From Paracoccaceae bacterium (GTDB taxonomy: Bacteria; Pseudomonadota; Alphaproteobacteria; Rhodobacterales; Rhodobacteraceae), in contig WOUW01000002.1 of the NCBI GenBank assembly GCA_009773055.1, positions 22,518 through 86,517 of the forward strand: a stretch of 64,000 nt of DNA, in the 5' to 3' direction. The notes under the pieces were generated by a model, which was not told the origin of the DNA, searched no databases, and saw only the letters and a program-made list of their open reading frames with translations. A program made the position numbers and the translations under genes. Of this stretch, positions 1 through 64,000 are shown piece by piece. The first letter of the stretch is position 1; every line of letters starts with the position of its first letter.

Positions 1-1760
1 CCAAAGGCTGCCCCCATTTCGCCGGTCGCCTGATCCGTGGCGTGAAGAACGGTCCCTCGCCCGACTGGATGCAAGCCCGTCTCAAGGCCATTGGCCTGCG
101 CCCCATTTCGGCGCTAGTGGACATCACCAACTACTTCACCTTCGGCCTGAACCGCCCCCTGCACGTCTTCGACGCCGCCAAGGTCAAGGGCGACCTTCAG
201 ATCCGCCCCGCGAAGGACGGCGAAACCCTGCTCGCGCTCGACGGCAAGACCTACACCCTGACCCCCGGCCAAATGGTCATCGCCGACGACCACGGCCCGG
301 AATCCCTCGCCGGGATCATGGGCGGCGAGGCTTCGGGCTGCTCCCCCGAAACCACTGACGTCTTTCTTGAGTCGGCCTGGTGGGATCCGATCACCATCGC
401 CGCCACTGGCCGCGCGCTGAAGATCAACTCCGACGCCCGCTACCGGTTCGAACGCGGCGTGGACCCGGCCTTCACCCTTCCGGGCCTCGAACTCGCGACC
501 CAGATGATCCTCGACCTCTGCGGCGGCGAGGCCGGGACCGTGGTGCAGGACGGCGCCCCCGTCGACCCGACCCGTAGTTACCAGTTGAACCCCGCCCGCG
601 TCGTCAGCCTCGTCGGCATGGAGATCCCCGAGGCGACCCAGCGCGCCACGCTCGAGGCTTTGGGCTTCACCTTGAACGGCAACGCCGTCACCCCGCCGAC
701 CTGGCGCCCCGACATCCTCGGCGACGCCGACCTCGTCGAGGAAGTTGCCCGCATCGCCAGCCTGACGAAACTCCAAGGCGCGCCCATGGCCCGGCAGCTT
801 CCCGGCGTCCCACGTCCGATCCTGACGCCGCTGCAGGTCCGCGAGCGCACCGCCCGCCGCACCATCGCGGCCTTGGGCTACAACGAATGCGTGACCTACA
901 GCTTCATCGACGCCAAGGCGGCTACCCTGTTCGGCGGCGGATCGGATGCTGTCCGGGTCGAAAACCCCATCTCCTCCGAGATGACGCATCTCCGCCCCGA
1001 CCTCCTCCCCGGCCTCCTCGCCGCCGCCGCCCGCAACCAGGCGCGCGGCTTCATGGACCTGTCGCTCTTCGAAATCGGCCCCGCCTTCCAGGGGGGCGAG
1101 CCCGGCGACCAGCACCTGCAAGCCGCAGGCCTTCTGGTCGGAGCCGCCGCCCAGCGTGACCCCCATGGCAGCCGCCGCATGGTCGATGTCTTCGACGCCA
1201 AGGCCGATGCCGAGGCTGTCCTCGCCGCCCTTGGCGCGCCCGCCCGGACACAGATCACCCGTAAACTGGCTGACTGGTGGCACCCCGGCCGCTCTGGAGT
1301 GATCGGCCTAGGCCCCAACACCCTTGCCACCTTCGGCGAGGTTCACCCGCGCATCCTGCACGCCATGGATGTCAAAGGCCCCGCCGTGGCCTTCACCATC
1401 CTGATCGCCAATGTCCCTGCGCCCAAGGTCAAGACCCCGACCCGACCCGCGCTCGCCATCAGTGACCTGCAGGCCGTGGACCGCGACTTCGCCTTCGTGG
1501 TGGACGCGAAGGTCGAAGCCCTCACTGCCGTCAACGCCGCGCAAGGTGCCGACAAGGCCCTGATCGAATCCGTCCGCGTCTTCGACCAGTTTACCGGCGA
1601 CAAGGCCGAGGCGCAGATGGGCCCCGGCAAGAAATCCATCGCCCTGACCGTCCGCCTGCAGCCACAGGACAAGACCCTGACCGAAGCCGAGATCGAATCC
1701 GTCAGTGCCAAGATCATCGAGAAGGTCACGAAGGCGACAGGCGGCAGCCTGCGGGGCTGA
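1..1760 (+). CDS. pheT: Phenylalanine--tRNA ligase beta subunit, 5' end outside window
   Basis: This is the beta chain of the alpha2beta2 enzyme that charges tRNA-Phe in the cytoplasm. The frame is open from base 3, upstream of the GTG at 42 used by the ORF track, and reads into the typical motif CPHFAGRLI, so the gene is cut by the window edge and 42 is not the real start. About 586 residues of an expected ~800 are visible: part of the B1/tRNA-binding region, the B3/B4 editing domain, the B5 DNA-binding-like domain (around RVVSLVGMEIPEA), the synthetase core, and the C-terminal FDX-ACB anticodon-binding domain (around AVDRDFAFVVD). It ends in front of a strong hairpin. The reading is uninterrupted and the assignment is secure. 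Confidence 0.97.
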   Translation, partial: KGCPHFAGRLIRGVKNGPSPDWMQARLKAIGLRPISALVDITNYFTFGLNRPLHVFDAAKVKGDLQIRPAKDGETLLALDGKTYTLTPGQMVIADDHGPESLAGIMGGEASGCSPETTDVFLESAWWDPITIAATGRALKINSDARYRFERGVDPAFTLPGLELATQMILDLCGGEAGTVVQDGAPVDPTRSYQLNPARVVSLVGMEIPEATQRATLEALGFTLNGNAVTPPTWRPDILGDADLVEEVARIASLTKLQGAPMARQLPGVPRPILTPLQVRERTARRTIAALGYNECVTYSFIDAKAATLFGGGSDAVRVENPISSEMTHLRPDLLPGLLAAAARNQARGFMDLSLFEIGPAFQGGEPGDQHLQAAGLLVGAAAQRDPHGSRRMVDVFDAKADAEAVLAALGAPARTQITRKLADWWHPGRSGVIGLGPNTLATFGEVHPRILHAMDVKGPAVAFTILIANVPAPKVKTPTRPALAISDLQAVDRDFAFVVDAKVEALTAVNAAQGADKALIESVRVFDQFTGDKAEAQMGPGKKSIALTVRLQPQDKTLTEAEIESVSAKIIEKVTKATGGSLRG

Positions 1761-1772
1761 TCCGGCACGCGA

Positions 1773-1805
1773 GCTCTAAAATTCTTCGCCGAAGAATTTT
1801 AGAGC
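1773..1805. terminator. Perfect 15-bp hairpin between convergent genes
   Basis: GCTCTAAAATTCTTC is followed by a 3-nt loop (GCC) and its exact reverse complement. It lies between the pheT stop (plus strand) and the DUF1523 stop (minus strand). The AT-rich arms give A/T tracts on both sides, so it can act as a bidirectional intrinsic terminator. The core AAATTCTTCGCCGAAGAATTT resembles palindromes common in Rhodobacteraceae intergenic DNA, so it may also be a dispersed repeat. Confidence 0.8.
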
Positions 1806-1818
1806 CCCGCCGCTCCGC

Positions 1819-2499
1819 CTACTTCCTGGCCCGCCACGTCCCCAGCCAGGCCCCGATCCGGCCGAAGAAGCCGCGTGCCTCTTTCTGCACCGCTTCCACC
1901 CGCGCGCCTGCCGCATCAAACGTCTCACCCACATCGGCCAGCGCCGGGTCGACCATCCGCTCGCGGAACTGCAGCCACATCTTGCGGACCATGAAGATCA
2001 CGAAAGCCAGGAACACCAGCAGGATGATGTTGACCCACGGGATAATCGTCACATTCGGGCCGTCCACGGGTGTCACGCTCACCGCATTGGGAAAGATCGA
2101 GAAAATTGGCAACCGCCAGCCGTAATGCGTGATCGACACCCATTGCGGGTTCGTCTTGTCCGATTTCAGGTTCTGCGCCTCGGCCTGCAGGGTGCTGGAA
2201 TCCCACTTGAAATAGGGCGGCCAGAACCATCCAGTATCCTCGTTCCGGTAGACCATCACGCTTTGCCCATCCGGGAACACCGCGTCGATGAAGCGGATGT
2301 CGCGCACCGTAGCCGTCGTCTCCACCCCCGTCCCGGTATCCTCAATTGAATAGAACATCCAGTTTGCGCCAATGGGCGTGTTCTTGTTGTAGGTGTTGAT
2401 GATCTGCACGACGTCATGCTGCGGCAGGGTGTAGTGCAGAAAGAGGCCGACGATCACCAGCGCCAGAATCCGCAGCCCCCACTTGATCTTGGTCCACAT
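1819..2499 (-). CDS. DUF1523 family membrane protein
   Basis: A 226-residue protein of unknown function that matches the DUF1523 family as I know it from Rhodobacteraceae. It has an N-terminal membrane segment (about residues 8-26), a periplasmic-type middle region containing YNKNTPIGANWMFYSIED, and a second membrane segment (about 155-173) before a basic cytoplasmic tail. It is the last gene of the long minus-strand operon, 12 bases after the small membrane protein, and converges on pheT across a perfect hairpin. Two anchors with a soluble loop suggest an envelope role, but that is inference only. Confidence 0.75.
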   Translation of the reverse strand: MWTKIKWGLRILALVIVGLFLHYTLPQHDVVQIINTYNKNTPIGANWMFYSIEDTGTGVETTATVRDIRFIDAVFPDGQSVMVYRNEDTGWFWPPYFKWDSSTLQAEAQNLKSDKTNPQWVSITHYGWRLPIFSIFPNAVSVTPVDGPNVTIIPWVNIILLVFLAFVIFMVRKMWLQFRERMVDPALADVGETFDAAGARVEAVQKEARGFFGRIGAWLGTWRARK

Positions 2500-2511
2500 G
2501 GGCGCGTCCTT

Positions 2512-2790
2512 TCAGTACCAGTTTACGAAATAGATCGTCAGCAGGAAGCCGACGGTCGGGATGATATAGATAAGCCATAGCAGGCGCTTTTTCAGCCCCT
2601 TGTCGTAATGGATCATCCCCGCTTCGATGAAGGCCGACCGTTCCTGCATGGTCAGCCCCTCCCGAGCCGGGTCGGTGTCCCATTCCTTCTCCAGCTTCTC
2701 GCGCCGGACCGACCGGGAATAGACCGACGTCAGGAAATAGGCGATCGTCAGACCGACATAGAGAAAGAACGCAAGGCGCAGCCAACCCAT
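2512..2790 (-). CDS. Small two-span membrane protein of unknown function
   Basis: A 92-residue protein with hydrophobic segments at each end (about residues 4-22 and 70-90) and a strongly charged middle (VRREKLEKEWDTD) that should lie in the cytoplasm or periplasm as one loop. Its ATG follows the stop of the DUF6638 gene directly and it precedes the DUF1523 gene by 12 bases, so it is cotranscribed. I do not recognise a named family. Codon use matches the neighbours. It is probably an accessory membrane partner of the AAA ATPase operon. Confidence 0.7.
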   Translation of the reverse strand: MGWLRLAFFLYVGLTIAYFLTSVYSRSVRREKLEKEWDTDPAREGLTMQERSAFIEAGMIHYDKGLKKRLLWLIYIIPTVGFLLTIYFVNWY

Positions 2791-4158
2791 CTAGCGTCTC
2801 CCTCCCCAAGGGCCCACGACCGGCCCGTGCCCAGCTGTTCGCGCCGGTTTCGGCCCCGCCGCCATTTGCGGCCGCTGCAATTCGTCCATCCCAGGCTCCG
2901 GCCCGAACAGGGCCGTCCGCGCGCCCTCACGGTCCACCTGATACTCCCGCGCCAGAAAATCCGCCACATAGGTCTTCTTGCGATCCGACCAGGTGGCGTA
3001 TTGCCCGTAGAACAGCTCCTTGTGGGTGATGAACATCTGCCGCACGTCCATCGGTGACAGCTCGGACAGAAGCATGTTCACCAGATCTCGGTCCGCCCCC
3101 GCCTTGCCCCGCAGCGTGTAGAAATACGCCGGATGCTCTGACGTGATCTTCGGCCAGGCTCCCCCCGCCTCCACCCAGCGGAGGAGGTCCGCCAGCCCCA
3201 AAAACTCCGCAGGCAGGGCCGACCCAAGCTTGTAGGCAACCTTCCGCAATTCCGTCCGCCGCGCGTCGCCGATCTCGATCCCCAGCCGATCCGCCGCATC
3301 GACCAGGATGAAATCCATCTTCTGCCGCAGGATCGCCGCCGCATCGGTGCCCCGCGCCTGCACGATGGGTTCGGTCAGGTTGTTGCGCTCCAGCCAGTCG
3401 GCGATCTGGTTCCGATGCGTCAGGTCCATCACCTGCGCCACCGGCACCTCTCCCAAAGACTGCCAGTCCAGTGTCGAGATCGCCGCCGGGAACCGTACAT
3501 CGCGAAAGATGTAGACCCCGCCGAAATGGCTGGTCCAGTAATTCGCCTGACTGAACGTCATCGCCGGAAGGCTGATCGGCACCCGCGTCACGTCCCCGGT
3601 CTTCTTCGCCAGCCCGATCATCTCCGCCACCAGCACATCGTCGCGCCAGCCGTCCGGCTCCTGCCGGAACCGCTCGATCAGCTTCGCCAGCTTCCCCGCA
3701 TCCGCCACATGCCCGCCGATCGTATCCGCCTCGACCGTCACCTGCCTTATGTCGAACAGCTTGGCCGGCGTGTCGAAGGCATAGACCGAGTTCTGCAACT
3801 CCCCCGCCACCGCATCCCTTGCGGTCAGGGCAAACAATTGCGCCTCGTTCTTCTCGATGAACTGCGTCAGGATTCCGCGGCTGGTGGAGAACTTGATGTT
3901 CAGCAAAGGCGCATCCTTCTGCGCCGTGGTCAGCAAGATGAACTGCCGGTTCGCCCCGTTGGGGTTGAGGTAGAGGTCATCTTTCAGCTCATCCCCGATC
4001 TCCGGCGAATAGCCCGACAGGTCAATGTGGAAATCGTCGAGCCTGGTCGTCTTGCCGGTGAGATGCTTGAGCGCCCGGTTGTAGCGTTCGACAAGGGCGG
4101 GCGAGGAGACCTCGATCAGGTTCCCGAACATCAGACCGCGTTGGATGAGGCGTTTCAT
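2791..4158 (-). CDS. DUF6638 family protein
   Basis: A 455-residue, apparently soluble protein that I associate with DUF6638, a family found beside a large AAA ATPase in Rhodobacteraceae. No signal peptide, membrane segment or catalytic motif is evident. The N-terminus begins MKRLIQRGLMFGNLIEVSSP and the C-terminal 40 residues are Pro/Gly/Ala-rich and probably disordered. It starts 10 bases after the TIR-like gene, which separates it from the rest of the operon. The function is unknown; conserved linkage to the AAA ATPase suggests a shared complex or pathway, but this is inference. Confidence 0.7.
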   Translation of the reverse strand: MKRLIQRGLMFGNLIEVSSPALVERYNRALKHLTGKTTRLDDFHIDLSGYSPEIGDELKDDLYLNPNGANRQFILLTTAQKDAPLLNIKFSTSRGILTQFIEKNEAQLFALTARDAVAGELQNSVYAFDTPAKLFDIRQVTVEADTIGGHVADAGKLAKLIERFRQEPDGWRDDVLVAEMIGLAKKTGDVTRVPISLPAMTFSQANYWTSHFGGVYIFRDVRFPAAISTLDWQSLGEVPVAQVMDLTHRNQIADWLERNNLTEPIVQARGTDAAAILRQKMDFILVDAADRLGIEIGDARRTELRKVAYKLGSALPAEFLGLADLLRWVEAGGAWPKITSEHPAYFYTLRGKAGADRDLVNMLLSELSPMDVRQMFITHKELFYGQYATWSDRKKTYVADFLAREYQVDREGARTALFGPEPGMDELQRPQMAAGPKPARTAGHGPVVGPWGGRR

Positions 4159-4168
4159 TCAGACCTCC

Positions 4169-4801
4169 TTACAGACGAGGCCGACCGGCAGCCATCCATT
4201 CAAGCATCGCCTGCAACAACTCGGGCACAGGCACATTCCGCAAGTCATCTTCGACAAAACCGTCGGCTCTTCGCTTTTCTGCATACCACTCTTGAAAGTC
4301 TTCGTATTCGCTCAGCACCTTACGCTCAGCGATACGCTCAAACCCCGGCATGGCGGCGAGCCAATCTCTGACAGCTTTGACGGCAAGCTCGTACTTCCCC
4401 TCGTGAGGAACAATATCTATTCCCGCAAGGTCCGAGAGCGCAGCTTGGTATCGGTACTTTTGTTCTTCCAGGACCAATATCTTCTTCCTGGAGTAGGGTT
4501 CGCCACCATAGCGGCGACACGCAAAATCCATTCCCAACTCGAACGGCATGTTCATGCGATAATGTTCACCGGCCTCGCGCGCCTGGCATCGACTGAGGTC
4601 ATGGATCGAGTATTCAGATTCCTTAATGAGGTCGGCGATCTTGTCGATCCGCGTTTCACCAGCGTTGTTCCGTTCGGTCGCCACGCGTGGCCGCAATCCA
4701 AAGCGCACGACGCAAAAGAGCATTGCCTTCAGTACGGGTTCAAAGTCCCAATCGAATGGGCAGTTGACGAAAACGTTCCGGGAGAACTCCGGATGTGCCA
4801 A
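4169..4801 (-). CDS. TIR-like nucleotide-binding protein, possible defence effector
   Basis: A 210-residue protein read from a TTG start (4799-4801) with an AAGGG element upstream, three bases after the DUF2188 stop. It begins with the motif NVFVNCPFD, continues with YSIHDLSR, then MPFELG and LAGIDI. This pattern resembles predicted TIR-like nucleotide-binding proteins, in which the Glu of an FELG motif is the NADase catalytic residue. It has no signal peptide or membrane segment. The gene and its DUF2188 partner are visibly less GC-rich than the genes around them, which suggests recent acquisition. The function is inferred: a TIR-like NAD-processing effector or a 2-deoxyribosyltransferase-like fold are both possible. 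The pairing with DUF2188 is the stronger clue. Confidence 0.6.
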   Translation of the reverse strand: MAHPEFSRNVFVNCPFDWDFEPVLKAMLFCVVRFGLRPRVATERNNAGETRIDKIADLIKESEYSIHDLSRCQAREAGEHYRMNMPFELGMDFACRRYGGEPYSRKKILVLEEQKYRYQAALSDLAGIDIVPHEGKYELAVKAVRDWLAAMPGFERIAERKVLSEYEDFQEWYAEKRRADGFVEDDLRNVPVPELLQAMLEWMAAGRPRL

Positions 4802-4804
4802 TCG

Positions 4805-5029
4805 TCAGCCCTTCGGCGGAAATGGATCGTTTCCGAATGATTCGCGTTCGCGGATCAACCCGTCGCGACCGTGAATGTAGAGTTCGGTCCTTTGATTGCG
4901 TGCGATATCGCGTGCGGCCCTGATCGCCTCGCCCTGCGTGTCATAGGTGCGGGTGACCTTGTCGGAGCCGGACCGACGAACGGCCCACTGCCCGTTACGG
5001 GGCACTACGTGTTGACCTTTACCTGCCAT
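4805..5029 (-). CDS. DUF2188 domain protein
   Basis: A 74-residue protein that is almost entirely a DUF2188 domain: KGQHVVPRNGQWAV, then EAIRAARDIARNQ, the highly conserved IHGRDGLIRERESFGNDPFPPKG region, and a basic surface. The ATG at 5027-5029 (MAGKGQHVV) is preferred over the upstream in-frame Met because AAAGGA lies a short distance upstream of it. The biochemical role of the family is unknown. It is followed after three bases by the TIR-like gene, so the two are almost certainly translated together. The 63-base gap upstream holds AT-rich DNA that could carry a separate promoter. Confidence 0.8.
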   Translation of the reverse strand: MAGKGQHVVPRNGQWAVRRSGSDKVTRTYDTQGEAIRAARDIARNQRTELYIHGRDGLIRERESFGNDPFPPKG

Positions 5030-5092
5030 GAGTCGCGTTCCTTTTGACCACACACTTAAGGTAGGGAAGTTTGCGTGTCGTTTCCAGACCCA

Positions 5093-5476
5093 TCACCCCT
5101 TCCCCCTCTCATCCACCATCCGCATCCCCAGCCGCCGGTTCATCTCCTGCGCCTTCACCAGCCAGACGAACCCCAGCACCGGCCCCCACAGCAGCGCGAA
5201 CAGCGCAGACCGCCCCAGGAAGAACCCCACCCGCTCGACCGGAGCCGCCAGGATCCCCGCCACCACCCCGTCATTGATCGCCGCATACAGCCCCACCGCC
5301 AGCCCGGCCCCCACCACCACCGCGACCACAGCCGTCTTCACCACCGCCCAAGCCAGCACCCGCTGCGACAGGCCGTCAGCCCCCGCGAACCACCCCGGCA
5401 ACCACGCCACCAGCGCACTCAACCCCGCCAGCGGCAGGATGGAGTTCCACAGGTCGAGGGTCAGGGCGTTGGTCAT
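5093..5476 (-). CDS. Small integral membrane protein
   Basis: A 127-residue protein starting at MTNALTLDLWNS; the ORF track starts earlier, but those residues overlap the preceding gene and look unlike a protein start. There are three or four hydrophobic stretches (around SALVAWLPGWF, VVVGAGLAVGLYAAI and ALFALLWGPVLGFVWL) and a basic C-terminus. It begins six bases after the stop of the 66-residue gene and belongs to the AAA ATPase operon. No family recognised. Confidence 0.7.
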   Translation of the reverse strand: MTNALTLDLWNSILPLAGLSALVAWLPGWFAGADGLSQRVLAWAVVKTAVVAVVVGAGLAVGLYAAINDGVVAGILAAPVERVGFFLGRSALFALLWGPVLGFVWLVKAQEMNRRLGMRMVDERGKG

Positions 5477-5481
5477 TGCGG

Positions 5482-5682
5482 CTATTCCTTGCCTTCGTGA
5501 TACTTCACGAAATTGGCAACCGAGCCGTAGTGCTCCTTCACCAGCCGCTGCTGCGCGATCATCATTTTGGAACCGCGCTCCGGCCAACCATGGGCTTCAA
5601 ACATTTGGGTCGTGCCGCCGTACTTCGCCTTGGCAATCCGCGCGATTGCTTTAGCGTCCCATCCCGGCTCGTGTCCCATCAC
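5482..5682 (-). CDS. Short conserved-looking soluble protein of unknown function
   Basis: A 66-residue protein (MMGHEPGWDAKAIARIAKAKYGG...) whose start overlaps the stop of the AAA ATPase gene by 4 bases (ATGA), which argues strongly that it is translated. It is rich in Lys and His, contains a predicted helix (DAKAIARIAKAKYG), and has no membrane segment. I do not recognise a family. The alternative is a short regulatory ORF, but the overlap pattern matches the other real genes in this operon. Confidence 0.6.
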   Translation of the reverse strand: MMGHEPGWDAKAIARIAKAKYGGTTQMFEAHGWPERGSKMMIAQQRLVKEHYGSVANFVKYHEGKE

Positions 5683-7607
5683 CCCTTCCCCTCCAGATAC
5701 CGCCGCTTCGCCTCTTCCGTCCGGCCAAAGTCGCGCACCATCGCGGCAATCGCCACCTCGTCCGACTTGTCGGCATAGCGGAACTCGGAATCGGCGTAGC
5801 GGTTGATCTCCTGGATCACCATCTCGACCGAGATCGGCGTCATCAGCCCCCGGATCATCGCCAGCTTCTCGTCATAGGGCCTGAAGAGGAAGAGGTCCGG
5901 CTCCTCCATCCACGCGTCCGGCAGTTCAAAGTCCATCGCCCGAACCTTCACCGCATCGGTGATGTTCTTGATCGCCCGCCCCGTGAACCGCTCATCCGCC
6001 TGCTGGATCGCCTTCAGATACGCCCCCATTTTGGCCAGCGTATCCAGCTTGCCGATCTCACCTTGGACCTTGTCCCAGACCTTCAGCAACCCCTCCTCAT
6101 GCGGCTTCGAATACCCCTCGAAGCTGGCGGTAACGGCCTTCTTGATCTCCTGCGCCGCGAACAACTCATGGTCCCCCACCGGGATCGCGTGGTTCTTGCC
6201 CAACAGCAGCGAGAGGATGTCGATGTAATCCTCCCGGCTTTGCGGCCCGTCGACCAGAAACCGCGCCCCGGCCCGCTGCCGCAGGGCGTCGTCCACATTC
6301 TCCGGGTAGTTCGAGAACATTCCAAAAGTGCAGTTCCCCCGCACCACCGTCCCCGCACCTGCGAAGGCCTGCATGAAGACCGCCGTCACCTCCTGCTGAC
6401 CCGCCGACGACTGCCGGTCCCCCCGCTTGCCCGCCACCTGGTCGATGTCGTCGATGGTCCCGAAGCCGATGACCGAGGGGTCCAGCACCGCATCGATGAA
6501 CGCCTTCGCGTTCTGCCCCGACTTGCCCTGATAGCTGTCGATCTGGTCGATGGAGAAGTTCTGATACCGGAACGGATACCCCGCCACCTTGCAGTAATCG
6601 TTGAGCAATCCCGCCATCATCTGGATCAGCGTGGTCTTCCCCGTGCCGGGCTTGCCGTCCCCCATGAAGGTGAAGATGAACCCGCCCAATTCCGCAAACG
6701 GATTCAGCCGCCGCTCGAAATCATAGGCCATCAGCATCTTCGACAGCCTAAGGCTTTGATACTTGGCGATGTGGTTCCCCACCACCTCATGCGGCTTCTT
6801 GAAGGCCATGGCGATCATGCCGCCCTTCGCCGCCTTGGCCGGCTTGAACCCCGCGATGGTCAGCCCGTCGGCCTCCACCTTCCACGAGGCCCCCGTGAAG
6901 ACCGACACCCGAGCGCCATTCTCCGCCCGGATCTGCACCTTCTTCATCAGCGCCTCGGCAAAGGCTGACACCACCGCCACCAGCTTCACATCATCCGTCG
7001 CCAGCGCGCCGATGTCCTGATCCAGCTCCCAGAGCGCGCCCTGCAGGGCCAGCGGAGCATTGTCGGTCAGGACCTCCTCCACCTCCCCCAGCTCCACCGT
7101 CCCCGGCCCTACATGCGGCGCAATCAGGTAGGCCAAGGCATTGGCAAAGGTGAACAAAACCACCAGCGCCTCGCCCTGCAGAAGCTCCCCGAACTCGCCC
7201 CGCTTCGGCTCCGGCACCCGGCCCTCCAGGTTCGCCTTCTTCAACTCGGCCAGCCCCGACTGCGCCGAAAACGTCTCCCCCATCGCCAAAGCAATCGCCA
7301 AGCCACGCCGCAAGGCATTCAGCACCGCTGCCTGCACCGGGGTCACCAGCCCGTCGCCAAGACCTTCCACCCGCTCCGCCAGCCGCACGCCACCCGGCCG
7401 CGCCGTCGACCGCGTTGCCATCCCCGGCACCGTCGACCGGAACGTCGGCCGCGTCCCGATCCCCGGCGACCGCTCCGCTACCTGAGCCTGCACCAAAGCC
7501 TTCGCCAGCCGCGGCGCATGATCGAAGCCCAGAACCATCCCGAGCGCCGCCTCATACTGCGCCCGGATCGTCTCTTCCTTCAGCTCCATCGTGTCGCGCG
7601 TGCTCAT
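5679..7607 (-). CDS. Large AAA family ATPase
   Basis: A 642-residue protein taken from the ATG giving MSTRDTMELKEET; the 22 residues upstream in the ORF are discarded because they run through a repeat hairpin. The N-terminal ~300 residues are of unknown fold. Then come Walker A (GKPGTGKTT, about residue 320), Walker B (GTIDDID, about 385), a sensor-like GMFSNYPEN segment and an arginine-finger-like RQRAGARF. It should couple ATP hydrolysis to remodelling of a protein partner. It sits in an operon with a coiled-coil protein, an unknown 378-residue protein and several membrane proteins. The substrate is unknown; a MoxR-like chaperone role is a reasonable guess. Confidence 0.8.
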   Translation of the reverse strand: MSTRDTMELKEETIRAQYEAALGMVLGFDHAPRLAKALVQAQVAERSPGIGTRPTFRSTVPGMATRSTARPGGVRLAERVEGLGDGLVTPVQAAVLNALRRGLAIALAMGETFSAQSGLAELKKANLEGRVPEPKRGEFGELLQGEALVVLFTFANALAYLIAPHVGPGTVELGEVEEVLTDNAPLALQGALWELDQDIGALATDDVKLVAVVSAFAEALMKKVQIRAENGARVSVFTGASWKVEADGLTIAGFKPAKAAKGGMIAMAFKKPHEVVGNHIAKYQSLRLSKMLMAYDFERRLNPFAELGGFIFTFMGDGKPGTGKTTLIQMMAGLLNDYCKVAGYPFRYQNFSIDQIDSYQGKSGQNAKAFIDAVLDPSVIGFGTIDDIDQVAGKRGDRQSSAGQQEVTAVFMQAFAGAGTVVRGNCTFGMFSNYPENVDDALRQRAGARFLVDGPQSREDYIDILSLLLGKNHAIPVGDHELFAAQEIKKAVTASFEGYSKPHEEGLLKVWDKVQGEIGKLDTLAKMGAYLKAIQQADERFTGRAIKNITDAVKVRAMDFELPDAWMEEPDLFLFRPYDEKLAMIRGLMTPISVEMVIQEINRYADSEFRYADKSDEVAIAAMVRDFGRTEEAKRRYLEGKG

Positions 7608-7630
7608 CGGCCAAGCCCTTTCTTCTGTTC

Positions 7631-7663
7631 GCAAATATCCCGGGGCCCGGGGCAGCGCCCCGG
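7631..7663. repeat. Rhodobacteraceae-type CAAATA...CGGGG palindrome, copy 1
   Basis: GCAAATATCCCGGGG is followed by CCCGGGGCAGCGCCCCGG, a strong GC hairpin. It lies in the 69-base gap between the 378-residue gene and the AAA ATPase gene, inside an operon. A related copy is at 10042-10089. Elements of this layout (an AAATA lead followed by a GGGG-CCCC hairpin) are widespread in this family. Here it may attenuate transcription or stabilise the 3' end of the upstream message. Confidence 0.7.
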
Positions 7664-7676
7664 ACGCCTGCAAAGC

Positions 7677-8813
7677 TCACAACGTCGGAATCAACCGCCC
7701 TCCGGCCCCCACGACGAACTTCCGCAGCCCCTGCAACCCCTTGGGGTTCTGCTCGACCAGCACCTGGTAGGGCTTCTCAGGCAGGATGATCATCCGGTCC
7801 TGCCGCGTAGCCCCCAGCTCCGCCCCCGCCACCGGGTCCAGCTTGTAGACCTGCCGCAAGACGCTGGAGAACCACCCGTCCTTCACCTCTTCCTCACGGT
7901 CCGAGATCAGATCCTCCACCGTCCAGACCAGCGCCCAGTCCTCGCCCTCCGGGGCCTTCGCGCCTTCCAGCACCTTCGAGATCGGCCCCGACTGCAGCGT
8001 GAAGCTCGCCGAATACATCGGCCCCAGGATGATCCGCCGCAGCCGTTTCGGGTGCAGGTCCGGGAAATCCTTGTCGAACCCCATGGCAATCGTCAAAAGC
8101 TTGAGACCCCCCACCGACTGCGCCATCAGCGCCGCCTGCGCCTCAGGCCAGCGGTAGGCGTCATTCGGCAACGGCTTCTTCCCGGCATCCTCCAGGTCCA
8201 TCAGGTGCACCACCGGCAGGTTGACCTGAGTGTCCCAGACCGCCCAATGCACCAGAAAATGCCGCCGCTCGCTCCCAGAATTGCTGACGTCTTCGATCCA
8301 CTGCGCGTCGGGGTCGTTCCTTGCCCAGAAGATCCCCCCGGCCAGCAGCGCCTCATAGTAATACCGCTGCGACAGCGCGAACTGCAGCGCCGTGGGGATC
8401 GTCAAGTCCCCCACGATCTGCCGCACCATCCGGTCCTTCAGCTCGGCTTCCGAGGGCATCCCGGCCAGATGCTTCTCGGCCTGCTGCGCATCGACCGCCA
8501 TGGTCATCAGTTCCTGCGCCACCGGAAACCCGCTCTCATGCCGGTCGATGGTCAGCCGCGGGGCCGTCTCCCCTCGCCCGGTCATCAGGTACTTGTGCGA
8601 CAGCGCCCGAAACGTCCCCGCAACCGCCGTCAGGTATTTCCCCAACACCCGAGCCTCGGTCCGCGTCAGCCGCCCCTCCGCCTCAACTTCCGCCGCCACC
8701 CGGCCCAGATGTCCGGTGATCCGGACGAACTTGGAAAAGTAGCGGCGCGCGACGAGCGTGTCGTAAAGCTCGGCATGGTCTTGGACGAGCTGGTCCTTGA
8801 CCTCGTTTGTCAC
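7677..8813 (-). CDS. Unknown soluble protein of the AAA ATPase operon
   Basis: A 378-residue protein (MTNEVKDQLVQDHAELYD...) with no membrane segment, signal peptide or recognisable catalytic motif. Its ATG directly abuts the stop of the coiled-coil gene (8814), so translation is probably coupled. The N-terminal 150 residues look mostly helical and the remainder mixed alpha/beta. I do not recognise a characterised family. The tight coupling to the coiled-coil protein and the AAA ATPase suggests that the three act together. Confidence 0.7.
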   Translation of the reverse strand: MTNEVKDQLVQDHAELYDTLVARRYFSKFVRITGHLGRVAAEVEAEGRLTRTEARVLGKYLTAVAGTFRALSHKYLMTGRGETAPRLTIDRHESGFPVAQELMTMAVDAQQAEKHLAGMPSEAELKDRMVRQIVGDLTIPTALQFALSQRYYYEALLAGGIFWARNDPDAQWIEDVSNSGSERRHFLVHWAVWDTQVNLPVVHLMDLEDAGKKPLPNDAYRWPEAQAALMAQSVGGLKLLTIAMGFDKDFPDLHPKRLRRIILGPMYSASFTLQSGPISKVLEGAKAPEGEDWALVWTVEDLISDREEEVKDGWFSSVLRQVYKLDPVAGAELGATRQDRMIILPEKPYQVLVEQNPKGLQGLRKFVVGAGGRLIPTL

Positions 8814-9884
8814 TTATTCCCCATACGCGTTCTTGTCATGCTTCTCGACAATCGCCGCGAACCGGCGGGCAAAGCGCTCATCCGCCTTCGCCTTCTGCTC
8901 CAGGATCGCCCTTGCGAACACCATATGCCCCTCATGCGCTTCCAGCATGTCGGCCATCTTGTCGTTGGTCGCAGCACCTATCGCCGCCATCGCGGTCTGG
9001 GCTTCCTGGTCGGTCTTGACCCCGATCTCGTTGATCCGGTGCGCCACGTCCTGCTGCTGGGCGGTCTTCAAGGACGAGGTCAGCGCGTCATACAGCACCA
9101 CCCGCTGCTTGGTGTCCGTCTGCAGCTTGTTGATCAGCACCAGTTGCGTCGCCGCCTGGTTCTGCAGGCTGTCGACCCAGGTCTTGCCCTTCTCGATATA
9201 GCGCTCCAGCGTCTGCGATTTCGCCAGCTTCACCTGTTCATCCTGTACCAGCGCGTTGTATTGCGCGTTCAGGGTCGCCAGTTCCGTCTCCAGCTTGGTC
9301 CGCGCCGCCGCGTCCTGCTCGACCGCGATCTTGTTCTCCAGCTCGATGATCTTCGGGTCCATCCCCGCGATCTCGCGCCGCACCGCCTCCAGCGCGCCCA
9401 CCGTCTCCTCGCGTTCCGTCAGGGTCGAGGCGAGGTTCCCCTCCACTCGCGTCTTCTGCACGTTCAGAAGGTCCAGCTGCCCCTGCAACAGCCTCACGAT
9501 CACGTCCGATTTCGAGATCAGGTCCTGCAGCTTGTCATCGACCGTGGCCGCGCGCATCCGCTCCTGCCGCATCGACTCGGCCTTGGCGGACGAGAAGATG
9601 CCAATGAACGACTCCATCCCGGTCTTCGACCGCATCTCGGCAAACTCCGCCGAAAAGCCCGCCGTCACATCGTCCAGCCCCATGATCAGCTCGGCGATGT
9701 TGGCGTTCATCAGGTCGGTGTGCTTGTTCACATCCTCGAGCGTGGCGTTTTCCACGTCCAGCGTGACGCCCTGGTCCAGCTTCGACCGGGCTTCCTCGAT
9801 CCGGCTGGTGATCGCTGAAATCTTCGCCTGCGCCTCGGCGACCTGAGCCTGGCTTTCCTTGATCTGCGTCTCGAAATCGGCCAT
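8814..9884 (-). CDS. Long coiled-coil protein, weakly TelA-like
   Basis: A 356-residue protein that is almost wholly helical: the first ~70 residues (IKESQAQVAEAQAKISAITSRIEEARSKL) and residues ~130-300 form long heptad-like coiled coils. There is no membrane segment. A Shine-Dalgarno sequence (GGAGGG) lies just before the ATG. It resembles TelA/tellurite-resistance and phage-shock-type coiled-coil proteins in layout, but I cannot see diagnostic motifs. It is the first gene of the operon and is preceded by a pair of inverted repeats. It may be the scaffold on which the AAA ATPase works, which is inference. Confidence 0.75.
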   Translation of the reverse strand: MADFETQIKESQAQVAEAQAKISAITSRIEEARSKLDQGVTLDVENATLEDVNKHTDLMNANIAELIMGLDDVTAGFSAEFAEMRSKTGMESFIGIFSSAKAESMRQERMRAATVDDKLQDLISKSDVIVRLLQGQLDLLNVQKTRVEGNLASTLTEREETVGALEAVRREIAGMDPKIIELENKIAVEQDAAARTKLETELATLNAQYNALVQDEQVKLAKSQTLERYIEKGKTWVDSLQNQAATQLVLINKLQTDTKQRVVLYDALTSSLKTAQQQDVAHRINEIGVKTDQEAQTAMAAIGAATNDKMADMLEAHEGHMVFARAILEQKAKADERFARRFAAIVEKHDKNAYGE

Positions 9885-9910
9885 CCGACCCTCCGTTGAA
9901 CTTCGTTTGC

Positions 9911-9941
9911 ATCACATAGTGATGTAACAGCGAATTACATC
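9911..9941 (-). promoter_or_regulatory. Paired inverted repeats upstream of the coiled-coil/AAA operon
   Basis: ATCAC-ATA-GTGAT (9911-9923) overlaps GATGTAA-N7-TTACATC (9921-9941), 27-57 bases upstream of the first start codon of the minus-strand operon. Both are perfect dyads in otherwise GC-rich DNA, which fits an operator or promoter-overlapping control site. The binding protein is unknown. Confidence 0.5.
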
Positions 9942-10041
9942 ATCCCGGTGCCGGTTTTTCGGCACTCTCAACGGCACAAGTCTTGCAACAACTAGGCCTA
10001 TCCGCCAAGCGCGGAATCCCCGCACCCTGCATTTGCTCTTT

Positions 10042-10089
10042 TCCCAAATACTCTCGGGGTTTGGGGGTGAAACCCCCATCAACCGAGGA
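10042..10089. repeat. CAAATA...CGGGG palindrome, copy 2
   Basis: CCCAAATACTCTCGGGG is followed by the hairpin GGGGGTGAAACCCCC and the outer arm CCGAGG, which pairs with CTCGG. It lies downstream of panC (minus strand) and upstream of the coiled-coil operon. It could terminate panBC transcripts. It shares the lead CAAATA and the GGGG/CCCC layout with copy 1. Confidence 0.65.
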
Positions 10090-10155
10090 GGAGCGCGCAA
10101 GCGCGACGACGAGACCAAAGCCTCGCGCGGCAGCGCTCCGCCTGAAAACCGCCCG

Positions 10156-10989
10156 TCACACCGGGATGTTGTCGATCAGCCGCACGCCGTCGACCCAGGC
10201 CGCCGCCAGCATCCGGCGCGGGCGGCGCGGGTCGTCCGAGGGCATCAGCGTCTCGGCGTCGCGCAGTTCGATATACTCCACCCGCTCGAAGCCGGCCTCG
10301 CGCATGGTCTCCGCCGCCTCGCGGATCGCCATCCGGTCGGCATGGCCCACGCGGATATCCTGCGCCGCACGAGTTATCGCTGCATAAAGCACCGGAGCCT
10401 TCGCCCGTCCCGCTGCCGTCAGCCGCACGTTGCGCGACGACATCGCCAACCCATCCGCCTCGCGTATCGTCTCGCAGCCCACCACGTCGACCGGCACATT
10501 CAGATCCCGGACCAGCCGCAGCACGACCTGCAACTGCTGCCAGTCCTTCTGGCCGAAATAGCCCTTGTCGGCCAAAGTCATGCCGAAAAGTTTGGTCACC
10601 ACCGTCGCCACCCCGTCGAAGTGACCGGGCCGCATGTAGCCTTCCAGCGGCTGCGCCACACCTTGCATCGTCACATTGGTGATAAAGCCGTCAGGGTAGA
10701 CCTCCTCCACCGGGGGCGCAAAGATCGCGTCAACCGGCACCGTCGCCAGAAGCGCCGCGTCCGCCTCTTCGCTGCGAGGGTATTTCTTCAGGTCCTCGGG
10801 GTTGTTGAACTGCTTGGGGTTCACGAAGATCGTCGTGATCACCCGGTCGCATTCACCCCTTGCCCGCCGCGCCAGCGACAGGTGCCCGTCGTGCAGCGCG
10901 CCCATCGTCGGGACCACGCCGATCACTTCGCCCTTCGCCCGCCACTCCCGCGCAAGCGCCCTCAGGTCGGCCACTGTCCGCAGGATCAT
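10156..10989 (-). CDS. panC: Pantoate--beta-alanine ligase
   Basis: Catalyses ATP-dependent joining of pantoate and beta-alanine to pantothenate, the last step of vitamin B5 synthesis. The 277-residue length is normal for the family. The nucleotide-binding HIGH-like motif is seen in [14 protein letters not shown] (about residues 25-38), followed by IFVNPKQF and the C-terminal SSRN segment (MSSRNVRL). Its ATG overlaps the panB stop by 4 bases (ATGA), so panB-panC is translationally coupled. Confidence 0.97.
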
Positions 10990-11816
10990 TTCTTCACCGG
11001 AACAACATCGGGAAACGAATGCTCCGCCGCGGGAAACGCACGGCTGCGGACATCCGCGGCATAAGCTGCAATCGCCTCATCCGCCGCCTTTCCCAGTTCG
11101 GCATAGCGCTTCACGAACTTGGGCCGGAAGTCGGTGAACAGCCCCAGCATGTCATCCACCACCAGCACCTGCCCGTCGCAATCCACCCCGGCCCCGATGC
11201 CAATCGTCGGGATCGCCAGCGCCTGCGTGATCCGCCCCGCCAGCCCCTCCGGCACCTTCTCCAGCACGACCGAGAACGCCCCCGCCGCCTCCACCGCGCG
11301 GGCATCCGCCATCACCTTCTCGGCCTCCTCGGCCCGGCCCACCACCTTGTAGCCGCCAAGCGTGTTCACCGACTGCGGCGTCAAGCCCACATGCGCCATC
11401 ACCGGCACCCCTCGCGCGGTCAGAAACGCGATCGTCTCCGCCATGTGAACCCCGCCCTCCAGCTTTACCGCTGGGGCAGCCGTCTCGGCCATCAACCGGC
11501 TCGCGTTGCGAAACGCCTGCTGCGGCCCCTCCTCGTAGGACCCGAACGGCATGTCGATCACCGGCATCGCTTTCTGCGCCCCCCGCACCACCGCGCGACC
11601 GTGCAGGATCATCATCTCCATCGTGACGCCCAGCGTGGACGGCAAGCCGTGGATCACCATCCCGACCGAATCCCCGACCAGAACGACGTCGCAATGCGCG
11701 TCGACCAGCCGGGCCACGGGGGTCGAATAGGCGGTCAGCACGACCAGCGGCTCACCGCCTTTGCGGGCGCGAATATCGGGGGGAAGCACAGGCCGGACGG
11801 GGGAAGTCGCGCTCAT
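10986..11816 (-). CDS. panB: 3-methyl-2-oxobutanoate hydroxymethyltransferase
   Basis: Transfers a hydroxymethyl group from methylene-tetrahydrofolate to alpha-ketoisovalerate, giving ketopantoate. The start is placed at [10 protein letters not shown]; the ORF track extends 19 codons further into non-conserved sequence. Family motifs visible are [26 protein letters not shown] (metal and substrate site), MPFGSYE, KLEGG and [14 protein letters not shown]. Length 276 residues is typical. First gene of the panBC pair; the pathway also needs panE and panD, not in this window. Confidence 0.97.
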
Positions 11817-11972
11817 CTCAGGGCCTCCGCTTTTCGCATTCTGCCCGCCATATGGGCACAACCGCACCCCCATCGCAACAGATTTGCGCCGCAGCGCAGC
11901 ACCGCCGACCCCAAAGCCCCGGGGTTGACCCTTGCCGCCCCATCGCCCTGAATGCCGCGAAAGGAGACCTCA

Positions 11973-12314
11973 ATGCCCCTCATCCAGCGCGTCAGCCGCG
12001 ACGGCACCGCCCCCGACATCACCCGCCCCGATCCGGCCAAGGTGATCTCGGGCGATCCGGTGCACAGCACCTGGAACCTCGAAGACCGCGACGGGCTTTA
12101 CGCCGGGCTCTGGCAATCCACCCCCGGCAAGTGGCGCGTCAGCTATTCGGAATGGGAGTATTTCCGCATCCTGTCGGGCTACTCTCTCCTGACCGGAGCG
12201 GACGGCAGCGTCACCCAACTGCACGCCGGCGACAGCCTGATCATTCGCCCGGGCTTTGAAGGGACGTGGGAGGTCGTGCAGACCACCCTCAAGGACTACG
12301 TCATCCGGCTTTAA
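11973..12314 (+). CDS. Cupin domain protein (cupin_3/DUF861-like)
   Basis: A 113-residue single-domain cupin. The start MPLIQRVSRDG is chosen because AAGGAGA lies about 6 bases upstream. The pattern STPGKWRVSYSEWEYFRILSGYSLLT and HAGDSLIIRPGFEGTWEV fits the DUF861/EutQ-like cupins, where WEVxE and FxxI precede the second motif. The substrate is unknown. It ends tail to tail with the L,D-transpeptidase gene: the two stop codons share the sequence TTAA (12311-12314). Confidence 0.85.
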   Translation: MPLIQRVSRDGTAPDITRPDPAKVISGDPVHSTWNLEDRDGLYAGLWQSTPGKWRVSYSEWEYFRILSGYSLLTGADGSVTQLHAGDSLIIRPGFEGTWEVVQTTLKDYVIRL

Positions 12315-13198
12315 CCGGCGTCAGACGTGCCCACCGTTACAGCCCCAGAGCTTTCTCCGAGGGCGCATTCTGCGTCCGGAATGCCCCGGCGTGCGCAGGC
12401 GGCCATCCGCTTTTTCTGGGCCCTTTCGGCAGCGGCCTGGTTCTTTGCATCTTGCTTGGCAATGGCAGCCAGGTCCTTCTCCCTCTGGGCCTCGTTCTCC
12501 GCGGTCGCAGGAACCATATGACCGAAGGCATTCAGCATCTGTTGGCCTTCCATGGCCACGCTTTCCGCCTCGCTGCGCACCTTCACTCGTGTTCCTGTCG
12601 GCACCTTGTTGTAAAGGTCGATCGCGTCCTGGTTGAACAGCCGGATGCAGCCCGCGCTGGTCGCATGTCCGATCGAGGCATTGTCCGCCGTGCCATGGAT
12701 CCGGAACATCGTGTCCCGCCCACCGCGATACAGATACAGCGCCCGAGCACCCAGCGGGTTCTCCAACCCACCCGGCAGGCCACCGGCATAAGCAGCATAA
12801 AGGTCAGGCCGCGTGCGGACCATGTTGGCGGTCGGCTGCCACGACGGCCATTCTGCCTTGCGCCCGATCACGCCATTGCCCCGGAAAGACAGCCCCTCGC
12901 GTCCCACTGCAATCGGATAGCGCGTTGCGGTCCCGCCTTCGCCCACCAGATACAACTTGCGTGCAAAGGTATCGACAACCACCGTGCCCGGAGCCTCGCC
13001 GCCCGCATAGCTGACCTCGGTCCGGCGGTTGCCTTCATAAAGGTGTTGCCCCGGCACCGCTTCAATGAAGAACGCACCGTCCTGAACGCTTTCATACCCA
13101 GGCATGACCGCCGGCGTCTTTGTCGTCGGGGCACCTGCGCAGGCCGCAAGCATGGGAAGGGCAAGGATCGCAAGGATCCGGGCAAGGGAATGGGTCAA
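12311..13198 (-). CDS. L,D-transpeptidase (YkuD) lipoprotein
   Basis: A peptidoglycan cross-linking or protein-anchoring enzyme. The YkuD active-site motif is clear: HG near FRIHGTAD and SAGCIRL with the catalytic Cys. The open frame extends upstream to 13300, but a TTG at 13196-13198 gives MTHSLARILAILALPMLAACAG, a good lipoprotein signal with an LAAC lipobox, so I place the start there. It is then 295 residues. The C-terminal ~80 residues are Ala/Lys/Gln-rich and helical (KNQAAAERAQKKRMAA) after the catalytic domain. It should sit in the periplasm attached to a membrane. The stop overlaps that of the cupin gene. Confidence 0.88.
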   Translation of the reverse strand: MTHSLARILAILALPMLAACAGAPTTKTPAVMPGYESVQDGAFFIEAVPGQHLYEGNRRTEVSYAGGEAPGTVVVDTFARKLYLVGEGGTATRYPIAVGREGLSFRGNGVIGRKAEWPSWQPTANMVRTRPDLYAAYAGGLPGGLENPLGARALYLYRGGRDTMFRIHGTADNASIGHATSAGCIRLFNQDAIDLYNKVPTGTRVKVRSEAESVAMEGQQMLNAFGHMVPATAENEAQREKDLAAIAKQDAKNQAAAERAQKKRMAACARRGIPDAECALGESSGAVTVGTSDAG

Positions 13199-13354
13199 TT
13201 TGGCAGACTCGGGGTTAAGGGCAGCTAACCCAAGCTTCGGCCATGCGCCGGGGTCTGCGTCAAGCCTAAATTCGCAGGAAAATCCGAATCTTCGCGGCAA
13301 CAGCTGCCCCGAAACCGGATTCGGGTCCGATTCCGGGGCAAGCGTTCGATAAGG

Positions 13355-15523
13355 TCAGTTCACGGTGCCGATCGACCAGAAATAGGTCTCGCCACTGCTG
13401 TCATCGACGCCGTCGTTGTCAGTCACGGCCCACCCGGTTCCGGCGGCGTCGATGGTAAAGCCCTCGATCTTGTCCACGACATAGCCGTTCTTTGCCTTCA
13501 GGTCGGGCAGGAAGTCGTGCACCAGCTCCTTGGCAACAACCGGCAGGGTCTCGCCCAGCTTGGCTGGGGTCATGTCGGCGGCCTTGACCCGGTAAAGCCG
13601 CTTGACGACGGCCTTGTCGGCAATCTGGTTGTCGCGCTCGACGATGTAGACCCAGTCGCCCTGCGCGGTGATTTCCGACAGGCCCATCCATGCGCCGTCC
13701 GCCGGGGCTTCCAGCGGGTAGTGAACCGCGCCCCAGGTGCCTTCCTTCAGGTCATAGGCCAGAAGCTTGACCATGCCCTTCGGATCGTCCTTCCATTCGC
13801 GCTGCACCGCGACCCACAGCATGTCGCCAACCTTGGTCACGCCTTCAAATCCGAAGCGGACCTCGTTGGCGGCCAGTTCGGGCGGCAGGCCGACTTCTTT
13901 CACGATCTCGCCCTTGTCGTTCACCTGAACCAGACCATGCGGGATCATCCGGTCGCTGCGGCCTTCGGTGGCGATCCAGAAGCCGCCCTCGCCGTCCAGA
14001 GCCAAGCCCTCGATGTCCATCAGCTGCGCGGGGTTGCCGCCGCGCGTGACCGTCAGGGCCGAGGTGATCTTTGCCGGGGTCTGGGTGGCATCGACGGTGT
14101 AGATCGTCGGCGCACCCGACAGGACCGAATCGTTCGCGGCATAAAGCTTGCCCGCCGTCGCCGGATCAGCGGTCAGTGCGGACAGCGCCACCCAGCCGAT
14201 CAGCGGATCGGACCCCGCGCTGGTGATCGTCGGATAGGCGGCCGTGCCCTCGGCCCGCTCGTAGACCATCACATGCGCCGGAGCGAGGCCGTCGGCCCGC
14301 AGGTCAACCTCGTTCGCGGTCGCCAGCAGGTTCCGTGACGGGATCGCGATCAGACCTTCGGGACTGATGCCCGAAGGCAGCATCTGTTTCAGCACCGGGT
14401 TGGCCGGATCGGTCAGATCATAGACCGCAACCAGCGAACCGCGCTCGGAGGCGACGAAAAGGTGCCGCACGCCATCAAAAGTCGCAACTTCGACCGATTC
14501 AAATTCCGCACCCTTCTTGTTGCGGAAGTCCGGGTAATGGCCCAGCGCCGCAACTTCGCGCTCAAGGCTCGCGCCCGAATCGTAAACGACCGTGCCGTCC
14601 TTCTTCCAGACCGTAAAGCCGCGCGATCCGCCCTTGTAGTCGCCCTCGTTCGCCGTCACGAAGTGGTCGGCGTCGATCCACTTCACTGCGTCAGGCTCCC
14701 GCAGGACGCCTTCCATCTTGCCGGTGAAATCCAGCCGACCGTCCTTCTTGGTGTCGATGCCTTCCAGGTCCACCGCACCCGCGCTGAAGTGGCTGGTAAT
14801 CGCGCCATCAGCCCCGATGACGGCGATGTGGTTGTTTTCCTGCAGCGTGACGACAATCTCGCCTGCCTCGTTCACATCCACATATTCCGGCTCGGGGTCA
14901 TCGCCTGCCACTGCGGCCAGACCCAGAAGCTCGATCTTCTGCAGCCCGCCGCAGTCCACCGCCCCATCCTTGATCGGCAGCTTCACCACATAGCCTGCGG
15001 GCATCTGCGGTATGGCCCCGTCGTTCACCTCTTCGTCGCGCTCATTCTCGACCGCGATGGCCAGGAACGACCCGTCCTTGGCCTTGGCCACCGAATCCGG
15101 TTGCCCGCCGATGTCGCACTCGGCAACGACCGCCTTGGTCGCGGGATCGACCGTCACCACCTTGCCCGACGGAGCAGTGAAGCTTTCCGACGTGTTCACC
15201 CCGGCAAGGATCATCCCGCCCACGAACACCGCCGTCGTCGGCTCGCCACCCACGTCGATATTGCCCATCGGCTTGGGCGCCTTGGGATCGGTGACATCCA
15301 CCAACCCGACCACGCCCAGCGGGCTATCGGTATAGACCAGCACCATGCCGTCTTCCGAAGCGCTGATGATTTCGGCACTCGTCTCTCGCGCCGGATCTTC
15401 ACCCTCGGCCATGTTGCCCGGAGTCGCAAACGACGCGACACGGTTGAACACCGGCTCGGCCAGCGCAGGCGCGGCGGCGGCAATTGCAAGGACAGAAGTC
15501 AGACCAAGGGTCTTGGAAAGCAT
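13355..15523 (-). CDS. Secreted esterase-like/phytase-family beta-propeller protein
   Basis: A 722-residue exported protein with a classic signal peptide (MLSKTLGLTSVLAIAAAAPALAEP). The N-terminal half is a beta-propeller-like region (VGLVDVTDPKAP, AVYDLTDPANPV) similar to choice-of-anchor proteins. The C-terminal half carries DIEGLALDGEGGFWIATEGRSD, GFEGVTK, KIEGFTIDAAG and TDNDGVDDSSGET, the pattern of the esterase-like activity of phytase family. A likely role is periplasmic release of phosphate from organic esters, supported by the Pho-box-like repeat 51 bases upstream. No stop or frameshift is seen. Confidence 0.82.
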   Translation of the reverse strand: MLSKTLGLTSVLAIAAAAPALAEPVFNRVASFATPGNMAEGEDPARETSAEIISASEDGMVLVYTDSPLGVVGLVDVTDPKAPKPMGNIDVGGEPTTAVFVGGMILAGVNTSESFTAPSGKVVTVDPATKAVVAECDIGGQPDSVAKAKDGSFLAIAVENERDEEVNDGAIPQMPAGYVVKLPIKDGAVDCGGLQKIELLGLAAVAGDDPEPEYVDVNEAGEIVVTLQENNHIAVIGADGAITSHFSAGAVDLEGIDTKKDGRLDFTGKMEGVLREPDAVKWIDADHFVTANEGDYKGGSRGFTVWKKDGTVVYDSGASLEREVAALGHYPDFRNKKGAEFESVEVATFDGVRHLFVASERGSLVAVYDLTDPANPVLKQMLPSGISPEGLIAIPSRNLLATANEVDLRADGLAPAHVMVYERAEGTAAYPTITSAGSDPLIGWVALSALTADPATAGKLYAANDSVLSGAPTIYTVDATQTPAKITSALTVTRGGNPAQLMDIEGLALDGEGGFWIATEGRSDRMIPHGLVQVNDKGEIVKEVGLPPELAANEVRFGFEGVTKVGDMLWVAVQREWKDDPKGMVKLLAYDLKEGTWGAVHYPLEAPADGAWMGLSEITAQGDWVYIVERDNQIADKAVVKRLYRVKAADMTPAKLGETLPVVAKELVHDFLPDLKAKNGYVVDKIEGFTIDAAGTGWAVTDNDGVDDSSGETYFWSIGTVN

Positions 15524-15573
15524 GGCGGAACTCCTCGTTCAGGGGAAAGTCGCGCGACGCATCGCAAGCTCCG

Positions 15574-15591
15574 ATGACAGCGGCATGACGA
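15574..15591 (-). promoter_or_regulatory. Pho-box-like direct repeat upstream of phytase-like gene
   Basis: On the minus strand the sequence reads TCGTCAT-GCCG-CTGTCAT: two 7-base repeats with an 11-base period, matching the PhoB consensus CTGTCAT-N4-CTGTCAT with one or two differences in the first half. It is about 51 bases upstream of the start codon, the usual distance. It predicts induction of the secreted phytase-like protein under phosphate starvation. Confidence 0.7.
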
Positions 15592-15692
15592 AAACGTATC
15601 ATTCGCGTTACAGGTTCCGTCCAGGGAACCCGGCGGAATTCCGCGCGTTGTCAGATACCGCTCCAGTCAGAAGCGGCATAAAGGGGACCCCA

Positions 15693-15947
15693 ATGGGCAT
15701 TGAAGCACTTCTCATCACGTTGATTATCGGCGCCATCGCGGGCTGGCTTGCCGGCCTTATCGTCAAGGGCTACGGCTACGGCCTCCTCGGCAACATCGTC
15801 GTCGGCATCGTAGGCGCTTTCATCGGCAGCCTGCTGTTTCCCTATGCGGGTATCAGCCTTGGCGGCGGCATCGCCGGTGCGATCATCTCGGCCACCATCG
15901 GCGCCGTGATCCTGCTCTTCCTGATCCGCCTGATCAAACGCGCCTGA
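15693..15947 (+). CDS. GlsB/YeaQ/YmgE family stress membrane protein
   Basis: An 84-residue inner-membrane protein with three hydrophobic, glycine-rich helices (ITLIIGAIAGWLAGLI, GNIVVGIVGAFIGSLLF, GAIISATIGAVILLFLIRLI). This is the full-length layout of the GlsB/YeaQ transglycosylase-associated family, often linked to stress responses. The start MGIEALLITL is preceded by AAGGGG. The ORF track entry extends 116 codons upstream across the divergent promoter region and is wrong there. Confidence 0.9.
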   Translation: MGIEALLITLIIGAIAGWLAGLIVKGYGYGLLGNIVVGIVGAFIGSLLFPYAGISLGGGIAGAIISATIGAVILLFLIRLIKRA

Positions 15948-15983
15948 CGAATTCGGGCCGGGGTCATCCCCCGGCCCAAACCC

Positions 15984-17198
15984 TTACCCGACCACGTTGA
16001 ACGCAGGCCCATAAGGGTAATGCGTGATGTCCTCCGGCTCGTCCTCGGTCACGACGAAGATGTCGTGTTCCCGGTAGCCTCCCGCGCCCGGCATCCCTTC
16101 CGGGATCGTCAGCATCGGCTCCATGCTGATCACCATCCCCGGCTCCAGCACCGTGTCGATATCCTCGCGCAGCTCCAGCGCCGCCTCGCGGCCATAGTAG
16201 TGCGACAGGATGCCGAACGAGTGGCCATAGCCGAACGTCCGGTATTGCAGCATCTGCCGCTCCGCCAGGAACTCGTTGATCTTCATGGTGATCTCGGCAC
16301 AGGACGCGCCGGGCTTCAAAAGCTTCATGCCGAATTCATGGCTGTCGATGTTGGTCTGCCAGACCCGCATCGAAGCATCATCCACCTCGCCCACGAACAG
16401 CGTCCGCTCCAGCGCGGTGTAATAGCCCGAGATCATCGGAAAGCAGTTGAGGCTCAGGATATCCCCATGCTTCAGCTTGCGGTTCGTCACCGGGTTGTGC
16501 GCGCCATCGGTGTTGATCCCCGACTGGAACCAGACCCAGGTGTCGCGATACTCCGCATCCGGGAACCGCTTGGCAATCTCCCGCTCCATCGCGTCCCGCC
16601 CCGCAATGCTGACCTCAAGCTCGGTCGCTCCGACCGCAATCGCCTCGCGGATCGCATAGCCGCCGACGTCGGCCACGTTGGCCCCGTGCTTGATCAGCGC
16701 AATCTCTGCCGACGACTTCGTCATCCGCTGGTGCATCGTCGCGGGCGCAATATCCATCCCGCGCTTCGGTTTCAGGAAGGTGTTGAACTTCTCGGCCCGC
16801 TCCATCGTCAGATGGTCGGCCTCGCAGCCCACCGCCTTGCCAACCCCGGTGACCGAGGCCACCGCCCGCCACATGTTGTCGCGCGCCCAGTCGGTGTAGG
16901 TGATGTTGTCGCCAATCGACCGGCGCCACGGCTGGCCCGCATCAATCCCCGCAGAAATCGTCACGCACTCGGTCTTGGTCACGACGCAGGCATAGGGCCG
17001 CCCGAAACTGCAATACAGGAACCCCGAATAATAGGCGACGTTGTGCATGCTCGTCAGCACGACCGCGTCCAGATCATGCAGTTCCATGATCTCGCGCAGA
17101 CCTTCCAGCCGGTCATGATACTCCTGATCGGCGAAGGGCAGCGTGTCCTTCTTGCCGCCATTGTGAAAGCGGTACATCTCGGGACGGTTCAACGACAT
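15984..17198 (-). CDS. Creatinase (creatine amidinohydrolase)
   Basis: Hydrolyses creatine to sarcosine and urea. The 404-residue length matches Pseudomonas creatinase, and long conserved stretches are recognisable: DFLYCSFGRPYA-type (here GFLYCSFGRPYA), SAGIDAGQPWRR, FQSGINTDGAHNPVT with the catalytic His, LSLNCFPMISGYYTALERTLF, QYRTFGYGHSFG and EPGMPGAGGYREHD-type. The fold is pita-bread (M24 peptidase) but the metal ligands are absent in this subgroup. No creatininase, sarcosine oxidase or transporter lies nearby, so it stands alone. A related amidinohydrolase substrate cannot be excluded. Confidence 0.9.
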   Translation of the reverse strand: MSLNRPEMYRFHNGGKKDTLPFADQEYHDRLEGLREIMELHDLDAVVLTSMHNVAYYSGFLYCSFGRPYACVVTKTECVTISAGIDAGQPWRRSIGDNITYTDWARDNMWRAVASVTGVGKAVGCEADHLTMERAEKFNTFLKPKRGMDIAPATMHQRMTKSSAEIALIKHGANVADVGGYAIREAIAVGATELEVSIAGRDAMEREIAKRFPDAEYRDTWVWFQSGINTDGAHNPVTNRKLKHGDILSLNCFPMISGYYTALERTLFVGEVDDASMRVWQTNIDSHEFGMKLLKPGASCAEITMKINEFLAERQMLQYRTFGYGHSFGILSHYYGREAALELREDIDTVLEPGMVISMEPMLTIPEGMPGAGGYREHDIFVVTEDEPEDITHYPYGPAFNVVG

Positions 17199-17436
17199 TT
17201 CCAGACCTCATATCCGGGGGTCTGGGACATGCCGCAGGACCCCGAAAGGTCCCGGCGTACAGGACGGTAACGGGGTTTCCCGCAAGCGTCGGGGCAAAAC
17301 CCCTGTGGCGACGCCATCGCCACGGCTCCTCCCTTGAATGCGCTTTCGCGACAATTCGCGCAAGCGCGTTTTCGACCCTTGCGAGGCCGGTTTGCGACCC
17401 CATCTAAACTCGGTGAACATGGAAATGGAGACGAAG

Positions 17437-17784
17437 ATGCGCTGTCCGGTCGACAACGAAACCCTGGTGATGGCAGACCGTGGCGGGGTCGAAATCGACT
17501 ATTGCCCGAAATGCCGTGGCGTCTGGCTGGACCGTGGCGAGCTGGACAAGATCATTGATCGTTCGCTCGGTGGGTCTGCCGCCGCCCCCGCACCAACCCC
17601 GCAGCAGGCCCTGCAGCAGCACGCAGCCCCCCCTGCGGCCCCCGTCTACCAGCCCGAGCCTCGGGCGCCCCAAGGTTACCGCGAAGACGACCGCCGTCGC
17701 CGGGACGATGACGACGAAGATTACCGCTACGGTCACAAGAAGAAGCGCAAGGAAAGTTTCCTCAGCGACATCTTCGACTTCTGA
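17437..17784 (+). CDS. TFIIB-type zinc-ribbon protein
   Basis: A small protein beginning MRCPVDNETLVMADRGG with a zinc-binding ribbon (CPVD...YCPKCRGVWLDRGELDKI, residues 2-40) typical of the zf-TFIIB family in bacteria. After a Pro/Ala/Gln-rich linker the C-terminus is highly charged (DDRRRRDDDDEDYRYGHKKKRKE) and ends SFLSDIFDF, a common ending in this group. The ATG at 17437 has GGAG at a good distance; two earlier in-frame Met codons (17419, 17425) are alternatives. Function unknown, possibly nucleic-acid binding. Confidence 0.85.
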   Translation: MRCPVDNETLVMADRGGVEIDYCPKCRGVWLDRGELDKIIDRSLGGSAAAPAPTPQQALQQHAAPPAAPVYQPEPRAPQGYREDDRRRRDDDDEDYRYGHKKKRKESFLSDIFDF

Positions 17785-17797
17785 CCTCCCCAACGCT

Positions 17798-17858
17798 CCT
17801 CGTCGACTTCGCCACGCGTCGCTGTCCCCTCGCGACGACCAGGCGAAGTCGAACGAGG
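17798..17858 (+). terminator. Long imperfect hairpin after zinc-ribbon gene
   Basis: CCTCGTCGACTTCGCC (17798-17813) pairs with GGCGAAGTCGAACGAGG (17842-17858) with one bulged base; an inner GTCG...CGAC stem adds to it. It starts 14 bases after the stop codon. No T tract follows, so it may be a 3' stabilising structure or a dispersed palindrome and not a true intrinsic terminator. Confidence 0.5.
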
Positions 17859-17928
17859 GGCACCCCGCATCCTGTTTGCACTATCGCCACCGACCGGCCT
17901 ATCCTGCCACCCTGCAGGAGGCCCACCG

Positions 17929-18279
17929 ATGCACCCCATCAATCTCGCCGAAAAACTCTCCACATTCACCGCGCACTGGTCACCCCGCATCGTCGGCAGC
18001 TTCAACGGCCATGACCTGATGGTGGTCAAGCTTCTGGGCGAGTTTACCTGGCACAACCATCCCGACACCGACGATTTCTTCATGGTTTTGAGTGGCGAGC
18101 TGATCATCGACCTCCCCGATGGCGCAGTCACACTGAAGCCCGGTGAGGTCTTCGTTGTCCCGAAAGGCATGCAGCACCGCCCCCGTGCGACGGTCGAGAC
18201 ACATCTTCTTCTGATCGAGCCTGCGGGCACGCCCAACACCGGCGACCCCGCCACCGCCGCGGTCAAGGTCCACATCTGA
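17929..18279 (+). CDS. Single-domain cupin protein
   Basis: A 116-residue cupin with both family motifs: motif 1 around WHNHPDTDDFFMVLSGELII (the two His and the Glu-equivalent positions for metal binding are present) and motif 2 around LKPGEVFVVPKGMQHRP. A ribosome-binding site (GCAGGAGG) precedes the ATG. The substrate is unknown; such small cupins are often isomerases, dioxygenases or sugar-binding sensors. It lies upstream of the P1 peptidase gene in the same direction, with a 78-base gap, and may be cotranscribed with it. Confidence 0.87.
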   Translation: MHPINLAEKLSTFTAHWSPRIVGSFNGHDLMVVKLLGEFTWHNHPDTDDFFMVLSGELIIDLPDGAVTLKPGEVFVVPKGMQHRPRATVETHLLLIEPAGTPNTGDPATAAVKVHI

Positions 18280-18357
18280 TGCGTGCCCATCCCCCTGCGC
18301 CAACTGCCTTCGAAGGAAGTTGCAAAACTCTTGGCAGAGTTCTGGCCCCATCCTGAC

Positions 18358-19365
18358 ATGACGCGCCCCGGTCCCCTCAATCTCATCACCGACGTCCCCG
18401 GCCTCCGCGTCGGCAACGCCGATGACCCGCATCTCCGCTCGGGCGTCACTGTCCTCACGGCCGACCGGCCCTTCGTGGCAGCGGTTCACGTCATGGGCGG
18501 CTCCCCCGGCACGCGGGAAACCGACCTCCTCGCCCCCGATCGCATGGTGCAGGACATCGACGCGATCTTCCTTTCCGGCGGTTCCGCCTTCGGGCTCGAC
18601 GCCGGAACCGGGGTGATGCAGGGCCTCCGCGAGGCCGACCGGGGCTTCGCCGTCGGCCCGGTCCGTGTCCCCATCGTGCCCGGTGCCATCGTCTTCGACC
18701 TACTGAACGGGGGCGACAAGGGTTGGTCTGAAAGTCCCTATGCCGCTCTCGGGCGCCACGCCTTCGACGCCGCTACCCGCGATTTCACCCTCGGCACCGC
18801 AGGCGCGGGTTTCGGCGCGATGACCGGCACCCTCAAGGGCGGCCTCGGATCGGCATCCTGCATCCTGCCCTCCGGCCTGACGGTCGGCGCGCTGGTCGTC
18901 GTCAACGCCCTCGGCCAGGCCACCGTGGGCGAAACCGCCCACTTCTGGGCCGCCCCGTGGGAGGAAGGCCAGGAATTCGGCGGCCTCGGCCCCGCCCCTA
19001 TGACCCCGCAGGACGCCCCCCTTCCGCGCAAGCGGCTGGGTGAGGCGACGACCATCGCCATCGTCGCCACCGACGCGACCCTGACAAAGGCCCAGGCGCA
19101 CCGCATGGCCGTGGCCGCCCATGACGGCATGGCCCGGGCGCTGGTCCCCTCGCACACACCGCTGGACGGGGACCTTGTCTTCAGCGTCGTCACCGGCGAC
19201 AGGCCGCTACACGACCCCCTGACCGACCCCTTTCAGCTCGGCCATGCCGCCGCGACCTGCCTCGCCCGCGCCATCGCCCGCGCGATCTACCTCGCGCGCT
19301 CGGAACCCCTGGACCTGCAACCGACATGGGAGTCCCGCTTCGGGAAAAAGGGCGCGGCGGGTTGA
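18358..19365 (+). CDS. P1 family peptidase (DmpA/S58-like)
   Basis: A 335-residue N-terminal-nucleophile aminopeptidase-type enzyme. MTRPGPLNLITDVPGLRVGNADD is taken as the start; the upstream GTG at 18283 would add 25 unconserved residues. Recognisable parts are SGVTVLTADRP, SGGSAFGLDAGTGVMQGL, VPIVPGAIVFDL, and the autocleavage region GGLGSASCILPSG, where the residue after the Gly-x stretch becomes the new N-terminal nucleophile. Substrates are probably small N-terminal beta-amino acid or D-amino acid amides; the specificity is not visible from sequence. Confidence 0.9.
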   Translation: MTRPGPLNLITDVPGLRVGNADDPHLRSGVTVLTADRPFVAAVHVMGGSPGTRETDLLAPDRMVQDIDAIFLSGGSAFGLDAGTGVMQGLREADRGFAVGPVRVPIVPGAIVFDLLNGGDKGWSESPYAALGRHAFDAATRDFTLGTAGAGFGAMTGTLKGGLGSASCILPSGLTVGALVVVNALGQATVGETAHFWAAPWEEGQEFGGLGPAPMTPQDAPLPRKRLGEATTIAIVATDATLTKAQAHRMAVAAHDGMARALVPSHTPLDGDLVFSVVTGDRPLHDPLTDPFQLGHAAATCLARAIARAIYLARSEPLDLQPTWESRFGKKGAAG

Positions 19366-19375
19366 CCCAGGCGTC

Positions 19376-19398
19376 CCCTCTCCCCCCGCGGGAGAGGG
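19376..19398 (+). terminator. GC hairpin of CCCTCTCCC/GGGAGAGGG type
   Basis: CCCTCTCCC (19376-19384) pairs perfectly with GGGAGAGGG (19390-19398) around a 5-base loop, and a third related arm (AGGGAGAGGGGG) follows. It starts 10 bases after the P1 peptidase stop. This sequence type is a common dispersed element in proteobacteria and could serve as a terminator-like structure. Confidence 0.55.
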
Positions 19399-19493
19399 CC
19401 AGGGAGAGGGGGAGCAACGCTTAACAAAAGCTGAACGCCCACAGGTAAGCCCTTGATTCCAAGAAGCCCGAATCCCTGCCCACGCGTGGGCAG

Positions 19494-19934
19494 CTACCAC
19501 CGCTTCAGCGCGTCCTCGTCGGCGTCCTTCGCCGCCACCCAGGCCTCGCCCCCGGCCCCCAGCTCCTTCTTCCAGAACGGAGCCCGCGATTTAAGGTAGT
19601 CCATCAGAAACTCCGCCGCCGCGAAAGCATCCCCCCGGTGGGGTGCCGCGGTCGCGACCATCATGATCGCCTCGCCCGGCCCCAGCTTCCCGTACCGGTG
19701 GATCACCAGCGCATCGACCAGCGACCAGCGAGACACCGCTTCCCCCACGATCCCGAAAATCGCCTTCTCGGTCATGCCCGGGTAGTGCTCGATCTCCATC
19801 CCGGACAGCGTGCCCGCCTCGTCCCGAACCAGTCCAGTGAAGCTGACCACCGCTCCCGCCCCGCGAACCCCCGCCGTGAAGGTCGATACCTCGGTCCCCA
19901 CATCGAACGGGGCGGACTGGACTGCGACGCGCAT
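19494..19934 (-). CDS. moaE: Molybdopterin synthase catalytic subunit
   Basis: The large subunit of MPT synthase, which inserts two sulfurs into precursor Z (cPMP) using the thiocarboxylated C-terminus of MoaD. The 146-residue length is typical. Conserved regions: GAVVSFTGLVRDE, LEIEHYPGMTEKAI-type (MEIEHYPGMTEKAI), IHRYGKLGPGEAI, and the catalytic-lysine segment RAPFWKKE. It follows moaD by one base. The cofactor made here would serve the formate dehydrogenase FdsA encoded at 35.8-38.6 kb. Confidence 0.96.
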   Translation of the reverse strand: MRVAVQSAPFDVGTEVSTFTAGVRGAGAVVSFTGLVRDEAGTLSGMEIEHYPGMTEKAIFGIVGEAVSRWSLVDALVIHRYGKLGPGEAIMMVATAAPHRGDAFAAAEFLMDYLKSRAPFWKKELGAGGEAWVAAKDADEDALKRW

Positions 19935-19935
19935 C

Positions 19936-20184
19936 TCAGCCGCCCGTCATCGGCGGGAAGAAGGCAACCTCCCTCACCCCCGCGAGCGGTGCATCGAACG
20001 AGGCCAGCTCCTGATCCAGCGCCACCCGCAGCGAGGTGAGATCGGAGAAAGCCGCCGCATATCGCTCTTCCCGGGCCCGCAATTCATCGACCAGATCGGC
20101 CACCGTGGCAGCCCCGGTTTCCAGCCGCTCGCGCGGCAGCCCGATCCGCTCCCGGACCCAGGCGAAATACAGAACGTCGATCAC
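19936..20184 (-). CDS. moaD: Molybdopterin synthase sulfur carrier subunit
   Basis: A ubiquitin-like sulfur carrier of 82 residues ending in the essential Gly-Gly (FFPPMTGG). The ORF track begins far upstream; the real start is the GTG at 20182-20184 (MIDVLYFAWVRERIGL), which overlaps the pgsA stop in a GTGA. The alternative of a longer N-terminus is not supported because it would run through pgsA coding DNA. Works with moaE directly downstream. Confidence 0.93.
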   Translation of the reverse strand: MIDVLYFAWVRERIGLPRERLETGAATVADLVDELRAREERYAAAFSDLTSLRVALDQELASFDAPLAGVREVAFFPPMTGG

Positions 20185-20846
20185 TTGTCTTCCCGCAAGA
20201 ATGGCAGCGACTTGACGAAGTATTCCCAGCCCGTAACCACCGTCAGCAGGGCCGCTACCCACAACAGCCAGATCCCCACAAGGTTCGCGTAAGATGCGCA
20301 ATCCCGGTTGCCGCAAGTGCGGATCACCTCCGCCTTGCCAGCCGAGACGGCAGCCACGTGCTGTTCTGGCGTCATCCCGTCAAGGGCGAGGGCATTCAGA
20401 TAATCCAGGCCCGTGCCAAGAAAAAGCACCGCGATGGCGATCATCTGCGCCGTCGTCTTCCACTTGGCCAGCTTTGTGACCTTCAGTAACCCGCTTTTCT
20501 GGCCGAGGTATTCCCGCAAGCCCCCCACGAAAACCTCGCGGAACAGGATCAGTGTCGCAGGCAGGATCAGCCAGGGGTTCATCCCGTTGTAGCCGGTGAT
20601 GACCATGATCGCGATCACGACCATTGCCTTGTCGGCAATCGGATCCATCATTGCCCCGAACTTGGACTCCTGTTTCCACAGCCGGGCCAGATAGCCGTCG
20701 AACCAATCGGTCAACGCAGCGCCGACGAACAGGGTCAGCGCCAGCCAGTCGGCCCAGGGGCGATGGAAGTAGAGAAACAGGATCGCCACGCCCGGGGCGG
20801 CGAACAGACGAAGCACGGTCAGCGAGTTTGGGATCGTCCAGCGCAT
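20181..20846 (-). CDS. pgsA: CDP-diacylglycerol--glycerol-3-phosphate 3-phosphatidyltransferase
   Basis: Makes phosphatidylglycerol phosphate at the inner membrane. The CDP-alcohol phosphotransferase signature is visible as TDWFDGYLARLWKQESKFGAMMDPIADK in two halves around residues 46-73 (the D-G-x2-A-R-x8-G-x3-D-x3-D pattern). At least four membrane segments. Length 221 residues is normal. In relatives this gene usually follows uvrC and precedes moaD-moaE; here uvrC is 24 kb away in the opposite orientation. Confidence 0.93.
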   Translation of the reverse strand: MRWTIPNSLTVLRLFAAPGVAILFLYFHRPWADWLALTLFVGAALTDWFDGYLARLWKQESKFGAMMDPIADKAMVVIAIMVITGYNGMNPWLILPATLILFREVFVGGLREYLGQKSGLLKVTKLAKWKTTAQMIAIAVLFLGTGLDYLNALALDGMTPEQHVAAVSAGKAEVIRTCGNRDCASYANLVGIWLLWVAALLTVVTGWEYFVKSLPFLREDK

Positions 20847-20880
20847 GTCGAATAGGTAGACGAAGGGTCAGACCGGCGAA

Positions 20881-20913
20881 AGGGGCTTGTTTGACGGTTT
20901 TCCAAGCGCCCCT
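20881..20913 (-). terminator. Hairpin between M16 gene and pgsA
   Basis: AGGGGCTTG (20881-20889) pairs with CAAGCGCCCCT (20903-20913) with a two-base bulge, on the minus strand just downstream of the M16 gene stop at 20916. The loop contains TTTGACGGTTTTC. It probably terminates the M16 transcript ahead of the pgsA promoter region. Confidence 0.5.
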
Positions 20914-20915
20914 CC

Positions 20916-22211
20916 TCACATCCCCTGGGGTTGGCCGACCACGACGAAGTGCAGCGCTTCTGGCTTGAACAGCCGGGCCGCGACGCGCCGGATATCGTCC
21001 ATTGTCACCGCCTCGATCTTCGCATTCCGCGTCGTGACATAGTCCATCGGCAACCCGTCCATCTGCATCCCGACCAGAATGCTGGCGATGGGTCCATTTC
21101 CGTCGAACCGCAAGGGGTAGGACCCGGTCAGATAGGTCTTCGTCGCTTCAAGCTCTTCCGGCGCGACCCCGTCGCTGACGATCCGGCCCCATTCCGCCTG
21201 CACCACCTTGATCGCCTCGGCCACCTTGTCGTTCGAGGCCGAAAACTGACCAAGGATCATGTCGGCCTGATCCATATTCACGAGGTAGGTCCCGATCCCG
21301 TAGGTCAGGCCCCGCTTTTCGCGCACCTCGGTCATCAGCCGGGCCGTGAACCGCCCGCCGCCGATCACCTCGTTCAGAATGAAAGCCGGGAAGAAATCCG
21401 GATCGTCGCGCGGAATGCCCTTCTGGCCGAAGAACACCGAGGATTGCGGTGTCGGGAAATCCACCACCGTCACGCCTGCCGGCAACAGCCACGGAGCCGG
21501 TCCCGGCAGTGGGGCCCCGGTCGCAGGCAGATTGCCAAGCAACCTGTCCAGAAGTGCGCCCAGCTCTGCGGCCGTGATGTCGCCTGACGCCGCGACGAAC
21601 ACCCGGTCCCGCGCGAGCGCGGCCTTGTGCGCGGCCACCACGTCATCCCGGGTCAGCGCCATCACTGTCGGGATCGTCCCGTCTCCGCTGGACCCGTAAG
21701 GATGATCCCCGAAGGCTAGGGCGTCAAACTTCTCCGAAGCAATCGTCCCCGGGTCTTTCTCGTTTGACCGCAGGTTCGACAGCACCTGTTCGCGCACACG
21801 GGTAACCGCGTCCTGATCGAATCGCGGGTTCACCAGCGCCTCGCGCAGAAGGTCGATCGCCTGATCCCGGTTCTCGGTCAGGAACTTCGCCGAAACCCCC
21901 ACAGAATCCGTGCCTGCGTCAAAGCTGAAGCTTGCCGCCAGCGCATCCCGTGCCTCGGCAAAACCCTTGCTGTCCAGATCGCTGGCGCCTTCTTCCAGCG
22001 TGGCGGTCATCAGGTTCACCACTCCGCGCTTGTCCGGGGCCTCCAGCGAGGTGCCACCCTTGAACTGGATCTCCAATGCCGCGAACGGGATGTTGTGATC
22101 TTCGACCAGCCAGGCCCTGATCCCGCCTGGAGAGGTCACTTCCTGGATCGAAATCTCGGCATGGGCGGGGATCGCCAGCGCCAGCATCGCTAGAAGAACG
22201 GTGCGGATCAT
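20916..22211 (-). CDS. M16 family peptidase-like protein, non-catalytic partner
   Basis: A 431-residue periplasmic protein with a signal peptide (MIRTVLLAMLALAIPAHA). It has the M16 fold but the zinc site HxxEH is replaced: the corresponding segment reads GVVNLMTATLEEG. Such inactive members pair with an active HxxEH member to form a heterodimeric processing peptidase. The active partner is the gene just upstream, whose stop overlaps this start by 4 bases (ATGA). The R/Y pair near the C-terminal half (TYGIGTYL) that helps bind substrate is present. Confidence 0.9.
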   Translation of the reverse strand: MIRTVLLAMLALAIPAHAEISIQEVTSPGGIRAWLVEDHNIPFAALEIQFKGGTSLEAPDKRGVVNLMTATLEEGASDLDSKGFAEARDALAASFSFDAGTDSVGVSAKFLTENRDQAIDLLREALVNPRFDQDAVTRVREQVLSNLRSNEKDPGTIASEKFDALAFGDHPYGSSGDGTIPTVMALTRDDVVAAHKAALARDRVFVAASGDITAAELGALLDRLLGNLPATGAPLPGPAPWLLPAGVTVVDFPTPQSSVFFGQKGIPRDDPDFFPAFILNEVIGGGRFTARLMTEVREKRGLTYGIGTYLVNMDQADMILGQFSASNDKVAEAIKVVQAEWGRIVSDGVAPEELEATKTYLTGSYPLRFDGNGPIASILVGMQMDGLPMDYVTTRNAKIEAVTMDDIRRVAARLFKPEALHFVVVGQPQGM

Positions 22212-23532
22212 GGCTGGGCCTCCCCTTCGGCAGCGGGCCGGGTCAACCAGCCGGTCACAGCATTCCGACGGTCCAGCACTTTTCGGGCGGCTTCCATCAC
22301 ATCCGCCTCGGTCACCGCGGACAGCGCCTCGTCCCAGCCCTCGATGTCCGCAACGCTTAGCCCCACGCTAAGACCCTGGCCATAGCGTTGCGCAAGGTTC
22401 TCGACACTGTCGCGGGCATAGATTTCGCCCGCGCGGACCTGCGTGCGGATCCGCTCCAGTGCCGCAGGGTCGGGACCGTCTGCCAGAAACGTCTCCAGCA
22501 CCTGATCCAGATCGTTTTCGATCGTCTCAAGGCTGACATCGGGCGCAGGCACCACGGCAATCCCGAAGGTTCCGTCGTCGATACTGGTCCCGTCATAGAA
22601 AGCCGAGGAATAGACCGCCACCTGCCGGTCGAACTGCAAGGCCCGCGCCAGGACCGAGGTCTGGCCATTGCCGCCCAGAAGCTCGGCCAGAACGGTCAGC
22701 GCCGCCGCCTGCTTCTGGTCGCCGGGGTCACGTTCCGGAGCAAGATAGGTCCGCATGACATAGGGCTCGGACACCCTTTCGTCCGCCAGATCCAGCCGTC
22801 GTTCCGACAGCTGTGGCGGTTCCTGCGGGCGCATCCGCGGGACGATGCCGTCCGAGGGCGCAAGCGGGCCGTAATGCTTTTCCGCAAGGGCCTTCACGGC
22901 AACAGGATCGACATCGCCGGCAATGATCAGCGTCGCATTGTTCGGGGCATAGAAGCGTTCGTAGTAGGACAGCGCATCCTCGCGGCTCAGCGCTGCCATC
23001 TCGTGCCGCCAGCCGATCACCGGAATGCCATAGGGGCTGTTCTGAAACTGCGCCGCCCGCATCTGTTCGGACAACAGTGCATCGGGGTTGCTGTCCGTGC
23101 GCTGCGCGCGTTCCTCCAGAATGACCTGCCGCTCGGTCGCGACGTCGTCTTCGGTCAGGCGCAGGTTGCGCATCCGGTCGGCTTCCATCTCCATCACGAG
23201 GTCCAGCCGGTCGGCGCTGATCCGCTGGAAATACGCAGTGCATCGCCACCCTGCGCTTCGACGATGCCGGAAAATGCGTTCGGAGCGACCTTTTCGGTGC
23301 CCTTGAACATCAGATGCTCCAGGAAATGCGCGATGCCGGAATGGCCCCGGGGTTCATCCGCCGCCCCTACCCGATACCAGATCATCTGCACCACGACCGG
23401 CGCGCGATGATCCTCGATCACCACGACTTGCAGGCCGTTGTCCAGGCTGAAGGTGGTGACTGGCTCTTCCGCGGCAGCGGGCAGCGCCAGCGTCACGATG
23501 GCGGCCACGCCAGCGCCAATTCGTCCGAGCAT
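22208..23532 (-). pseudogene. M16 family zinc peptidase, catalytic partner, frame-broken
   Basis: Two adjacent frames together make an M16 peptidase. The 5' piece starts at MLGRIGAGVAAIVTLALPAAAEE (signal peptide) and holds the zinc motif HFLEH, ending about QGGD. The 3' piece resumes at YFQRISADRLDLVMEMEADRM and holds the third zinc ligand region QVILEERAQR. Between them only about 8 bases (23234-23241) remain where family members have a DNAFTSxDYTA-like segment, so roughly 25-28 bases are missing and the frame is lost. Translation of the 5' piece stops soon after the junction. It is a pseudogene or a sequence error; the intact partner downstream argues for caution. Confidence 0.8.
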
Positions 23533-23608
23533 CGGAGTCTCCAGGTCAGGTCTCTTGCGGGAAACTGCTGCGCGGCCAGTGAACAATCAAGCCATGGCCA
23601 CGCGCTTG

Positions 23609-24139
23609 TTACTCTTCGCCCGATTTCCGGGGCGGGGCCGACGGGTTGCGAAGCCCCAGCGCCCGCCACCGTGCAAGCTCTGCCTGCTGGTCCAGCCGCT
23701 GCTTGCGGTAGGCCTTGTAGTAGACGTTCACGCTGAACAGCCGTTCCAGGACGCGGCCGTTATTGTCGCGCCGCCACTCCAGGTCTTCCGAGGCCAGGGT
23801 CGAGCGGATGCCGCCGTCAACGCCAAAGCGGCCAGCATGGGCGTAAAGTGCAGAATCCCCTGACGGGATGCCCCCGGCCGCAGAAGGCTTGCCGCCCAGC
23901 GCTATCGCGGCATCTGCCTCCGGGTTCGGGTCGGAACGGTTGAAGCCACCGGGCGTCGGATCCGGCAGTTCAGCCAGAGTCTCCGGCATTTCCAGTGGTT
24001 TGGGCGGGACGATGGCAAATTCGTCCGGTCCGGGACCGGACCGCAGGTTCATCAGCTGAGGATCGCCCTTGCCGCCGCAGGCCGCCAGCGTGATCATCGT
24101 CGCAATCGCGATGACCGCCCTGCCTTTCTGTGCCTGCAT
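23609..24139 (-). CDS. DUF3035 family lipoprotein
   Basis: A 176-residue protein with a lipoprotein signal (VIAIATMITLAACGG, lipobox LAAC). It has the family pattern NLRSGPGPDEFAIVPPKPLEMP, then LPDPTPGG. The C-terminal half is charged and contains ERLFSVNVYYKAYRKQRLDQQAELARWRALG. The location between lspA and the M16 pair is common in Rhodobacteraceae. LspA, encoded just upstream, would process its signal. Function unknown. Confidence 0.87.
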   Translation of the reverse strand: MQAQKGRAVIAIATMITLAACGGKGDPQLMNLRSGPGPDEFAIVPPKPLEMPETLAELPDPTPGGFNRSDPNPEADAAIALGGKPSAAGGIPSGDSALYAHAGRFGVDGGIRSTLASEDLEWRRDNNGRVLERLFSVNVYYKAYRKQRLDQQAELARWRALGLRNPSAPPRKSGEE

Positions 24140-24200
24140 ACCTGCCTCCGAACCGTCTTTTGCCCGTCTTAGCCTAAAGCCGCGCGGTCGTCACGCCTGT

Positions 24201-24713
24201 TTAGCGCACCTTGCCTTTGGCTTTACCACCCCTTGCCGATCCGCCACGGTCACCTTTGGCAAACATCACCAGCCCAAGGGCCCCGGCAAAGATCGCAATA
24301 TCGGCAACGTTGAAGGCGTAGGGATTCTCGATTCCGCAGCAAGTCATGTTCAGGAAGTCCGCAACGGCACCGTAAACGATTCGGTCGATGATGTTGCCAA
24401 GCGCCCCGCCGACCAGAAGACCGCCCGCCAGTTCTGCCTTCCAGTTGCCGGTCTCGCGGCGCATCCACCAGACGACCCAGGCCGAGATTGCCAGCGCCAG
24501 CGCGATCAGCCCCCAGCGGGCAGGATCTGCACTGTTAGATAGCAGGCCGAAGTTGATGCCGAAGTTCCAGGCCATGCGGAAATTTATGTAGGGCGGCAGC
24601 ACGTCGATCTCGTTCCGGTTGATCAGGTCCAAGCCATGCACGACCGCAAGCTTGCTCAGCTGGTCGATGCCGAAGACCGCGACGGCTGTGATCCAGAAGC
24701 GCCGCATCATCAA
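24201..24713 (-). CDS. lspA: Lipoprotein signal peptidase (signal peptidase II)
   Basis: An inner-membrane aspartyl protease that removes signal peptides from diacylglyceryl-prolipoproteins. Four membrane segments and the two catalytic Asp motifs are visible: GNIIDR and FNVADI. The N-terminal [11 protein letters not shown] and the [10 protein letters not shown] segment also fit. The 170-residue length is typical, with a basic Gly-rich tail. Its ATG overlaps the purH stop by 4 bases. Substrates in this window include the DUF3035 lipoprotein and the L,D-transpeptidase. Confidence 0.96.
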
Positions 24714-26296
24714 TGCCGGAAATGGCGCTGGCCGGTGAAGACCATGGCAAGCCCACGTTCGTCAGCTGCCGCGATGACCTCGTCGTCGCGCATCGACCCG
24801 CCCGGCTGGATGATCGCTGTCGCGCCTGCATCCGCCGCCGTGATCAGCCCGTCGGCGAAGGGAAAGAACGCATCCGACGCGACGACCGAGCCCTTGGTCA
24901 GCGGCCCCGCCAGCCCCAGCGCCTCTGCCATGTCCAGCGCTTTGCGCGCCGCGATCCGGGTGCTGTCCACCCGGCTCATCTGCCCCGCACCCACGCCCAC
25001 GGTCGCCCCGTCCTTGACGTAGATGATCGCGTTCGACTTGACGTGCTTTGCCACCGTCCAGGCAAACTTCAGGTCGCGCATCTCGGCATCCGAAGGTGCG
25101 CGCTTGGTTACCACTTTCAGGTTGGACGGCGACACATGCCCCGCGTCCCGGTCCTGCACCAGGAACCCGCCCGCCACCTGCTTGAACGCCAGGCCCCCGG
25201 CCTTCGGGTCGGGCAGCGCTCCTGTCGTCAGTAGTCGCAGGTTCTTCTTCCCGGCGAACACCGCCTTCGCCTCATCGGTCGCGTCGGGGGCGATGACAAC
25301 CTCGGTGAAGATCTTCACGATCTCTTCTGCCGTGGCCCCGTCAAGCACCTGATTCAAGGCAACAATCCCACCAAAAGCGCTGGTCTGGTCACATTGATAG
25401 GCACGCAGGTAAGCCTCGGTCAGCGACGACGCCGTGGCCACCCCACAGGGGTTCGCATGCTTGATGATCGCGCAGGCCGGGGCGCCTCCGGCGAACTCCG
25501 CCACCAGCTCGAAGGCCGCGTCGGTGTCGTTGATGTTGTTGTAGCTAAGTTCCTTGCCTTGCCACTGCCGGGCCGTCGCCACGCCGGGCCGACGCGAGCC
25601 GTCCACATAGAACGCCGCCGCCTGATGCGGGTTTTCGCCATAGCGCAGGGTCTGCGCCAGCTTGCCCGCAAAGCTGCGATAGCGCGGGACGGGCTCCTTG
25701 ATCTCGCCAGCCAGCCAGGTCGAGACCGCCGTGTCATAGGCCGCGGTCTTGGCATAGGCCGTCAGCGCCAGCTTCTGACGAAAGACCATCGTTGTGGCCC
25801 CGTCATGGGTTTTCAGCTGTGCCAGCAGGCTATCGTAGTCCAGCGGGTCCGTCACGACCGTCACGAAGCGATGGTTCTTCGCCGCCGCCCGGATCATCGC
25901 CGGACCGCCGATGTCGATGTTCTCGATGCAGGTCACATGATCCGCACCCCGCGCGACCGTCTCTTCGAAGGGGTAAAGGTTCACGATCAGAAGGTCGATC
26001 GGCTCGATCCCGTGCGCGGCCATCGCCACCAGATGCTCGTCATCGTCGCGCAGCGCGAGAAGCCCGCCGTGGACGTTCGGGTGCAGCGTCTTGACCCGCC
26101 CATCCATCATCTCGGGGAAACCGGTCACTTCCGCCACATCCCGCACCGCCAGCCCCGCCGCACGCAACATTCCGCTGGTCCCGCCGGTGGAGATCAGCTC
26201 GACCCCGTATCCCGCCAGGGTCCGTGCCAGGTCCAGCAGTCCGGTCTTGTCGGAAACGGAAATCAGCGCGCGGCCGATGGGGACGAGGTTGGTCAT
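24710..26296 (-). CDS. purH: Bifunctional AICAR formyltransferase/IMP cyclohydrolase
   Basis: Carries out the last two steps of IMP synthesis. Order: N-terminal IMP cyclohydrolase (MGS-like) domain of about 190 residues ([35 protein letters not shown]), then the AICAR transformylase domain ([46 protein letters not shown], with the catalytic Lys-His of IKHANPCG). The 528-residue length is typical. It lies between the heparinase-like gene and lspA; the position is conserved in the family as I know it. Confidence 0.98.
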
Positions 26297-26327
26297 CGCT
26301 GGAACCCTTCACTTGCCCGTCGGGACG

Positions 26328-28043
26328 TCAAGGGTCCACCCCCTCCAGGTCCCGAATGGCCAGCGGAGTATCCTTTGCCTTCGCCAAGGTCCAGCCTATC
26401 CGTGTCTCGAACCCCCGCGCCTCGCTTCGCAGCACGATCTGCAGCGATGGCCGGGGCTTCAGCCGCCCCTTTTCCAGATAGGCCGAAGGTTCCAGCCCCA
26501 GGTCTGCCGGACCGGTGTAACGGAAGATCCAGATCTCGCCACTGCGCAGGACCAGCGACACCGCAGCTCCGCCCATATCCAGTTCCGCATCGACATCCGG
26601 GTGCAGATGAAACCGGATCGCGAACCGCCCGCCCTCCATTGCCGTCGCGGTCATCGCATCCTCGAACCGTCGCCGCGCCTCGGCTGTCATCGCGGTCAGC
26701 GCGTCCACCCCTGACAACCGCCGCCCGTCATGCGCCAGTGTCAGGCTGCGGCTCGCGGTCAGCCCGTGACTGCGCAGCCAACCGTCATGCGCGATGAAGA
26801 GATCCGAACCTTCGGTGCCCACCGTCAGCCGCGACGACGTCACCTGCGCCCGATGCCCCAAGGCGTCGCCGCTCGCCACCAGCCGTGAGGACGACACCCC
26901 GTCCAGTCCCAGTGTCGAGTGCGACGCCGTCGCCCGCGCCGCCCGCCGCCACTCCGCCCCGAAGGCAGTGCCCGAGCCGCAGTTGACCACCAGTGCCCGA
27001 CGACCCGAGACCAGCTCGAAAGCCGAGGTCGAGGCATGCGCCGTTTCGGCCGCCCGCCCCCCCGGCGGGGCCGAGGCGTCGACAATGACCGAGGTTCGAC
27101 CCCCCGCCAGCCGGGCATAGCCCATTGCGATGGCAGGGGTCGCCCCCGCACGCACTCCTGCCGCCGCAAGGGCCTGATCCAGCCGCCCTTCCGCGCCCTT
27201 GCCGCCGCCGTGAAACCGCGCCAGATCGCCATCGGCATGACGCAGGGCCCGCAGCGCCGGGGCAATCCTCATGATCGCCGACGAAACTGCCGGAGGCACC
27301 GTCAGGTTCGCCTCTGTCATCGCGCTTGCCGACCAGGTCAGCAGCGTCAGCACTTCCAGAAGTTCCTCGGGGTTGCGCGTCGGAATCCCGCCTTCCGCGT
27401 CGATGTCCGCCTCACAGGCCGCCGCCAGGGCTGCCGTCGCCGGGGCGACCAGAGCCTCCATCCCGATCAGCGAGATGCCGGCATAGACCAGACCCGTCAG
27501 CGCCTCGAACCGGGGCAGCCCCTCTGCCGCACTGCGCCAGCGCCGCGCCAGATAGGCCGCCTGCCGCGACAGGGAGCGGTAGAAGGTCTCGCTCTGCGCC
27601 CGGTCGCGCCCGTTCAGCAAAAGCGTCGCGTGATGCACCCAAGCGATGATCCGGCGTCCGGTCAGGTCCGGGGTCCAGCCGGGCCCCCGCCCACCACCGA
27701 ACCGCGCAATCCAGCCCCAGGTCCAATCCTGCGCCCGGGTTTGCGCCTCTTTCGTGCCCAGCGCCGCAAGGTCATCCAGCCAGCAGAACCCATGCGCTTC
27801 GACGGCAAAGCCCCGGTCCGGCGCGGCAATGTCCCAAAGACTTGTGCCCGGCGCTTCGGCCAGATGCCCGGCCAGCAGCACATTGCCCAGAACCAGCTGC
27901 TTGCCGCGCGTGTAAAGCCCGATCGACCGCGGCTCCGGCTGCGACACGAACCCACCCGCCACGCGCGCCCGGCGCGCAGCAAAGACCGCCAGCCGATCGG
28001 CCAGCCGGTCCAAACGCTTCGACGTGCTGCCAGTGCCGCCCAC
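26328..28043 (-). CDS. Heparinase II/III family protein
   Basis: A 571-residue protein starting from a GTG (28041-28043). The N-terminal ~300 residues form an alpha/alpha-toroid-like region (GKQLVLGNVLLAGHL), and the C-terminal half is a beta-rich heparinase II/III domain with ALVVNCGSGTAFG, ATASHSTLGLDG and FRIRFHLHPDVDAEL-type (FAIRFHLHPDVDAEL). There is no signal peptide, so it may act in the cytoplasm or be exported in another way. It precedes purH by 31 bases. The polysaccharide substrate is unknown. Confidence 0.87.
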   Translation of the reverse strand: MGGTGSTSKRLDRLADRLAVFAARRARVAGGFVSQPEPRSIGLYTRGKQLVLGNVLLAGHLAEAPGTSLWDIAAPDRGFAVEAHGFCWLDDLAALGTKEAQTRAQDWTWGWIARFGGGRGPGWTPDLTGRRIIAWVHHATLLLNGRDRAQSETFYRSLSRQAAYLARRWRSAAEGLPRFEALTGLVYAGISLIGMEALVAPATAALAAACEADIDAEGGIPTRNPEELLEVLTLLTWSASAMTEANLTVPPAVSSAIMRIAPALRALRHADGDLARFHGGGKGAEGRLDQALAAAGVRAGATPAIAMGYARLAGGRTSVIVDASAPPGGRAAETAHASTSAFELVSGRRALVVNCGSGTAFGAEWRRAARATASHSTLGLDGVSSSRLVASGDALGHRAQVTSSRLTVGTEGSDLFIAHDGWLRSHGLTASRSLTLAHDGRRLSGVDALTAMTAEARRRFEDAMTATAMEGGRFAIRFHLHPDVDAELDMGGAAVSLVLRSGEIWIFRYTGPADLGLEPSAYLEKGRLKPRPSLQIVLRSEARGFETRIGWTLAKAKDTPLAIRDLEGVDP

Positions 28044-28146
28044 GCCCTGCCTCTGCTCAAAGCCCGGTAGTCCCGGATCATCGCGCGGATGATAGGTCAG
28101 GGCCGCGCGTCTGTCACGTCACAGGCTTATGACAGTCCGTCAGCAC

Positions 28147-29266
28147 TCAGGCCAGGTGATCGATCCGCCGCAGGAACTGCGCCAGGTGGCCGACCTGATC
28201 CAGCCAGCGCGCCAGAAGCTTCGGGTCATGCGGCGCGCCATGCACCCCTGCCGGGATCTCACGGGTCAGCACCGCCTCGATCGCCAATGACACCGGCACC
28301 GACACCAGCCGCCCCATCGCAGTGCCGCGCACATCGCCCCAGGCATCCATCGCCCAGGTCTCGTGGAACACCGGCTTGCCGTCGCGTTCGGCTTTCAGCG
28401 CCACGAACAGCACCACCCGGTCCGGCTCGCCTTCGGCATAGGAGTTGTCTTTCAGCAAGGCAGCGGCGCGGGTTTCGAGGGCGGCGTTGATCGCCTCAAC
28501 AGGTTTGCCTTCCAGCCCCTCGATCTCGCGGAAAATCGGTGCCCAGGCATCGGCCCAACCGTTCAGCCGAATTGTCCCACGGACGAAGTCCTTGACCTTC
28601 CAGTGCGGCTCGAACCGGTATTCCTCCATGAACGGATAGCTGTCGCGGTTGGGGTAAACCTCAAAGCTTTCCGGCACCGGCAGCGGCGCGTCATAGCGGC
28701 TGATCGCATCCCAGGGCCGCGCCACCCGCAGTTCCGTAAAATGCCGCAAGCTGCGCGAAGGCGAGCGCAGCGCCTTCAGCACCCCCGCCGGGGCCCAGCT
28801 GAACTTGTAGCGGAAGGCATTCGCCACCTTCGGCACCCCGCCGCAATAGCTGGTGAAGCTGATGACGTTGTCGTTGTGATAAGCCTTCGACGCCCGATAG
28901 CGCGCCACAAGGTCATGCGCCATCAGGTGATCAATGCCGGGGTCAAGGCCGACCTCGTTGATCGACACCAACCCGGCCTCGCGGAATGCCTCATCCAGCG
29001 CCCGCATCTCCGGTGCAATGTAGCTGGAGGAGCAGAAGTTCGCCCCCTTCTCCAGGCACAGCTTCGCGATCCCGACATGCTGGTCGGCGGGCAACATCGA
29101 CACCGCGATGTCGCCCGGCTTCAGCGCCGCGCCGCGCAATGTCGCCGACCTCGGCGCGCGCCTTCTCGACCGTGCGGTTCCAGACCACGACGGGGTGCCC
29201 CGCCTCGATCAGCCGCCGCAACCCCGGAATCGACGACAGCCCCGTGCCGCACCAATGGATCGTCAT
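28147..29266 (-). pseudogene. Saccharopine dehydrogenase family (LYS9-like) reductase, frame-broken
   Basis: Two frames make up one family member. The 5' piece begins MTIHWCGTGLSSIPGLRRLIEAGHPVVVWNRTVEKA and runs to VGDI; the 3' piece resumes at ALKPGDIAVSMLPADQHV and continues intact to the end (SYIAPEMRALDE, NEVGLDPGIDHLMAHD, FTSYCGGVP, NAFRYKFSW). At 29128-29140 about 12-15 residues that relatives have between VGDL and ALKPGD are missing and the frame shifts, so the NAD(P)-binding fold is damaged. The gene pairs with the lysine-forming saccharopine dehydrogenase upstream. Either a real pseudogene or a sequence error. Confidence 0.78.
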
Positions 29267-29319
29267 GTTCTCACTCCCCTTTGTCCCCGGACCCCAGAAA
29301 TCTTCAGCAAGATCTTTGA

Positions 29320-29343
29320 CAAATTCCTTGCTTAAGGAATTTG
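29320..29343 (-). terminator. 10-bp perfect hairpin between the two saccharopine genes
   Basis: CAAATTCCTT (29320-29329) and AAGGAATTTG (29334-29343) flank a 4-base loop. A smaller hairpin (ATCTT-CAGC-AAGAT) lies next to it at about 29300-29313. They fill the gap between the 3' end of the lysine-forming dehydrogenase gene and the start of the LYS9-like gene. The AT-rich arms recall the hairpin after pheT, so this could be a related dispersed palindrome as well as a terminator. Confidence 0.6.
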
Positions 29344-29365
29344 CAGCGCCGGTTGATCCCCTTGC

Positions 29366-30415
29366 TCACACGCCCGCGACGTGCCTGTCGAATTCCACCT
29401 TCGCCCGGCCCCAGACACCCTGGTCCAGCGCTGTCAGCGTCAGAAGCGACGGCAAAAGCTGCGCCGCATAATCCTCCGAGGACTCCACCGGCATCAGCGA
29501 AGGCAGGTTGTCGATCGCCGTCACATCCAGCGGCGGGTTGTCATGCACCCTTAGCGCAGGCGCGTCCCAGTCCGTCGCCCGGTCATAGACCTTGATCGGT
29601 GAAAAGTCTGAAGTCGGATCGCAGGCAATATCGCCGATCACCGTCAGTTTCCTTGGGTCGGTCTTGGCCGATGCCGGGACAAACACCGGACAGCCCGGCC
29701 GCGCGAGGATGCAGTTCAGGAAGATCTCGTGCTGCAAGACCTCCGGGAACGGCCCGCCCGAGGCCGTCTCGGCCATATCCCACTTCGTCACCGCGACACC
29801 CATCGCCGTGCACAGGTCCGCCGCCCCCGTGCCAACCCTGCCCAAAGCCCCGATGATGATCGCCCGCGGTCGCGCCAACCCGGCCAATTCCTCGCCAAGT
29901 TGCGCAAGCAGCACATCCTTGGACGGAACCTTCCGCACCGGCCCGGCAATCCCGCCACGCGCTTGCGCCGCCCAGCATTTCAAGGACACGGCGGCCCCCG
30001 CATACCCTGCCCAATAGCCAAAGGCCGCGACGCGGCGGCCATCCTCGCCCACCAGATACTCCAGGTCATACAGCGTCCCGCCCCCGGCCTTGAAGCGCTG
30101 CAACAGAACCCGCCCCGCCGGTTGCCCCTTGTAGGCATGGCCGAACATGATGTGTCGGTGCGTCAGGGGTGTCCCGTCCTCAGGCAGCTCCTTCAGCCCG
30201 AAGATGATCGCATCCGCCGGAGCCTTCGGCCAAAGGTTCTCCTCCGCGATCTCGCAGCCCGCCGCGACATAGCCGTCAAGCGGAATCGCCCGGACGGAGG
30301 ACTTCTCGACCGTCACCCGGATCCCCGCCTTCACCAGCGCCGCAGCACCTTCGGGCGTAATCCCCACGCGCTCCTCATGTGGCCGCTGTTCCGCGCGCAC
30401 CCAAAGATGGGTCAT
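29366..30415 (-). CDS. Saccharopine dehydrogenase, lysine-forming type
   Basis: A 349-residue protein of the alanine dehydrogenase/PNT-like saccharopine dehydrogenase (LYS1) family, interconverting saccharopine with lysine and 2-oxoglutarate. The start MTHLWVRAEQRPHEERVGITPEG is used; the ORF track extends 192 codons through the rfbC promoter region. Visible parts: RAEQRPHEERVGI at the N-terminus, FGHAYKGQ (conserved His and Lys), and the NAD-binding IIGALGRVGTGAADL. In alphaproteobacteria the LYS1-LYS9 pair usually serves lysine degradation. Its partner downstream appears broken. Confidence 0.9.
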   Translation of the reverse strand: MTHLWVRAEQRPHEERVGITPEGAAALVKAGIRVTVEKSSVRAIPLDGYVAAGCEIAEENLWPKAPADAIIFGLKELPEDGTPLTHRHIMFGHAYKGQPAGRVLLQRFKAGGGTLYDLEYLVGEDGRRVAAFGYWAGYAGAAVSLKCWAAQARGGIAGPVRKVPSKDVLLAQLGEELAGLARPRAIIIGALGRVGTGAADLCTAMGVAVTKWDMAETASGGPFPEVLQHEIFLNCILARPGCPVFVPASAKTDPRKLTVIGDIACDPTSDFSPIKVYDRATDWDAPALRVHDNPPLDVTAIDNLPSLMPVESSEDYAAQLLPSLLTLTALDQGVWGRAKVEFDRHVAGV

Positions 30416-30565
30416 GTCCCCGTCCCTCCCCAAGCTCTCGGCCCCGTGATAGCCGAAGACCTCACCCGGCAAAACCCCGCAAACTGACTGTTTCCGACCG
30501 GACCCGGCTTGCAAAATCCGCCATATCGACGCAAGTCTCCCGCATCCGTCCTGACGAGTTCCCTT

Positions 30566-31129
30566 ATGCAGATTGACCCAACCGTATTGCCCGACGTCCT
30601 GATCGTCACCCCCCGCCGCTTCGGCGATGCCCGGGGCTGGTTCATGGAAACCTGGAACGCCGCACGTATGGCCGATGCCGGTCTGGACTTGCCCTGGGTG
30701 CAGGACAACCACTCCTTCTCCGCCGCCAAAGGGACGCTCCGAGGGCTGCACTATCAGTCGCCGCCGCGCGCGCAGGACAAGCTTGTTCGTTGCACCCGGG
30801 GCGCAATCCTTGATGTCGCCGTCGACATCCGCACCGGGTCGCCCAGTTACGGCCAGTGGGTCGCCGTCGAGCTGACCCCCGACAATGGTCGCCAACTGTT
30901 CGTCCCAAAGGGCTTCCTGCACGGCTTCGTCACCCTGACCGACGACACCGAGGTGCAATACAAATGCACCGATCTTTACGCTCCCGATCATGACGGTGCC
31001 GTCCGCTGGGACGACCCGGCCATCGGCATCGACTGGGGCACTTCGGCCCCCACACTTTCAGACAAGGACGCGAAAGCCCCGCTTCTGGCAGACATCGGCC
31101 GCCCCTTTCGCTATGGGGCCACCGAATGA
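30566..31129 (+). CDS. rfbC: dTDP-4-dehydrorhamnose 3,5-epimerase
   Basis: Third enzyme of dTDP-L-rhamnose synthesis (RmlC). The 187-residue cupin-fold protein starts at [14 protein letters not shown]. Motifs: [32 protein letters not shown] (catalytic His in RGLHYQ), [13 protein letters not shown] and YKCTDLYAP. First gene of the rmlC-B-D-A operon; its stop overlaps the rfbB start by 4 bases. It diverges from the saccharopine dehydrogenase gene, so the 150-base gap should hold both promoters. Confidence 0.97.
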
Positions 31130-32163
31130 AGCTCCTCGTCACTGGCGGTGCAGGTTTCATCGGCTCTGCCGTCGTCCGCCTCGCCGTCACCCGAGGCCAC
31201 GAAGTAGTCAATCTCGACGCCATGACCTATGCCGCGAACGAGGCGAACGTGGCCTCAGTCTCAGGCTCCAACCTTTACAGCTTTGAAAAAGCCGACATCC
31301 GCGACCGCGCCGCGCTGGACCGCATCTTCGCGACCCACAACCCTGACGCCGTGATGCACCTCGCCGCAGAAAGCCATGTTGACCGCTCCATCGATGGCCC
31401 GGCCGATTTCATCGAGACGAACATCACCGGCACCTTCAACCTCTTGGAAGCCGCCCGCACCCACTGGACCCGCGCTGGCAAACCGGAAACCTTCCGCTTC
31501 CACCACATCTCCACCGATGAGGTGTTCGGCTCTCTCGGCCCCGACGGTCAGTTCACCGAACACACCCCCTACGACCCCCGCAGCCCCTACTCCGCCTCCA
31601 AGGCAGCGTCAGATCACCTGGTCCGTGCGTGGCATGAAACCTACGGCCTGCCCGTTGTCCTCACCAACTGCTCGAACAACTACGGCCCCTACCACTTCCC
31701 CGAAAAGCTGATCCCCGTCACGATCCTGAACGCGCTCCACGGGCGTCCGATCCCGGTCTACGGCAATGGCGAAAACATCCGCGACTGGCTGTATGTCGAG
31801 GACCACGCCGACGCCCTCCTCCTCGTCCTCGAAAAGGGCACCCGCGGCCGCAGCTACAACATCGGCGGCGAGAACGAGCGGCGGAACATCGACCTCGTCC
31901 GCACCATCTGCGCCCTCCTTGACGAGATGGCCCCCAAAGCCACCCCCTACGGCGACCAGATCACCTTCGTCACCGACCGCCCCGGCCACGACGCCCGCTA
32001 CGCCATCGACCCCTCCCGCATCCGCGACGAACTGGGCTGGCGCCCCTCGGTCACCGTCGAGGAAGGCCTGCGCCGCACCGTCCGATGGTATCTCGACAAC
32101 GAGGCCTGGTGGCGTCCGCTTCTGAACCGGCAGGGCGTGGGCGAAAGGCTTGGCAAGGCATGA
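31126..32163 (+). CDS. rfbB: dTDP-glucose 4,6-dehydratase
   Basis: Second enzyme of dTDP-rhamnose synthesis (RmlB), an extended short-chain dehydrogenase of 345 residues. Visible: NAD-binding [22 protein letters not shown], the STDEVFG motif with catalytic Asp-Glu, the [10 protein letters not shown] catalytic Tyr-Lys, and [14 protein letters not shown]. Coupled by ATGA overlaps to rfbC before it and rfbD after it. Confidence 0.98.
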
Positions 32164-33005
32164 AACTCCTCGTCTTCGGCAAGACCGGCCAGGTCGCGCG
32201 AGAGCTTCAGCGTCTCGCCCCCGACGCCACCTACTTGGGCCGCGACGAAGCTGATCTCGGTAACCCCTTCCAATGCGTCGACGCCATCAAGGAATCTGAC
32301 GCCGACGCCATCATAAACGCCGCCGCCTGGACCGCCGTGGACGCTGCAGAAAGCGACGAACTCAACGCCTTTCAGGTGAATGGCAATACTCCTGAATGCA
32401 TGGCTCTCACCGCAGCCGAGCGTGACATTCCGTTCCTGCACATTTCCACCGACTATGTCTTTGATGGACAGGGCGACAAGCCCTTCACACCCGACCATCC
32501 CACTGCGCCGCAAAACGCATACGGACGGACAAAGCTGCTCGGCGAACAGGGTATCCGCAATGCCTTGGGAAACCACCTCATTCTTCGCACCTCCTGGGTC
32601 GTCTCAGCCCACGGCTCGAATTTCGTCAAGACCATGCTGCGGCTTGGCAAGGACCGCGAGACGCTCAATGTCGTCGCCGACCAGATCGGCGGCCCGACCC
32701 CCGCCGCTGCCATCGCTCAGGCCCTGCTCACCGCCGCGCAGGCCATGACCGACGGCGCGCCCGGGGGCACCCACCACTTCGCAGGCACCCCCGACACCAG
32801 CTGGGCCGACTTCGCCCGTGCCATCATGGCCGAGGCAATCCTGCCCTGCCGGATCACCGACATCCCGACCTCCGATTACCCCACCCCGGCCAAACGGCCG
32901 CTGAATTCCCGCCTTGATTGCAGTGCATTTACCGCGGCATTCGGCATCCCGCGTCCCGACTGGCGCGAGGGCCTGGAAGCGATCGTGAAGGAGTTGCGCC
33001 CATGA
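32160..33005 (+). CDS. rfbD: dTDP-4-dehydrorhamnose reductase
   Basis: Final enzyme of the pathway (RmlD), reducing dTDP-4-keto-rhamnose to dTDP-L-rhamnose. The start [17 protein letters not shown] gives 281 residues; the ORF track adds 25 codons from the rfbB frame region. Visible: [11 protein letters not shown] (nucleotide binding), [38 protein letters not shown] (catalytic Tyr-Lys) and [19 protein letters not shown]. Both ends overlap the neighbouring genes by 4 bases. Confidence 0.98.
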
Positions 33006-33874
33006 CCCGCAAAGGCATCCTCCTCGCCGGTGGCACCGGCTCGCGCCTCTGGCCGATCACGCTGGGGGTCTCAAAGCAGCTCTTGCCGATCTACGACAAG
33101 CCGATGGTCTATTACCCGATCTCGGTCCTGATGCTGTCCGGCATTCGCGAGATTGCGATCATCACCACCCCCGACGACCAGCCCCAATTCCAGCGCCTTC
33201 TGGGCGACGGCAGCCAGTGGGGCCTTTCCTTCACCTGGATCATCCAGGAAAAGCCGGAAGGGCTGGCGCAGGCCTACCTTCTGACCCGCGATTTCCTGAA
33301 CGGCGCGCCTTCAGCCATGGTCCTTGGCGACAATATCTTCTTTGGTCACGGCTTGCCGGAAATCCTGCACCGCGCCAACGCACAACCGTCGGGCGGGACC
33401 GTGTTCGGCTACCACGTCTCCGACCCCGAACGTTACGGTGTCGCAGCCTTCGATGCTTCGGGCAAAGTCACCCAGATCATCGAAAAACCGAAAAACCCGC
33501 CCTCCAGCTTTGCCATCACCGGCCTCTATTTCCTCGACGGTCGCGCGCCCGACATTGCCGCCGAAACCAAGCCTTCCCCGCGTGGCGAGCTGGAGATCGT
33601 CGATGTCCTCGAACACTACCGCGCCGAGGGCTCGCTGCAGGTCGAACGCATGGGTCGCGGCTTTGCCTGGCTCGACACCGGCACCCCTGGCAGCCTGCTG
33701 GACGCCGGGAACTTCGTCCGCACTCTGCAGGATAGGCAGGGAATGCAGGTCGGCTCACCGGACGAGATTGCTTTTCACCAGGGCTGGATCAGCCACGCGG
33801 GTCTGGAAAAGCAGGCACAGATCTTCGGCAAGTCCAGCTACGGCGCACATCTGGCGGGCGTGCTGAAGGAATAA
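33002..33874 (+). CDS. rfbA: Glucose-1-phosphate thymidylyltransferase
   Basis: First enzyme of dTDP-rhamnose synthesis (RmlA), joining dTTP and glucose-1-phosphate. The 290-residue length is typical. Motifs: LAGGTGSRLWPITLGVSKQLLPIYDKPM (nucleotide binding and catalysis), VLGDNIFFG, IIEKPKNPPS and AWLDTGTPGSLLDA. It is the last gene of the operon. The rhamnose would go to a surface polysaccharide; no glycosyltransferases lie in the window. Confidence 0.98.
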   Translation: MTRKGILLAGGTGSRLWPITLGVSKQLLPIYDKPMVYYPISVLMLSGIREIAIITTPDDQPQFQRLLGDGSQWGLSFTWIIQEKPEGLAQAYLLTRDFLNGAPSAMVLGDNIFFGHGLPEILHRANAQPSGGTVFGYHVSDPERYGVAAFDASGKVTQIIEKPKNPPSSFAITGLYFLDGRAPDIAAETKPSPRGELEIVDVLEHYRAEGSLQVERMGRGFAWLDTGTPGSLLDAGNFVRTLQDRQGMQVGSPDEIAFHQGWISHAGLEKQAQIFGKSSYGAHLAGVLKE

Positions 33875-34084
33875 CCGCGTTCGACGAAGGACATCGCGGC
33901 AGTCCGTGGCGGCTTTCGCCTCGTCGTGAACGGCTTTCAGGACCTCCTTGGCAGCGTCCAGGTTCATGGCGGCGACGTTCAGGACAATCGGGTGTTGGCC
34001 AGGGATGGACCGCGGTTTGATCCCGGTCAAGGCGCTGACCCTTGTCTTGTGCAAGACTGCAAGCTCCACAGTGAGACCGTATTC

Positions 34085-34729
34085 ATGCCCTTCACGACCG
34101 AGCAGTTCTTCGAGGTCTTCGCCCGCTACAACCAGGCGATCTTCCCCTGGCAGATCATCGCGATCCTGGCCGGCGTGATGGCGGTCGCTCTGCTGTGGCG
34201 AAACACCCGGCAAGCGACGGCTGGGGTGTTGCTGGTGCTGGCAGCGATGTGGCTGGTGAACGGGATTGGCTATCATTGGCTGCACTTCGCACCGATCAAC
34301 CCCATCGCCCGGCTGTTTGCAGTGGTTTTCGTGGCCCAGGCCCTGCTTCTTGTCTGGGCCGCGCTGGCGCGTCCCGGTCTGCGCCTGACCCCGGGCAATG
34401 ACCTGGTCTCGATCCTAGGGCTCGCCTGCATCGGCTTTGCGATCGTGATCTATCCGGCGCTGGGCTGGCTGGCCGGACACCGCTACCCAGCGGTGCCGAT
34501 GTTCGGCGTCGCGCCCTGTCCCACGACGATCTTCACTGTTGGAGTGCTTTTGCTGGGAGACTGGCGCGAGGTGCGCGGGCTTTTGGTCATTCCGGCGCTT
34601 TGGGCGGCCATCGGTGGTTCGGCCAGCATCTTGCTGGGGGTGCCTCAGGACTTGGGGCTTGTCGCAACGCTCGGACTTCTTGCGGTCATCGCGTGGGGCC
34701 ATTGGCGCGGCTGGCGGGCATTTGCCTAA
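34085..34729 (+). CDS. DUF6064 family membrane protein
   Basis: A 214-residue integral membrane protein with six or seven hydrophobic helices. Conserved features that I associate with DUF6064: FTTEQFFEVFARYNQAIFPWQ at the N-terminus, NGIGYHWLHFAPINPIA, the PTTIFTVGVLLL segment and a C-terminal DLGLV. The ORF track extends 53 codons upstream; MPFTTEQFF at 34085 is the natural start. It stands alone between rfbA and the formate dehydrogenase operon and converges on fdsD. Function unknown. Confidence 0.85.
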   Translation: MPFTTEQFFEVFARYNQAIFPWQIIAILAGVMAVALLWRNTRQATAGVLLVLAAMWLVNGIGYHWLHFAPINPIARLFAVVFVAQALLLVWAALARPGLRLTPGNDLVSILGLACIGFAIVIYPALGWLAGHRYPAVPMFGVAPCPTTIFTVGVLLLGDWREVRGLLVIPALWAAIGGSASILLGVPQDLGLVATLGLLAVIAWGHWRGWRAFA

Positions 34730-34750
34730 GACACAAGCCGCAAGGTCCGA

Positions 34751-34981
34751 TCAGGCTGCCTGTTCTACCGGTGGGCGGCGGATGGACCTTGCGGCCTCCA
34801 GCACCAGTGGCCGGAACCCCGCCCCACCTGCATCCAGAAGCTCGAACAATTGCCGCCGCATCCTTGGGTCCCAGAAATCGTTGATGTGAGAGGCAAGGAG
34901 CGCCACTCCTTCATCATGCGGCTTTGATTCCATGAACTTCGCGATGTCATTCGCCATCCGGGTGATCTTCTCAGCCGACAT
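34751..34981 (-). CDS. fdsD: NAD-dependent formate dehydrogenase, delta subunit
   Basis: A 76-residue protein of the FdsD family (ITRMANDIAKFMES, HINDFWDPRMRRQLFELL), a small cytoplasmic subunit or assembly factor of the FdsGBA complex. It is the last gene of the fds operon, and its start overlaps the fdhD stop by 11 bases. This position after the FdhD/FdsC gene is the usual fdsGBACD order. Confidence 0.93.
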   Translation of the reverse strand: MSAEKITRMANDIAKFMESKPHDEGVALLASHINDFWDPRMRRQLFELLDAGGAGFRPLVLEAARSIRRPPVEQAA

Positions 34982-35771
34982 GGGCTCCCTCCGTCATCAA
35001 TCGATCCGTGTGCGAGAAGACCTCGAACCGGTCCCCCCGTGCGAGCGCGATCAGCGTGATCCCCGCGCGTTCGGCCAGCTCCACCGCTTCGGCCGTCGGG
35101 GCCGAGACCGCGATGATCACCGGCGCGCCCAGCATGGCAACCTTCTGGACCATGTCCGTCGACACGCGCGAGGTCAGCACAACCGCCCCCTCCGGTAGGG
35201 TCCCTTGTCGGACCATCCCGCCCACCAGCTTGTCCAGCGCGTTGTGCCGCCCCACATCCTCGCGCGCCAAAACCACCCGCCCATTCCAGAACGCCGCCCC
35301 ATGCACCGCCCGGGTCGCGTCATGCAACCGCTGCTCGCCCGGCAAGGCCGCCACTGCAGCCTGCACCTGCACAGGCGTCATCCGGAACGCGGACGGTGCC
35401 ACCACCGGCACCTCCCGCAGGGCCTGGTCGATGCTGTCGATCCCGCAAAGCCCGCATCCGACTGGCCCCGCCATCACCCGCCGCCGCGCCGCCAGCCGGC
35501 CTTCGGCCTCGGGCTTCAGCCAGACTTGCACGTCCATGCCGCGTGGCAGGGCTTCCACCTCGACCGACAGGATTTCCCCTGGCCCGGCAATCCCTTCGGT
35601 CACGGCAAACCCGTAACCGAAGTCCTCCAGATCCGCCGGTGTCGCCATCATCACGGCTTGCGTGGTCCCGTTGAACGACAGCGCGACGGCCACCTCCTCG
35701 GGCAAGACCCGGTCGCCCGGTGTTACCGAACTTCCGAACACCAACCGAGGCGTGGGCCGCGCGCCCTTCAT
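34971..35771 (-). CDS. fdhD: Formate dehydrogenase sulfurtransferase FdhD/FdsC
   Basis: Moves sulfur to the bis-MGD cofactor before it is inserted into FdsA, and binds the cofactor. The start MKGARPTPRLVFG overlaps the fdsA stop by 4 bases; the ORF track start is 42 codons too early. The family motif CGLCG (in GPVGCGLCGIDSID) carries the functional Cys pair. Also visible: GYGFAVTEGI, AREDVGRHNALDKLVG and TSRVSTDMVQKVA. Length 266 residues is typical. Confidence 0.95.
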   Translation of the reverse strand: MKGARPTPRLVFGSSVTPGDRVLPEEVAVALSFNGTTQAVMMATPADLEDFGYGFAVTEGIAGPGEILSVEVEALPRGMDVQVWLKPEAEGRLAARRRVMAGPVGCGLCGIDSIDQALREVPVVAPSAFRMTPVQVQAAVAALPGEQRLHDATRAVHGAAFWNGRVVLAREDVGRHNALDKLVGGMVRQGTLPEGAVVLTSRVSTDMVQKVAMLGAPVIIAVSAPTAEAVELAERAGITLIALARGDRFEVFSHTDRLMTEGAHVG

Positions 35772-38644
35772 TCCGCCGCCAGAATCCGGCGCGAAAGGGC
35801 AGCCTGGGCGTTGTATTCCTCCTGCCACTCGGATGGACCGTTGGAAGGCGAGACCTGCACCGCCGTCACCTTGTATTCCGGGCAGTTGGTGGCCCAATCG
35901 CTGAAATCGGTGGTGATGACGTTCGCCTGCGTGTCCGGGTGGTGGAAGGTCGTATAGACCACGCCAGGCGAGACCCTGTCCGTTACCGTCGCCCGCAATG
36001 TGGTGTCCCCGGACCGTGAGGCCAGACGAACCCAGTCGCCCTCTTTGACTCCCCGGTTCTCGGCATCGTGCGGGTGGATCTCCAGCACATCCTCGTCGTG
36101 CCAGACCACGTTCGCCGTCCGCCGCGTCTGCGCACCTACGTTATACTGCGACAGGATGCGCCCCGTGGTCAGCAGCAGCGGGAAGCGAGGTCCGGTCTTT
36201 TCATCCGTCGCCACATACTCGGTCCGGATGAACTTGCCCTTGCCCCGGACAAACCCGTCGATGTGCATCAAGGGCGTGCCTTCCGGCGCGCTGTCGTTGC
36301 AGGGCCACTGGATCGAGCCCATCGTCTCCAGCTTCTCATAGCTCACCCCCGCGAACGATGGGGTGGTCATGGCGATCTCTTCCATGATCTGGCTCGGGTG
36401 CGTGTAGCCCCAGTTCGCGCCCATCGCATTGGCGAAGAGTTGCGTTACTTCCCAATCGGCATAGCCCTGCTTCGGTGCCATCACCTTGCGGACCATGTTG
36501 ATCCGGCGTTCGGCGTTGGTGAAGGTGCCGTCCTTCTCCAGGAACGAGGACCCCGGGAAGAACACGTGCGCGTAGTTCGCGGTCTCGTTCAGGAAAAGGT
36601 CGTGGACGATCACGCATTCCATCGCAGCCAGACCCGCCGCGACGTGGTGGGTGTCGGGGTCGGATTGCAGGATGTCCTCACCCTGGCAGTACAACCCCTT
36701 GAAGGTGCCCTCGACCGCCGCGTCCAGCATGTTCGGGATGCGCAGGCCGGGTTCCGGATCGATGGTCACGCCCCAGAGGTTTTCATAGATCGCGCGGACT
36801 TCCGGGTTTTTCACATGGCGGTAGCCCGGCAGTTCGTGCGGGAACGACCCCATGTCGCACGATCCCTGCACGTTGTTCTGCCCGCGCAACGGGTTCACCC
36901 CCACGCCCTTGCGGCCGATGTTGCCGGTCAGCATTGCAAGGTTGGCGATGCCAATGACAGTGGTGGAGCCTTGGCTGTGCTCGGTCACGCCGAGGCCATA
37001 GTAGATCGCCGCATTGCCGCCGGTGGCATAAAGCCGCGCAGCCTGACGGATTTCGTCGGCCGGAACGCCCGTCACCAGCTGCACCGCTTCGGGTGAATGG
37101 TTGGGCAAGCTGATGAACTCGGCATAATCCTGGAATTCATCCCAGTCGCAACGGGTGCGGATGAATTCCTCGTTGTAAAGCTTTTCGGTGACGATCACAT
37201 GCGCGATGGCCGAAACCACCGCCACGTTCGTGCCCGGCGTAAGGGAGAGGTGATGCGCCGCCTTGTAGTGCGGGCCTTCCACGGTTTCCGTCCGACGCGG
37301 ATCGACGACGATCAGCTTCGCGCCCTGCCGCAGCCGCTTTTTCATCCGGCTGGCAAAGACCGGGTGCGCCGCTGACGGGTTCGCACCGATCACCATGATC
37401 ACGTCCGATTCCTCGACGGAATCAAAATCCTGCGTCCCGGCGCTGGTCCCGAAGGTCTGGCCCAGGCCATAGCCGGTCGGCGAATGGCAGACGCGGGCGC
37501 AAGTGTCGGTGTTGTTGTTCATGAACACCGCGCGGGTCAGCTTCTGAACAAGGTAGGTCTCCTCGTTCGTGCAGCGGCTGGAGGTGATCACCCCCACCGA
37601 GTTGCGCCCATACTTCGCTTGGATGCCTTTCATCTTGGCGGCGGCAAACTCCATCGCTTCGGCCCAGGACACTTCCTGCCACGGATCCGAAACATTCTCG
37701 CGGATCATTGGTTTCAGAATGCGGTCCTGGTGCGTGGCATAGCCATAGGCAAAGCGGCCCTTGACGCAGGAATGGCCCCGGTTGGCCTTTCCGTGCTTGT
37801 AGGGGGTCATCCGCACCAGCTCATCGCCGCGCATTTCCGCCTTGAAGCTGCAGCCCACGCCGCAATAGGCGCAGGTGGTGATGACGGCATGTGACGGGGT
37901 GCCGATCTCGATGATCGACTTTTCCTGCAAGGTCGCCGTCGGGCAGGCCTGCACACATGCGCCGCAGCTGACGCAGTCACTGGCGAGCGCATCGTCGGTC
38001 TTTGCCCCGAACGACACGCGGCTGTCAAAGCCCCGGCCCTCGATGGTCAATGCAAAGGTGCCCTGCACTTCCTCGCAGGCCCGCACGCAGCGCGAGCAGA
38101 CGATGCATTTCTGCGGGTCGTAGCTGAAATAGGGGTTGGAATCGTCGCGCGGGATATACAGCGGGTTCGCTTCGCCCGAGGTGTTCTTGACCTTGAAGTG
38201 CGTATCTACAGCGTCATACCGCACGTCGCGCAGGCCCACGGCCCCCGCCATGTCCTGCAGCTCGCAGTCGCCGTTGGCGCTGCAGGTCAGGCAGTCCAGC
38301 GGGTGGTCCGAGATATAAAGCTCCATCACCCCGCGCCGCAGCTGCTTCAGCTTGGCGTTCTGGGTGTGGACCTTAAGGCCGGGGGCGACTGGAGTGGTGC
38401 AGGACGCCGGGGTGCCGTTCCGCCCCTCGATCTCCACCAAGCACAGACGGCAGGACCCGAAGGCATCCACGCTGTCGGTGGCGCACAGCTTCGGCACCTG
38501 AATGCCCGCCTCGGCTGCCGCGCGCATGATGCTGGTGCCCTCGGGCACGGTGACGTCGAAGCCGTCGATGGTCAGCGTGACCATGGTCTTCGATTTCGCG
38601 GCGGGAGTGCCGAAATCGCGGTCGGGGATGATGAAGTCTTTCAT
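35768..38644 (-). CDS. fdsA: NAD-dependent formate dehydrogenase, molybdenum catalytic subunit
   Basis: Oxidises formate to CO2 at a Mo-bis-MGD centre in the cytoplasm. The start MKDFIIPDRDFGTP gives 958 residues, normal for FdsA. Order: N-terminal 2Fe-2S domain (CATDSVDAFGSCRLCLVE), NuoG-like His/Cys iron-sulfur region (DHPLDCLTCSANGDCELQ), two 4Fe-4S clusters (CIVCSRCVRACEE and CVSCGACVQACP), another 4Fe-4S (CAYCGVGCSF), then the molybdopterin domain with the active-site Cys in NTDTCARVCHSPT. It contains one GTATCTAC site. The protein carries electrons to FdsB and NAD+. Confidence 0.97.
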   Translation of the reverse strand: MKDFIIPDRDFGTPAAKSKTMVTLTIDGFDVTVPEGTSIMRAAAEAGIQVPKLCATDSVDAFGSCRLCLVEIEGRNGTPASCTTPVAPGLKVHTQNAKLKQLRRGVMELYISDHPLDCLTCSANGDCELQDMAGAVGLRDVRYDAVDTHFKVKNTSGEANPLYIPRDDSNPYFSYDPQKCIVCSRCVRACEEVQGTFALTIEGRGFDSRVSFGAKTDDALASDCVSCGACVQACPTATLQEKSIIEIGTPSHAVITTCAYCGVGCSFKAEMRGDELVRMTPYKHGKANRGHSCVKGRFAYGYATHQDRILKPMIRENVSDPWQEVSWAEAMEFAAAKMKGIQAKYGRNSVGVITSSRCTNEETYLVQKLTRAVFMNNNTDTCARVCHSPTGYGLGQTFGTSAGTQDFDSVEESDVIMVIGANPSAAHPVFASRMKKRLRQGAKLIVVDPRRTETVEGPHYKAAHHLSLTPGTNVAVVSAIAHVIVTEKLYNEEFIRTRCDWDEFQDYAEFISLPNHSPEAVQLVTGVPADEIRQAARLYATGGNAAIYYGLGVTEHSQGSTTVIGIANLAMLTGNIGRKGVGVNPLRGQNNVQGSCDMGSFPHELPGYRHVKNPEVRAIYENLWGVTIDPEPGLRIPNMLDAAVEGTFKGLYCQGEDILQSDPDTHHVAAGLAAMECVIVHDLFLNETANYAHVFFPGSSFLEKDGTFTNAERRINMVRKVMAPKQGYADWEVTQLFANAMGANWGYTHPSQIMEEIAMTTPSFAGVSYEKLETMGSIQWPCNDSAPEGTPLMHIDGFVRGKGKFIRTEYVATDEKTGPRFPLLLTTGRILSQYNVGAQTRRTANVVWHDEDVLEIHPHDAENRGVKEGDWVRLASRSGDTTLRATVTDRVSPGVVYTTFHHPDTQANVITTDFSDWATNCPEYKVTAVQVSPSNGPSEWQEEYNAQAALSRRILAAE

Positions 38645-38645
38645 C

Positions 38646-38873
38646 TTACTGGCCTTTCCGTTCGGCAGTTTTCTGGGCGGCAAGCTGGTGGGCGACGATG
38701 GCATTCGCATGGCCATGACCCATCGAATGGGTGTCCTTCAGGAACGCGACGATCTGCATGTGCGGCAGGTCGAGCTTGTCCTTGATCAGGTCGAACCAAT
38801 GCGACATCGGCTGACCGTATTTCGTCTCGATCGAGGGGAAATAGGACGCAGGGCCCTTCACCGTCTCGGTCAT
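38646..38873 (-). CDS. DUF4287 family small protein inside the fds operon
   Basis: A 75-residue protein (MTETVKGPASYFPSIETKYGQPMSHWFDLIKDKL...AFLKDTHSMGHGHANAIVAHQLA) that matches DUF4287. It starts in a 4-base overlap with the fdsB stop and ends one base before fdsA, so it is coexpressed with the enzyme. The His-rich HSMGHGHANAIVAH stretch is notable. The family has no known biochemical role; here it may be an assembly or regulatory factor, which is inference. Confidence 0.85.
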   Translation of the reverse strand: MTETVKGPASYFPSIETKYGQPMSHWFDLIKDKLDLPHMQIVAFLKDTHSMGHGHANAIVAHQLAAQKTAERKGQ

Positions 38874-40375
38874 TCGGCGGCCTCGCGCGCTGGGGCGAAG
38901 TCATCCGGGAAATGCGTCAGTGCGGACATCACCGGATATGGGGTAAAGCCGCCCAACGCGCACAGCGACCCCGACTTCATCGTGTTGCAGAGGTCGGTGA
39001 TCAGCGGAATCGCGCTGCTGTCGCCAGCGGCCAGACGGTCCAGTGTTTCAACGCCGCGCACCGCGCCGATGCGGCACGGGGTGCATTTCCCACAGCTCTC
39101 GATCGCGCAGAATTCCATCGCGAAGCGGGCCATCCGCAGCATGTCGGTGCTGTCGTCGGCGATGGTCAGACCGGCGTGGCCGATCAGCCCGTCCTTCGCG
39201 CCGAACTCCTCATACCCGAACGGCGTGTCGAACAGCGATGGCGGGAACCAGGCGCCCAGCGGCCCGCCCACCTGCACCGCCTTGACCGGACGACCCGAGG
39301 CCGTGCCGCCACCGATCTCGTTGACGATCTGGCCTAAGGTCAGCCCGAACGCCACCTCATACAGCCCGCCGCGCTTCACGTTCCCGGCGATCTGCAGCGG
39401 GATCGTGCCACGGCTGCGGCCCAGCCCGAAGTCCTTATAGAACGCCGCCCCCTTGGCCATGATCACCGGCACCGAGGCCAGCGAGATCACGTTGTTCACC
39501 ACGGTCGGCCTACCCATGAAGCCCTGCAGCGCAGGCAGCGGCGGCTTCGCCCGGACCACGCCGCGCTTGCCCTCCAGCGAGTTCAGCAGCGAGGTCTCCT
39601 CACCGCAGACATAAGCCCCGGCACCGACGCGGATGTCCATGTCGAAGGCCGCACCAAGGACGCCCGCATCCCGCGCGATCCTGACGGCAGCTTCCATCAC
39701 CCGGATCGCCACCGGATATTCGGACCGTATATACACGTAGCCCTTGGTCGCCCCGCAGGCCAACCCGGCAATCGCCATGCCCTCGATCAGCGTGAAGGGA
39801 TCGCCCTCCATCAGCATCCGGTCGGCGAAGGTGGCAGAGTCGCCCTCATCCGCGTTGCAGACGATGTATTTCTGCTCGCCCGGCGCCTCGGACACCGTCT
39901 TCCACTTGATCCCCGTCGGGAACCCCGCACCACCGCGACCCCGCAGACCCGACTCCGTCACCTCGGCCACGATCTGCGCCTTGGTCATCGCCTTGGCACG
40001 GTCCAGCCCCACCAGCCCGCCATGCGCGCGGTAGTCGTCCAGCGATAGGGGGTCGATCACCCCCACGCGGGCAAACGTAAGCCGCGTCTGCCCCTTCATC
40101 CAGGGCAGCTCGTCGACCAGCCCCAGCGCCTTTGGATGCGCGGCCAGATCGCCAAACAGCCCCGGCACATCTGCCACGGTCATCGGGCCGAAACCAACGC
40201 GGCCTGCATCCGCGACGACCTCCACCAGAGGCTCCAGCCAGACCATCCCGCGTGACCCGTTGCGGACAATCTGCACGTCCACGCCCCGACTGGCACCCTC
40301 AGCCGCAATCGCCTCGGCCAGCTTGTCCGCCCCAAGGGCAACAGCAGCGCTGTCCAGCGGAACGAAAACCTTCAT
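38870..40375 (-). CDS. fdsB: NAD-dependent formate dehydrogenase, flavin subunit
   Basis: The NuoF-like subunit that passes electrons from FdsA to NAD+ through FMN and a 4Fe-4S cluster. It has a thioredoxin-like N-terminal domain (about residues 1-110) as in fused NuoE/F types, then SGLRGRGGAGFPTGIKW (FMN/NADH binding), NADEGDSATFADRMLME, GAYVCGEETSLLNSLEG and the cluster motif ESCGKCTPCRIG. Length 501 residues. One GTATATAC octamer lies in it (39727), formed by an ATA Ile codon in VYIR. It overlaps both neighbours by 4 bases. Confidence 0.97.
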   Translation of the reverse strand: MKVFVPLDSAAVALGADKLAEAIAAEGASRGVDVQIVRNGSRGMVWLEPLVEVVADAGRVGFGPMTVADVPGLFGDLAAHPKALGLVDELPWMKGQTRLTFARVGVIDPLSLDDYRAHGGLVGLDRAKAMTKAQIVAEVTESGLRGRGGAGFPTGIKWKTVSEAPGEQKYIVCNADEGDSATFADRMLMEGDPFTLIEGMAIAGLACGATKGYVYIRSEYPVAIRVMEAAVRIARDAGVLGAAFDMDIRVGAGAYVCGEETSLLNSLEGKRGVVRAKPPLPALQGFMGRPTVVNNVISLASVPVIMAKGAAFYKDFGLGRSRGTIPLQIAGNVKRGGLYEVAFGLTLGQIVNEIGGGTASGRPVKAVQVGGPLGAWFPPSLFDTPFGYEEFGAKDGLIGHAGLTIADDSTDMLRMARFAMEFCAIESCGKCTPCRIGAVRGVETLDRLAAGDSSAIPLITDLCNTMKSGSLCALGGFTPYPVMSALTHFPDDFAPAREAAE

Positions 40376-40830
40376 TTCGCCACCTCTGCCAGCACGCCTT
40401 CGTCACAGCGGCCCACCAGCCGCCCGTCGACCATCGCCGCTGGTCCGCAGGCGCAAAGGCCGAGGCAGAACACCGGCTCCAGCGTCACCTGGCCGTCCGC
40501 CGTCGTCTCGTGCCAGTCGATACCCAGCGCCGCCTTGATCCGCCCCGCCACCGCATCTGCGCCCATGGTCTGACAGGCCTCGGCCCGGCACAGCTTCAGC
40601 ACATGCCGACCTGCCGGGGCCGACCGGAAATCGTGGTAGAAACTGATCACCCCATGCACTTCCGCCTTCGACAGCATCAGCGACGACGCGATTTGCGGGA
40701 TGGCACTGTCCGGCACATACCCGAACGCCCCCTGGATCGCATGCAAGATGGGGAGCAATGGCCCCTCCAGCCCGTGATGCGCGTCTAGGATCTCGGCGAT
40801 CCGGTCGTTCTGGACGTGGGAATCAAGCAT
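40372..40830 (-). CDS. fdsG: NAD-dependent formate dehydrogenase, gamma subunit
   Basis: The NuoE-like thioredoxin-fold subunit of 152 residues with a 2Fe-2S cluster: Cys81 and Cys86 (CRAEACQ) and Cys122 and Cys126 (CLGLCACGP). It forms the diaphorase part with FdsB. Typical helices at the N-terminus (LLPILHAIQGAFGYVP, VHGVISFYHDF). First gene of the operon; its 5' region holds two tandem LysR-type dyads. Confidence 0.96.
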   Translation of the reverse strand: MLDSHVQNDRIAEILDAHHGLEGPLLPILHAIQGAFGYVPDSAIPQIASSLMLSKAEVHGVISFYHDFRSAPAGRHVLKLCRAEACQTMGADAVAGRIKAALGIDWHETTADGQVTLEPVFCLGLCACGPAAMVDGRLVGRCDEGVLAEVAK

Positions 40831-40868
40831 GCGGGCAACCTCTGGCTGGCATGCTGATGTATACGCCG

Positions 40869-40903
40869 ATTGATAGGTGTTTCAATGTTGATATACCGTC
40901 AAA
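40869..40903 (-). promoter_or_regulatory. Tandem LysR-type operator-like dyads upstream of fdsG
   Basis: ATTGA-N8-TCAAT (40869-40886) is followed directly by GTTGA-N7-TCAAA (40887-40903), both in the 86-base gap between the LysR gene stop and the fdsG start. The layout matches T-N11-A type LysR boxes in a recognition/activation pair. The adjacent LysR protein is the likely binder; formate is a plausible effector. Confidence 0.6.
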
Positions 40904-40916
40904 CGATAGGCGCAGT

Positions 40917-41798
40917 CTATCGAAACAGCCGGATCGCCTCATCCATCAGTGCTTGCAGAACCGGGGTCTGCGGATCGCGCCGCGCCGCGATCAGGCCGAC
41001 GGTGTGCTCTGCCTCGGGCTCCACGATCGGGATCGAATGCAAACGCCCATCGGCCACGAACATATCGGCCAGTTTCTTCGGGACCACACTGGCCCAGCGC
41101 CCGGTCAGCACATGCGCAACCAGCGCCATGGTGGAGTTCGACTCGATCATTGGCTGCGCATCCACCCCCGCTTCGCCAAGGTGCTGGTTCACGATGCGGC
41201 GGTTCTGCATGTCCGACGTCAGGAGGCAGAGAGGAACAGTAGACAGATCGTTCCAGCTGACATGCCGCCGTGTCGCCATCTCGGACCCCGGCGCGATCAG
41301 CAGGCGGTAGAATTCGGTGTAAAGCGGCACCTGCGACACCCGGCCCAGCGGTTCGTTGTCCAGATAGGTGATCCCCGCTTCCAGGTCCAAAGCCTCGATC
41401 CCGGTCAGGATCTCCACGCTGGTCCGTGACAGGATCGACACGCGCACATTCGGATGCTTCACGGTGAACGGCCCGGTCAGGTCGGCTACCATCGGCAGCG
41501 CCGTCGGGATCACTCCCAGCCTCAGGTTGCCCGACAGGCCGGACCGCACCACCCGCATCTCGTCCTTCAAGGCGCGCACGTCACCGACAATGCCCAGCGC
41601 CCGGTCCAGCACGCGCTGGCCTTCCGGCGTCAGGCCCTGAAACCGGCTGCCCCGGAACACCAGCTGCACGCCCAGTTGATCCTCCAGCTGCCGGATCGCC
41701 GACGACAATGACGGCTGTGTCACCCCACAGGCTTCCGCCGCCCGGCCAAAGTGCCGCTCCTTGGCCAGCGCGATGAACATTTCCAGCTTGTCGATCAT
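40917..41798 (-). CDS. LysR family regulator of the formate dehydrogenase operon
   Basis: A 293-residue LysR-type regulator. The start MIDKLEMFIALAKERHFGRAAEACGVTQPSLSSAIRQLEDQLG is clear; the ORF track start 263 codons upstream is in the antisense of the sppA-like gene. N-terminal winged helix-turn-helix (residues ~1-60), then the effector domain (LRLGVIPTALPMVADLT, VSILSRTSVEILTGI). It resembles FdsR-like regulators. It lies just upstream of fdsGBA in the same direction and diverges from the sppA-like gene. Confidence 0.92.
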   Translation of the reverse strand: MIDKLEMFIALAKERHFGRAAEACGVTQPSLSSAIRQLEDQLGVQLVFRGSRFQGLTPEGQRVLDRALGIVGDVRALKDEMRVVRSGLSGNLRLGVIPTALPMVADLTGPFTVKHPNVRVSILSRTSVEILTGIEALDLEAGITYLDNEPLGRVSQVPLYTEFYRLLIAPGSEMATRRHVSWNDLSTVPLCLLTSDMQNRRIVNQHLGEAGVDAQPMIESNSTMALVAHVLTGRWASVVPKKLADMFVADGRLHSIPIVEPEAEHTVGLIAARRDPQTPVLQALMDEAIRLFR

Positions 41799-41873
41799 GC
41801 CGGGAACCCTGCCGCGCCCTGCCCTTGCCCGCAAGCCCTTGCCGGTTACAGGTTGGGGGCTTACCTCTGCAGC

Positions 41874-42665
41874 ATGAGACGCTTCATCCCCTTCCTGCCA
41901 AAACCCGCCTATGTCCCCGTGATCCGCCTTGGCGGCACCATCGGCACCGGCACGCGGTCCTTGAACGACGAGGCGCTGGCCCCCCTGATCGACAAGGCCT
42001 TCAAGATGAAGCCCACCGCCGTGGCGCTTCAGGTCAACTCGCCCGGCGGATCGGCAGTGCAATCCTCGCTGATCGCCGCCCGCATCCGGCGGCTTGCGGA
42101 TGAAAAGAACATCCCCGTCCACGCCTTTGTCGAGGATGTCGCTGCGTCGGGCGGCTATTGGCTGGCCTGCGCCGCGGACGACATCTGGGTAGACCAAAGC
42201 TCCCTCGTCGGCTCCATCGGGGTGATCTTCGCCAGCTTCGGTTTCCCCGAACTGATGGCCCGCCAGGGCGTCGAACGCCGCGTCGTTACTGCTGGCCGGT
42301 CGAAAAGCTTTGCCGACCCCTTCCTGCCGCAGAAGCCCGAGGATGTTGACCGCCTCAAGGCACTGCAGACCCCGATCCACCAGGCCTTCATCGACCACGT
42401 GAAACACTCGCGCGGGAAGCGGCTGAATGAAACTCCGGATCTCTTCAACGCCGACATCTGGGTAGGCCGGCAGTCGGTCGATCTCGGACTGACCGACGGC
42501 GTCGCCCATCTGGTGCCAAAGCTGAAAGAGCTTTACGGCGAGAAGGTCCGCCTCCTCCCCCTCGGCCGCAAGCGCAGCCTGTTCCAACGCCTCGGCCTTT
42601 CCCTGGTGGACGAGACCCTCGGCGCCGTCGAAGATCGGGCGCTCTGGGCGCGATACGGTCTCTAG
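41874..42665 (+). CDS. S49 family serine peptidase (SppA/SohB-like)
   Basis: A 263-residue signal-peptide peptidase-type protease. Motifs: VALQVNSPGGSAVQSSLI (oxyanion region), catalytic Ser92 in DVAASGGYWLACAAD, QSSLVGSIGVI, and the candidate catalytic Lys144 in TAGRSKSFADPF. There is no clear membrane anchor, so it is a short form. The ORF track start is 41 codons early. It is followed directly by a small zinc-ribbon membrane protein and an SDR gene, forming a three-gene operon. Confidence 0.9.
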   Translation: MRRFIPFLPKPAYVPVIRLGGTIGTGTRSLNDEALAPLIDKAFKMKPTAVALQVNSPGGSAVQSSLIAARIRRLADEKNIPVHAFVEDVAASGGYWLACAADDIWVDQSSLVGSIGVIFASFGFPELMARQGVERRVVTAGRSKSFADPFLPQKPEDVDRLKALQTPIHQAFIDHVKHSRGKRLNETPDLFNADIWVGRQSVDLGLTDGVAHLVPKLKELYGEKVRLLPLGRKRSLFQRLGLSLVDETLGAVEDRALWARYGL

Positions 42666-42851
42666 ATGCTGGTCAAGACAATCATCCTGTTTCTTGCCCT
42701 CATGGTGCTCGTCGCCCTGATCGGCCGCGCGCTATTCCCGACGGCTCTTCCCCGCGTCATGCAGAAGCGCAAGGCGGTCCCTGTCTGCAACAAATGCGGA
42801 CGCCACCTCATCGGCACAAAATCCTGTGACTGCGGGGGCAAGGCAAGATGA
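42666..42851 (+). CDS. Small membrane protein with zinc ribbon
   Basis: A 61-residue protein with one N-terminal membrane helix (IILFLALMVLVALIGRALF) and a C-terminal CxxC...C-x-C motif (VCNKCGRHLIGTKSCDCGG) that should bind one zinc ion on the cytoplasmic side. Its ATG immediately follows the stop of the sppA-like gene, and its stop overlaps the SDR start by 4 bases, so translation is coupled on both sides. Unknown function. Confidence 0.85.
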   Translation: MLVKTIILFLALMVLVALIGRALFPTALPRVMQKRKAVPVCNKCGRHLIGTKSCDCGGKAR

Positions 42852-43621
42852 CGGCACTGGTGACCGGGGCAGGCAAGCGGCTGGGCCGCGCTATGGCGCT
42901 GTATCTGGCAGCGCGCGGACATGACGTGGCCGTCCATTACGCCTCCTCCGCCGACGAGGCCGAGGCCGTCGTCACCGAAATCCGCGCGATCGGCCGCCGC
43001 GCACAGGCCTTCAAGGCCGACCTGCTGGACGAGGCTCAGGTTCAGGCCCTGATCCCCGCCGCAACCAGCGCGCTTGGCCCGTTGACCGTCCTGATCAACA
43101 ACGCCTCAATCTTCGAATACGACCGGATCGACACCGCCACACGCCAAAGCTGGGATCGCCACATCGAATCGAACCTCCGCGCGCCTTATGTCCTGACGCA
43201 GGCCTTCGCCGCGCAATGCCCTCCTGCTGCCATCGACGAGAACGGCGAACCCCTCGCTCAGGGCCTGATCGTCAACATGATCGACCAGCGCATCCTGAAG
43301 CTGACGCCCGAGTTTTCCACCTACACGATCGCCAAGATGGGCCTCTGGGCCTTGACCCGGACCGCTGCGCAGGGCCTCGCCCCCCAAATCCGCGTCAATG
43401 CCATAGGTCCCGGCCCCACCCTTCGTGGCGGGCGCCAGACCGAGGACCACTTTGCCCGCCAGCGCGCCGCAACCGTGCTGGGGCGCGGCGCGAACCCCGC
43501 AGATATCACCGCCGCACTGGGATTCTTCCTCGACAGTCCCGCTGTCACCGGCCAGTTCATCGCGGTCGACGGTGGCCAGCACCTCGGCTGGAAAACACCG
43601 GACGTTCTGGGCGTGGAATAG
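42848..43621 (+). CDS. SDR family oxidoreductase, pteridine-reductase-like
   Basis: A 257-residue short-chain dehydrogenase. Visible: GAGKRLGRAMALYLAARGHDVAVHY (the TGxxxxxG cofactor motif, with Arg/His following that favours NADPH), INNASIFEYD (NNAS in place of NNAG), the YTIAKMG catalytic Tyr-Lys, and INAIGPGPT-type (VNAIGPGPTLRGG). The pattern resembles FolM/pteridine reductase. It is upstream of uvrC in the same direction, as is usual in Rhodobacteraceae. Confidence 0.88.
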   Translation: MTALVTGAGKRLGRAMALYLAARGHDVAVHYASSADEAEAVVTEIRAIGRRAQAFKADLLDEAQVQALIPAATSALGPLTVLINNASIFEYDRIDTATRQSWDRHIESNLRAPYVLTQAFAAQCPPAAIDENGEPLAQGLIVNMIDQRILKLTPEFSTYTIAKMGLWALTRTAAQGLAPQIRVNAIGPGPTLRGGRQTEDHFARQRAATVLGRGANPADITAALGFFLDSPAVTGQFIAVDGGQHLGWKTPDVLGVE

Positions 43622-43922
43622 GCCTTCCAGACCGACTGCGCGGAAACTTGTCCACCACGGCCATTCCTGTCACACCTTAGTCACAATTCTTTTGGAATTT
43701 CAGGGATTTGCGATCTGGTCAAAATATTTATCTTGCAATAACATGAGGTTAGCAAAACGCCCAAAAAAGAGGCAACCCTGTGAAGCCCGCCGAAAACAAG
43801 GGAAAATCCGCACTCCTGAAATCTTCTCCGCAGAGTTATCCCCAGAAACGGGGGACAGCTTTGCTCTTGCCTCGCCCCCCTTTCGGTGGCAGCCCCACCC
43901 AAGAATCGACATAGTGTAAACC
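43622..43922 (+). other. AT-richer intergenic region ahead of uvrC
   Basis: About 300 bases with no credible gene. The stretch 43675-43850 is much richer in A/T than the surroundings (for example AAAATATTTATCTTGC), with a small dyad AATTC-TTTTG-GAATT (about 43685) and a CCCC-AGAAAC-GGGG hairpin near 43840. It probably carries the uvrC promoter. No clear -35/-10 pair can be fixed. Short ORFs here are in several frames and look random. Confidence 0.5.
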
Positions 43923-45791
43923 ATGCCCGATCAAATCAGCAGCAAACCCCGCACCGGACACGAGGTGATCCAGGATTGCCTCCGCACCCTCGACGGCTCG
44001 CCCGGGGTCTACCGGATGCTGAACGCCGCCTCCGAAGTGCTATATGTCGGCAAGGCCCGCAATCTGAAGGCCCGCGTCTCGAACTACGCCCGCCCCTCGG
44101 GCCATTCCGGCCGCATCGCCCGGATGATCCACGAAACCGCCTCGATGATGTTCCTGACCACGCGGACGGAGCTTGAGGCGCTGCTTCTTGAACAGAACCT
44201 CATCAAGCAGCTGAAGCCGCGCTACAACGTGCTGCTGCGCGACGACAAGTCCTTCCCGAACATCCTGATTTCCAGCGAACACCCCTATCCGCAGATCAAG
44301 AAGCACCGTGGCAAGAAGTCCGAGAGGGGCGCCTACTTCGGCCCCTTCGCCTCCGCCGGGGCCGTCAACCGCACCCTCAACCAGCTGCAGAAGGTCTTCC
44401 TCCTGCGGAACTGCTCGGACTCGATGTTTGAGTCCCGCACCCGTCCCTGCCTGCAATACCAGATCAAACGCTGCAGCGCGCCCTGTGTCGGCAAGATCAG
44501 CCCCGAGGGCTACGCCACCCTCGTCGCCGACGCCACGCGCTTTCTGGAGGGCAAGACCACCTCCGTCCAGGCCGATCTGGCGAAAGCAATGACCGAAGCC
44601 TCCACCCAGATGGAATTCGAACGCGCCGCCGCCCTGCGCGACCGGATCAAGGCGCTTACCCAGGTCCAGCAGACGCAAGGCATCAACCCGCAGGGCGTGA
44701 CCGAAGCCGATGTGGTCGCCCTCCACCTTGAACACGGCCAGGCCTGCGTCCAGGTCTTCTTCATCCGCGCCAACCAAAGCTGGGGCAACCGCGACTTCTA
44801 CCCCAAGACCGGGGCAGGCGCGGAAGAACCCGAGATCATGGAGGCCTTCCTCACCCAGTTCTACGACGACAAGGACCCGCCCCGCCTGATCCTCCTGTCG
44901 CATCCCGTCGACAACCCCGACCTGGTGACCGAGGCCCTGACCGCCCGCGCGGGTCGAAAGGTGGAACTCGCCGTCCCCCAGCGCGGCGAAAAGGCCGAAC
45001 TCGTCGAAAACGCCACCCGCAACGCCCGCGAAAGCCTCGCCCGCCGGATGGCCGAGTCGACCACGCAGAACAAGCTCCTCACCGGCCTCGCCGAAGCCTT
45101 CGACCTCGACGCCCCTCCGCAGCGGATCGAGGTCTACGACAACTCGCACATCCAAGGAGCACACGCCGTGGGCGGTATGATCGTCGCCGGGGCCGAGGGC
45201 TTCCTGAAATCCCAGTACCGCAAGTTCAACATCAAGTCCGAGGCCGGTGCCAACTCCGACGACTTCGGCATGATGAAGGAAGTCCTGACCCGCCGCTTCG
45301 AGCGTCTGTTGAAGGAAGACCCCGACCGCAAGACCGACATGTGGCCCGACCTCCTGCTGATCGACGGCGGGGCAGGGCAGGTGTCGGCAGTAGCCGAGAT
45401 CATGTCCGAGCTTGGCGTCGAAGACATCCCGATGGTCGGCGTCGCCAAAGGCATCGACCGGGACGCCGGGAAAGAGGAATTCCACCGCCCCGGTGAACGC
45501 CCCTTCGCCCTGCAAAGGAACGACCCCGTCCTCTACTTCATCCAGCGCCTCCGGGACGAGGCCCACCGCTGGGCCATCGGCGCCCACCGCGCCAAGCGGG
45601 CGAAGGCCGTCAGCCTGACCCCCCTCGACGACATCCCCGGCATCGGAGCCACAAGAAAACGCGCCCTCCTGCAACACTTCGGCAGCGCCAAGGCCGTCGC
45701 GCGAGCGGGCCTGTCAGACCTGCAGGCCGTAGACGGGATTTCCGAGGCAATGGCCAAGACCATCGCGGACTACTTTTCGGCGAAGGGGTAG
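43923..45791 (+). CDS. uvrC: Excinuclease ABC subunit C
   Basis: Makes both incisions in nucleotide excision repair together with UvrB. Length 622 residues. Domains in order: GIY-YIG nuclease ([26 protein letters not shown]), Cys-rich region ([15 protein letters not shown]), UVR/UvrB-binding motif ([18 protein letters not shown]), RNase H-like nuclease ([24 protein letters not shown]) and C-terminal helix-hairpin-helix pair ([19 protein letters not shown]). In related genomes it is usually followed by pgsA-moaD-moaE; here it is followed by an AT-rich island. Confidence 0.97.
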
Positions 45792-45926
45792 GGTGGAGCT
45801 CCACTTCAAGAGCCGGAGCAGTGATCAATGCGCCTATGTGCTGGAGGGCTTTACGGTCGTCCGGCATGTCATCGTCAAGGTTGGGTGGGCAGCGGGTCGG
45901 ATTGAGTCCCTTCCCCTGCACCCCAT

Positions 45927-45981
45927 GGTGAGCACAGGTGAGCACGGTGAGGACGAAGAGTACGATGAGGACGATGAGGAC
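45927..45981 (+). repeat. 9-bp tandem repeat, six units
   Basis: Phased nonamers GGTGAGCAC (A) GGTGAGCAC, GGTGAGGAC, GAAGAGTAC, GATGAGGAC, GATGAGGAC, with consensus GRTGAGSAC and a single A after the first unit. This is a small minisatellite 135 bases after uvrC and would vary easily in copy number between strains. Confidence 0.8.
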
Positions 45982-46176
45982 TGCCGGAGACTCGTATCGT
46001 CTTGATTGCGTTGACAAAGGCGGGCGAGCGCAACGCATCCCGCGCAGTTTATCGCGTTATATAACTCAGTATCTCCGGTTGAGTATGTCATATACGCGAA
46101 TATACAGCGCCAGAAAAGTTACCTAAATCATTGAAAATAAAAGGGAACGCCCACATATTAGCAGTACAGGGCGAAC

Positions 46177-46250
46177 GGGGTCCAAACTCTTCGCTGGAAC
46201 GATGCTCCTGGCTTCCAAACCCAGGAGCATTTCGCTGGGGGTCCAAACTC
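46177..46250 (+). repeat. Direct repeats GGGGTCCAAACTC and TTCGCTGG flanking a perfect hairpin
   Basis: GGGGTCCAAACTC occurs at 46177-46189 and 46238-46250, and TTCGCTGG at 46190-46197 and 46231-46238 (a third, CTCGCTGG, is at 46294). Between them lies ATGCTCCTGG-CTTCCAAAC-CCAGGAGCAT (46202-46230), a perfect 10-bp stem with a 9-base loop. All four motifs of the form TCCAAA in this zone fall in loops or repeat cores. It may encode a structured RNA. Confidence 0.65.
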
Positions 46251-46276
46251 AAGCGATGACTGACGGTCAGTGACTA

Positions 46277-46327
46277 CCGGTCTCCAAAACCGGCTCGCTG
46301 GCGCGATATTCGCAGTATCGCGCCAGC
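46277..46327 (+). repeat. tRNA-Trp-like anticodon stem-loop followed by a perfect 12-bp hairpin
   Basis: CCGGTCTCCAAAACCGG (46277-46293) has a 5-bp stem and 7-base loop and is identical to the anticodon arm of bacterial tRNA-Trp with anticodon CCA. No acceptor, D or T arm of a tRNA can be built around it. Four bases on, GCTGGCGCGATA-TTCGCAG-TATCGCGCCAGC (46297-46327) is a perfect 12-bp stem ending 20 bases before the next start codon, where it could act as an operator or attenuator. A sixth, weaker stem ACTGA-CGG-TCAGT precedes both. Confidence 0.65.
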
Positions 46328-46347
46328 ATCTATCTCAGGAGCATACG

Positions 46348-46884
46348 ATGGCAAGAAAGTCAAAGATCAAGTCGCAAATCGAAGCACTGCGGGCCGAGTT
46401 GTGGCCCAACATTGAGAAAATGCATGTCTGGAATCGTCAGACGTCAGATGGTTATTCGACCATGCCAAGGACTATATCTCAGTTGGGGGCGATCGGCGAC
46501 GCTCTATCCGGCAAGGGCAAGCCGGTCATGCAGACATACCTAGAACTATGGTGTCGTGTATATGACGACGGCTTTGTGAACTTGAGCCGCCAACAAGAGA
46601 TAGCCTTTGCGTCCGGCTTCTCTGGACAACGTGCGGTCGCTACGTGGCGTGAACGCATGAAGCGGCTTCACGAGCTAGGGTTCATCGACATAAAGGAAGG
46701 TCCATCTGGGCCTTACAGCTACGCTCTAATTATCAACCCATATTGGGTCGTTGCTTCGCACAAGAAAAATGGAACCAAGAACTTCCCGCAAGATAGGTAC
46801 GTAGCCCTGTTCGAACGAGCGTTGGAGATCGGCGCAACCGACCTTACTGAGTACAACAAGGAACTCGCAGAAGCTGTCCAGTAG
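46348..46884 (+). CDS. Unknown winged-helix-like protein in AT-rich island
   Basis: A 178-residue protein from the ATG at 46348 (MARKSKIKSQIEALRAELWP), with CAGGA upstream; the ORF track start lies in the hairpin zone. Lower GC and different codon use (for example CTA, ATA, TCC mixtures) than its neighbours. The segment LSRQQEIAFASGFSGQRAVATWRERMKRLHELGFIDI... followed by SYALIINPYWVV looks like a winged helix-turn-helix with a beta wing, as in plasmid replication or partition proteins. I do not recognise a family. The neighbouring repeats could be iteron-like or operator sites for it, which is inference. Confidence 0.65.
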   Translation: MARKSKIKSQIEALRAELWPNIEKMHVWNRQTSDGYSTMPRTISQLGAIGDALSGKGKPVMQTYLELWCRVYDDGFVNLSRQQEIAFASGFSGQRAVATWRERMKRLHELGFIDIKEGPSGPYSYALIINPYWVVASHKKNGTKNFPQDRYVALFERALEIGATDLTEYNKELAEAVQ

Positions 46885-46938
46885 ATGGCGAGCAAGTCCC
46901 GGCTAGGCAAGTTCCCTGTCGACGTTCCAAACACCTCT

Positions 46939-47037
46939 CCTCCCCCAACGTGGGGAGGGGCCGGGGGTGGGGGGCACCCGGCCAGCCCCGATTCGTGACG
47001 GATGGTTAACGCCCCCGCGTGCATACGCACGTATGCA
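46939..47037. repeat. Two palindromes downstream of the island gene
   Basis: CCTCCCC-CAACGT-GGGGAGG (46939-46958) belongs to the GC-rich CCTCCCC/GGGGAGG palindromes scattered in many proteobacteria and is followed by GGGGGTGGGGGGCACCC. TGCATACG-CA-CGTATGCA (47020-47037) is a separate perfect 8-bp dyad. Next to it TGTAGACG occurs twice (about 47043 and 47054). The gap 46885-47124 holds no gene; the first palindrome may end the island transcript. Confidence 0.6.
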
Positions 47038-47124
47038 TGGAGTGTAGACGCGATGTAGACGGAAAGAAGACGCCGTATTTACAGCCAACCCCTTGATCTA
47101 ACAGACCGAACGCCGGACTAGCGG

Positions 47125-48126
47125 CTACTTCACCACGAACCCATGCGCAAACGGATCGCGGTCGTCGATGAAGATCGTGTTGATCCCCGTCTGCCGCGCC
47201 CACCCGGCGATGGAGGGCACAATCGCCTCCCGCCCCGCCACCTTGGCCGCCGCCTCGACCCGCCCCTTGAAGATCGACCCGATGATGCTCTCATGGTGGA
47301 ACTCGTCCCCCACGGCCAGCTTCCCCTTCGCCGCAAGCTGCGCCATCCGGGCCGAGGTCCCCGTCCCGCAGGGGCTGCGGTCAATCGCTTTTTCCCCATA
47401 AAACACGGCGTTACGGGCATGGGCCCCCGGCACCGTCGGCTTGCCCGTCCACAGGATATGGCTCAGCCCCCGGATCGCCGGATGCTCCGGATGCACGAAC
47501 TCATACTTCGCATTCAGCGCGGCGCGGAGCTTCGGCGACCACCCCACCAGCTCCCCCGCCGTATGGTCCGCCACATCGCGGAACGCCTTCTGCGGCTCGA
47601 CAATCGCATAGAAGTTCCCGCCATAGGCCACGTCCACCACGACCTCGCCCAGCCCTTCCACTTCCGCCGTAAGCCCCTCAGAATAAAGGAATCCCGGCAC
47701 ATTGGTCAGCCGCACTTCCTCGACAAACCGCCCATCCTGTATATACGAAACTTCGACCCGACCCGCCGGAGCGTCCACCGCCAACCGCCCCGGTTCCCGC
47801 GGCGTGATCAGCCCGTTCTCCAACCCCATCGTCACCGTCCCGATCAGCCCATGCCCGCACATTGGCAGGCAACCGGAGGTCTCGATGAACAGCACTCCCA
47901 CATCACAATCCGCCCGCGTCGGCGGATACAGGATCGACCCCGACATCATGTCATGCCCCCGGGGTTCGAACATCAGCCCGGTCCGTATCCAGTCGTAATC
48001 CTTCAGGAAATGCGCCCGACGCTCCAGCATCGTCGCCCCCTCCAGCCGGGGGCCCCCACCCGAAACCAGCCGGACCGGGTTGCCGCAGGTGTGTCCGTCG
48101 AGGCAGGAGAATGTATATACGGCCAT
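47125..48126 (-). CDS. 4-hydroxyproline 2-epimerase (proline racemase family)
   Basis: Interconverts trans-4-hydroxy-L-proline and cis-4-hydroxy-D-proline, the first step of hydroxyproline breakdown. The 333-residue protein has both catalytic Cys: Cys90 in MCGHGLIG and Cys253 in DRSPCGTGTSARMA, so it is an epimerase and not the Thr-type dehydratase. The N-terminal CLDGHTCGNPVRLV is typical of the hydroxyproline subgroup. Start at MAVYTFSCLDGHT. It carries two GTATATAC octamers (47739, 48113). The next two genes supply the following steps. Confidence 0.92.
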   Translation of the reverse strand: MAVYTFSCLDGHTCGNPVRLVSGGGPRLEGATMLERRAHFLKDYDWIRTGLMFEPRGHDMMSGSILYPPTRADCDVGVLFIETSGCLPMCGHGLIGTVTMGLENGLITPREPGRLAVDAPAGRVEVSYIQDGRFVEEVRLTNVPGFLYSEGLTAEVEGLGEVVVDVAYGGNFYAIVEPQKAFRDVADHTAGELVGWSPKLRAALNAKYEFVHPEHPAIRGLSHILWTGKPTVPGAHARNAVFYGEKAIDRSPCGTGTSARMAQLAAKGKLAVGDEFHHESIIGSIFKGRVEAAAKVAGREAIVPSIAGWARQTGINTIFIDDRDPFAHGFVVK

Positions 48127-48127
48127 T

Positions 48128-49330
48128 TCAGAACCTGTGCGGGTTGAAGGGTGTCAGATCGACCGGTGGTGTCTGTTCAGTCAGGAGATCAGCCACGATC
48201 CGGGCCGTCCCGGCGCTTTGGGTCAGGCCGAGATGTCCGTGGCCGAAAGCGTAGATGACCTGCGCCGAAGCCCTGGACCGCCCGATGGCGGGCAGGCTGT
48301 CGGGCAGCGACGGACGAAAGCCCATCCATTGCCTGCCACCCTCGGTCCGTAGCATCGCCTCGGACCGCTTGAAATTTGGTGGCAGCGACAGACCTCCAAG
48401 CTCCACAGCCCCGCCAACGCGAATGCCAGTCGTCAGCCGCGAGACGACAAACCCGTGGCCACCGAAGGTGACCTGGCAGCGCAGGTCAAGCGCTTCGGGC
48501 GGAAGGGTCGTGTTGTAACCACGCTCGGTTTCCAGCGGGATACGCTCGCCCAAGGTCGCTGCGATGCGGTGCGAAAACGCCCCAGCGGCGAGGACAACTT
48601 TGTCGGAGGTCAGGGACGCGCCATTGGTGCGTATATACACGCCGCCGCCCTGCAGAGTAAGCCCGGTAACCTCGGCCTGCAGGATCGTGCCGCCCTGAGC
48701 GCGGAACCTGTCAGCCAGGGCCAGCACATAGTCCTTCGGGTCCGCAATGGACCACCAGCCGGGGGTAAAGGTGCCATATGTGAACCGGGGGCAGAGGCCC
48801 GGCTGCAGGGTGGCCATCTCCTCCTTCGTCATGTGGCGGAACTCGATCCCGTGGGCAGTGCGGGCCTCCCAGCCGGGAAGCGAAGCGCGAAATTCCGCCT
48901 CCGACTCGTAGACCTGGAGGTTGCCGTCTTTTCTAAGCATCCCAAGGGTGCCGTTTGCGCCCAGAAACGGCTCCAACTCGGCTCGGGAGAGGTCCATCAG
49001 CGCGGTCTGGGCACGAGTGGAGACCGCGACGGCACCTGGGGAACAGGCGCGCCAGAAGCGGTAGAGCCAGGGGGTGATCTGCAGGGCGTAAGCGGGTGGG
49101 ATGGTCAGGGGGCCGAGAGGATCCAGCAACCACCTCGGCGCTTTCTTCAGGATACCGGGCGACGCAAGCGGCAGGATGTCGGTGAAGGCGAAGGCCCCGG
49201 CATTTCCAGCCGAAGCGCCGGCGGCGGGGCCCTCCCGGTCCACGACAGTGACCGTCAACCCCCGCGCTTGCGCCATCAGCGCAGCAGAGAGGCCGATGAC
49301 CCCGGCCCCGATGACGGTGACTTCGCTCAT
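48128..49330 (-). CDS. FAD-dependent D-amino-acid dehydrogenase, probable D-hydroxyproline type
   Basis: A 400-residue DadA-like FAD oxidoreductase. The N-terminal dinucleotide motif VIGAGVIGLSAALMAQARG is followed by DREGPAAGASAGNAGAF, and the C-terminal FAD motif is around YAFGHGHLGLTQSAGTARIVADLL. By context it oxidises cis-4-hydroxy-D-proline to pyrroline-4-hydroxy-2-carboxylate. It ends one base before the epimerase start and begins one base after the deaminase stop. One GTATATAC octamer (48631) uses an ATA Ile codon in VYIR. Confidence 0.9.
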   Translation of the reverse strand: MSEVTVIGAGVIGLSAALMAQARGLTVTVVDREGPAAGASAGNAGAFAFTDILPLASPGILKKAPRWLLDPLGPLTIPPAYALQITPWLYRFWRACSPGAVAVSTRAQTALMDLSRAELEPFLGANGTLGMLRKDGNLQVYESEAEFRASLPGWEARTAHGIEFRHMTKEEMATLQPGLCPRFTYGTFTPGWWSIADPKDYVLALADRFRAQGGTILQAEVTGLTLQGGGVYIRTNGASLTSDKVVLAAGAFSHRIAATLGERIPLETERGYNTTLPPEALDLRCQVTFGGHGFVVSRLTTGIRVGGAVELGGLSLPPNFKRSEAMLRTEGGRQWMGFRPSLPDSLPAIGRSRASAQVIYAFGHGHLGLTQSAGTARIVADLLTEQTPPVDLTPFNPHRF

Positions 49331-49331
49331 G

Positions 49332-50291
49332 TCATGCGGCGTATTTCCGCGCCTCCGGCTGATTTACCCAGTTGGCATACCATGCATCGAACATGCGCAG
49401 CTGGGCTTCGATGAACCCCTTCTGGCTGGCCGAAAGTTCGTCGCCTTCGTTGAAGTGGTGGGTGTAGGCCGTCTCGCCGCGTAGGACCATCATGTGCTTG
49501 AAGAACAGGACCAAATCTGGCCCGGCGTCAACTTCCGCCAGCACCTGCATTGCGCTGTCCAGCTCGAACGCCAGCCGACGGGCCTCGGCATCGCCCTTCT
49601 GTGCGGCCTTGCACAGCGACACCAAGTTCAGCACCTCGCGCGGGAGGACATTGCCGATCCCGGTGATCGCGCCGTCGGCATTGCAGTTGACGTAGCCATG
49701 GTAGACGGCCGTATCGACACCGATCATCAGTTTCAGGTCCGCGCTTGCCCCGGTGATCGCGTTGGCCGCATAGGACAGATCCTCATATCCGCCGAACTCC
49801 TTGAAGCCGACAAGGTTCGGATGCTCGGCCCGGATCTGGAAGAAGAGGTCAGCCTTGGTGGAATAGCCGTAGTAGGGGCTGTTGTAGATCACCGCCGGAA
49901 GGCTGGGGGCAGCCGACAGCACAGCTTTGAAATGCAACCGCTGGGCCGCGACAACGGTGCCGCGCGACAGAAGCCTGGGAATGACCATAAGCCCGTGCGC
50001 GCCGACCCTCTGGGCGTGGGCAGCGATGGCGGCGGAGGTCGCTGTATTCACGGCACCAGTGCCGACGACGACCTTGATGCCCGCCTTCACCAGGCGTTCA
50101 ACCCCCTCCATCCGCTGTTCGGTGGTGAGCAACGGCCAGTCGCCCATCGAGCCACAGTAAACGACAGCGGACATGCCGAGGCCGACAAGCTCCTGCGCCT
50201 TGGCGACGAGGACGTCGAAGTCGGGCGAGCGGTCCGCCCTGCAGGGGGTCATCAGGGCCGGGATCGTGCCCGAGAAGATATCCGATTTCAT
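49332..50291 (-). CDS. DapA-family deaminase, probable pyrroline-4-hydroxy-2-carboxylate deaminase
   Basis: A 319-residue class I aldolase-fold enzyme (DHDPS superfamily). Schiff-base Lys164 lies in GFKEFGG, and the aromatic residues of YNSPYYGYST (about 136-143) fit the subgroup. The start MKSDIFSGTIPALMTPC is used instead of the earlier in-frame Met. By context it deaminates pyrroline-4-hydroxy-2-carboxylate to 2-oxoglutarate semialdehyde. The dehydrogenase for that product and any transporter are not in the window. First gene of the catabolic operon behind gntR. Confidence 0.87.
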   Translation of the reverse strand: MKSDIFSGTIPALMTPCRADRSPDFDVLVAKAQELVGLGMSAVVYCGSMGDWPLLTTEQRMEGVERLVKAGIKVVVGTGAVNTATSAAIAAHAQRVGAHGLMVIPRLLSRGTVVAAQRLHFKAVLSAAPSLPAVIYNSPYYGYSTKADLFFQIRAEHPNLVGFKEFGGYEDLSYAANAITGASADLKLMIGVDTAVYHGYVNCNADGAITGIGNVLPREVLNLVSLCKAAQKGDAEARRLAFELDSAMQVLAEVDAGPDLVLFFKHMMVLRGETAYTHHFNEGDELSASQKGFIEAQLRMFDAWYANWVNQPEARKYAA

Positions 50292-50358
50292 GCTGCGATC
50301 CTTCTGAAGGCGGACGAATCCGCGTTGGCTGGAGAGGAGGATACGCATTGCATTTTAT

Positions 50359-50368
50359 TTGTCGACAA
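50359..50368 (-). promoter_or_regulatory. GntR-type palindrome TTGTCGACAA upstream of deaminase gene
   Basis: A perfect 10-base palindrome in the 83-base gap between gntR and the deaminase gene. The TTGT...ACAA form is common for FCD-type GntR regulators such as the one encoded just upstream. It lies about 70 bases upstream of the deaminase ATG, so binding could control the hydroxyproline operon. Confidence 0.55.
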
Positions 50369-50374
50369 GATTCT

Positions 50375-51076
50375 CTAGAGCTTTATGTCCTGCCGCAAGT
50401 CGCGCGCCATCATCTGCTGGATCTGTTGCACGATCTTGTCGGCATGGTCTTTTGCGAGGCGATCGCATGTATCTACATCGCGTTCAGCGATAGCGGCAAT
50501 CATCGCCTCATGCTCCTGTATATACGGATGCGGCAGACGGGGCTCGAAGGTTGGGTAGTAGTAAAGCCGCAGGATTCGGCGGCCCTCGTCCAAAAGGCGC
50601 GAGAAAAGCTGGAGGTAATAGGGGTTGCGCCCGGCCTCGGCGACGGCGACGTGGAAATCTCGGTTCAGCTGGATCATTCCCGCCGTGTCTCCGGCAACGA
50701 CGACTCTGGCGAAGGCGTCCTGTCGGGCACGGATTTCGACAAGGTCTTCTGCGTCATGAAACTCCGCGGCAAGGCGTGTCGTCACGCGATACATCAGGGT
50801 CATCGCGTCGAAGAAGCGGTGCAAGTTCGGAAAGTCGATCTGCGACACCACAGTCGAGCGGTTCGGCAACAGTGTCACCAACCCATCTGCCGCCAGCCTG
50901 ACAAGCGCCTCGCGGATCGGGGTCCGGGACATCGACAACCGGTCGGCAAGACCTATTTCGTCAATCGGTTCGCCGGGTTGCAGGACAAGGCTTAGAATCT
51001 CTTCCCGCAGGGTGTCGTAGACAAGTCGCGACCCTGTTCCACGCTTTCGTTCTGGCTGATCATCGCTGTCGGTCAT
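50375..51076 (-). CDS. GntR family regulator (FCD subfamily) of hydroxyproline genes
   Basis: A 233-residue regulator. N-terminal winged helix: VYDTLREEILSLVLQPGEPIDEIGLADRLSMSRTPIREALVRLAADGLV (about residues 18-68). C-terminal FCD effector domain with metal-ligand-like residues (LNRDFHVAVAEAGRNPYY, EHEAMIAAIAERD). It sits at the head of the hydroxyproline operon in the same direction. Two octamers, GTATCTAC (50469) and GTATATAC (50518), lie within its coding sequence. Probably a repressor released by an operon intermediate. Confidence 0.92.
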   Translation of the reverse strand: MTDSDDQPERKRGTGSRLVYDTLREEILSLVLQPGEPIDEIGLADRLSMSRTPIREALVRLAADGLVTLLPNRSTVVSQIDFPNLHRFFDAMTLMYRVTTRLAAEFHDAEDLVEIRARQDAFARVVVAGDTAGMIQLNRDFHVAVAEAGRNPYYLQLFSRLLDEGRRILRLYYYPTFEPRLPHPYIQEHEAMIAAIAERDVDTCDRLAKDHADKIVQQIQQMMARDLRQDIKL

Positions 51077-51200
51077 CCCGCCCCCCTGTCGACGGAAGGA
51101 ATACAGATGGCGGAGGATGCGGCAACCGATTTGTCCGCCTCGGTTAGCCCGGAAAGAAGACCCGGTCGCAAGATATTGAAATGTGGATAATTTTTAGGTC

Positions 51201-51236
51201 GTATACACGCCTGTATCCACGCATCGTATATATCAC
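51201..51236 (-). promoter_or_regulatory. Tandem GTATxCAC elements upstream of gntR
   Basis: GTATACACGCCT (51201) and GTATCCACGCAT (51213) are near-identical 12-base direct repeats, followed by GTATATATCAC (51226). They lie in an A/T-rich patch of the 162-base gap between gntR and the EVE gene. The spacing of 12-13 bases fits cooperative binding by a dimeric regulator, possibly GntR itself. Confidence 0.5.
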
Positions 51237-51238
51237 AC

Positions 51239-51658
51239 TCAGGGATCAACGCCGCCCATCTGGCAGATAATCGTCCATTCCTCGGCACTTACGGGCTGCA
51301 CAGAAAGCCGGGTGTTGTTGACCAGAACCATCTGCTCCAATCCCGGTGTGACCTTGCACTCTTCCAGGCTGATCGCGTGGTGCAAGGGCTTCACGGCTTT
51401 GATCATCACGCAGTCCCAACGCAGGTCATCGGTCGTCGAGTCGGGCTGGCTTTCCCGGCAAACCTCCACGATTCCAACGATCTCCTTGCCGACGTTCGAG
51501 TGATAGAAGAACCCCCGGTCGCCAACCTTCATCGCCCGCATGTTGTTGCGAGCCTGGTAGTTGCGCACCCCATGCCATTCTTCGCCCGCATCGCCTTTTG
51601 CGACCTGATGGTCCCAGCCCCAGACATCGGGTTCCGACTTGAACAGCCAGTAGGTCAT
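51239..51658 (-). CDS. EVE domain protein
   Basis: A 139-residue protein made of one EVE (PUA-like) domain: MTYWLFKSEPDVWGWDH, WHGVRNYQARNNMRAMKVGDRGFFYHSN and EIVGIVEVC. EVE domains bind modified bases in DNA or RNA; the Trp-Trp-Asn pocket residues appear present. Start at MTYWLFKSEP, whose ATG overlaps the stop of the YciI gene by 4 bases; the six residues upstream in the ORF track are not used. EVE genes are sometimes linked to modified-DNA recognition, but this gene's metabolic neighbourhood is typical for the housekeeping type. Confidence 0.92.
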   Translation of the reverse strand: MTYWLFKSEPDVWGWDHQVAKGDAGEEWHGVRNYQARNNMRAMKVGDRGFFYHSNVGKEIVGIVEVCRESQPDSTTDDLRWDCVMIKAVKPLHHAISLEECKVTPGLEQMVLVNNTRLSVQPVSAEEWTIICQMGGVDP

Positions 51659-51933
51659 CCAATCACCCGTTTCCATTCCTGGATCATCACCGACTCGAAA
51701 AGTCCGGCCTTGCCATAGGGATCATTCGCCGCCCAAGCCTCGGCCTCGGCCTTGGAGCCGACGCCAAGGATCAGCAGGCTGCCGCACATCTGACCTGCCG
51801 CGTCGATGAAGGGCCCGGCCTGCTCGACCACGCCAGTCTCTTGTATATACGCCAAATGCGCCGATCGGTTTTCGACCCGGGTCTGCAGGGCATTGGGTTT
51901 GTCGAGGCAAATCAAGGCATAGCGCATGGTCAT
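51655..51933 (-). CDS. YciI family protein
   Basis: A 92-residue YciI-like protein: MRYALICLDKPNALQTRVENRSAHLAYI, QAGPFIDAAGQMCGSLLIL, and AEAWAANDPYGKAGLFESV, with the conserved His and Asp of the family. The ATG at 51933 overlaps the gpsA stop; a second Met two codons on (51927) is equally possible. Often called a putative hydrolase; the substrate is unknown. It contains a GTATATAC octamer (51843) made by an ATA codon in AYIQ. Confidence 0.9.
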   Translation of the reverse strand: MTMRYALICLDKPNALQTRVENRSAHLAYIQETGVVEQAGPFIDAAGQMCGSLLILGVGSKAEAEAWAANDPYGKAGLFESVMIQEWKRVIG

Positions 51934-52886
51934 TCCTGTTTCAGGGGTCGGCTCATCAGCTGACCGATGGCATCATTTAGCGCGATCCGTCCAGACGCAA
52001 GAGCATCGACCATCGCTGTGACCGGCATATCGATCCGCCGTTCCGTGGCCAGTCTCACAACGGCGCGGGCCGTCGCCACGCCTTCAACCGTGACGCGGGG
52101 GTCGAAAGCCTCGCCTTTCCCCAGCGCACAGCCATAGCGAAAGTTGCGCGACTGCGCCGACGTGCAGGTCAGCACCAGATCGCCAAGGCCCGACAAACCT
52201 GCGAGCGTTTCAGGACGCGCGCCCATGGCACCGGCCAGTCGGACCATCTCGGCATAGCCACGGGTCATCAGGGCCGCCCGCGCGCTGTCGCCCAGACCCG
52301 CGCCGATCACAGTGCCTGCGGCAATGGCGATCACGTTCTTCAATGCGCCGCCAAGTTCGGCCCCGGTGATGTCATCCGTGCGGTAAAGCCGCAATGTCGG
52401 GGTGGAAAGCAGCTCTTGAAGCCGGGAGCCCTCTCCTGTCGTGGCGAGAGTGAGGGCTGTGGGCAGGCCCTTTGCGATGTCTCCTGCAAAACTCGGGCCA
52501 GTCAGGATGGCAGCGTCGGCGCCCGGTCGGCGGTCATGGATCAGCGCAACCGGACCGCGCAGGCTGGCAAGGTCTACCCCCTTGCAGCAGGCCACAAGCG
52601 TCTGGGCCGATCCGATCTCGTGGTAGGTGTCCAGAACTGAGCCCAGCGACTGCATGGGAACGGCCAGAAGAAGCGCCTCTCCACCGACAATTTCTGCAAT
52701 TTCGGCGTGAATAGAGACGTTATCGGGTAGGTTGACCCCGGGAAGCGCGCGGTCGTTGCGCCGGGTGTCGCGCATCGTGTGGACCTGGTCCGCATCGCGG
52801 GCCCAAAGCCGGACGTCGCGGCCCGCCCGCGCCAAAGCCACGGCCAGGGCCGTGCCGAAAGCTCCGGCTCCGACGATGCCGATCAC
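51930..52886 (-). CDS. gpsA: Glycerol-3-phosphate dehydrogenase (NAD(P)+)
   Basis: Reduces dihydroxyacetone phosphate to sn-glycerol-3-phosphate for phospholipid synthesis. 318 residues. Visible: [23 protein letters not shown] (dinucleotide binding), [35 protein letters not shown], and the catalytic Lys region [13 protein letters not shown]. Its start overlaps the tsaD stop by 4 bases, and its stop overlaps the YciI start. The tsaD-gpsA-yciI-EVE order is a common alphaproteobacterial cluster. Confidence 0.97.
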
Positions 52887-53971
52887 GCCTTTGCCCCCTT
52901 CTTCCCCGAACCCAGCATCGCCAAGGCCGTTCCATCCAGCGGCCAGCGCGGACGCGCGACAAAATCAGTCGAAGGCCGCACGCCTGCCCGCAAGCGTTCG
53001 ATCCCCGCCCAGGCGATCATTGCCGCGTTGTCGGTGCAAAGCCGCAGCGGCGGGGCCAGAAAAGGCACCCCTGCCAGCGCGGAAACAGTCTCTAACATGG
53101 CCCGAATGGCCTTGTTTGCCGCCACGCCCCCCGCCACGGCCAGCGCGGTCGGTGGTGTGCCCGTCATCGCCAACGCGCGGGCCGTCTTCTTTGCCAGCAC
53201 TTCGGCCACCGCGGCCTGGAACCCGGCGCAAAGATCGCGGCGATCTTGCACGGTGATCCCGCCCTTTTCGGCCACCAGCGCATCCCGCGCCCGCAGCAGC
53301 GCCGTCTTCAGCCCCGAGAACGACATGTCGCAGCCTTCGCGGTCCAGCAGCGGCCGTGGAAACCGGAACCGCAGCGGATCGCCGAGGAGGGCCTCGGCCT
53401 CGACCGACGGCCCGCCCGGTTGTGGCAAGCCCAGAAGCTTGGCCGTCTTGTCGAAGGCCTCGCCAGGGGCATCGTCGATGGTGCCGCCCAGCCGGGTAAA
53501 GCTGTCCGGCCCCTTGACCAGCAGGAACTGGCAATGCCCGCCTGAAACCAGAAGCATCAGGTAGGGAAAGTCGATGGCATCCGTAAGCCGAGGGGTCAGG
53601 GCATGCCCCGCCAGATGGTTGATTGCCAGCAGAGGCAGGCCTTGCGCCGCGGCAAGGCCGCGCGCCAGCATCACGCCGGACAGGACGCCGCCGATCAACC
53701 CCGGTCCCGCCGTCACCGCGATGGCGGCAAGATCCCTCAGACCGACCCCTGCCTGAGCCAGTGCGGCCTCGACCACTCCGTCCAGCCGCTCGGCATGCGC
53801 CCGTGCAGCAATTTCCGGAACCACCCCACCAAAAGCCTCGTGCAGCCCGGTCTGTCCCAGCACCTCGGACGACAGGATCACCGGGAAACCATCTGGCGGT
53901 GCGCGAACGACAGCTGCGGCGGTGTCGTCGCAGCTCGATTCGATGCCAAGAAGGGTAAGCGTCCGGTCCAT
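52883..53971 (-). CDS. tsaD: tRNA N6-adenosine threonylcarbamoyltransferase
   Basis: Catalytic subunit of the complex that forms t6A37 on ANN-reading tRNAs. The start [22 protein letters not shown] gives 362 residues; the ORF track adds 55 codons that overlap hemD on the other strand. Visible: IESSCDDT, the metal motif INHLAGHAL (HxxxH), [39 protein letters not shown] and [12 protein letters not shown]. First gene of its operon, divergent from hemD. Confidence 0.97.
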
Positions 53972-54050
53972 GGCCGCCGTTGCATGAGGGGTCTCTGGCA
54001 GGTAACACCATGGGCATGGCGAGACAATCCGATCCGGGTTCGGGTCGAGG

Positions 54051-54683
54051 GTGCGACCATCTGTTTCCCCGCTCATGTCACCGCAGTTCCTGTCACCGCC
54101 GATGCCGGAAGGACCCTTCGCTGCGGTCATTTTCACCTCTGCGCAAGGGGTGGAAGGCGCGATCCAGTTGCGGGCCGAACTTCCGCGCCTGGCCTATTGC
54201 GTCGGTCGGGCAACGGCGGCGGCGGCGGCGGCGGCAGGGTTCGACGCGCTGTCATCCGATGGCGACGTGACGGATCTGGTGGCGACCCTTCTGTCCAAGC
54301 CGAAAAATGGTCGATTTCTGTATCTACGAGGCGTAGATACAGCAGGAGAGCTGGAGAACCATCTGATTTCAAATAATATTCCCGTAGTATCTTTACAAGT
54401 GTATTTACAGAAATCCTTACCTCTGGAGGGCGAGTCCCTTTCGCTTCTGAGTCATCCCGGGCCCGTAATCCTGCCGCTTTTCTCTCCTCGAAGTGCGCTG
54501 ATCTTCCAGAGTGCCATGCCCGCAGTTCCCGTGGCCTACCTTTCCGTCGCCGCGATGAGCCAGGCCGTTGCGACGGCCGCCTCTGGCATTCCGCACAGAG
54601 CGCTTGTCATCGCAGCAAGACCCGATGCCGACGCGATGCTCGATGCCGTCGAAAGCTTGCTTGCCGCAGCCCCATTGCCTTGA
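54051..54683 (+). CDS. hemD: Uroporphyrinogen-III synthase, apparently short at the N-terminus
   Basis: Cyclises hydroxymethylbilane to uroporphyrinogen III. From the GTG at 54051 it reads [33 protein letters not shown], then [36 protein letters not shown] and [13 protein letters not shown]. The family normally has about 35 further N-terminal residues with an LLLTRP motif; those are not found in any frame upstream, because the tsaD start is only 80 bases away. So the gene is truncated, damaged or wrongly assembled at its 5' end. Residues 85-125 are encoded by A/T-rich DNA with clustered rare codons. Next genes: mitofilin-like, hemY. Confidence 0.75.
54318..54342 (+). repeat. Perfect 11-bp inverted repeat inside hemD
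   Basis: CTGTATCTACG-AGG-CGTAGATACAG: an 11-bp perfect stem with a 3-base loop, made of two head-to-head copies of the octamer GTATCTAC/GTAGATAC. It lies within coding sequence (LYLRGVDTA). A further octamer, GTATTTAC, lies at 54402. Such a hairpin in the message could slow translation or act as a protein-binding site. Confidence 0.75.
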
Positions 54684-54736
54684 ACCGAGACCCCACGAGT
54701 GCTTAGGTTGGCAGGACAGGACAAAAGGGCTGCCGC

Positions 54737-55864
54737 ATGACCAGACGCAAGGATCCCCAGCCCGAGACCGAGACTCCGCTGGCCGACGAAGTCATCGCCG
54801 AGGTGATCGAACCGACCGTTGAGGCGAATGCTGCGGACGAGCCTGTCTCCAGCCCCGACCCGGTTGCGCCACCGCCGACGCCGACTTCACCGCCGCGCCG
54901 CAGTGGCGTGTTTGCCCCGCTGCTTGGTGGCGCGCTGGCTGCGCTTGGCGGCTTCGCATTGTCGCATTTCAACGTCTTCGGCCTGGTCGCGCCGGACCAA
55001 AGCGGCGAACTGGCCGCACTTTCGGCAAGCCTGACTGCGGCCCAGGCGGATCAGAAGACAGCCCTGAACCAGGTCACGGGCGAGGTTGCCGCCCTGTCCG
55101 ACCGTCTGGCCAACCTGGAAGCCGCCCCTGCGCCAGGGGTGCCAGACCTCTCCGGCCTCGACGCACTGGATAAACGACTGGCTGCTATCGAAGCGATACC
55201 AGCCGATGCCACGGGGGCCAACCCCGCACTGGCCGCGAAAGTGGCCGAACTGGAGCGTCGACTTACCGCGCTGCCTGCAAATGAACCAAGTGCGGAGATC
55301 CAGAGCCAACTTGACGCCGCGCTCGCTCGGCTTGATGCCGCTGAAAGCGCCGCCAAGACCCGTGCTGCCGAGGCTGAGGCCGCAGCAGCCGATGCCCGTC
55401 GCAGCCAAGCTCTTGATGCGCTCAGTCAGGCGGTAACCGAAGGGCGTCCCTTTGCCGCGGAATTGCAGACGCTGGCCGACCCCGCCCTGACGTCGGCGCT
55501 TGGGCCGATTGCAGAAGCCGGAGCACCGACGCTTTCCAGCTTGCAGGCCGATTTCCCCGACGCCGCCCGCGAAACCCTTCGCGTTGCCCGTGAATTGAGC
55601 CCAGAGGATGGCTGGTCCAACCGCCTGGTAGATTTTCTCGCGGCGCAAACCGGTGCCCGGCCCGTGACCCCGCTTGAGGGAACGACCCCGGACGCCATCC
55701 TGTCCCGCGCCGAATTCGCGCTGTCCGAAGGCCGCGTGGCCGATGCGCTGGCCGAGCTTGCACCGCTGGAGGATGCCGTGAAAGCCCCGCTGGACACCTG
55801 GATTGCTGCCGCAACCAACCACGTCGCCGCAACCGCCGCCCTGCAATCCGCCCGGGGGGAATGA
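54737..55864 (+). CDS. Mitofilin family membrane protein (COG4223)
   Basis: A 375-residue inner-membrane protein: acidic, Pro-rich cytoplasmic N-terminus (about 55 residues), one membrane helix (VFAPLLGGALAALGGFALSHF, about 58-78), then a long periplasmic coiled coil (about 90-235, repeating LAALSASLTAAQ, ALSDRLANLEA) and a C-terminal mitofilin-like domain (FAAELQTLADPAL, FPDAARETLRVARELS). Alphaproteobacterial homologues of mitochondrial Mic60 are encoded in the same hem locus. It probably shapes membranes or contact sites. Overlaps the hemY start. Confidence 0.9.
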   Translation: MTRRKDPQPETETPLADEVIAEVIEPTVEANAADEPVSSPDPVAPPPTPTSPPRRSGVFAPLLGGALAALGGFALSHFNVFGLVAPDQSGELAALSASLTAAQADQKTALNQVTGEVAALSDRLANLEAAPAPGVPDLSGLDALDKRLAAIEAIPADATGANPALAAKVAELERRLTALPANEPSAEIQSQLDAALARLDAAESAAKTRAAEAEAAAADARRSQALDALSQAVTEGRPFAAELQTLADPALTSALGPIAEAGAPTLSSLQADFPDAARETLRVARELSPEDGWSNRLVDFLAAQTGARPVTPLEGTTPDAILSRAEFALSEGRVADALAELAPLEDAVKAPLDTWIAAATNHVAATAALQSARGE

Positions 55865-57312
55865 TGCTCTGGTCGCTGACAAAGGTCATCCTCTTCGTCG
55901 TCCTCGTCGCTGCGCTTGCGCTTGGGGCCGGGCTTCTGTCCGAAACCGGCGAGACGATGCGCATCACCGTGGCCGGGTGGGAGTTCACCATCGGGCCGGT
56001 GCAGGCCGTTGTCCTGGCCTTGCTGATCATCGTGGCCGTTTGGGTCTTGCTGAAGGCGCTTGGTCTTCTTGGGGCCACGTTCCGCTTTCTGAACGGCGAC
56101 GAAACGGCGATCTCGCGCTATTTCGACCGCAATCGCGAACGGAAAGGCTATCGCGCCCTGTCCGAGGGCCTGATGGCTCTGGCCTCTGGCGAGCCGCGTC
56201 TCGCGCTGACCCGCGCCCAGAATGCCGAGCGTTTGCTCGGAAAACCTGAACTGACCACACTTCTTGTCGCGCAGGCCGCCGAAGCCGCTGGCGACCGCAA
56301 GCGCGCGACCGAGGCCTACAAGACGCTTCTGAAGGACGATGCCACCCGTTTTGTCGGCGTGCGCGGCCTTCTGCAGCAAAAGCTGGCCGACGGGGATCGC
56401 GAAGTGGCACTGAAGCTGGCCGAAAAGGCCTTCCAGCTTCGGCCCAAACATGCGGAAACCCAGGACATCCTGCTGAAACTGCAGTCTGATTCCGGCGACT
56501 GGTCCGGTGCTCGGACGACCCTTGGTGCCAAACTGCGGGCGGGGACCTTGCCGAAGGACGTCTACCGCCGTCGTGATGCAGTTCTGGCCCTGCAGCAGGC
56601 CCGCACTGTGGTCGACGACACTGCCAGCATCGAGGCGCGCGAGGCCGCCATCGAGGCCAACAAGCTGTCGCCTGACCTGATCCCCGCCGCCGCCATGGCC
56701 GCGCGCGGTTATCTGGCCAAAGGCGACAGGAAGAACGCGACCCGAGTCTTGAAGAAGGCCTGGGAAGTCCTGCCTCACCCCGATCTTGCCGCCGCCTTTG
56801 CCGAGATCGAGCCTGAAGAGACCCCGCAGGATCGGCTGAAACGCTTCCGCACCCTGACCAATCTGCGCCCGGACAACGATGAAACCCGGATGCTTCTGGC
56901 CGAACTCATGCTAGCAGCCGAGGACTTCCCCGGCGCCCGCCGTTCCCTGGACGATGTCGCCACCCGTGCGCCCACTCAGCGTTCACTGGCAATACTGGCT
57001 GCAATCGCGCGGGGCGAGGGGGCAGAAGATTCCATCGTGCGCGATCTGGTCGCACGCGCAATCGCGGCTCCGCGTGGCCCACAGTGGGTTTGCGACAAGT
57101 GCCATGCCATTCATGATGGATGGCAGCCGGTCTGCGACAACTGCGGCAGCTTCGACACCCTATCCTGGCAGACGCCCCCGGTCACCGCAACGGCTTCGAC
57201 CGCTCTGGCGGACCTTCTGCCATTGATGGACGCCCGCCCCGCCCCGGAACCGACCCCTGAACCCGAGGACGAACCGCTTCCCCTGGACGAGATCGCCCGG
57301 CGCGCAAATTAG
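55861..57312 (+). CDS. hemY: HemY-type TPR membrane protein with C-terminal zinc ribbon
   Basis: A 483-residue protein with two N-terminal membrane helices (about 6-26 and 42-64), HemY_N region (LLGATFRFLNGDETAISRYFDRNRERKGYRALSEGLMALASGE), tetratricopeptide repeats (about 120-370) and a C-terminal CxxC...CxxC ribbon (CDKCHAIHDGWQPVCDNCG, about 397-416) resembling the LapB rubredoxin-type module. HemY here is the heme-locus TPR protein, not protoporphyrinogen oxidase. The ATG overlaps the mitofilin stop; a second ATG follows immediately. Confidence 0.9.
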   Translation: MMLWSLTKVILFVVLVAALALGAGLLSETGETMRITVAGWEFTIGPVQAVVLALLIIVAVWVLLKALGLLGATFRFLNGDETAISRYFDRNRERKGYRALSEGLMALASGEPRLALTRAQNAERLLGKPELTTLLVAQAAEAAGDRKRATEAYKTLLKDDATRFVGVRGLLQQKLADGDREVALKLAEKAFQLRPKHAETQDILLKLQSDSGDWSGARTTLGAKLRAGTLPKDVYRRRDAVLALQQARTVVDDTASIEAREAAIEANKLSPDLIPAAAMAARGYLAKGDRKNATRVLKKAWEVLPHPDLAAAFAEIEPEETPQDRLKRFRTLTNLRPDNDETRMLLAELMLAAEDFPGARRSLDDVATRAPTQRSLAILAAIARGEGAEDSIVRDLVARAIAAPRGPQWVCDKCHAIHDGWQPVCDNCGSFDTLSWQTPPVTATASTALADLLPLMDARPAPEPTPEPEDEPLPLDEIARRAN

Positions 57313-57361
57313 GACTACACAGTCCGGATAGGCGGTGCTAATAGCCCGCGCAGGGAAGAAT

Positions 57362-57437
57362 GCCGGTGTAGCTCAGCTGGTAGAGCACGTCATTCGTAAT
57401 GATGGGGTCGGGGGTTCGAGTCCCTTCACCGGCACCA
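57362..57437 (+). tRNA. tRNA-Thr (anticodon CGU)
   Basis: A complete cloverleaf: acceptor GCCGGTG pairs with CACCGGC; D arm GCTC-AGCTGGTAGA-GAGC-type; anticodon arm CGTCA-TTCGTAA-TGATG with anticodon CGT (reads ACG); T arm GGGGG-TTCGAGT-CCCTT; discriminator A and encoded CCA. 76 bases including CCA. It lies downstream of hemY and is followed by a terminator hairpin. The 3' end is intact; no attachment-site duplication was noticed. Confidence 0.97.
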
Positions 57438-57466
57438 TTCTTCTCTGAAATCTTCCGCCTGAAGCA

Positions 57467-57498
57467 AAAGCCGCCGGACCTTTCGGACCGGCGGCTTT
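57467..57498 (+). terminator. Intrinsic terminator between tRNA-Thr and the helicase gene
   Basis: AAAGCCGCCGG (57467-57477) pairs perfectly with CCGGCGGCTTT (57488-57498) around a 10-base loop, followed on the plus strand by GCTGTTTTC. It ends the tRNA transcript and, with the A-rich opposite side, may also end the minus-strand helicase message. Confidence 0.85.
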
Positions 57499-57512
57499 GC
57501 TGTTTTCTGGGC

Positions 57513-60020
57513 TTAACGCTTCGGACCCTTGGGCGGCACGAACCGCTTCGAGGTGTCCTTGGCGTCTGCGCGAGGCTTTGCCGGACGATCCGACGCGGCT
57601 GCACGGTCAAACGGCTTCTTGCTTCCCGGACCGGCGCTTTTGAACCCGCCCGGCTTGCCTGCGCCTTCGCGCTTCACATAGGGACGTGCGTCATCGCCCT
57701 TTGGGGCGAAGGTTTTTTTCGGACGATCGCCATCCTCACGCGGGCGGAAGCCCTCGGGTTTCGGAGCATAGGGCTTGCGGGCCGGGCGCTCTCCGTCCTC
57801 GCGCGGCTTGAAGCCTTCGGCGCGGGGTTTGTAGCCCTCGGATTTCCCGGCATAAGGCTTTCGCGCAGGGCGATCGCCCTCGGCACGCGGCGCATGCTCG
57901 GCCCGCGGCTTGTAGCCTTCCGTCCTGGCTGCATAGGGCTTGCGCGCCGGGCGGTCGCCTTCGGCTGTAGCAGCACCCTCGCCACGCGGCTTGTAGTTTT
58001 CGGGCTTGCCCTTGTAGCCGCCACCCTCGCTGGCATGGCTTTTGAAGCCTACCGCACGCGCCGGGCGGTCCGAAGACCCGCCATGGCTTTTGAATCCGGC
58101 CGAACGCGGCGCGGTCTTCTGGTCCGGGGTCCAACGCGGCTTCTTCGGAACTTCCTCGGTCACCTCGAGGCGCGGCGCGCGGTCGGCATAGGCCGGACGT
58201 TCCGCGTAGGCGGGACGCGCTAGACGATCGTCCTGCCGCTTTTCGTTCCACTCCGGCCGCGCTTCGCTGGGCGACACGCGGGGACGGTCTTCATACTTGG
58301 GCTTCGGCTTCGGCGCATACTCGCGCGGAGCGGCTTCGACACCCTCCTCCTCGACCACACGCGGCGGCTTCGGCGCATAGGCAGGCTTTTCGCGTCGTTC
58401 GGGACGATCCGGCTTCACAAAGCGTGGCTTGTCGAGATCCGGCTCGCCTTCGATCCGCTCCATCGTCAGGCCCTTGTCAAGCTCGACCGTGCCACCGAAG
58501 CGCGAGGCCAGCGCTTCGGAGATCTGCACGAAGGTCTCGTCCTCGCGCACCCGGATCGCGCCAATGCCATCCTTGGCGATGCTGCCCGCGTCGCAGATCT
58601 TCGGCAACAGCCAGCGCGCCTCGGCCCGGCCTGCCCGGCCAACGCTGATGCGGAACCAGACCGAAGGCCCGAACTCCCCACGTTCCCGCGGAGCGGACGG
58701 CGGCGGGACGGGCAAGTCGGTCGACAGCACTTCCGGGGCCGACCGGCCCTCTCGCCACAACCGAACGAAGGCTGCCGCCAGGGCTTCGGCACCAAATTGC
58801 TCCAGTAGATCCCCGGCAATGCCGACATCGTCGCCAATCGGCATGGTCAACGCCGGATGCTCCAGAATTCGCAGGTCGTCCTTGGCCTGAACGTCGTCCG
58901 CGCCGGGGGCCGAGCCCCATTCGGCGACAACCTTCGCGCCCGCCAGCAACCGCTGCGCCTTCTTGTATTCCGCCGGCGTCACGATCAGCGCCGAGACGCC
59001 CTTCTTGCCCGCGCGCCCCGTCCGGCCCGACCGGTGCAACAGGGTTTCCGAGTTCGACGGCAAGTCGGCATGGATCACCAGTTCCAGCCCCGGCAAGTCG
59101 ATGCCCCGCGCGGCCACATCGGTGGCAATACACACCCGCGCCCGCCCGTCTCGCAACGCTTGCAGCGCATGGGTGCGTTCCTGCTGCGACAACTCGCCCG
59201 ACAGCGCGACGACCTGGAACCCCCGGTTCCCCATCCGCGCCAGAAGGTGGTTCACGTTGACCCGGGTCTTGCAGAAAACGATGGCCGTGCGCGCATCATA
59301 ATAGCGCAGCACGTTGAAAATCGCATGCTCCCGGTCGCGCACCGCTACGCTCAGTGCGTGATACTCGATGTCGACATGCTGCTTCGCCTCGCCCTGCGCC
59401 GCGATCCGCAGGGCATCCTTCTGGAACTCACCGGCCAGCTTTTCGATTTCCTTCGGCACCGTGGCCGAGAACATCAGTGTCCGGCGTTCCGGGGGGGCTG
59501 CAGCCAGGATGAACTCCAGATCCTCGGCAAACCCGAGGTCCAGCATCTCGTCCGCTTCGTCCAGCACCACGGCGCGCAGGCCCGACAGGTCCAGCGATCC
59601 GCGCTCGATGTGGTCACGCAGACGGCCGGGGGTCCCGACGACGATATGCGCGCCACGATCCAGCGCCCGGCGTTCGGTCCGGTAGTCCATCCCGCCGACG
59701 CAAGTCGCCAGTTTGGCCGACGCGCCTGCATAGAGCCACTCCAACTCGCGTGCGACTTGCAGCGCAAGTTCCCGCGTTGGAGCGATGGCCAAAGCAATCG
59801 GCTTGTCGGCATACAGAAGCACGTCCTGCCCGCCCAGAATCTCTGGTGCAATCGCAAGGCCAAAGGCCACCGTCTTGCCCGACCCGGTCTGCGCCGAAAC
59901 CAGCATATCGCGCCCGGCAACGCCGTCCGCCAAAACGGCGTCCTGCACCGAAGTCAGCGTCTCATAGCCCTTAGCGGCCAAAGCCTGCGCCAGCGGCGCG
60001 GCCACGTGTTCAATCGTCAT
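57513..60020 (-). CDS. DEAD-box RNA helicase with long basic repetitive tail
   Basis: An 835-residue ATP-dependent RNA helicase. The start MTIEHVAAPLAQAL is used; the ORF track adds 123 codons upstream. Motifs: Q-motif region LTSVQDAVL, AQTGSGKT (residue ~43-50), PTRELA, VVLDEADEML, SAT in MFSATVP, ARGIDLPG and HRSGRTGRAG. A DbpA-like RNA-binding region follows (about 440-520). The last ~300 residues are basic and disordered with imperfect repeats of the form RPARKPYAxKxEGYKPRAE and GFKSHG. Such tails bind RNA and drive condensate formation; it resembles cold-shock DeaD/CsdA-type helicases. Confidence 0.93.
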   Translation of the reverse strand: MTIEHVAAPLAQALAAKGYETLTSVQDAVLADGVAGRDMLVSAQTGSGKTVAFGLAIAPEILGGQDVLLYADKPIALAIAPTRELALQVARELEWLYAGASAKLATCVGGMDYRTERRALDRGAHIVVGTPGRLRDHIERGSLDLSGLRAVVLDEADEMLDLGFAEDLEFILAAAPPERRTLMFSATVPKEIEKLAGEFQKDALRIAAQGEAKQHVDIEYHALSVAVRDREHAIFNVLRYYDARTAIVFCKTRVNVNHLLARMGNRGFQVVALSGELSQQERTHALQALRDGRARVCIATDVAARGIDLPGLELVIHADLPSNSETLLHRSGRTGRAGKKGVSALIVTPAEYKKAQRLLAGAKVVAEWGSAPGADDVQAKDDLRILEHPALTMPIGDDVGIAGDLLEQFGAEALAAAFVRLWREGRSAPEVLSTDLPVPPPSAPRERGEFGPSVWFRISVGRAGRAEARWLLPKICDAGSIAKDGIGAIRVREDETFVQISEALASRFGGTVELDKGLTMERIEGEPDLDKPRFVKPDRPERREKPAYAPKPPRVVEEEGVEAAPREYAPKPKPKYEDRPRVSPSEARPEWNEKRQDDRLARPAYAERPAYADRAPRLEVTEEVPKKPRWTPDQKTAPRSAGFKSHGGSSDRPARAVGFKSHASEGGGYKGKPENYKPRGEGAATAEGDRPARKPYAARTEGYKPRAEHAPRAEGDRPARKPYAGKSEGYKPRAEGFKPREDGERPARKPYAPKPEGFRPREDGDRPKKTFAPKGDDARPYVKREGAGKPGGFKSAGPGSKKPFDRAAASDRPAKPRADAKDTSKRFVPPKGPKR

Positions 60021-60163
60021 GATGTCTTTCCAAAGGGGGGCGTAGCCATGCGCCCGTACAAGCCAAACGGCCCGTGTCCCTTTGGTGCGGGCCTCCTCGC
60101 CCACAGTCCCGGAATCTTGACCGTGGGGGGCCAGTAAACGAAACTTTGCCGACTGTATAGGCC

Positions 60164-60943
60164 TTACGCCGGGATCAGCCGCGCTAGCGCCGCGGCATGC
60201 AGCTTCGGGGGCAGCGCAAGCACGCCCTCGGCCAGCGCGGTCGGCGCGTTGAACCGAAGCGCCGCACCTTTGCGGTCCGTGACCACCGCCCCCGCGCGTT
60301 CCGCGATCAGGCTTCCGGCCGCGATGTCCCATTCCCAGGCGTCGCGCAGGGTCAGCATCCCGTCGAACCGCCCCTCTGCCGCGAGACACATCCTATACGC
60401 CAGCGACGCCCGGAAGCTTCGCGTGATCTCGGGCACGCCGCCCGGCCACTTCTCTGGCACCATGTTGGCCTTTGTCGTCAGGATGTTGGCACCTTCCAGC
60501 CGCTCACGCCCGCTGGATTGGATCACCTCACCATCCCGCATCGGGGCCGAGGTCGCTGAGGCCACATATATACGGTCGATCGCTGGTAGATACACGACCC
60601 CCGCCGTGACTTTGCCCTTGTGCGCCACGGCCAGCGAATGCGCCCAGGTCTCTTCCCCGGCCACAAAGGCGCGGGTGCCGTCGATGGGGTCGATGATGTA
60701 CACTGTATCTACAGCCAGTCGGTCTGCCTTGTCCGGCGTTTCCTCGGACAACCAGCCGTAGTCAGGCCGCGCAGCCAGTAGCTTTGCTTTCAGCATGTCG
60801 TTGACGGCAAGGTCGGCCTCGGTCACCGGCCCATGCTCGCCGCCCTTGTCCCAGACCTGCGGGTTCTTGCGCCAATAGCGCAGCGCGATCCGCCCCGCCT
60901 CGCGCGCGGCGTCTGTCAGCAGCGCCAGATCACGCGCCGGCAA
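60164..60943 (-). CDS. cysQ: 3'(2'),5'-bisphosphate nucleotidase
   Basis: Hydrolyses PAP to AMP, clearing the by-product of sulfate assimilation. 259 residues, inositol-monophosphatase fold. Visible: EADLAVND, LSEET, the metal motif DPIDGTRAF, and WEWDIAAGSLI. Its first 14 bases overlap the pmbA 3' end. It contains GTAGATAC (60586) and GTATCTAC (60705) octamers and an ATATATAC variant. A nearby annotation as inositol monophosphatase is possible, but SEETPDKADRL and context in related genomes favour CysQ. Confidence 0.88.
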   Translation of the reverse strand: MPARDLALLTDAAREAGRIALRYWRKNPQVWDKGGEHGPVTEADLAVNDMLKAKLLAARPDYGWLSEETPDKADRLAVDTVYIIDPIDGTRAFVAGEETWAHSLAVAHKGKVTAGVVYLPAIDRIYVASATSAPMRDGEVIQSSGRERLEGANILTTKANMVPEKWPGGVPEITRSFRASLAYRMCLAAEGRFDGMLTLRDAWEWDIAAGSLIAERAGAVVTDRKGAALRFNAPTALAEGVLALPPKLHAAALARLIPA

Positions 60944-62273
60944 GAGTCAGTCCGTCGATCAGGATGGACGGCACCCGGGTGGACAGATGCGCCCGGACGT
61001 CGTTGGCCGGGATAATACGCAAGAGCATGTCCTTCAGGTTCCCCGCAATGGTGCACTCATGCACCGGGTAAGCCAGTTCCCCATTCTCTACCCAGAAGCC
61101 CGAGGCCCCGCGCGAATAGTCACCTGTCGTCGGGTTGATGGTCGAGCCGATCATCGAGGTGACCAGCAGCCCGGTCCCCATCTGTTTCAACAAGTCATCG
61201 CGGCTGACCGACCCTTGCGTCAGGTCGATGTTCGTCGTCGACGGCGATGGCGGCGCTGAAGTCCCGCGTGAGGCGTTCGCCGTCGACGCCATTCCCAACT
61301 TCCGCCCCGTCGCGAGGTCCAGCACCCAGCCGGTCAGCACGCCATCCGCCACGATCTCGCGACGCTGTGTCGGCAGCCCCTCGCCATCGAAGGGCCGGGA
61401 CGAGCCGATGCGGCTGCGATGCGGGTCCTCGACCAGAGACAGACCCACGGGGAGCACTTGCTTGCCAAGCAGATCCCGTGCCCACGATGACCCCCGCGCA
61501 ATCGACGACCCGTTGATCGCCGACAGCAGGTGCCCGACCAGCGAAGCTGCCACCCGTTCATCATAGACCACCGCAAAGGTCCCGGTCTTCGGCTTCACCG
61601 ACCCGACACGCTGCAATGTCCGCTCTGCCGCCAGCCGTCCGATCTCTTTCGCCGAAGGCATGTCGGAGGCGTATATACGCCCTTCGCCCGCGTAATCGCG
61701 TTGCATCTCCGTGCCTTGGCCAGTGAAGGCCACTGCGGACAGCGACGTCGAGGTGCGCCCATAGCCTCCCGAAAACCCGTTCGACGCCGCCATATGCAGC
61801 GCCCGCTGGCTATAGGCCGCAGAAGCTTCGACCTGCGTGATCCCGTTGGTCTCCAACGCCGCCGCTTCCACCGCCCGGGCCGAGGCTTCCAGCACCGCCG
61901 CACCCGGCTCCCCCGCCGGATCAGCGAGGTCCAGCGCGCCGAGGTCCCAACCCGAGGCCAGATCGGAAGCCTCCGCCAAGCCCGCCGTCGCATCCTCCGG
62001 TGCTTCGCGTGCCATCGCTACAGCCCGTTCCGCCAGCGCGGTGATCGTCGCCGCCGAGGTATCGGACGCCGACACACAAGCCTGTCGCAGACCGATCAGC
62101 ACCCGCAGGCCGATCTCCACACCTTCCGATCGCTCTGCCTGCTCTAGCGCCTGCTTTCGGATTTCGATGGACAGTGCTGTGCCGGACACCGCCAGTGCAT
62201 CGGCACTGTCGGCTCCGGCTTTTCGGGCGGCGTCCAGAAGGGCGTGGCTCAGGTCGGCAAGTCTGGGGGTCAT
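60930..62273 (-). CDS. pmbA: TldD/PmbA family metalloprotease-type protein (TldE/PmbA)
   Basis: A 447-residue member of the TldE/PmbA branch. ATG at 62273 (MTPRLADLSHALLD); another ATG at 62291 is possible. Visible: GADSADALAVSG, EQAERSEGVEIGLRVLIG, DYAGEGRIYASDMPSAKEIG, VVYDERVAASLVGHLLSAINGSSIARG, LVEDPHRSRIGSSRPFDGEGLPTQRREIV, and the C-terminal GxSGFWVENGE, TIAGNLKDML. PmbA works with TldD as a heterodimer that degrades peptides; only TldD carries the zinc. Palindromic GGCGTATATACGCC lies at about 61668-61681. Confidence 0.9.
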   Translation of the reverse strand: MTPRLADLSHALLDAARKAGADSADALAVSGTALSIEIRKQALEQAERSEGVEIGLRVLIGLRQACVSASDTSAATITALAERAVAMAREAPEDATAGLAEASDLASGWDLGALDLADPAGEPGAAVLEASARAVEAAALETNGITQVEASAAYSQRALHMAASNGFSGGYGRTSTSLSAVAFTGQGTEMQRDYAGEGRIYASDMPSAKEIGRLAAERTLQRVGSVKPKTGTFAVVYDERVAASLVGHLLSAINGSSIARGSSWARDLLGKQVLPVGLSLVEDPHRSRIGSSRPFDGEGLPTQRREIVADGVLTGWVLDLATGRKLGMASTANASRGTSAPPSPSTTNIDLTQGSVSRDDLLKQMGTGLLVTSMIGSTINPTTGDYSRGASGFWVENGELAYPVHECTIAGNLKDMLLRIIPANDVRAHLSTRVPSILIDGLTLAGA

Positions 62274-62338
62274 CACATCGTCCCGTATCATCTGCCGATG
62301 TCAGGTAGCCCCGCAAAGCACCCTTCGCAAGGTCACCC

Positions 62339-63850
62339 CTACTGCAACCGCTGTCCGTTCGCGAAGAGCCCGCCTTCCTTGAACTCGATTTCCGAGGTCA
62401 ACTCATCCGGCCCCGCGCCGGGACGCGCGAACATCGCCATCCCCATGCGGAAGCCCATTGCGTCGTCCTCGGTCAGGATCCCCAGCGCGATGAGGTTGTC
62501 GACCAACTTGTTCGCCCCCTTGATCCCCACAGTGATCTTCCCATCGGGCCGCGGCATCCCCGCGAAAGTCTGCAGATCCGCATTGTCGAAAGTAAGCCCG
62601 CCCGCCGCCGACACTTCAGCTCCGGCCGCCTTGGCCAGCACCTGAACCAGGTCCAGGCTGTTCAGCTGGCCCGGAGGCTCGGCCCCGTCCATCTGCACAG
62701 AGGGGTCCATGATGTCCTGCGTCCAGAAGCCCGTGCCTTTCAGGTCCACGATCACCGTCGCAGGCTCGCGCGTCAACGATCCCGCCGGGTCGAACAGCCC
62801 CCAGACATCTTCGGACACAGTAAAGTCCACCACCTTGGTCAGGAACGAGAAATCCTGCGGTGTATCAGACTTGGTGACCGGCATCAGGATGTTGAACCCG
62901 CTTTCGGCAAAGGCCACTTCCACCTGCGGGAACGGGATTTCCGCCCCCGACATGGTGAATTTGGCCCCGTTCAACGAAGTGCCGTAGTTCATCCGGTCCT
63001 TGTTCATCGCAAGCTGGAAGTCGCCGCCCGTGGCGTTGGCAACCAGTTTGGTCGGCCCTGCGGCCTCGGTGATGTCGACATCCATCATCATCGCGCCGAA
63101 ATTGAACATCGAGTCCATCGTGAAGCCGCTGTTCAGCGCAGTAGCCATGTTGGCCATAATCTCGGCGTTGAGGAAGTTGCCCTTCGTCGTGCCGCTAAGA
63201 TCGGCCAGCGTCAGCGCCATCTTGCCTTGCCCCCCGCCGCCCTGGGTGTCGGTTCCAGAAAGGCCCAGCGCCAGCGACTTCGCCGCGAAGCTGCTGTCGA
63301 GGTTCGTCTTGTCGCCATCGCGGATCACCAGATACTTTGCCGTTGCCTCGGTCATCGTCAGGTCGGCCTCGGTGTCCAGCGCCTTGCCGCTTTCGTCGGT
63401 GACCTCGTCCAGCTTCACTGTGACCGCGGGCGCAGTGAAGTCATAGCTGGTCTCGCTGGCGCTGCCGCCCGCAACAATCTTCATCCCCGGCTGGCTGACC
63501 GTCAGCTTCATCGATCCCGGACCGTCGGCCTGGCTCGGGAATACCATCTGGATCGGGTAGCTCTCTGGCATCGTCACCGTGACGGTGCCATCGCCATTGT
63601 CGACAAAGGACAGCTTGTCAAAGCTGACCGACGCGCTGCCTCCCAGGTCGTCCTTGTAGGCGATCTGCACGTCGGTCACGTCCAGCGTCCCGCCGTTGTC
63701 TGCGGTATTGCCGACTGTCAGTTCCTGTCCGGCCGAGGTCAGCATGGCCTGCCAGCTGTCCCAGACCTCTTTTGGGGTCACTTCGGCGCTTGCGCCGGAA
63801 GCAAGAAACACCAGAGCAATCGCAGATGAACAAGTAAGCGCGCGCGTCAT
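62339..63850 (-). CDS. DUF2125 family secreted protein
   Basis: A 503-residue protein with a signal peptide (MTRALTCSSAIALVFLASGASAEV). The start is the ATG at 63850; the ORF track adds 21 codons. The mature part is beta-rich, with repeated Val/Thr-rich strands and an FAESGFNILMPVTKSDTPQDF segment. It matches DUF2125 as found in Rhodobacteraceae, likely a periplasmic or outer-membrane-associated protein; function unknown. It is separated from pmbA by 65 bases and could share its promoter. No key residues are recognisable. Confidence 0.85.
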   Translation of the reverse strand: MTRALTCSSAIALVFLASGASAEVTPKEVWDSWQAMLTSAGQELTVGNTADNGGTLDVTDVQIAYKDDLGGSASVSFDKLSFVDNGDGTVTVTMPESYPIQMVFPSQADGPGSMKLTVSQPGMKIVAGGSASETSYDFTAPAVTVKLDEVTDESGKALDTEADLTMTEATAKYLVIRDGDKTNLDSSFAAKSLALGLSGTDTQGGGGQGKMALTLADLSGTTKGNFLNAEIMANMATALNSGFTMDSMFNFGAMMMDVDITEAAGPTKLVANATGGDFQLAMNKDRMNYGTSLNGAKFTMSGAEIPFPQVEVAFAESGFNILMPVTKSDTPQDFSFLTKVVDFTVSEDVWGLFDPAGSLTREPATVIVDLKGTGFWTQDIMDPSVQMDGAEPPGQLNSLDLVQVLAKAAGAEVSAAGGLTFDNADLQTFAGMPRPDGKITVGIKGANKLVDNLIALGILTEDDAMGFRMGMAMFARPGAGPDELTSEIEFKEGGLFANGQRLQ

Positions 63851-63955
63851 GGCAACAGCCTTTCGGGTTGAATTCGATCGCGCAACCTTTCTATCTCGTC
63901 CCAAAGGCGTCAAGGGATTCCGGGACGCTGGTAGGAAAAGTCGGATGGAACAGCC

Positions 63956-64000
63956 ATGATCAGGGTCCAGAACGCGAACGACTGCTGCACGATCACGCTT
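63956..64000 (+). CDS. Possible start of a gene running out of the window
   Basis: ATG at 63956 opens MIRVQNANDCCTITL with no stop before the window end. It diverges from the DUF2125 gene after a 105-base gap, and GGATGGA lies a few bases upstream as a possible ribosome-binding site. Fifteen codons are too few to identify a family; the Cys-Cys pair is notable. Confidence 0.35.
   Translation, partial: MIRVQNANDCCTITL

Follow-up and report, generated by a model that had tools for sequence, protein, structure and literature searches.

What is the AT-rich island that separates uvrC from a proline-racemase-like gene in this Paracoccaceae bacterium, and what could its repeats and hairpins do for the 178-aa protein encoded directly behind them? 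For this part of the window, i.e. the whole stretch of 64,000 nucleotides that was analysed, the original prediction had described direct repeats, perfect stems and a tRNA-Trp-like anticodon arm, and had likened them either to the iteron/operator array of a replication-type protein or to a structured regulatory RNA with its protein partner. The features of the locus are the following, with positions given in the window.

45791: stop codon of uvrC
45792-46927: lineage-specific insert between uvrC and the proline-racemase-like gene, its right edge lying at about 46927-46956
45930-45981, + strand: six GAGCAC-like iterons (GAGCAC GAGCAC GAGGAC GAGTAC GAGGAC GAGGAC), 9-10 bp apart
46124-46139, + strand: conserved promoter-like motif TAAATCATTGAAAATA
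46131-46159, + strand: predicted sigma70-type promoter TTGAAA-17-CATATT
46170-46195, + strand: hairpin 1, loop GTCCAAA at 46180-46186
46202-46230, + strand: hairpin 2, 10-bp perfect stem (46202-46211 with 46221-46230), TTCCAAA within the loop
46232-46256, + strand: hairpin 3, loop GTCCAAA at 46241-46247
46277-46293, + strand: hairpin 4, the "tRNA-Trp-like" arm, 5-bp stem and 7-nt loop CTCCAAA
46297-46327, + strand: hairpin 5, 12-bp perfect stem (46297-46308 with 46316-46327), loop TTCGCAG
46337-46341, + strand: Shine-Dalgarno sequence AGGAG
46348-46884, + strand: gene of a 178-aa protein of an unnamed family, predicted winged helix-turn-helix (wHTH) at residues about 37-135
47125-48126, opposite strand: racemase-like gene (proline-racemase-like)

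Read from left to right, uvrC is followed by the iterons, an AT-rich stretch, the promoter-like motif, the five hairpins, the Shine-Dalgarno sequence, the 178-aa gene and the racemase-like gene. In same-genus genomes UvrC is 92-97% identical, and the alignment to the window ends at 45787-45796 and restarts at 46927-46957. The content of the site between uvrC and the racemase-like gene differs among species of the genus: it holds just 67 bp in L092, an unrelated segment of about 950 bp with a minus-strand gene in five genomes (L087-L090 and L096), and yet another content, a gene pair, in L091. Therefore, the cassette is lineage-specific and stands at a content-exchanging site. The 178-aa protein was absent from 30 of 30 other same-genus genomes, and neither a target duplication nor a transposase was seen at the insert. 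The low GC and atypical codon use that had been noticed are real: the region has a GC content of 0.51-0.56 against 0.62-0.67 in its surroundings, and the GC3 of the 178-aa gene is 0.60 compared to 0.78-0.87 in the neighbouring genes.

The repeats, stems and anticodon-like arm named in the original prediction are all present in the sequence and exceed chance, as 500 dinucleotide-preserving shuffles of 46151-46348 gave a repeat maximum of 11 and no perfect stem of at least 10 bp. The 13-base direct repeat GGGGTCCAAACTC, found at 46177 and 46238, is the conserved loop with its flanks in two copies. The repeated TTCGCTGG blocks do exist, but they are the stem arms of hairpins 1 and 3 and form no independent repeat. 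TCGCTGG blocks start at 46191, 46232 and 46295. The leader of the window contains four loop-motif hairpins and a fifth stem (46170-46327), and its folding z-score is -5.2 in the sense and -2.8 in the antisense direction; the values for other leaders are mixed (L102 -4.2, L024 -3.5, L012 -1.4, L010 -1.1, L013 -1.1, L014 +0.2). At the place of hairpin 5, L001 and L002 have a stem of different sequence. Around the Shine-Dalgarno sequence, CAGGAGCAU (46336-46344) repeats the 3' arm of hairpin 2 (46221-46230). Occlusion of the Shine-Dalgarno sequence by the 5' arm of hairpin 2 (46203-46211 against CAGGAGCAU) is possible in the window and was rejected, as it is not conserved in L001 and L002; kissing between the loops and the Shine-Dalgarno sequence was likewise discarded, the Shine-Dalgarno sequences of the homologues keeping no complementarity to the loop as judged by eye.

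For the 178-aa protein no family of Pfam, NCBIfam, PHROGs or PADLOC was significant, and the wHTH family to which it belongs is unnamed in these collections; no solved structure matches it by sequence. An AlphaFold2 model built from 14 sequences (mean pLDDT 82.6) predicts a winged helix at about residues 37-135, in keeping with the wHTH-like character first proposed. The structural matches are generic wHTH ones (MarR, TFE and Fur-type; best Z 7.6, Foldseek E about 0.01); they fix the fold class and not the function. The fold search is unable to name a closer family, and absence from its match lists is not evidence. Using the protein in tblastn, we retrieved 164 plasmid records, one phage and two genome contigs at 79-83% identity. 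Profile searches found members in 7 of 394 genomes of the taxonomic family, in 3 of 385 at class level and in 5 of 398 at phylum level, counts that each include the window's own genome, and they also matched phage contigs. Viral scans with A4 and L006 gave no match. The family is scattered over plasmids, phages and chromosomes, in roughly 1-2% of the genomes searched. Compared with L001, the 178-aa gene shows a dN of 0.13 with saturated dS. A search of the open-access literature for the family, or for the accessions of its plasmid homologues, found nothing relevant.

The six iterons show a period-9 autocorrelation of 0.69, a value as high being reached in 0 of 200 shuffles. An iteron/operator array had been proposed for the hairpin region itself; a GAGCAC-like array exists, but at 45930-45981 and not in that place. 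These iterons had not been pointed out in the original prediction. Upstream of most homologues, including hairpin-less ones, GAGCAC-like or GATNAC-like units recur at a spacing of 8-9 bp, and the unit varies by lineage, e.g. GATAAC in L029 and L015. Such variation would fit binding sites that co-evolve with the wHTH protein, and judging from the sequences the iterons at 45930-45981 are candidate DNA-binding sites of this protein. Our scan gave no clear GAGCAC array in the L010 group, L021 and L011, the L010 group having an 8-bp period instead. The GAGCAC array pattern searched in viral contigs had one match, inside a collagen-like repeat gene and unrelated. A 70-aa ORF at 45793-46005 is probably not a gene, its acidic tail (GEHGEDEEYDEDDEDC) being the mere translation of the iteron array.

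The hairpins recur in front of homologous genes; their stems covary and their loop is nearly invariant. The upstream regions were read by eye for nine classes, and then the 48 distinct regions were counted without selection for pairing. The + strand has 39 copies of the loop motif TCCA(A/C)A, and 30 of these, at 17 loci, are flanked by stems in which 5 or more of 6 positions pair; of the 5 copies on the - strand, none is in a stem. As controls, 119 motifs (loops permuted on either strand, and the unpermuted loop on the - strand) gave an average of 0.1 hairpins each. In 37 aligned hairpins, the loop reads N-T-C-C-A-(A 28, C 7, T 2)-(A 36, G 1), with G as the first base in 31 of 37. These hairpins contain 81 two-sided pair changes compared to 33.8 in shuffles (0 of 500 as high), a contrast that is inflated because hairpins had entered the alignment only with 3 or more of 5 pairs; the occurrence count (30 of 39) is therefore the cleaner test. 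When the pairs are slid by one column, the two-sided changes fall to 36 or 27. Stem sequences differ between hairpins and yet stay complementary, while the loop NUCCA(A/C)A hardly changes. Inside the stems there are 158 Watson-Crick, 6 GU, 5 AC and 11 other pairs; considering that GU is not above AC, the covariation does not prove a role as RNA over one as DNA. The number of hairpins (1-4 per leader) and their spacing vary between homologues, so that the "phased" arrangement first described is not supported.

On the protein tree, members with hairpins group together in one alphaproteobacterial clade of modest support (81/72), and at least three changes of the hairpin state are forced by well-supported branches. 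Homologues lacking the repeats had been named as evidence that would speak against the prediction. Such homologues do exist, the hairpins being absent from relatives outside the alphaproteobacterial clade, but inside this clade 18 of 22 members carry them, and they are kept although the proteins drop to about 40% identity. A hairpin-type member is carried, for example, by pMOC2 of Methylobacterium oryzae CBMB20. L005, whose protein is 60% identical to that of the window, has no hairpins. The retention in 18 of 22 members, together with the hairpin-less L005, indicates an element that is old within the clade, was lost at times and is dispensable for the family overall. A hairpin model was searched in 12 whole genomes with the gene, in the source genomes of L001 and L002, and in 120 genomes of the taxonomic family. 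Its matches cluster only at the wHTH gene; elsewhere the matches examined were single and near the threshold, and mostly lay inside or antisense to ORFs. Rfam gave no match to the hairpin leader, and the element has no entry there.

The position of the hairpin block was considered with respect to the promoter. The motif at 46124-46139 scores 21.5, against 7.5 for the 95th percentile of shuffles, the scores being partly circular because the motif was built from nine sites with the window's among them. It is found above shuffles upstream of many homologues, and is weak or absent in L010, L025, L027, L031, L032 and L102. The overlapping sigma70-type site is the only + strand promoter-like site in 45780-47120, although alone it is weak, as shuffles average 0.8 such sites. 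In gammaproteobacterial plasmids the motif lies 62-68 nt before the ATG, with no hairpins and no room for any; in the window, L001 and L002 its position is -224 to -238, and soon after the predicted transcription start the first hairpin begins. The distance from the iterons to the motif is about 140 bp in both cases. Therefore, the hairpin block looks added between the promoter and the ribosome-binding site.

Outside the hairpin clade, a second gene often follows the wHTH gene closely, forming a two-gene operon with it. This second gene is PBECR2 in L018 and L104, Abi_2 in L019, NYN in L005 and PIN_3 in L055; L016 has a borderline Abi_2 match at a 169-bp gap, and elsewhere the product is an unnamed protein of 164 or 189 aa. 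Within the hairpin clade, an abortive-infection-family gene lies 20 bp downstream in L006, but most other members stand alone, including that of the window, where no same-strand gene follows the 178-aa gene. These neighbours suggest, without proving it, that the wHTH gene is a control module for anti-phage or toxin-like effectors. Members of the family occur in phages, as single copies in chromosomes, and on plasmids that have a ColRNAI or RepM replicon of their own; some of those on plasmids are near mobQ and ArdC-like genes. On small enterobacterial plasmids (L004, L007, L018, L020 and L104-L108), the second gene begins 0-4 nt downstream and is PBECR2 or the unnamed 164/189-aa type.

Considering these data, we tentatively favour, at somewhat less than even confidence, a multi-hairpin leader, not described before, that would control the wHTH gene through a bound protein, perhaps the wHTH protein itself. 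The best supported part of the reading is a cis-acting leader whose repeated identical loops are most simply a multivalent site for one protein. The wHTH protein is the first candidate binder because the loop motif follows its gene family and no other was found. The locus would then be a single-gene regulatory cassette, in which the 178-aa gene is probably transcribed from the promoter at 46131-46159 and the six upstream iterons are the likely DNA-binding sites of its product. The transcript would begin with a leader of about 180 nt, with a run of hairpins whose loops NUCCA(A/C)A may offer a single RNA-binding protein several sites to bind; the likeliest such protein is the wHTH protein itself, which would brake translation or mRNA stability. 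The conservation of the hairpins, the covariation of their stems and their association with the wHTH gene are shown by the comparisons, whereas the transcription of the leader, its action as RNA and not as DNA, its binding partner and its effect on regulation are inferred.

Leaders that repeat a single protein-binding motif are known from CsrA/RsmA targets and from TRAP, and like them the present leader exposes several identical motifs, which suggests multivalent binding by one protein. Unlike the GGA of CsrA and the GAG/UAG of TRAP, the motif here is NUCCA(A/C)A and is found with one gene family only. For a winged helix that reads an mRNA hairpin loop, SelB is a precedent, but there is no sequence relation to SelB/SECIS, the loop is different and no selenocysteine context is present here.

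The main rival is a role of the array as an RNA antitoxin or decoy, similar to abiF or type III toxin-antitoxin systems, in which a short leader-derived RNA would restrain a nuclease encoded adjacent or elsewhere. The abiF leader RCd22 has a pair of hairpin motifs, placed after the promoter and before the gene, which work as an RNA antitoxin and neutralise the encoded protein both in cis and in trans (PMC12373285); the order of promoter, repeated hairpin motifs and gene is the same here. Relatives also often precede RNase-type or Abi genes (PBECR2, Abi_2, NYN, PIN_3, abortive infection family protein). As in the abiF RNA (RF03085) with AbiF/Abi_2, there are at least two copies of a hairpin motif between promoter and start codon, a gene of mobile elements and a sporadic distribution. 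Nevertheless, the motif differs, the gene here is a wHTH gene with no Abi_2 match and not an Abi_2 HEPN toxin, and the hairpin-bearing members, the window included, are mostly without an adjacent nuclease or toxin gene, while most members with a nuclease gene have no hairpins, L006 being an exception. The window has no abiF match, RF03085 not being among the matches with E up to 10 in 45780-47120, and the 178-aa protein matches no nuclease family. Type III systems (ToxIN, CptIN, TenpIN) also have a repeated structured RNA just upstream of a gene on plasmids or phages, but here no ToxN-, CptN- or TenpN-type endoribonuclease was matched in Pfam or NCBIfam, and the hairpins share only the loop and the pairing and not a whole tandem repeat unit. 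We thus regard an antitoxin-like role as unlikely. Many relatives further resemble AbiE (AbiEi wHTH antitoxin, type IV) in having a wHTH first gene and a toxin-like second gene; however, there is no AbiEi family match, the window is without an adjacent gene, and the second genes of the relatives are varied RNase or Abi types and not AbiEii, with iterons in place of inverted repeats.

The hairpins could also act as DNA, i.e. as single-strand hairpins or asymmetric palindromes that the wHTH protein, a relaxase or a polymerase would read, for instance when plasmid DNA enters the cell, and the almost purely Watson-Crick stems and the mobQ and ArdC-like neighbours are consistent with it. This is improbable when one considers that the orientation of the loop relative to the gene is constant (30 to 0), that the block lies between the promoter motif and the start codon, that hairpins are kept in chromosomal members without nearby transfer genes, and that stem sequences vary more freely than a double-stranded operator would allow. 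A replication origin with its initiator, the first of the two original comparisons, is very unlikely: an iteron array, an AT-rich stretch and a wHTH protein do jointly resemble iteron plasmids, and staphylococcal Rep N-domains are among the weak fold matches (4pql_B Z 6.4, 5kbj_G Z 5.6), but these are generic wHTH matches, no Rep family such as Rep_3 is matched, and the reading was rejected on family, on context (chromosomal sites, phages, frequent pairing with toxin-like genes) and on the co-resident replicons, small ColRNAI-type plasmids among them. Least probable of all is a mimicry of the tRNA-Trp anticodon arm, which hairpin 4 recalls by its 5-bp stem and loop CUCCAAA. tRNAs keep a pyrimidine at 32 and a purine at 37 of the anticodon loop; here, loop base 1 is mostly G, base 6 is C in 7 and T in 2 of the 37 hairpins, and the stems are free to vary and to lengthen. 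ARAGORN found no tRNA or tmRNA in the region, no cloverleaf was found, and an Rfam tRNA-Sec match of 16.2 bits, against a gathering score of 47, was discarded as chance.

The leader bound by a protein thus remains our preferred reading. The initial observation is confirmed, and it is stronger after the analysis of homologues than could be known from the window; its interpretation is partly supported, the structured regulatory element with a partner protein having held and the replication-type protein not. The putative RNA element and the protein family are both new in being unnamed, although the general kind, a structured leader with a partner protein, is known. The family is ready for testing, with a conserved DNA array, a hairpin array in one clade, and adjacent RNase-type effectors on plasmids and phages. 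Should the leader serve as an RNA operator of the wHTH protein, a single small protein would recognise DNA as well as RNA; should it be an antitoxin-like RNA instead, abiF and the type III systems would be joined by a further RNA-controlled defence module. More doubtful is the wider proposal that the family binds iteron DNA and its own leader RNA as an exchangeable control module for RNase-type anti-phage effectors across mobile elements.

Three further observations concern the surroundings of the element. In L009, L016, L017, L022 and L033-L054, the promoter-like motif comes directly after the iterons, and about 190 nt remain before the ATG; this stretch folds strongly in some of them and may be a different leader RNA. 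Hairpin-less members have palindromes between the iterons and the gene, GTAATATATATTAC in gammaproteobacterial plasmids and GCGCGATATCGCGC in Pseudomonas and Rhizobium ones (L018, L020, L007 and L008, at about 140-190 bp before the ATG; L017 and L022), which are possible further operators. Just to the right of the insert, at 46928-46975, lies a GC-rich element, CTCCCC(C)AACGTGGGGAGG...GGGGGTGGGG, which recurs at two further sites in the genome (G000 C40, C46) and is therefore a dispersed repeat.
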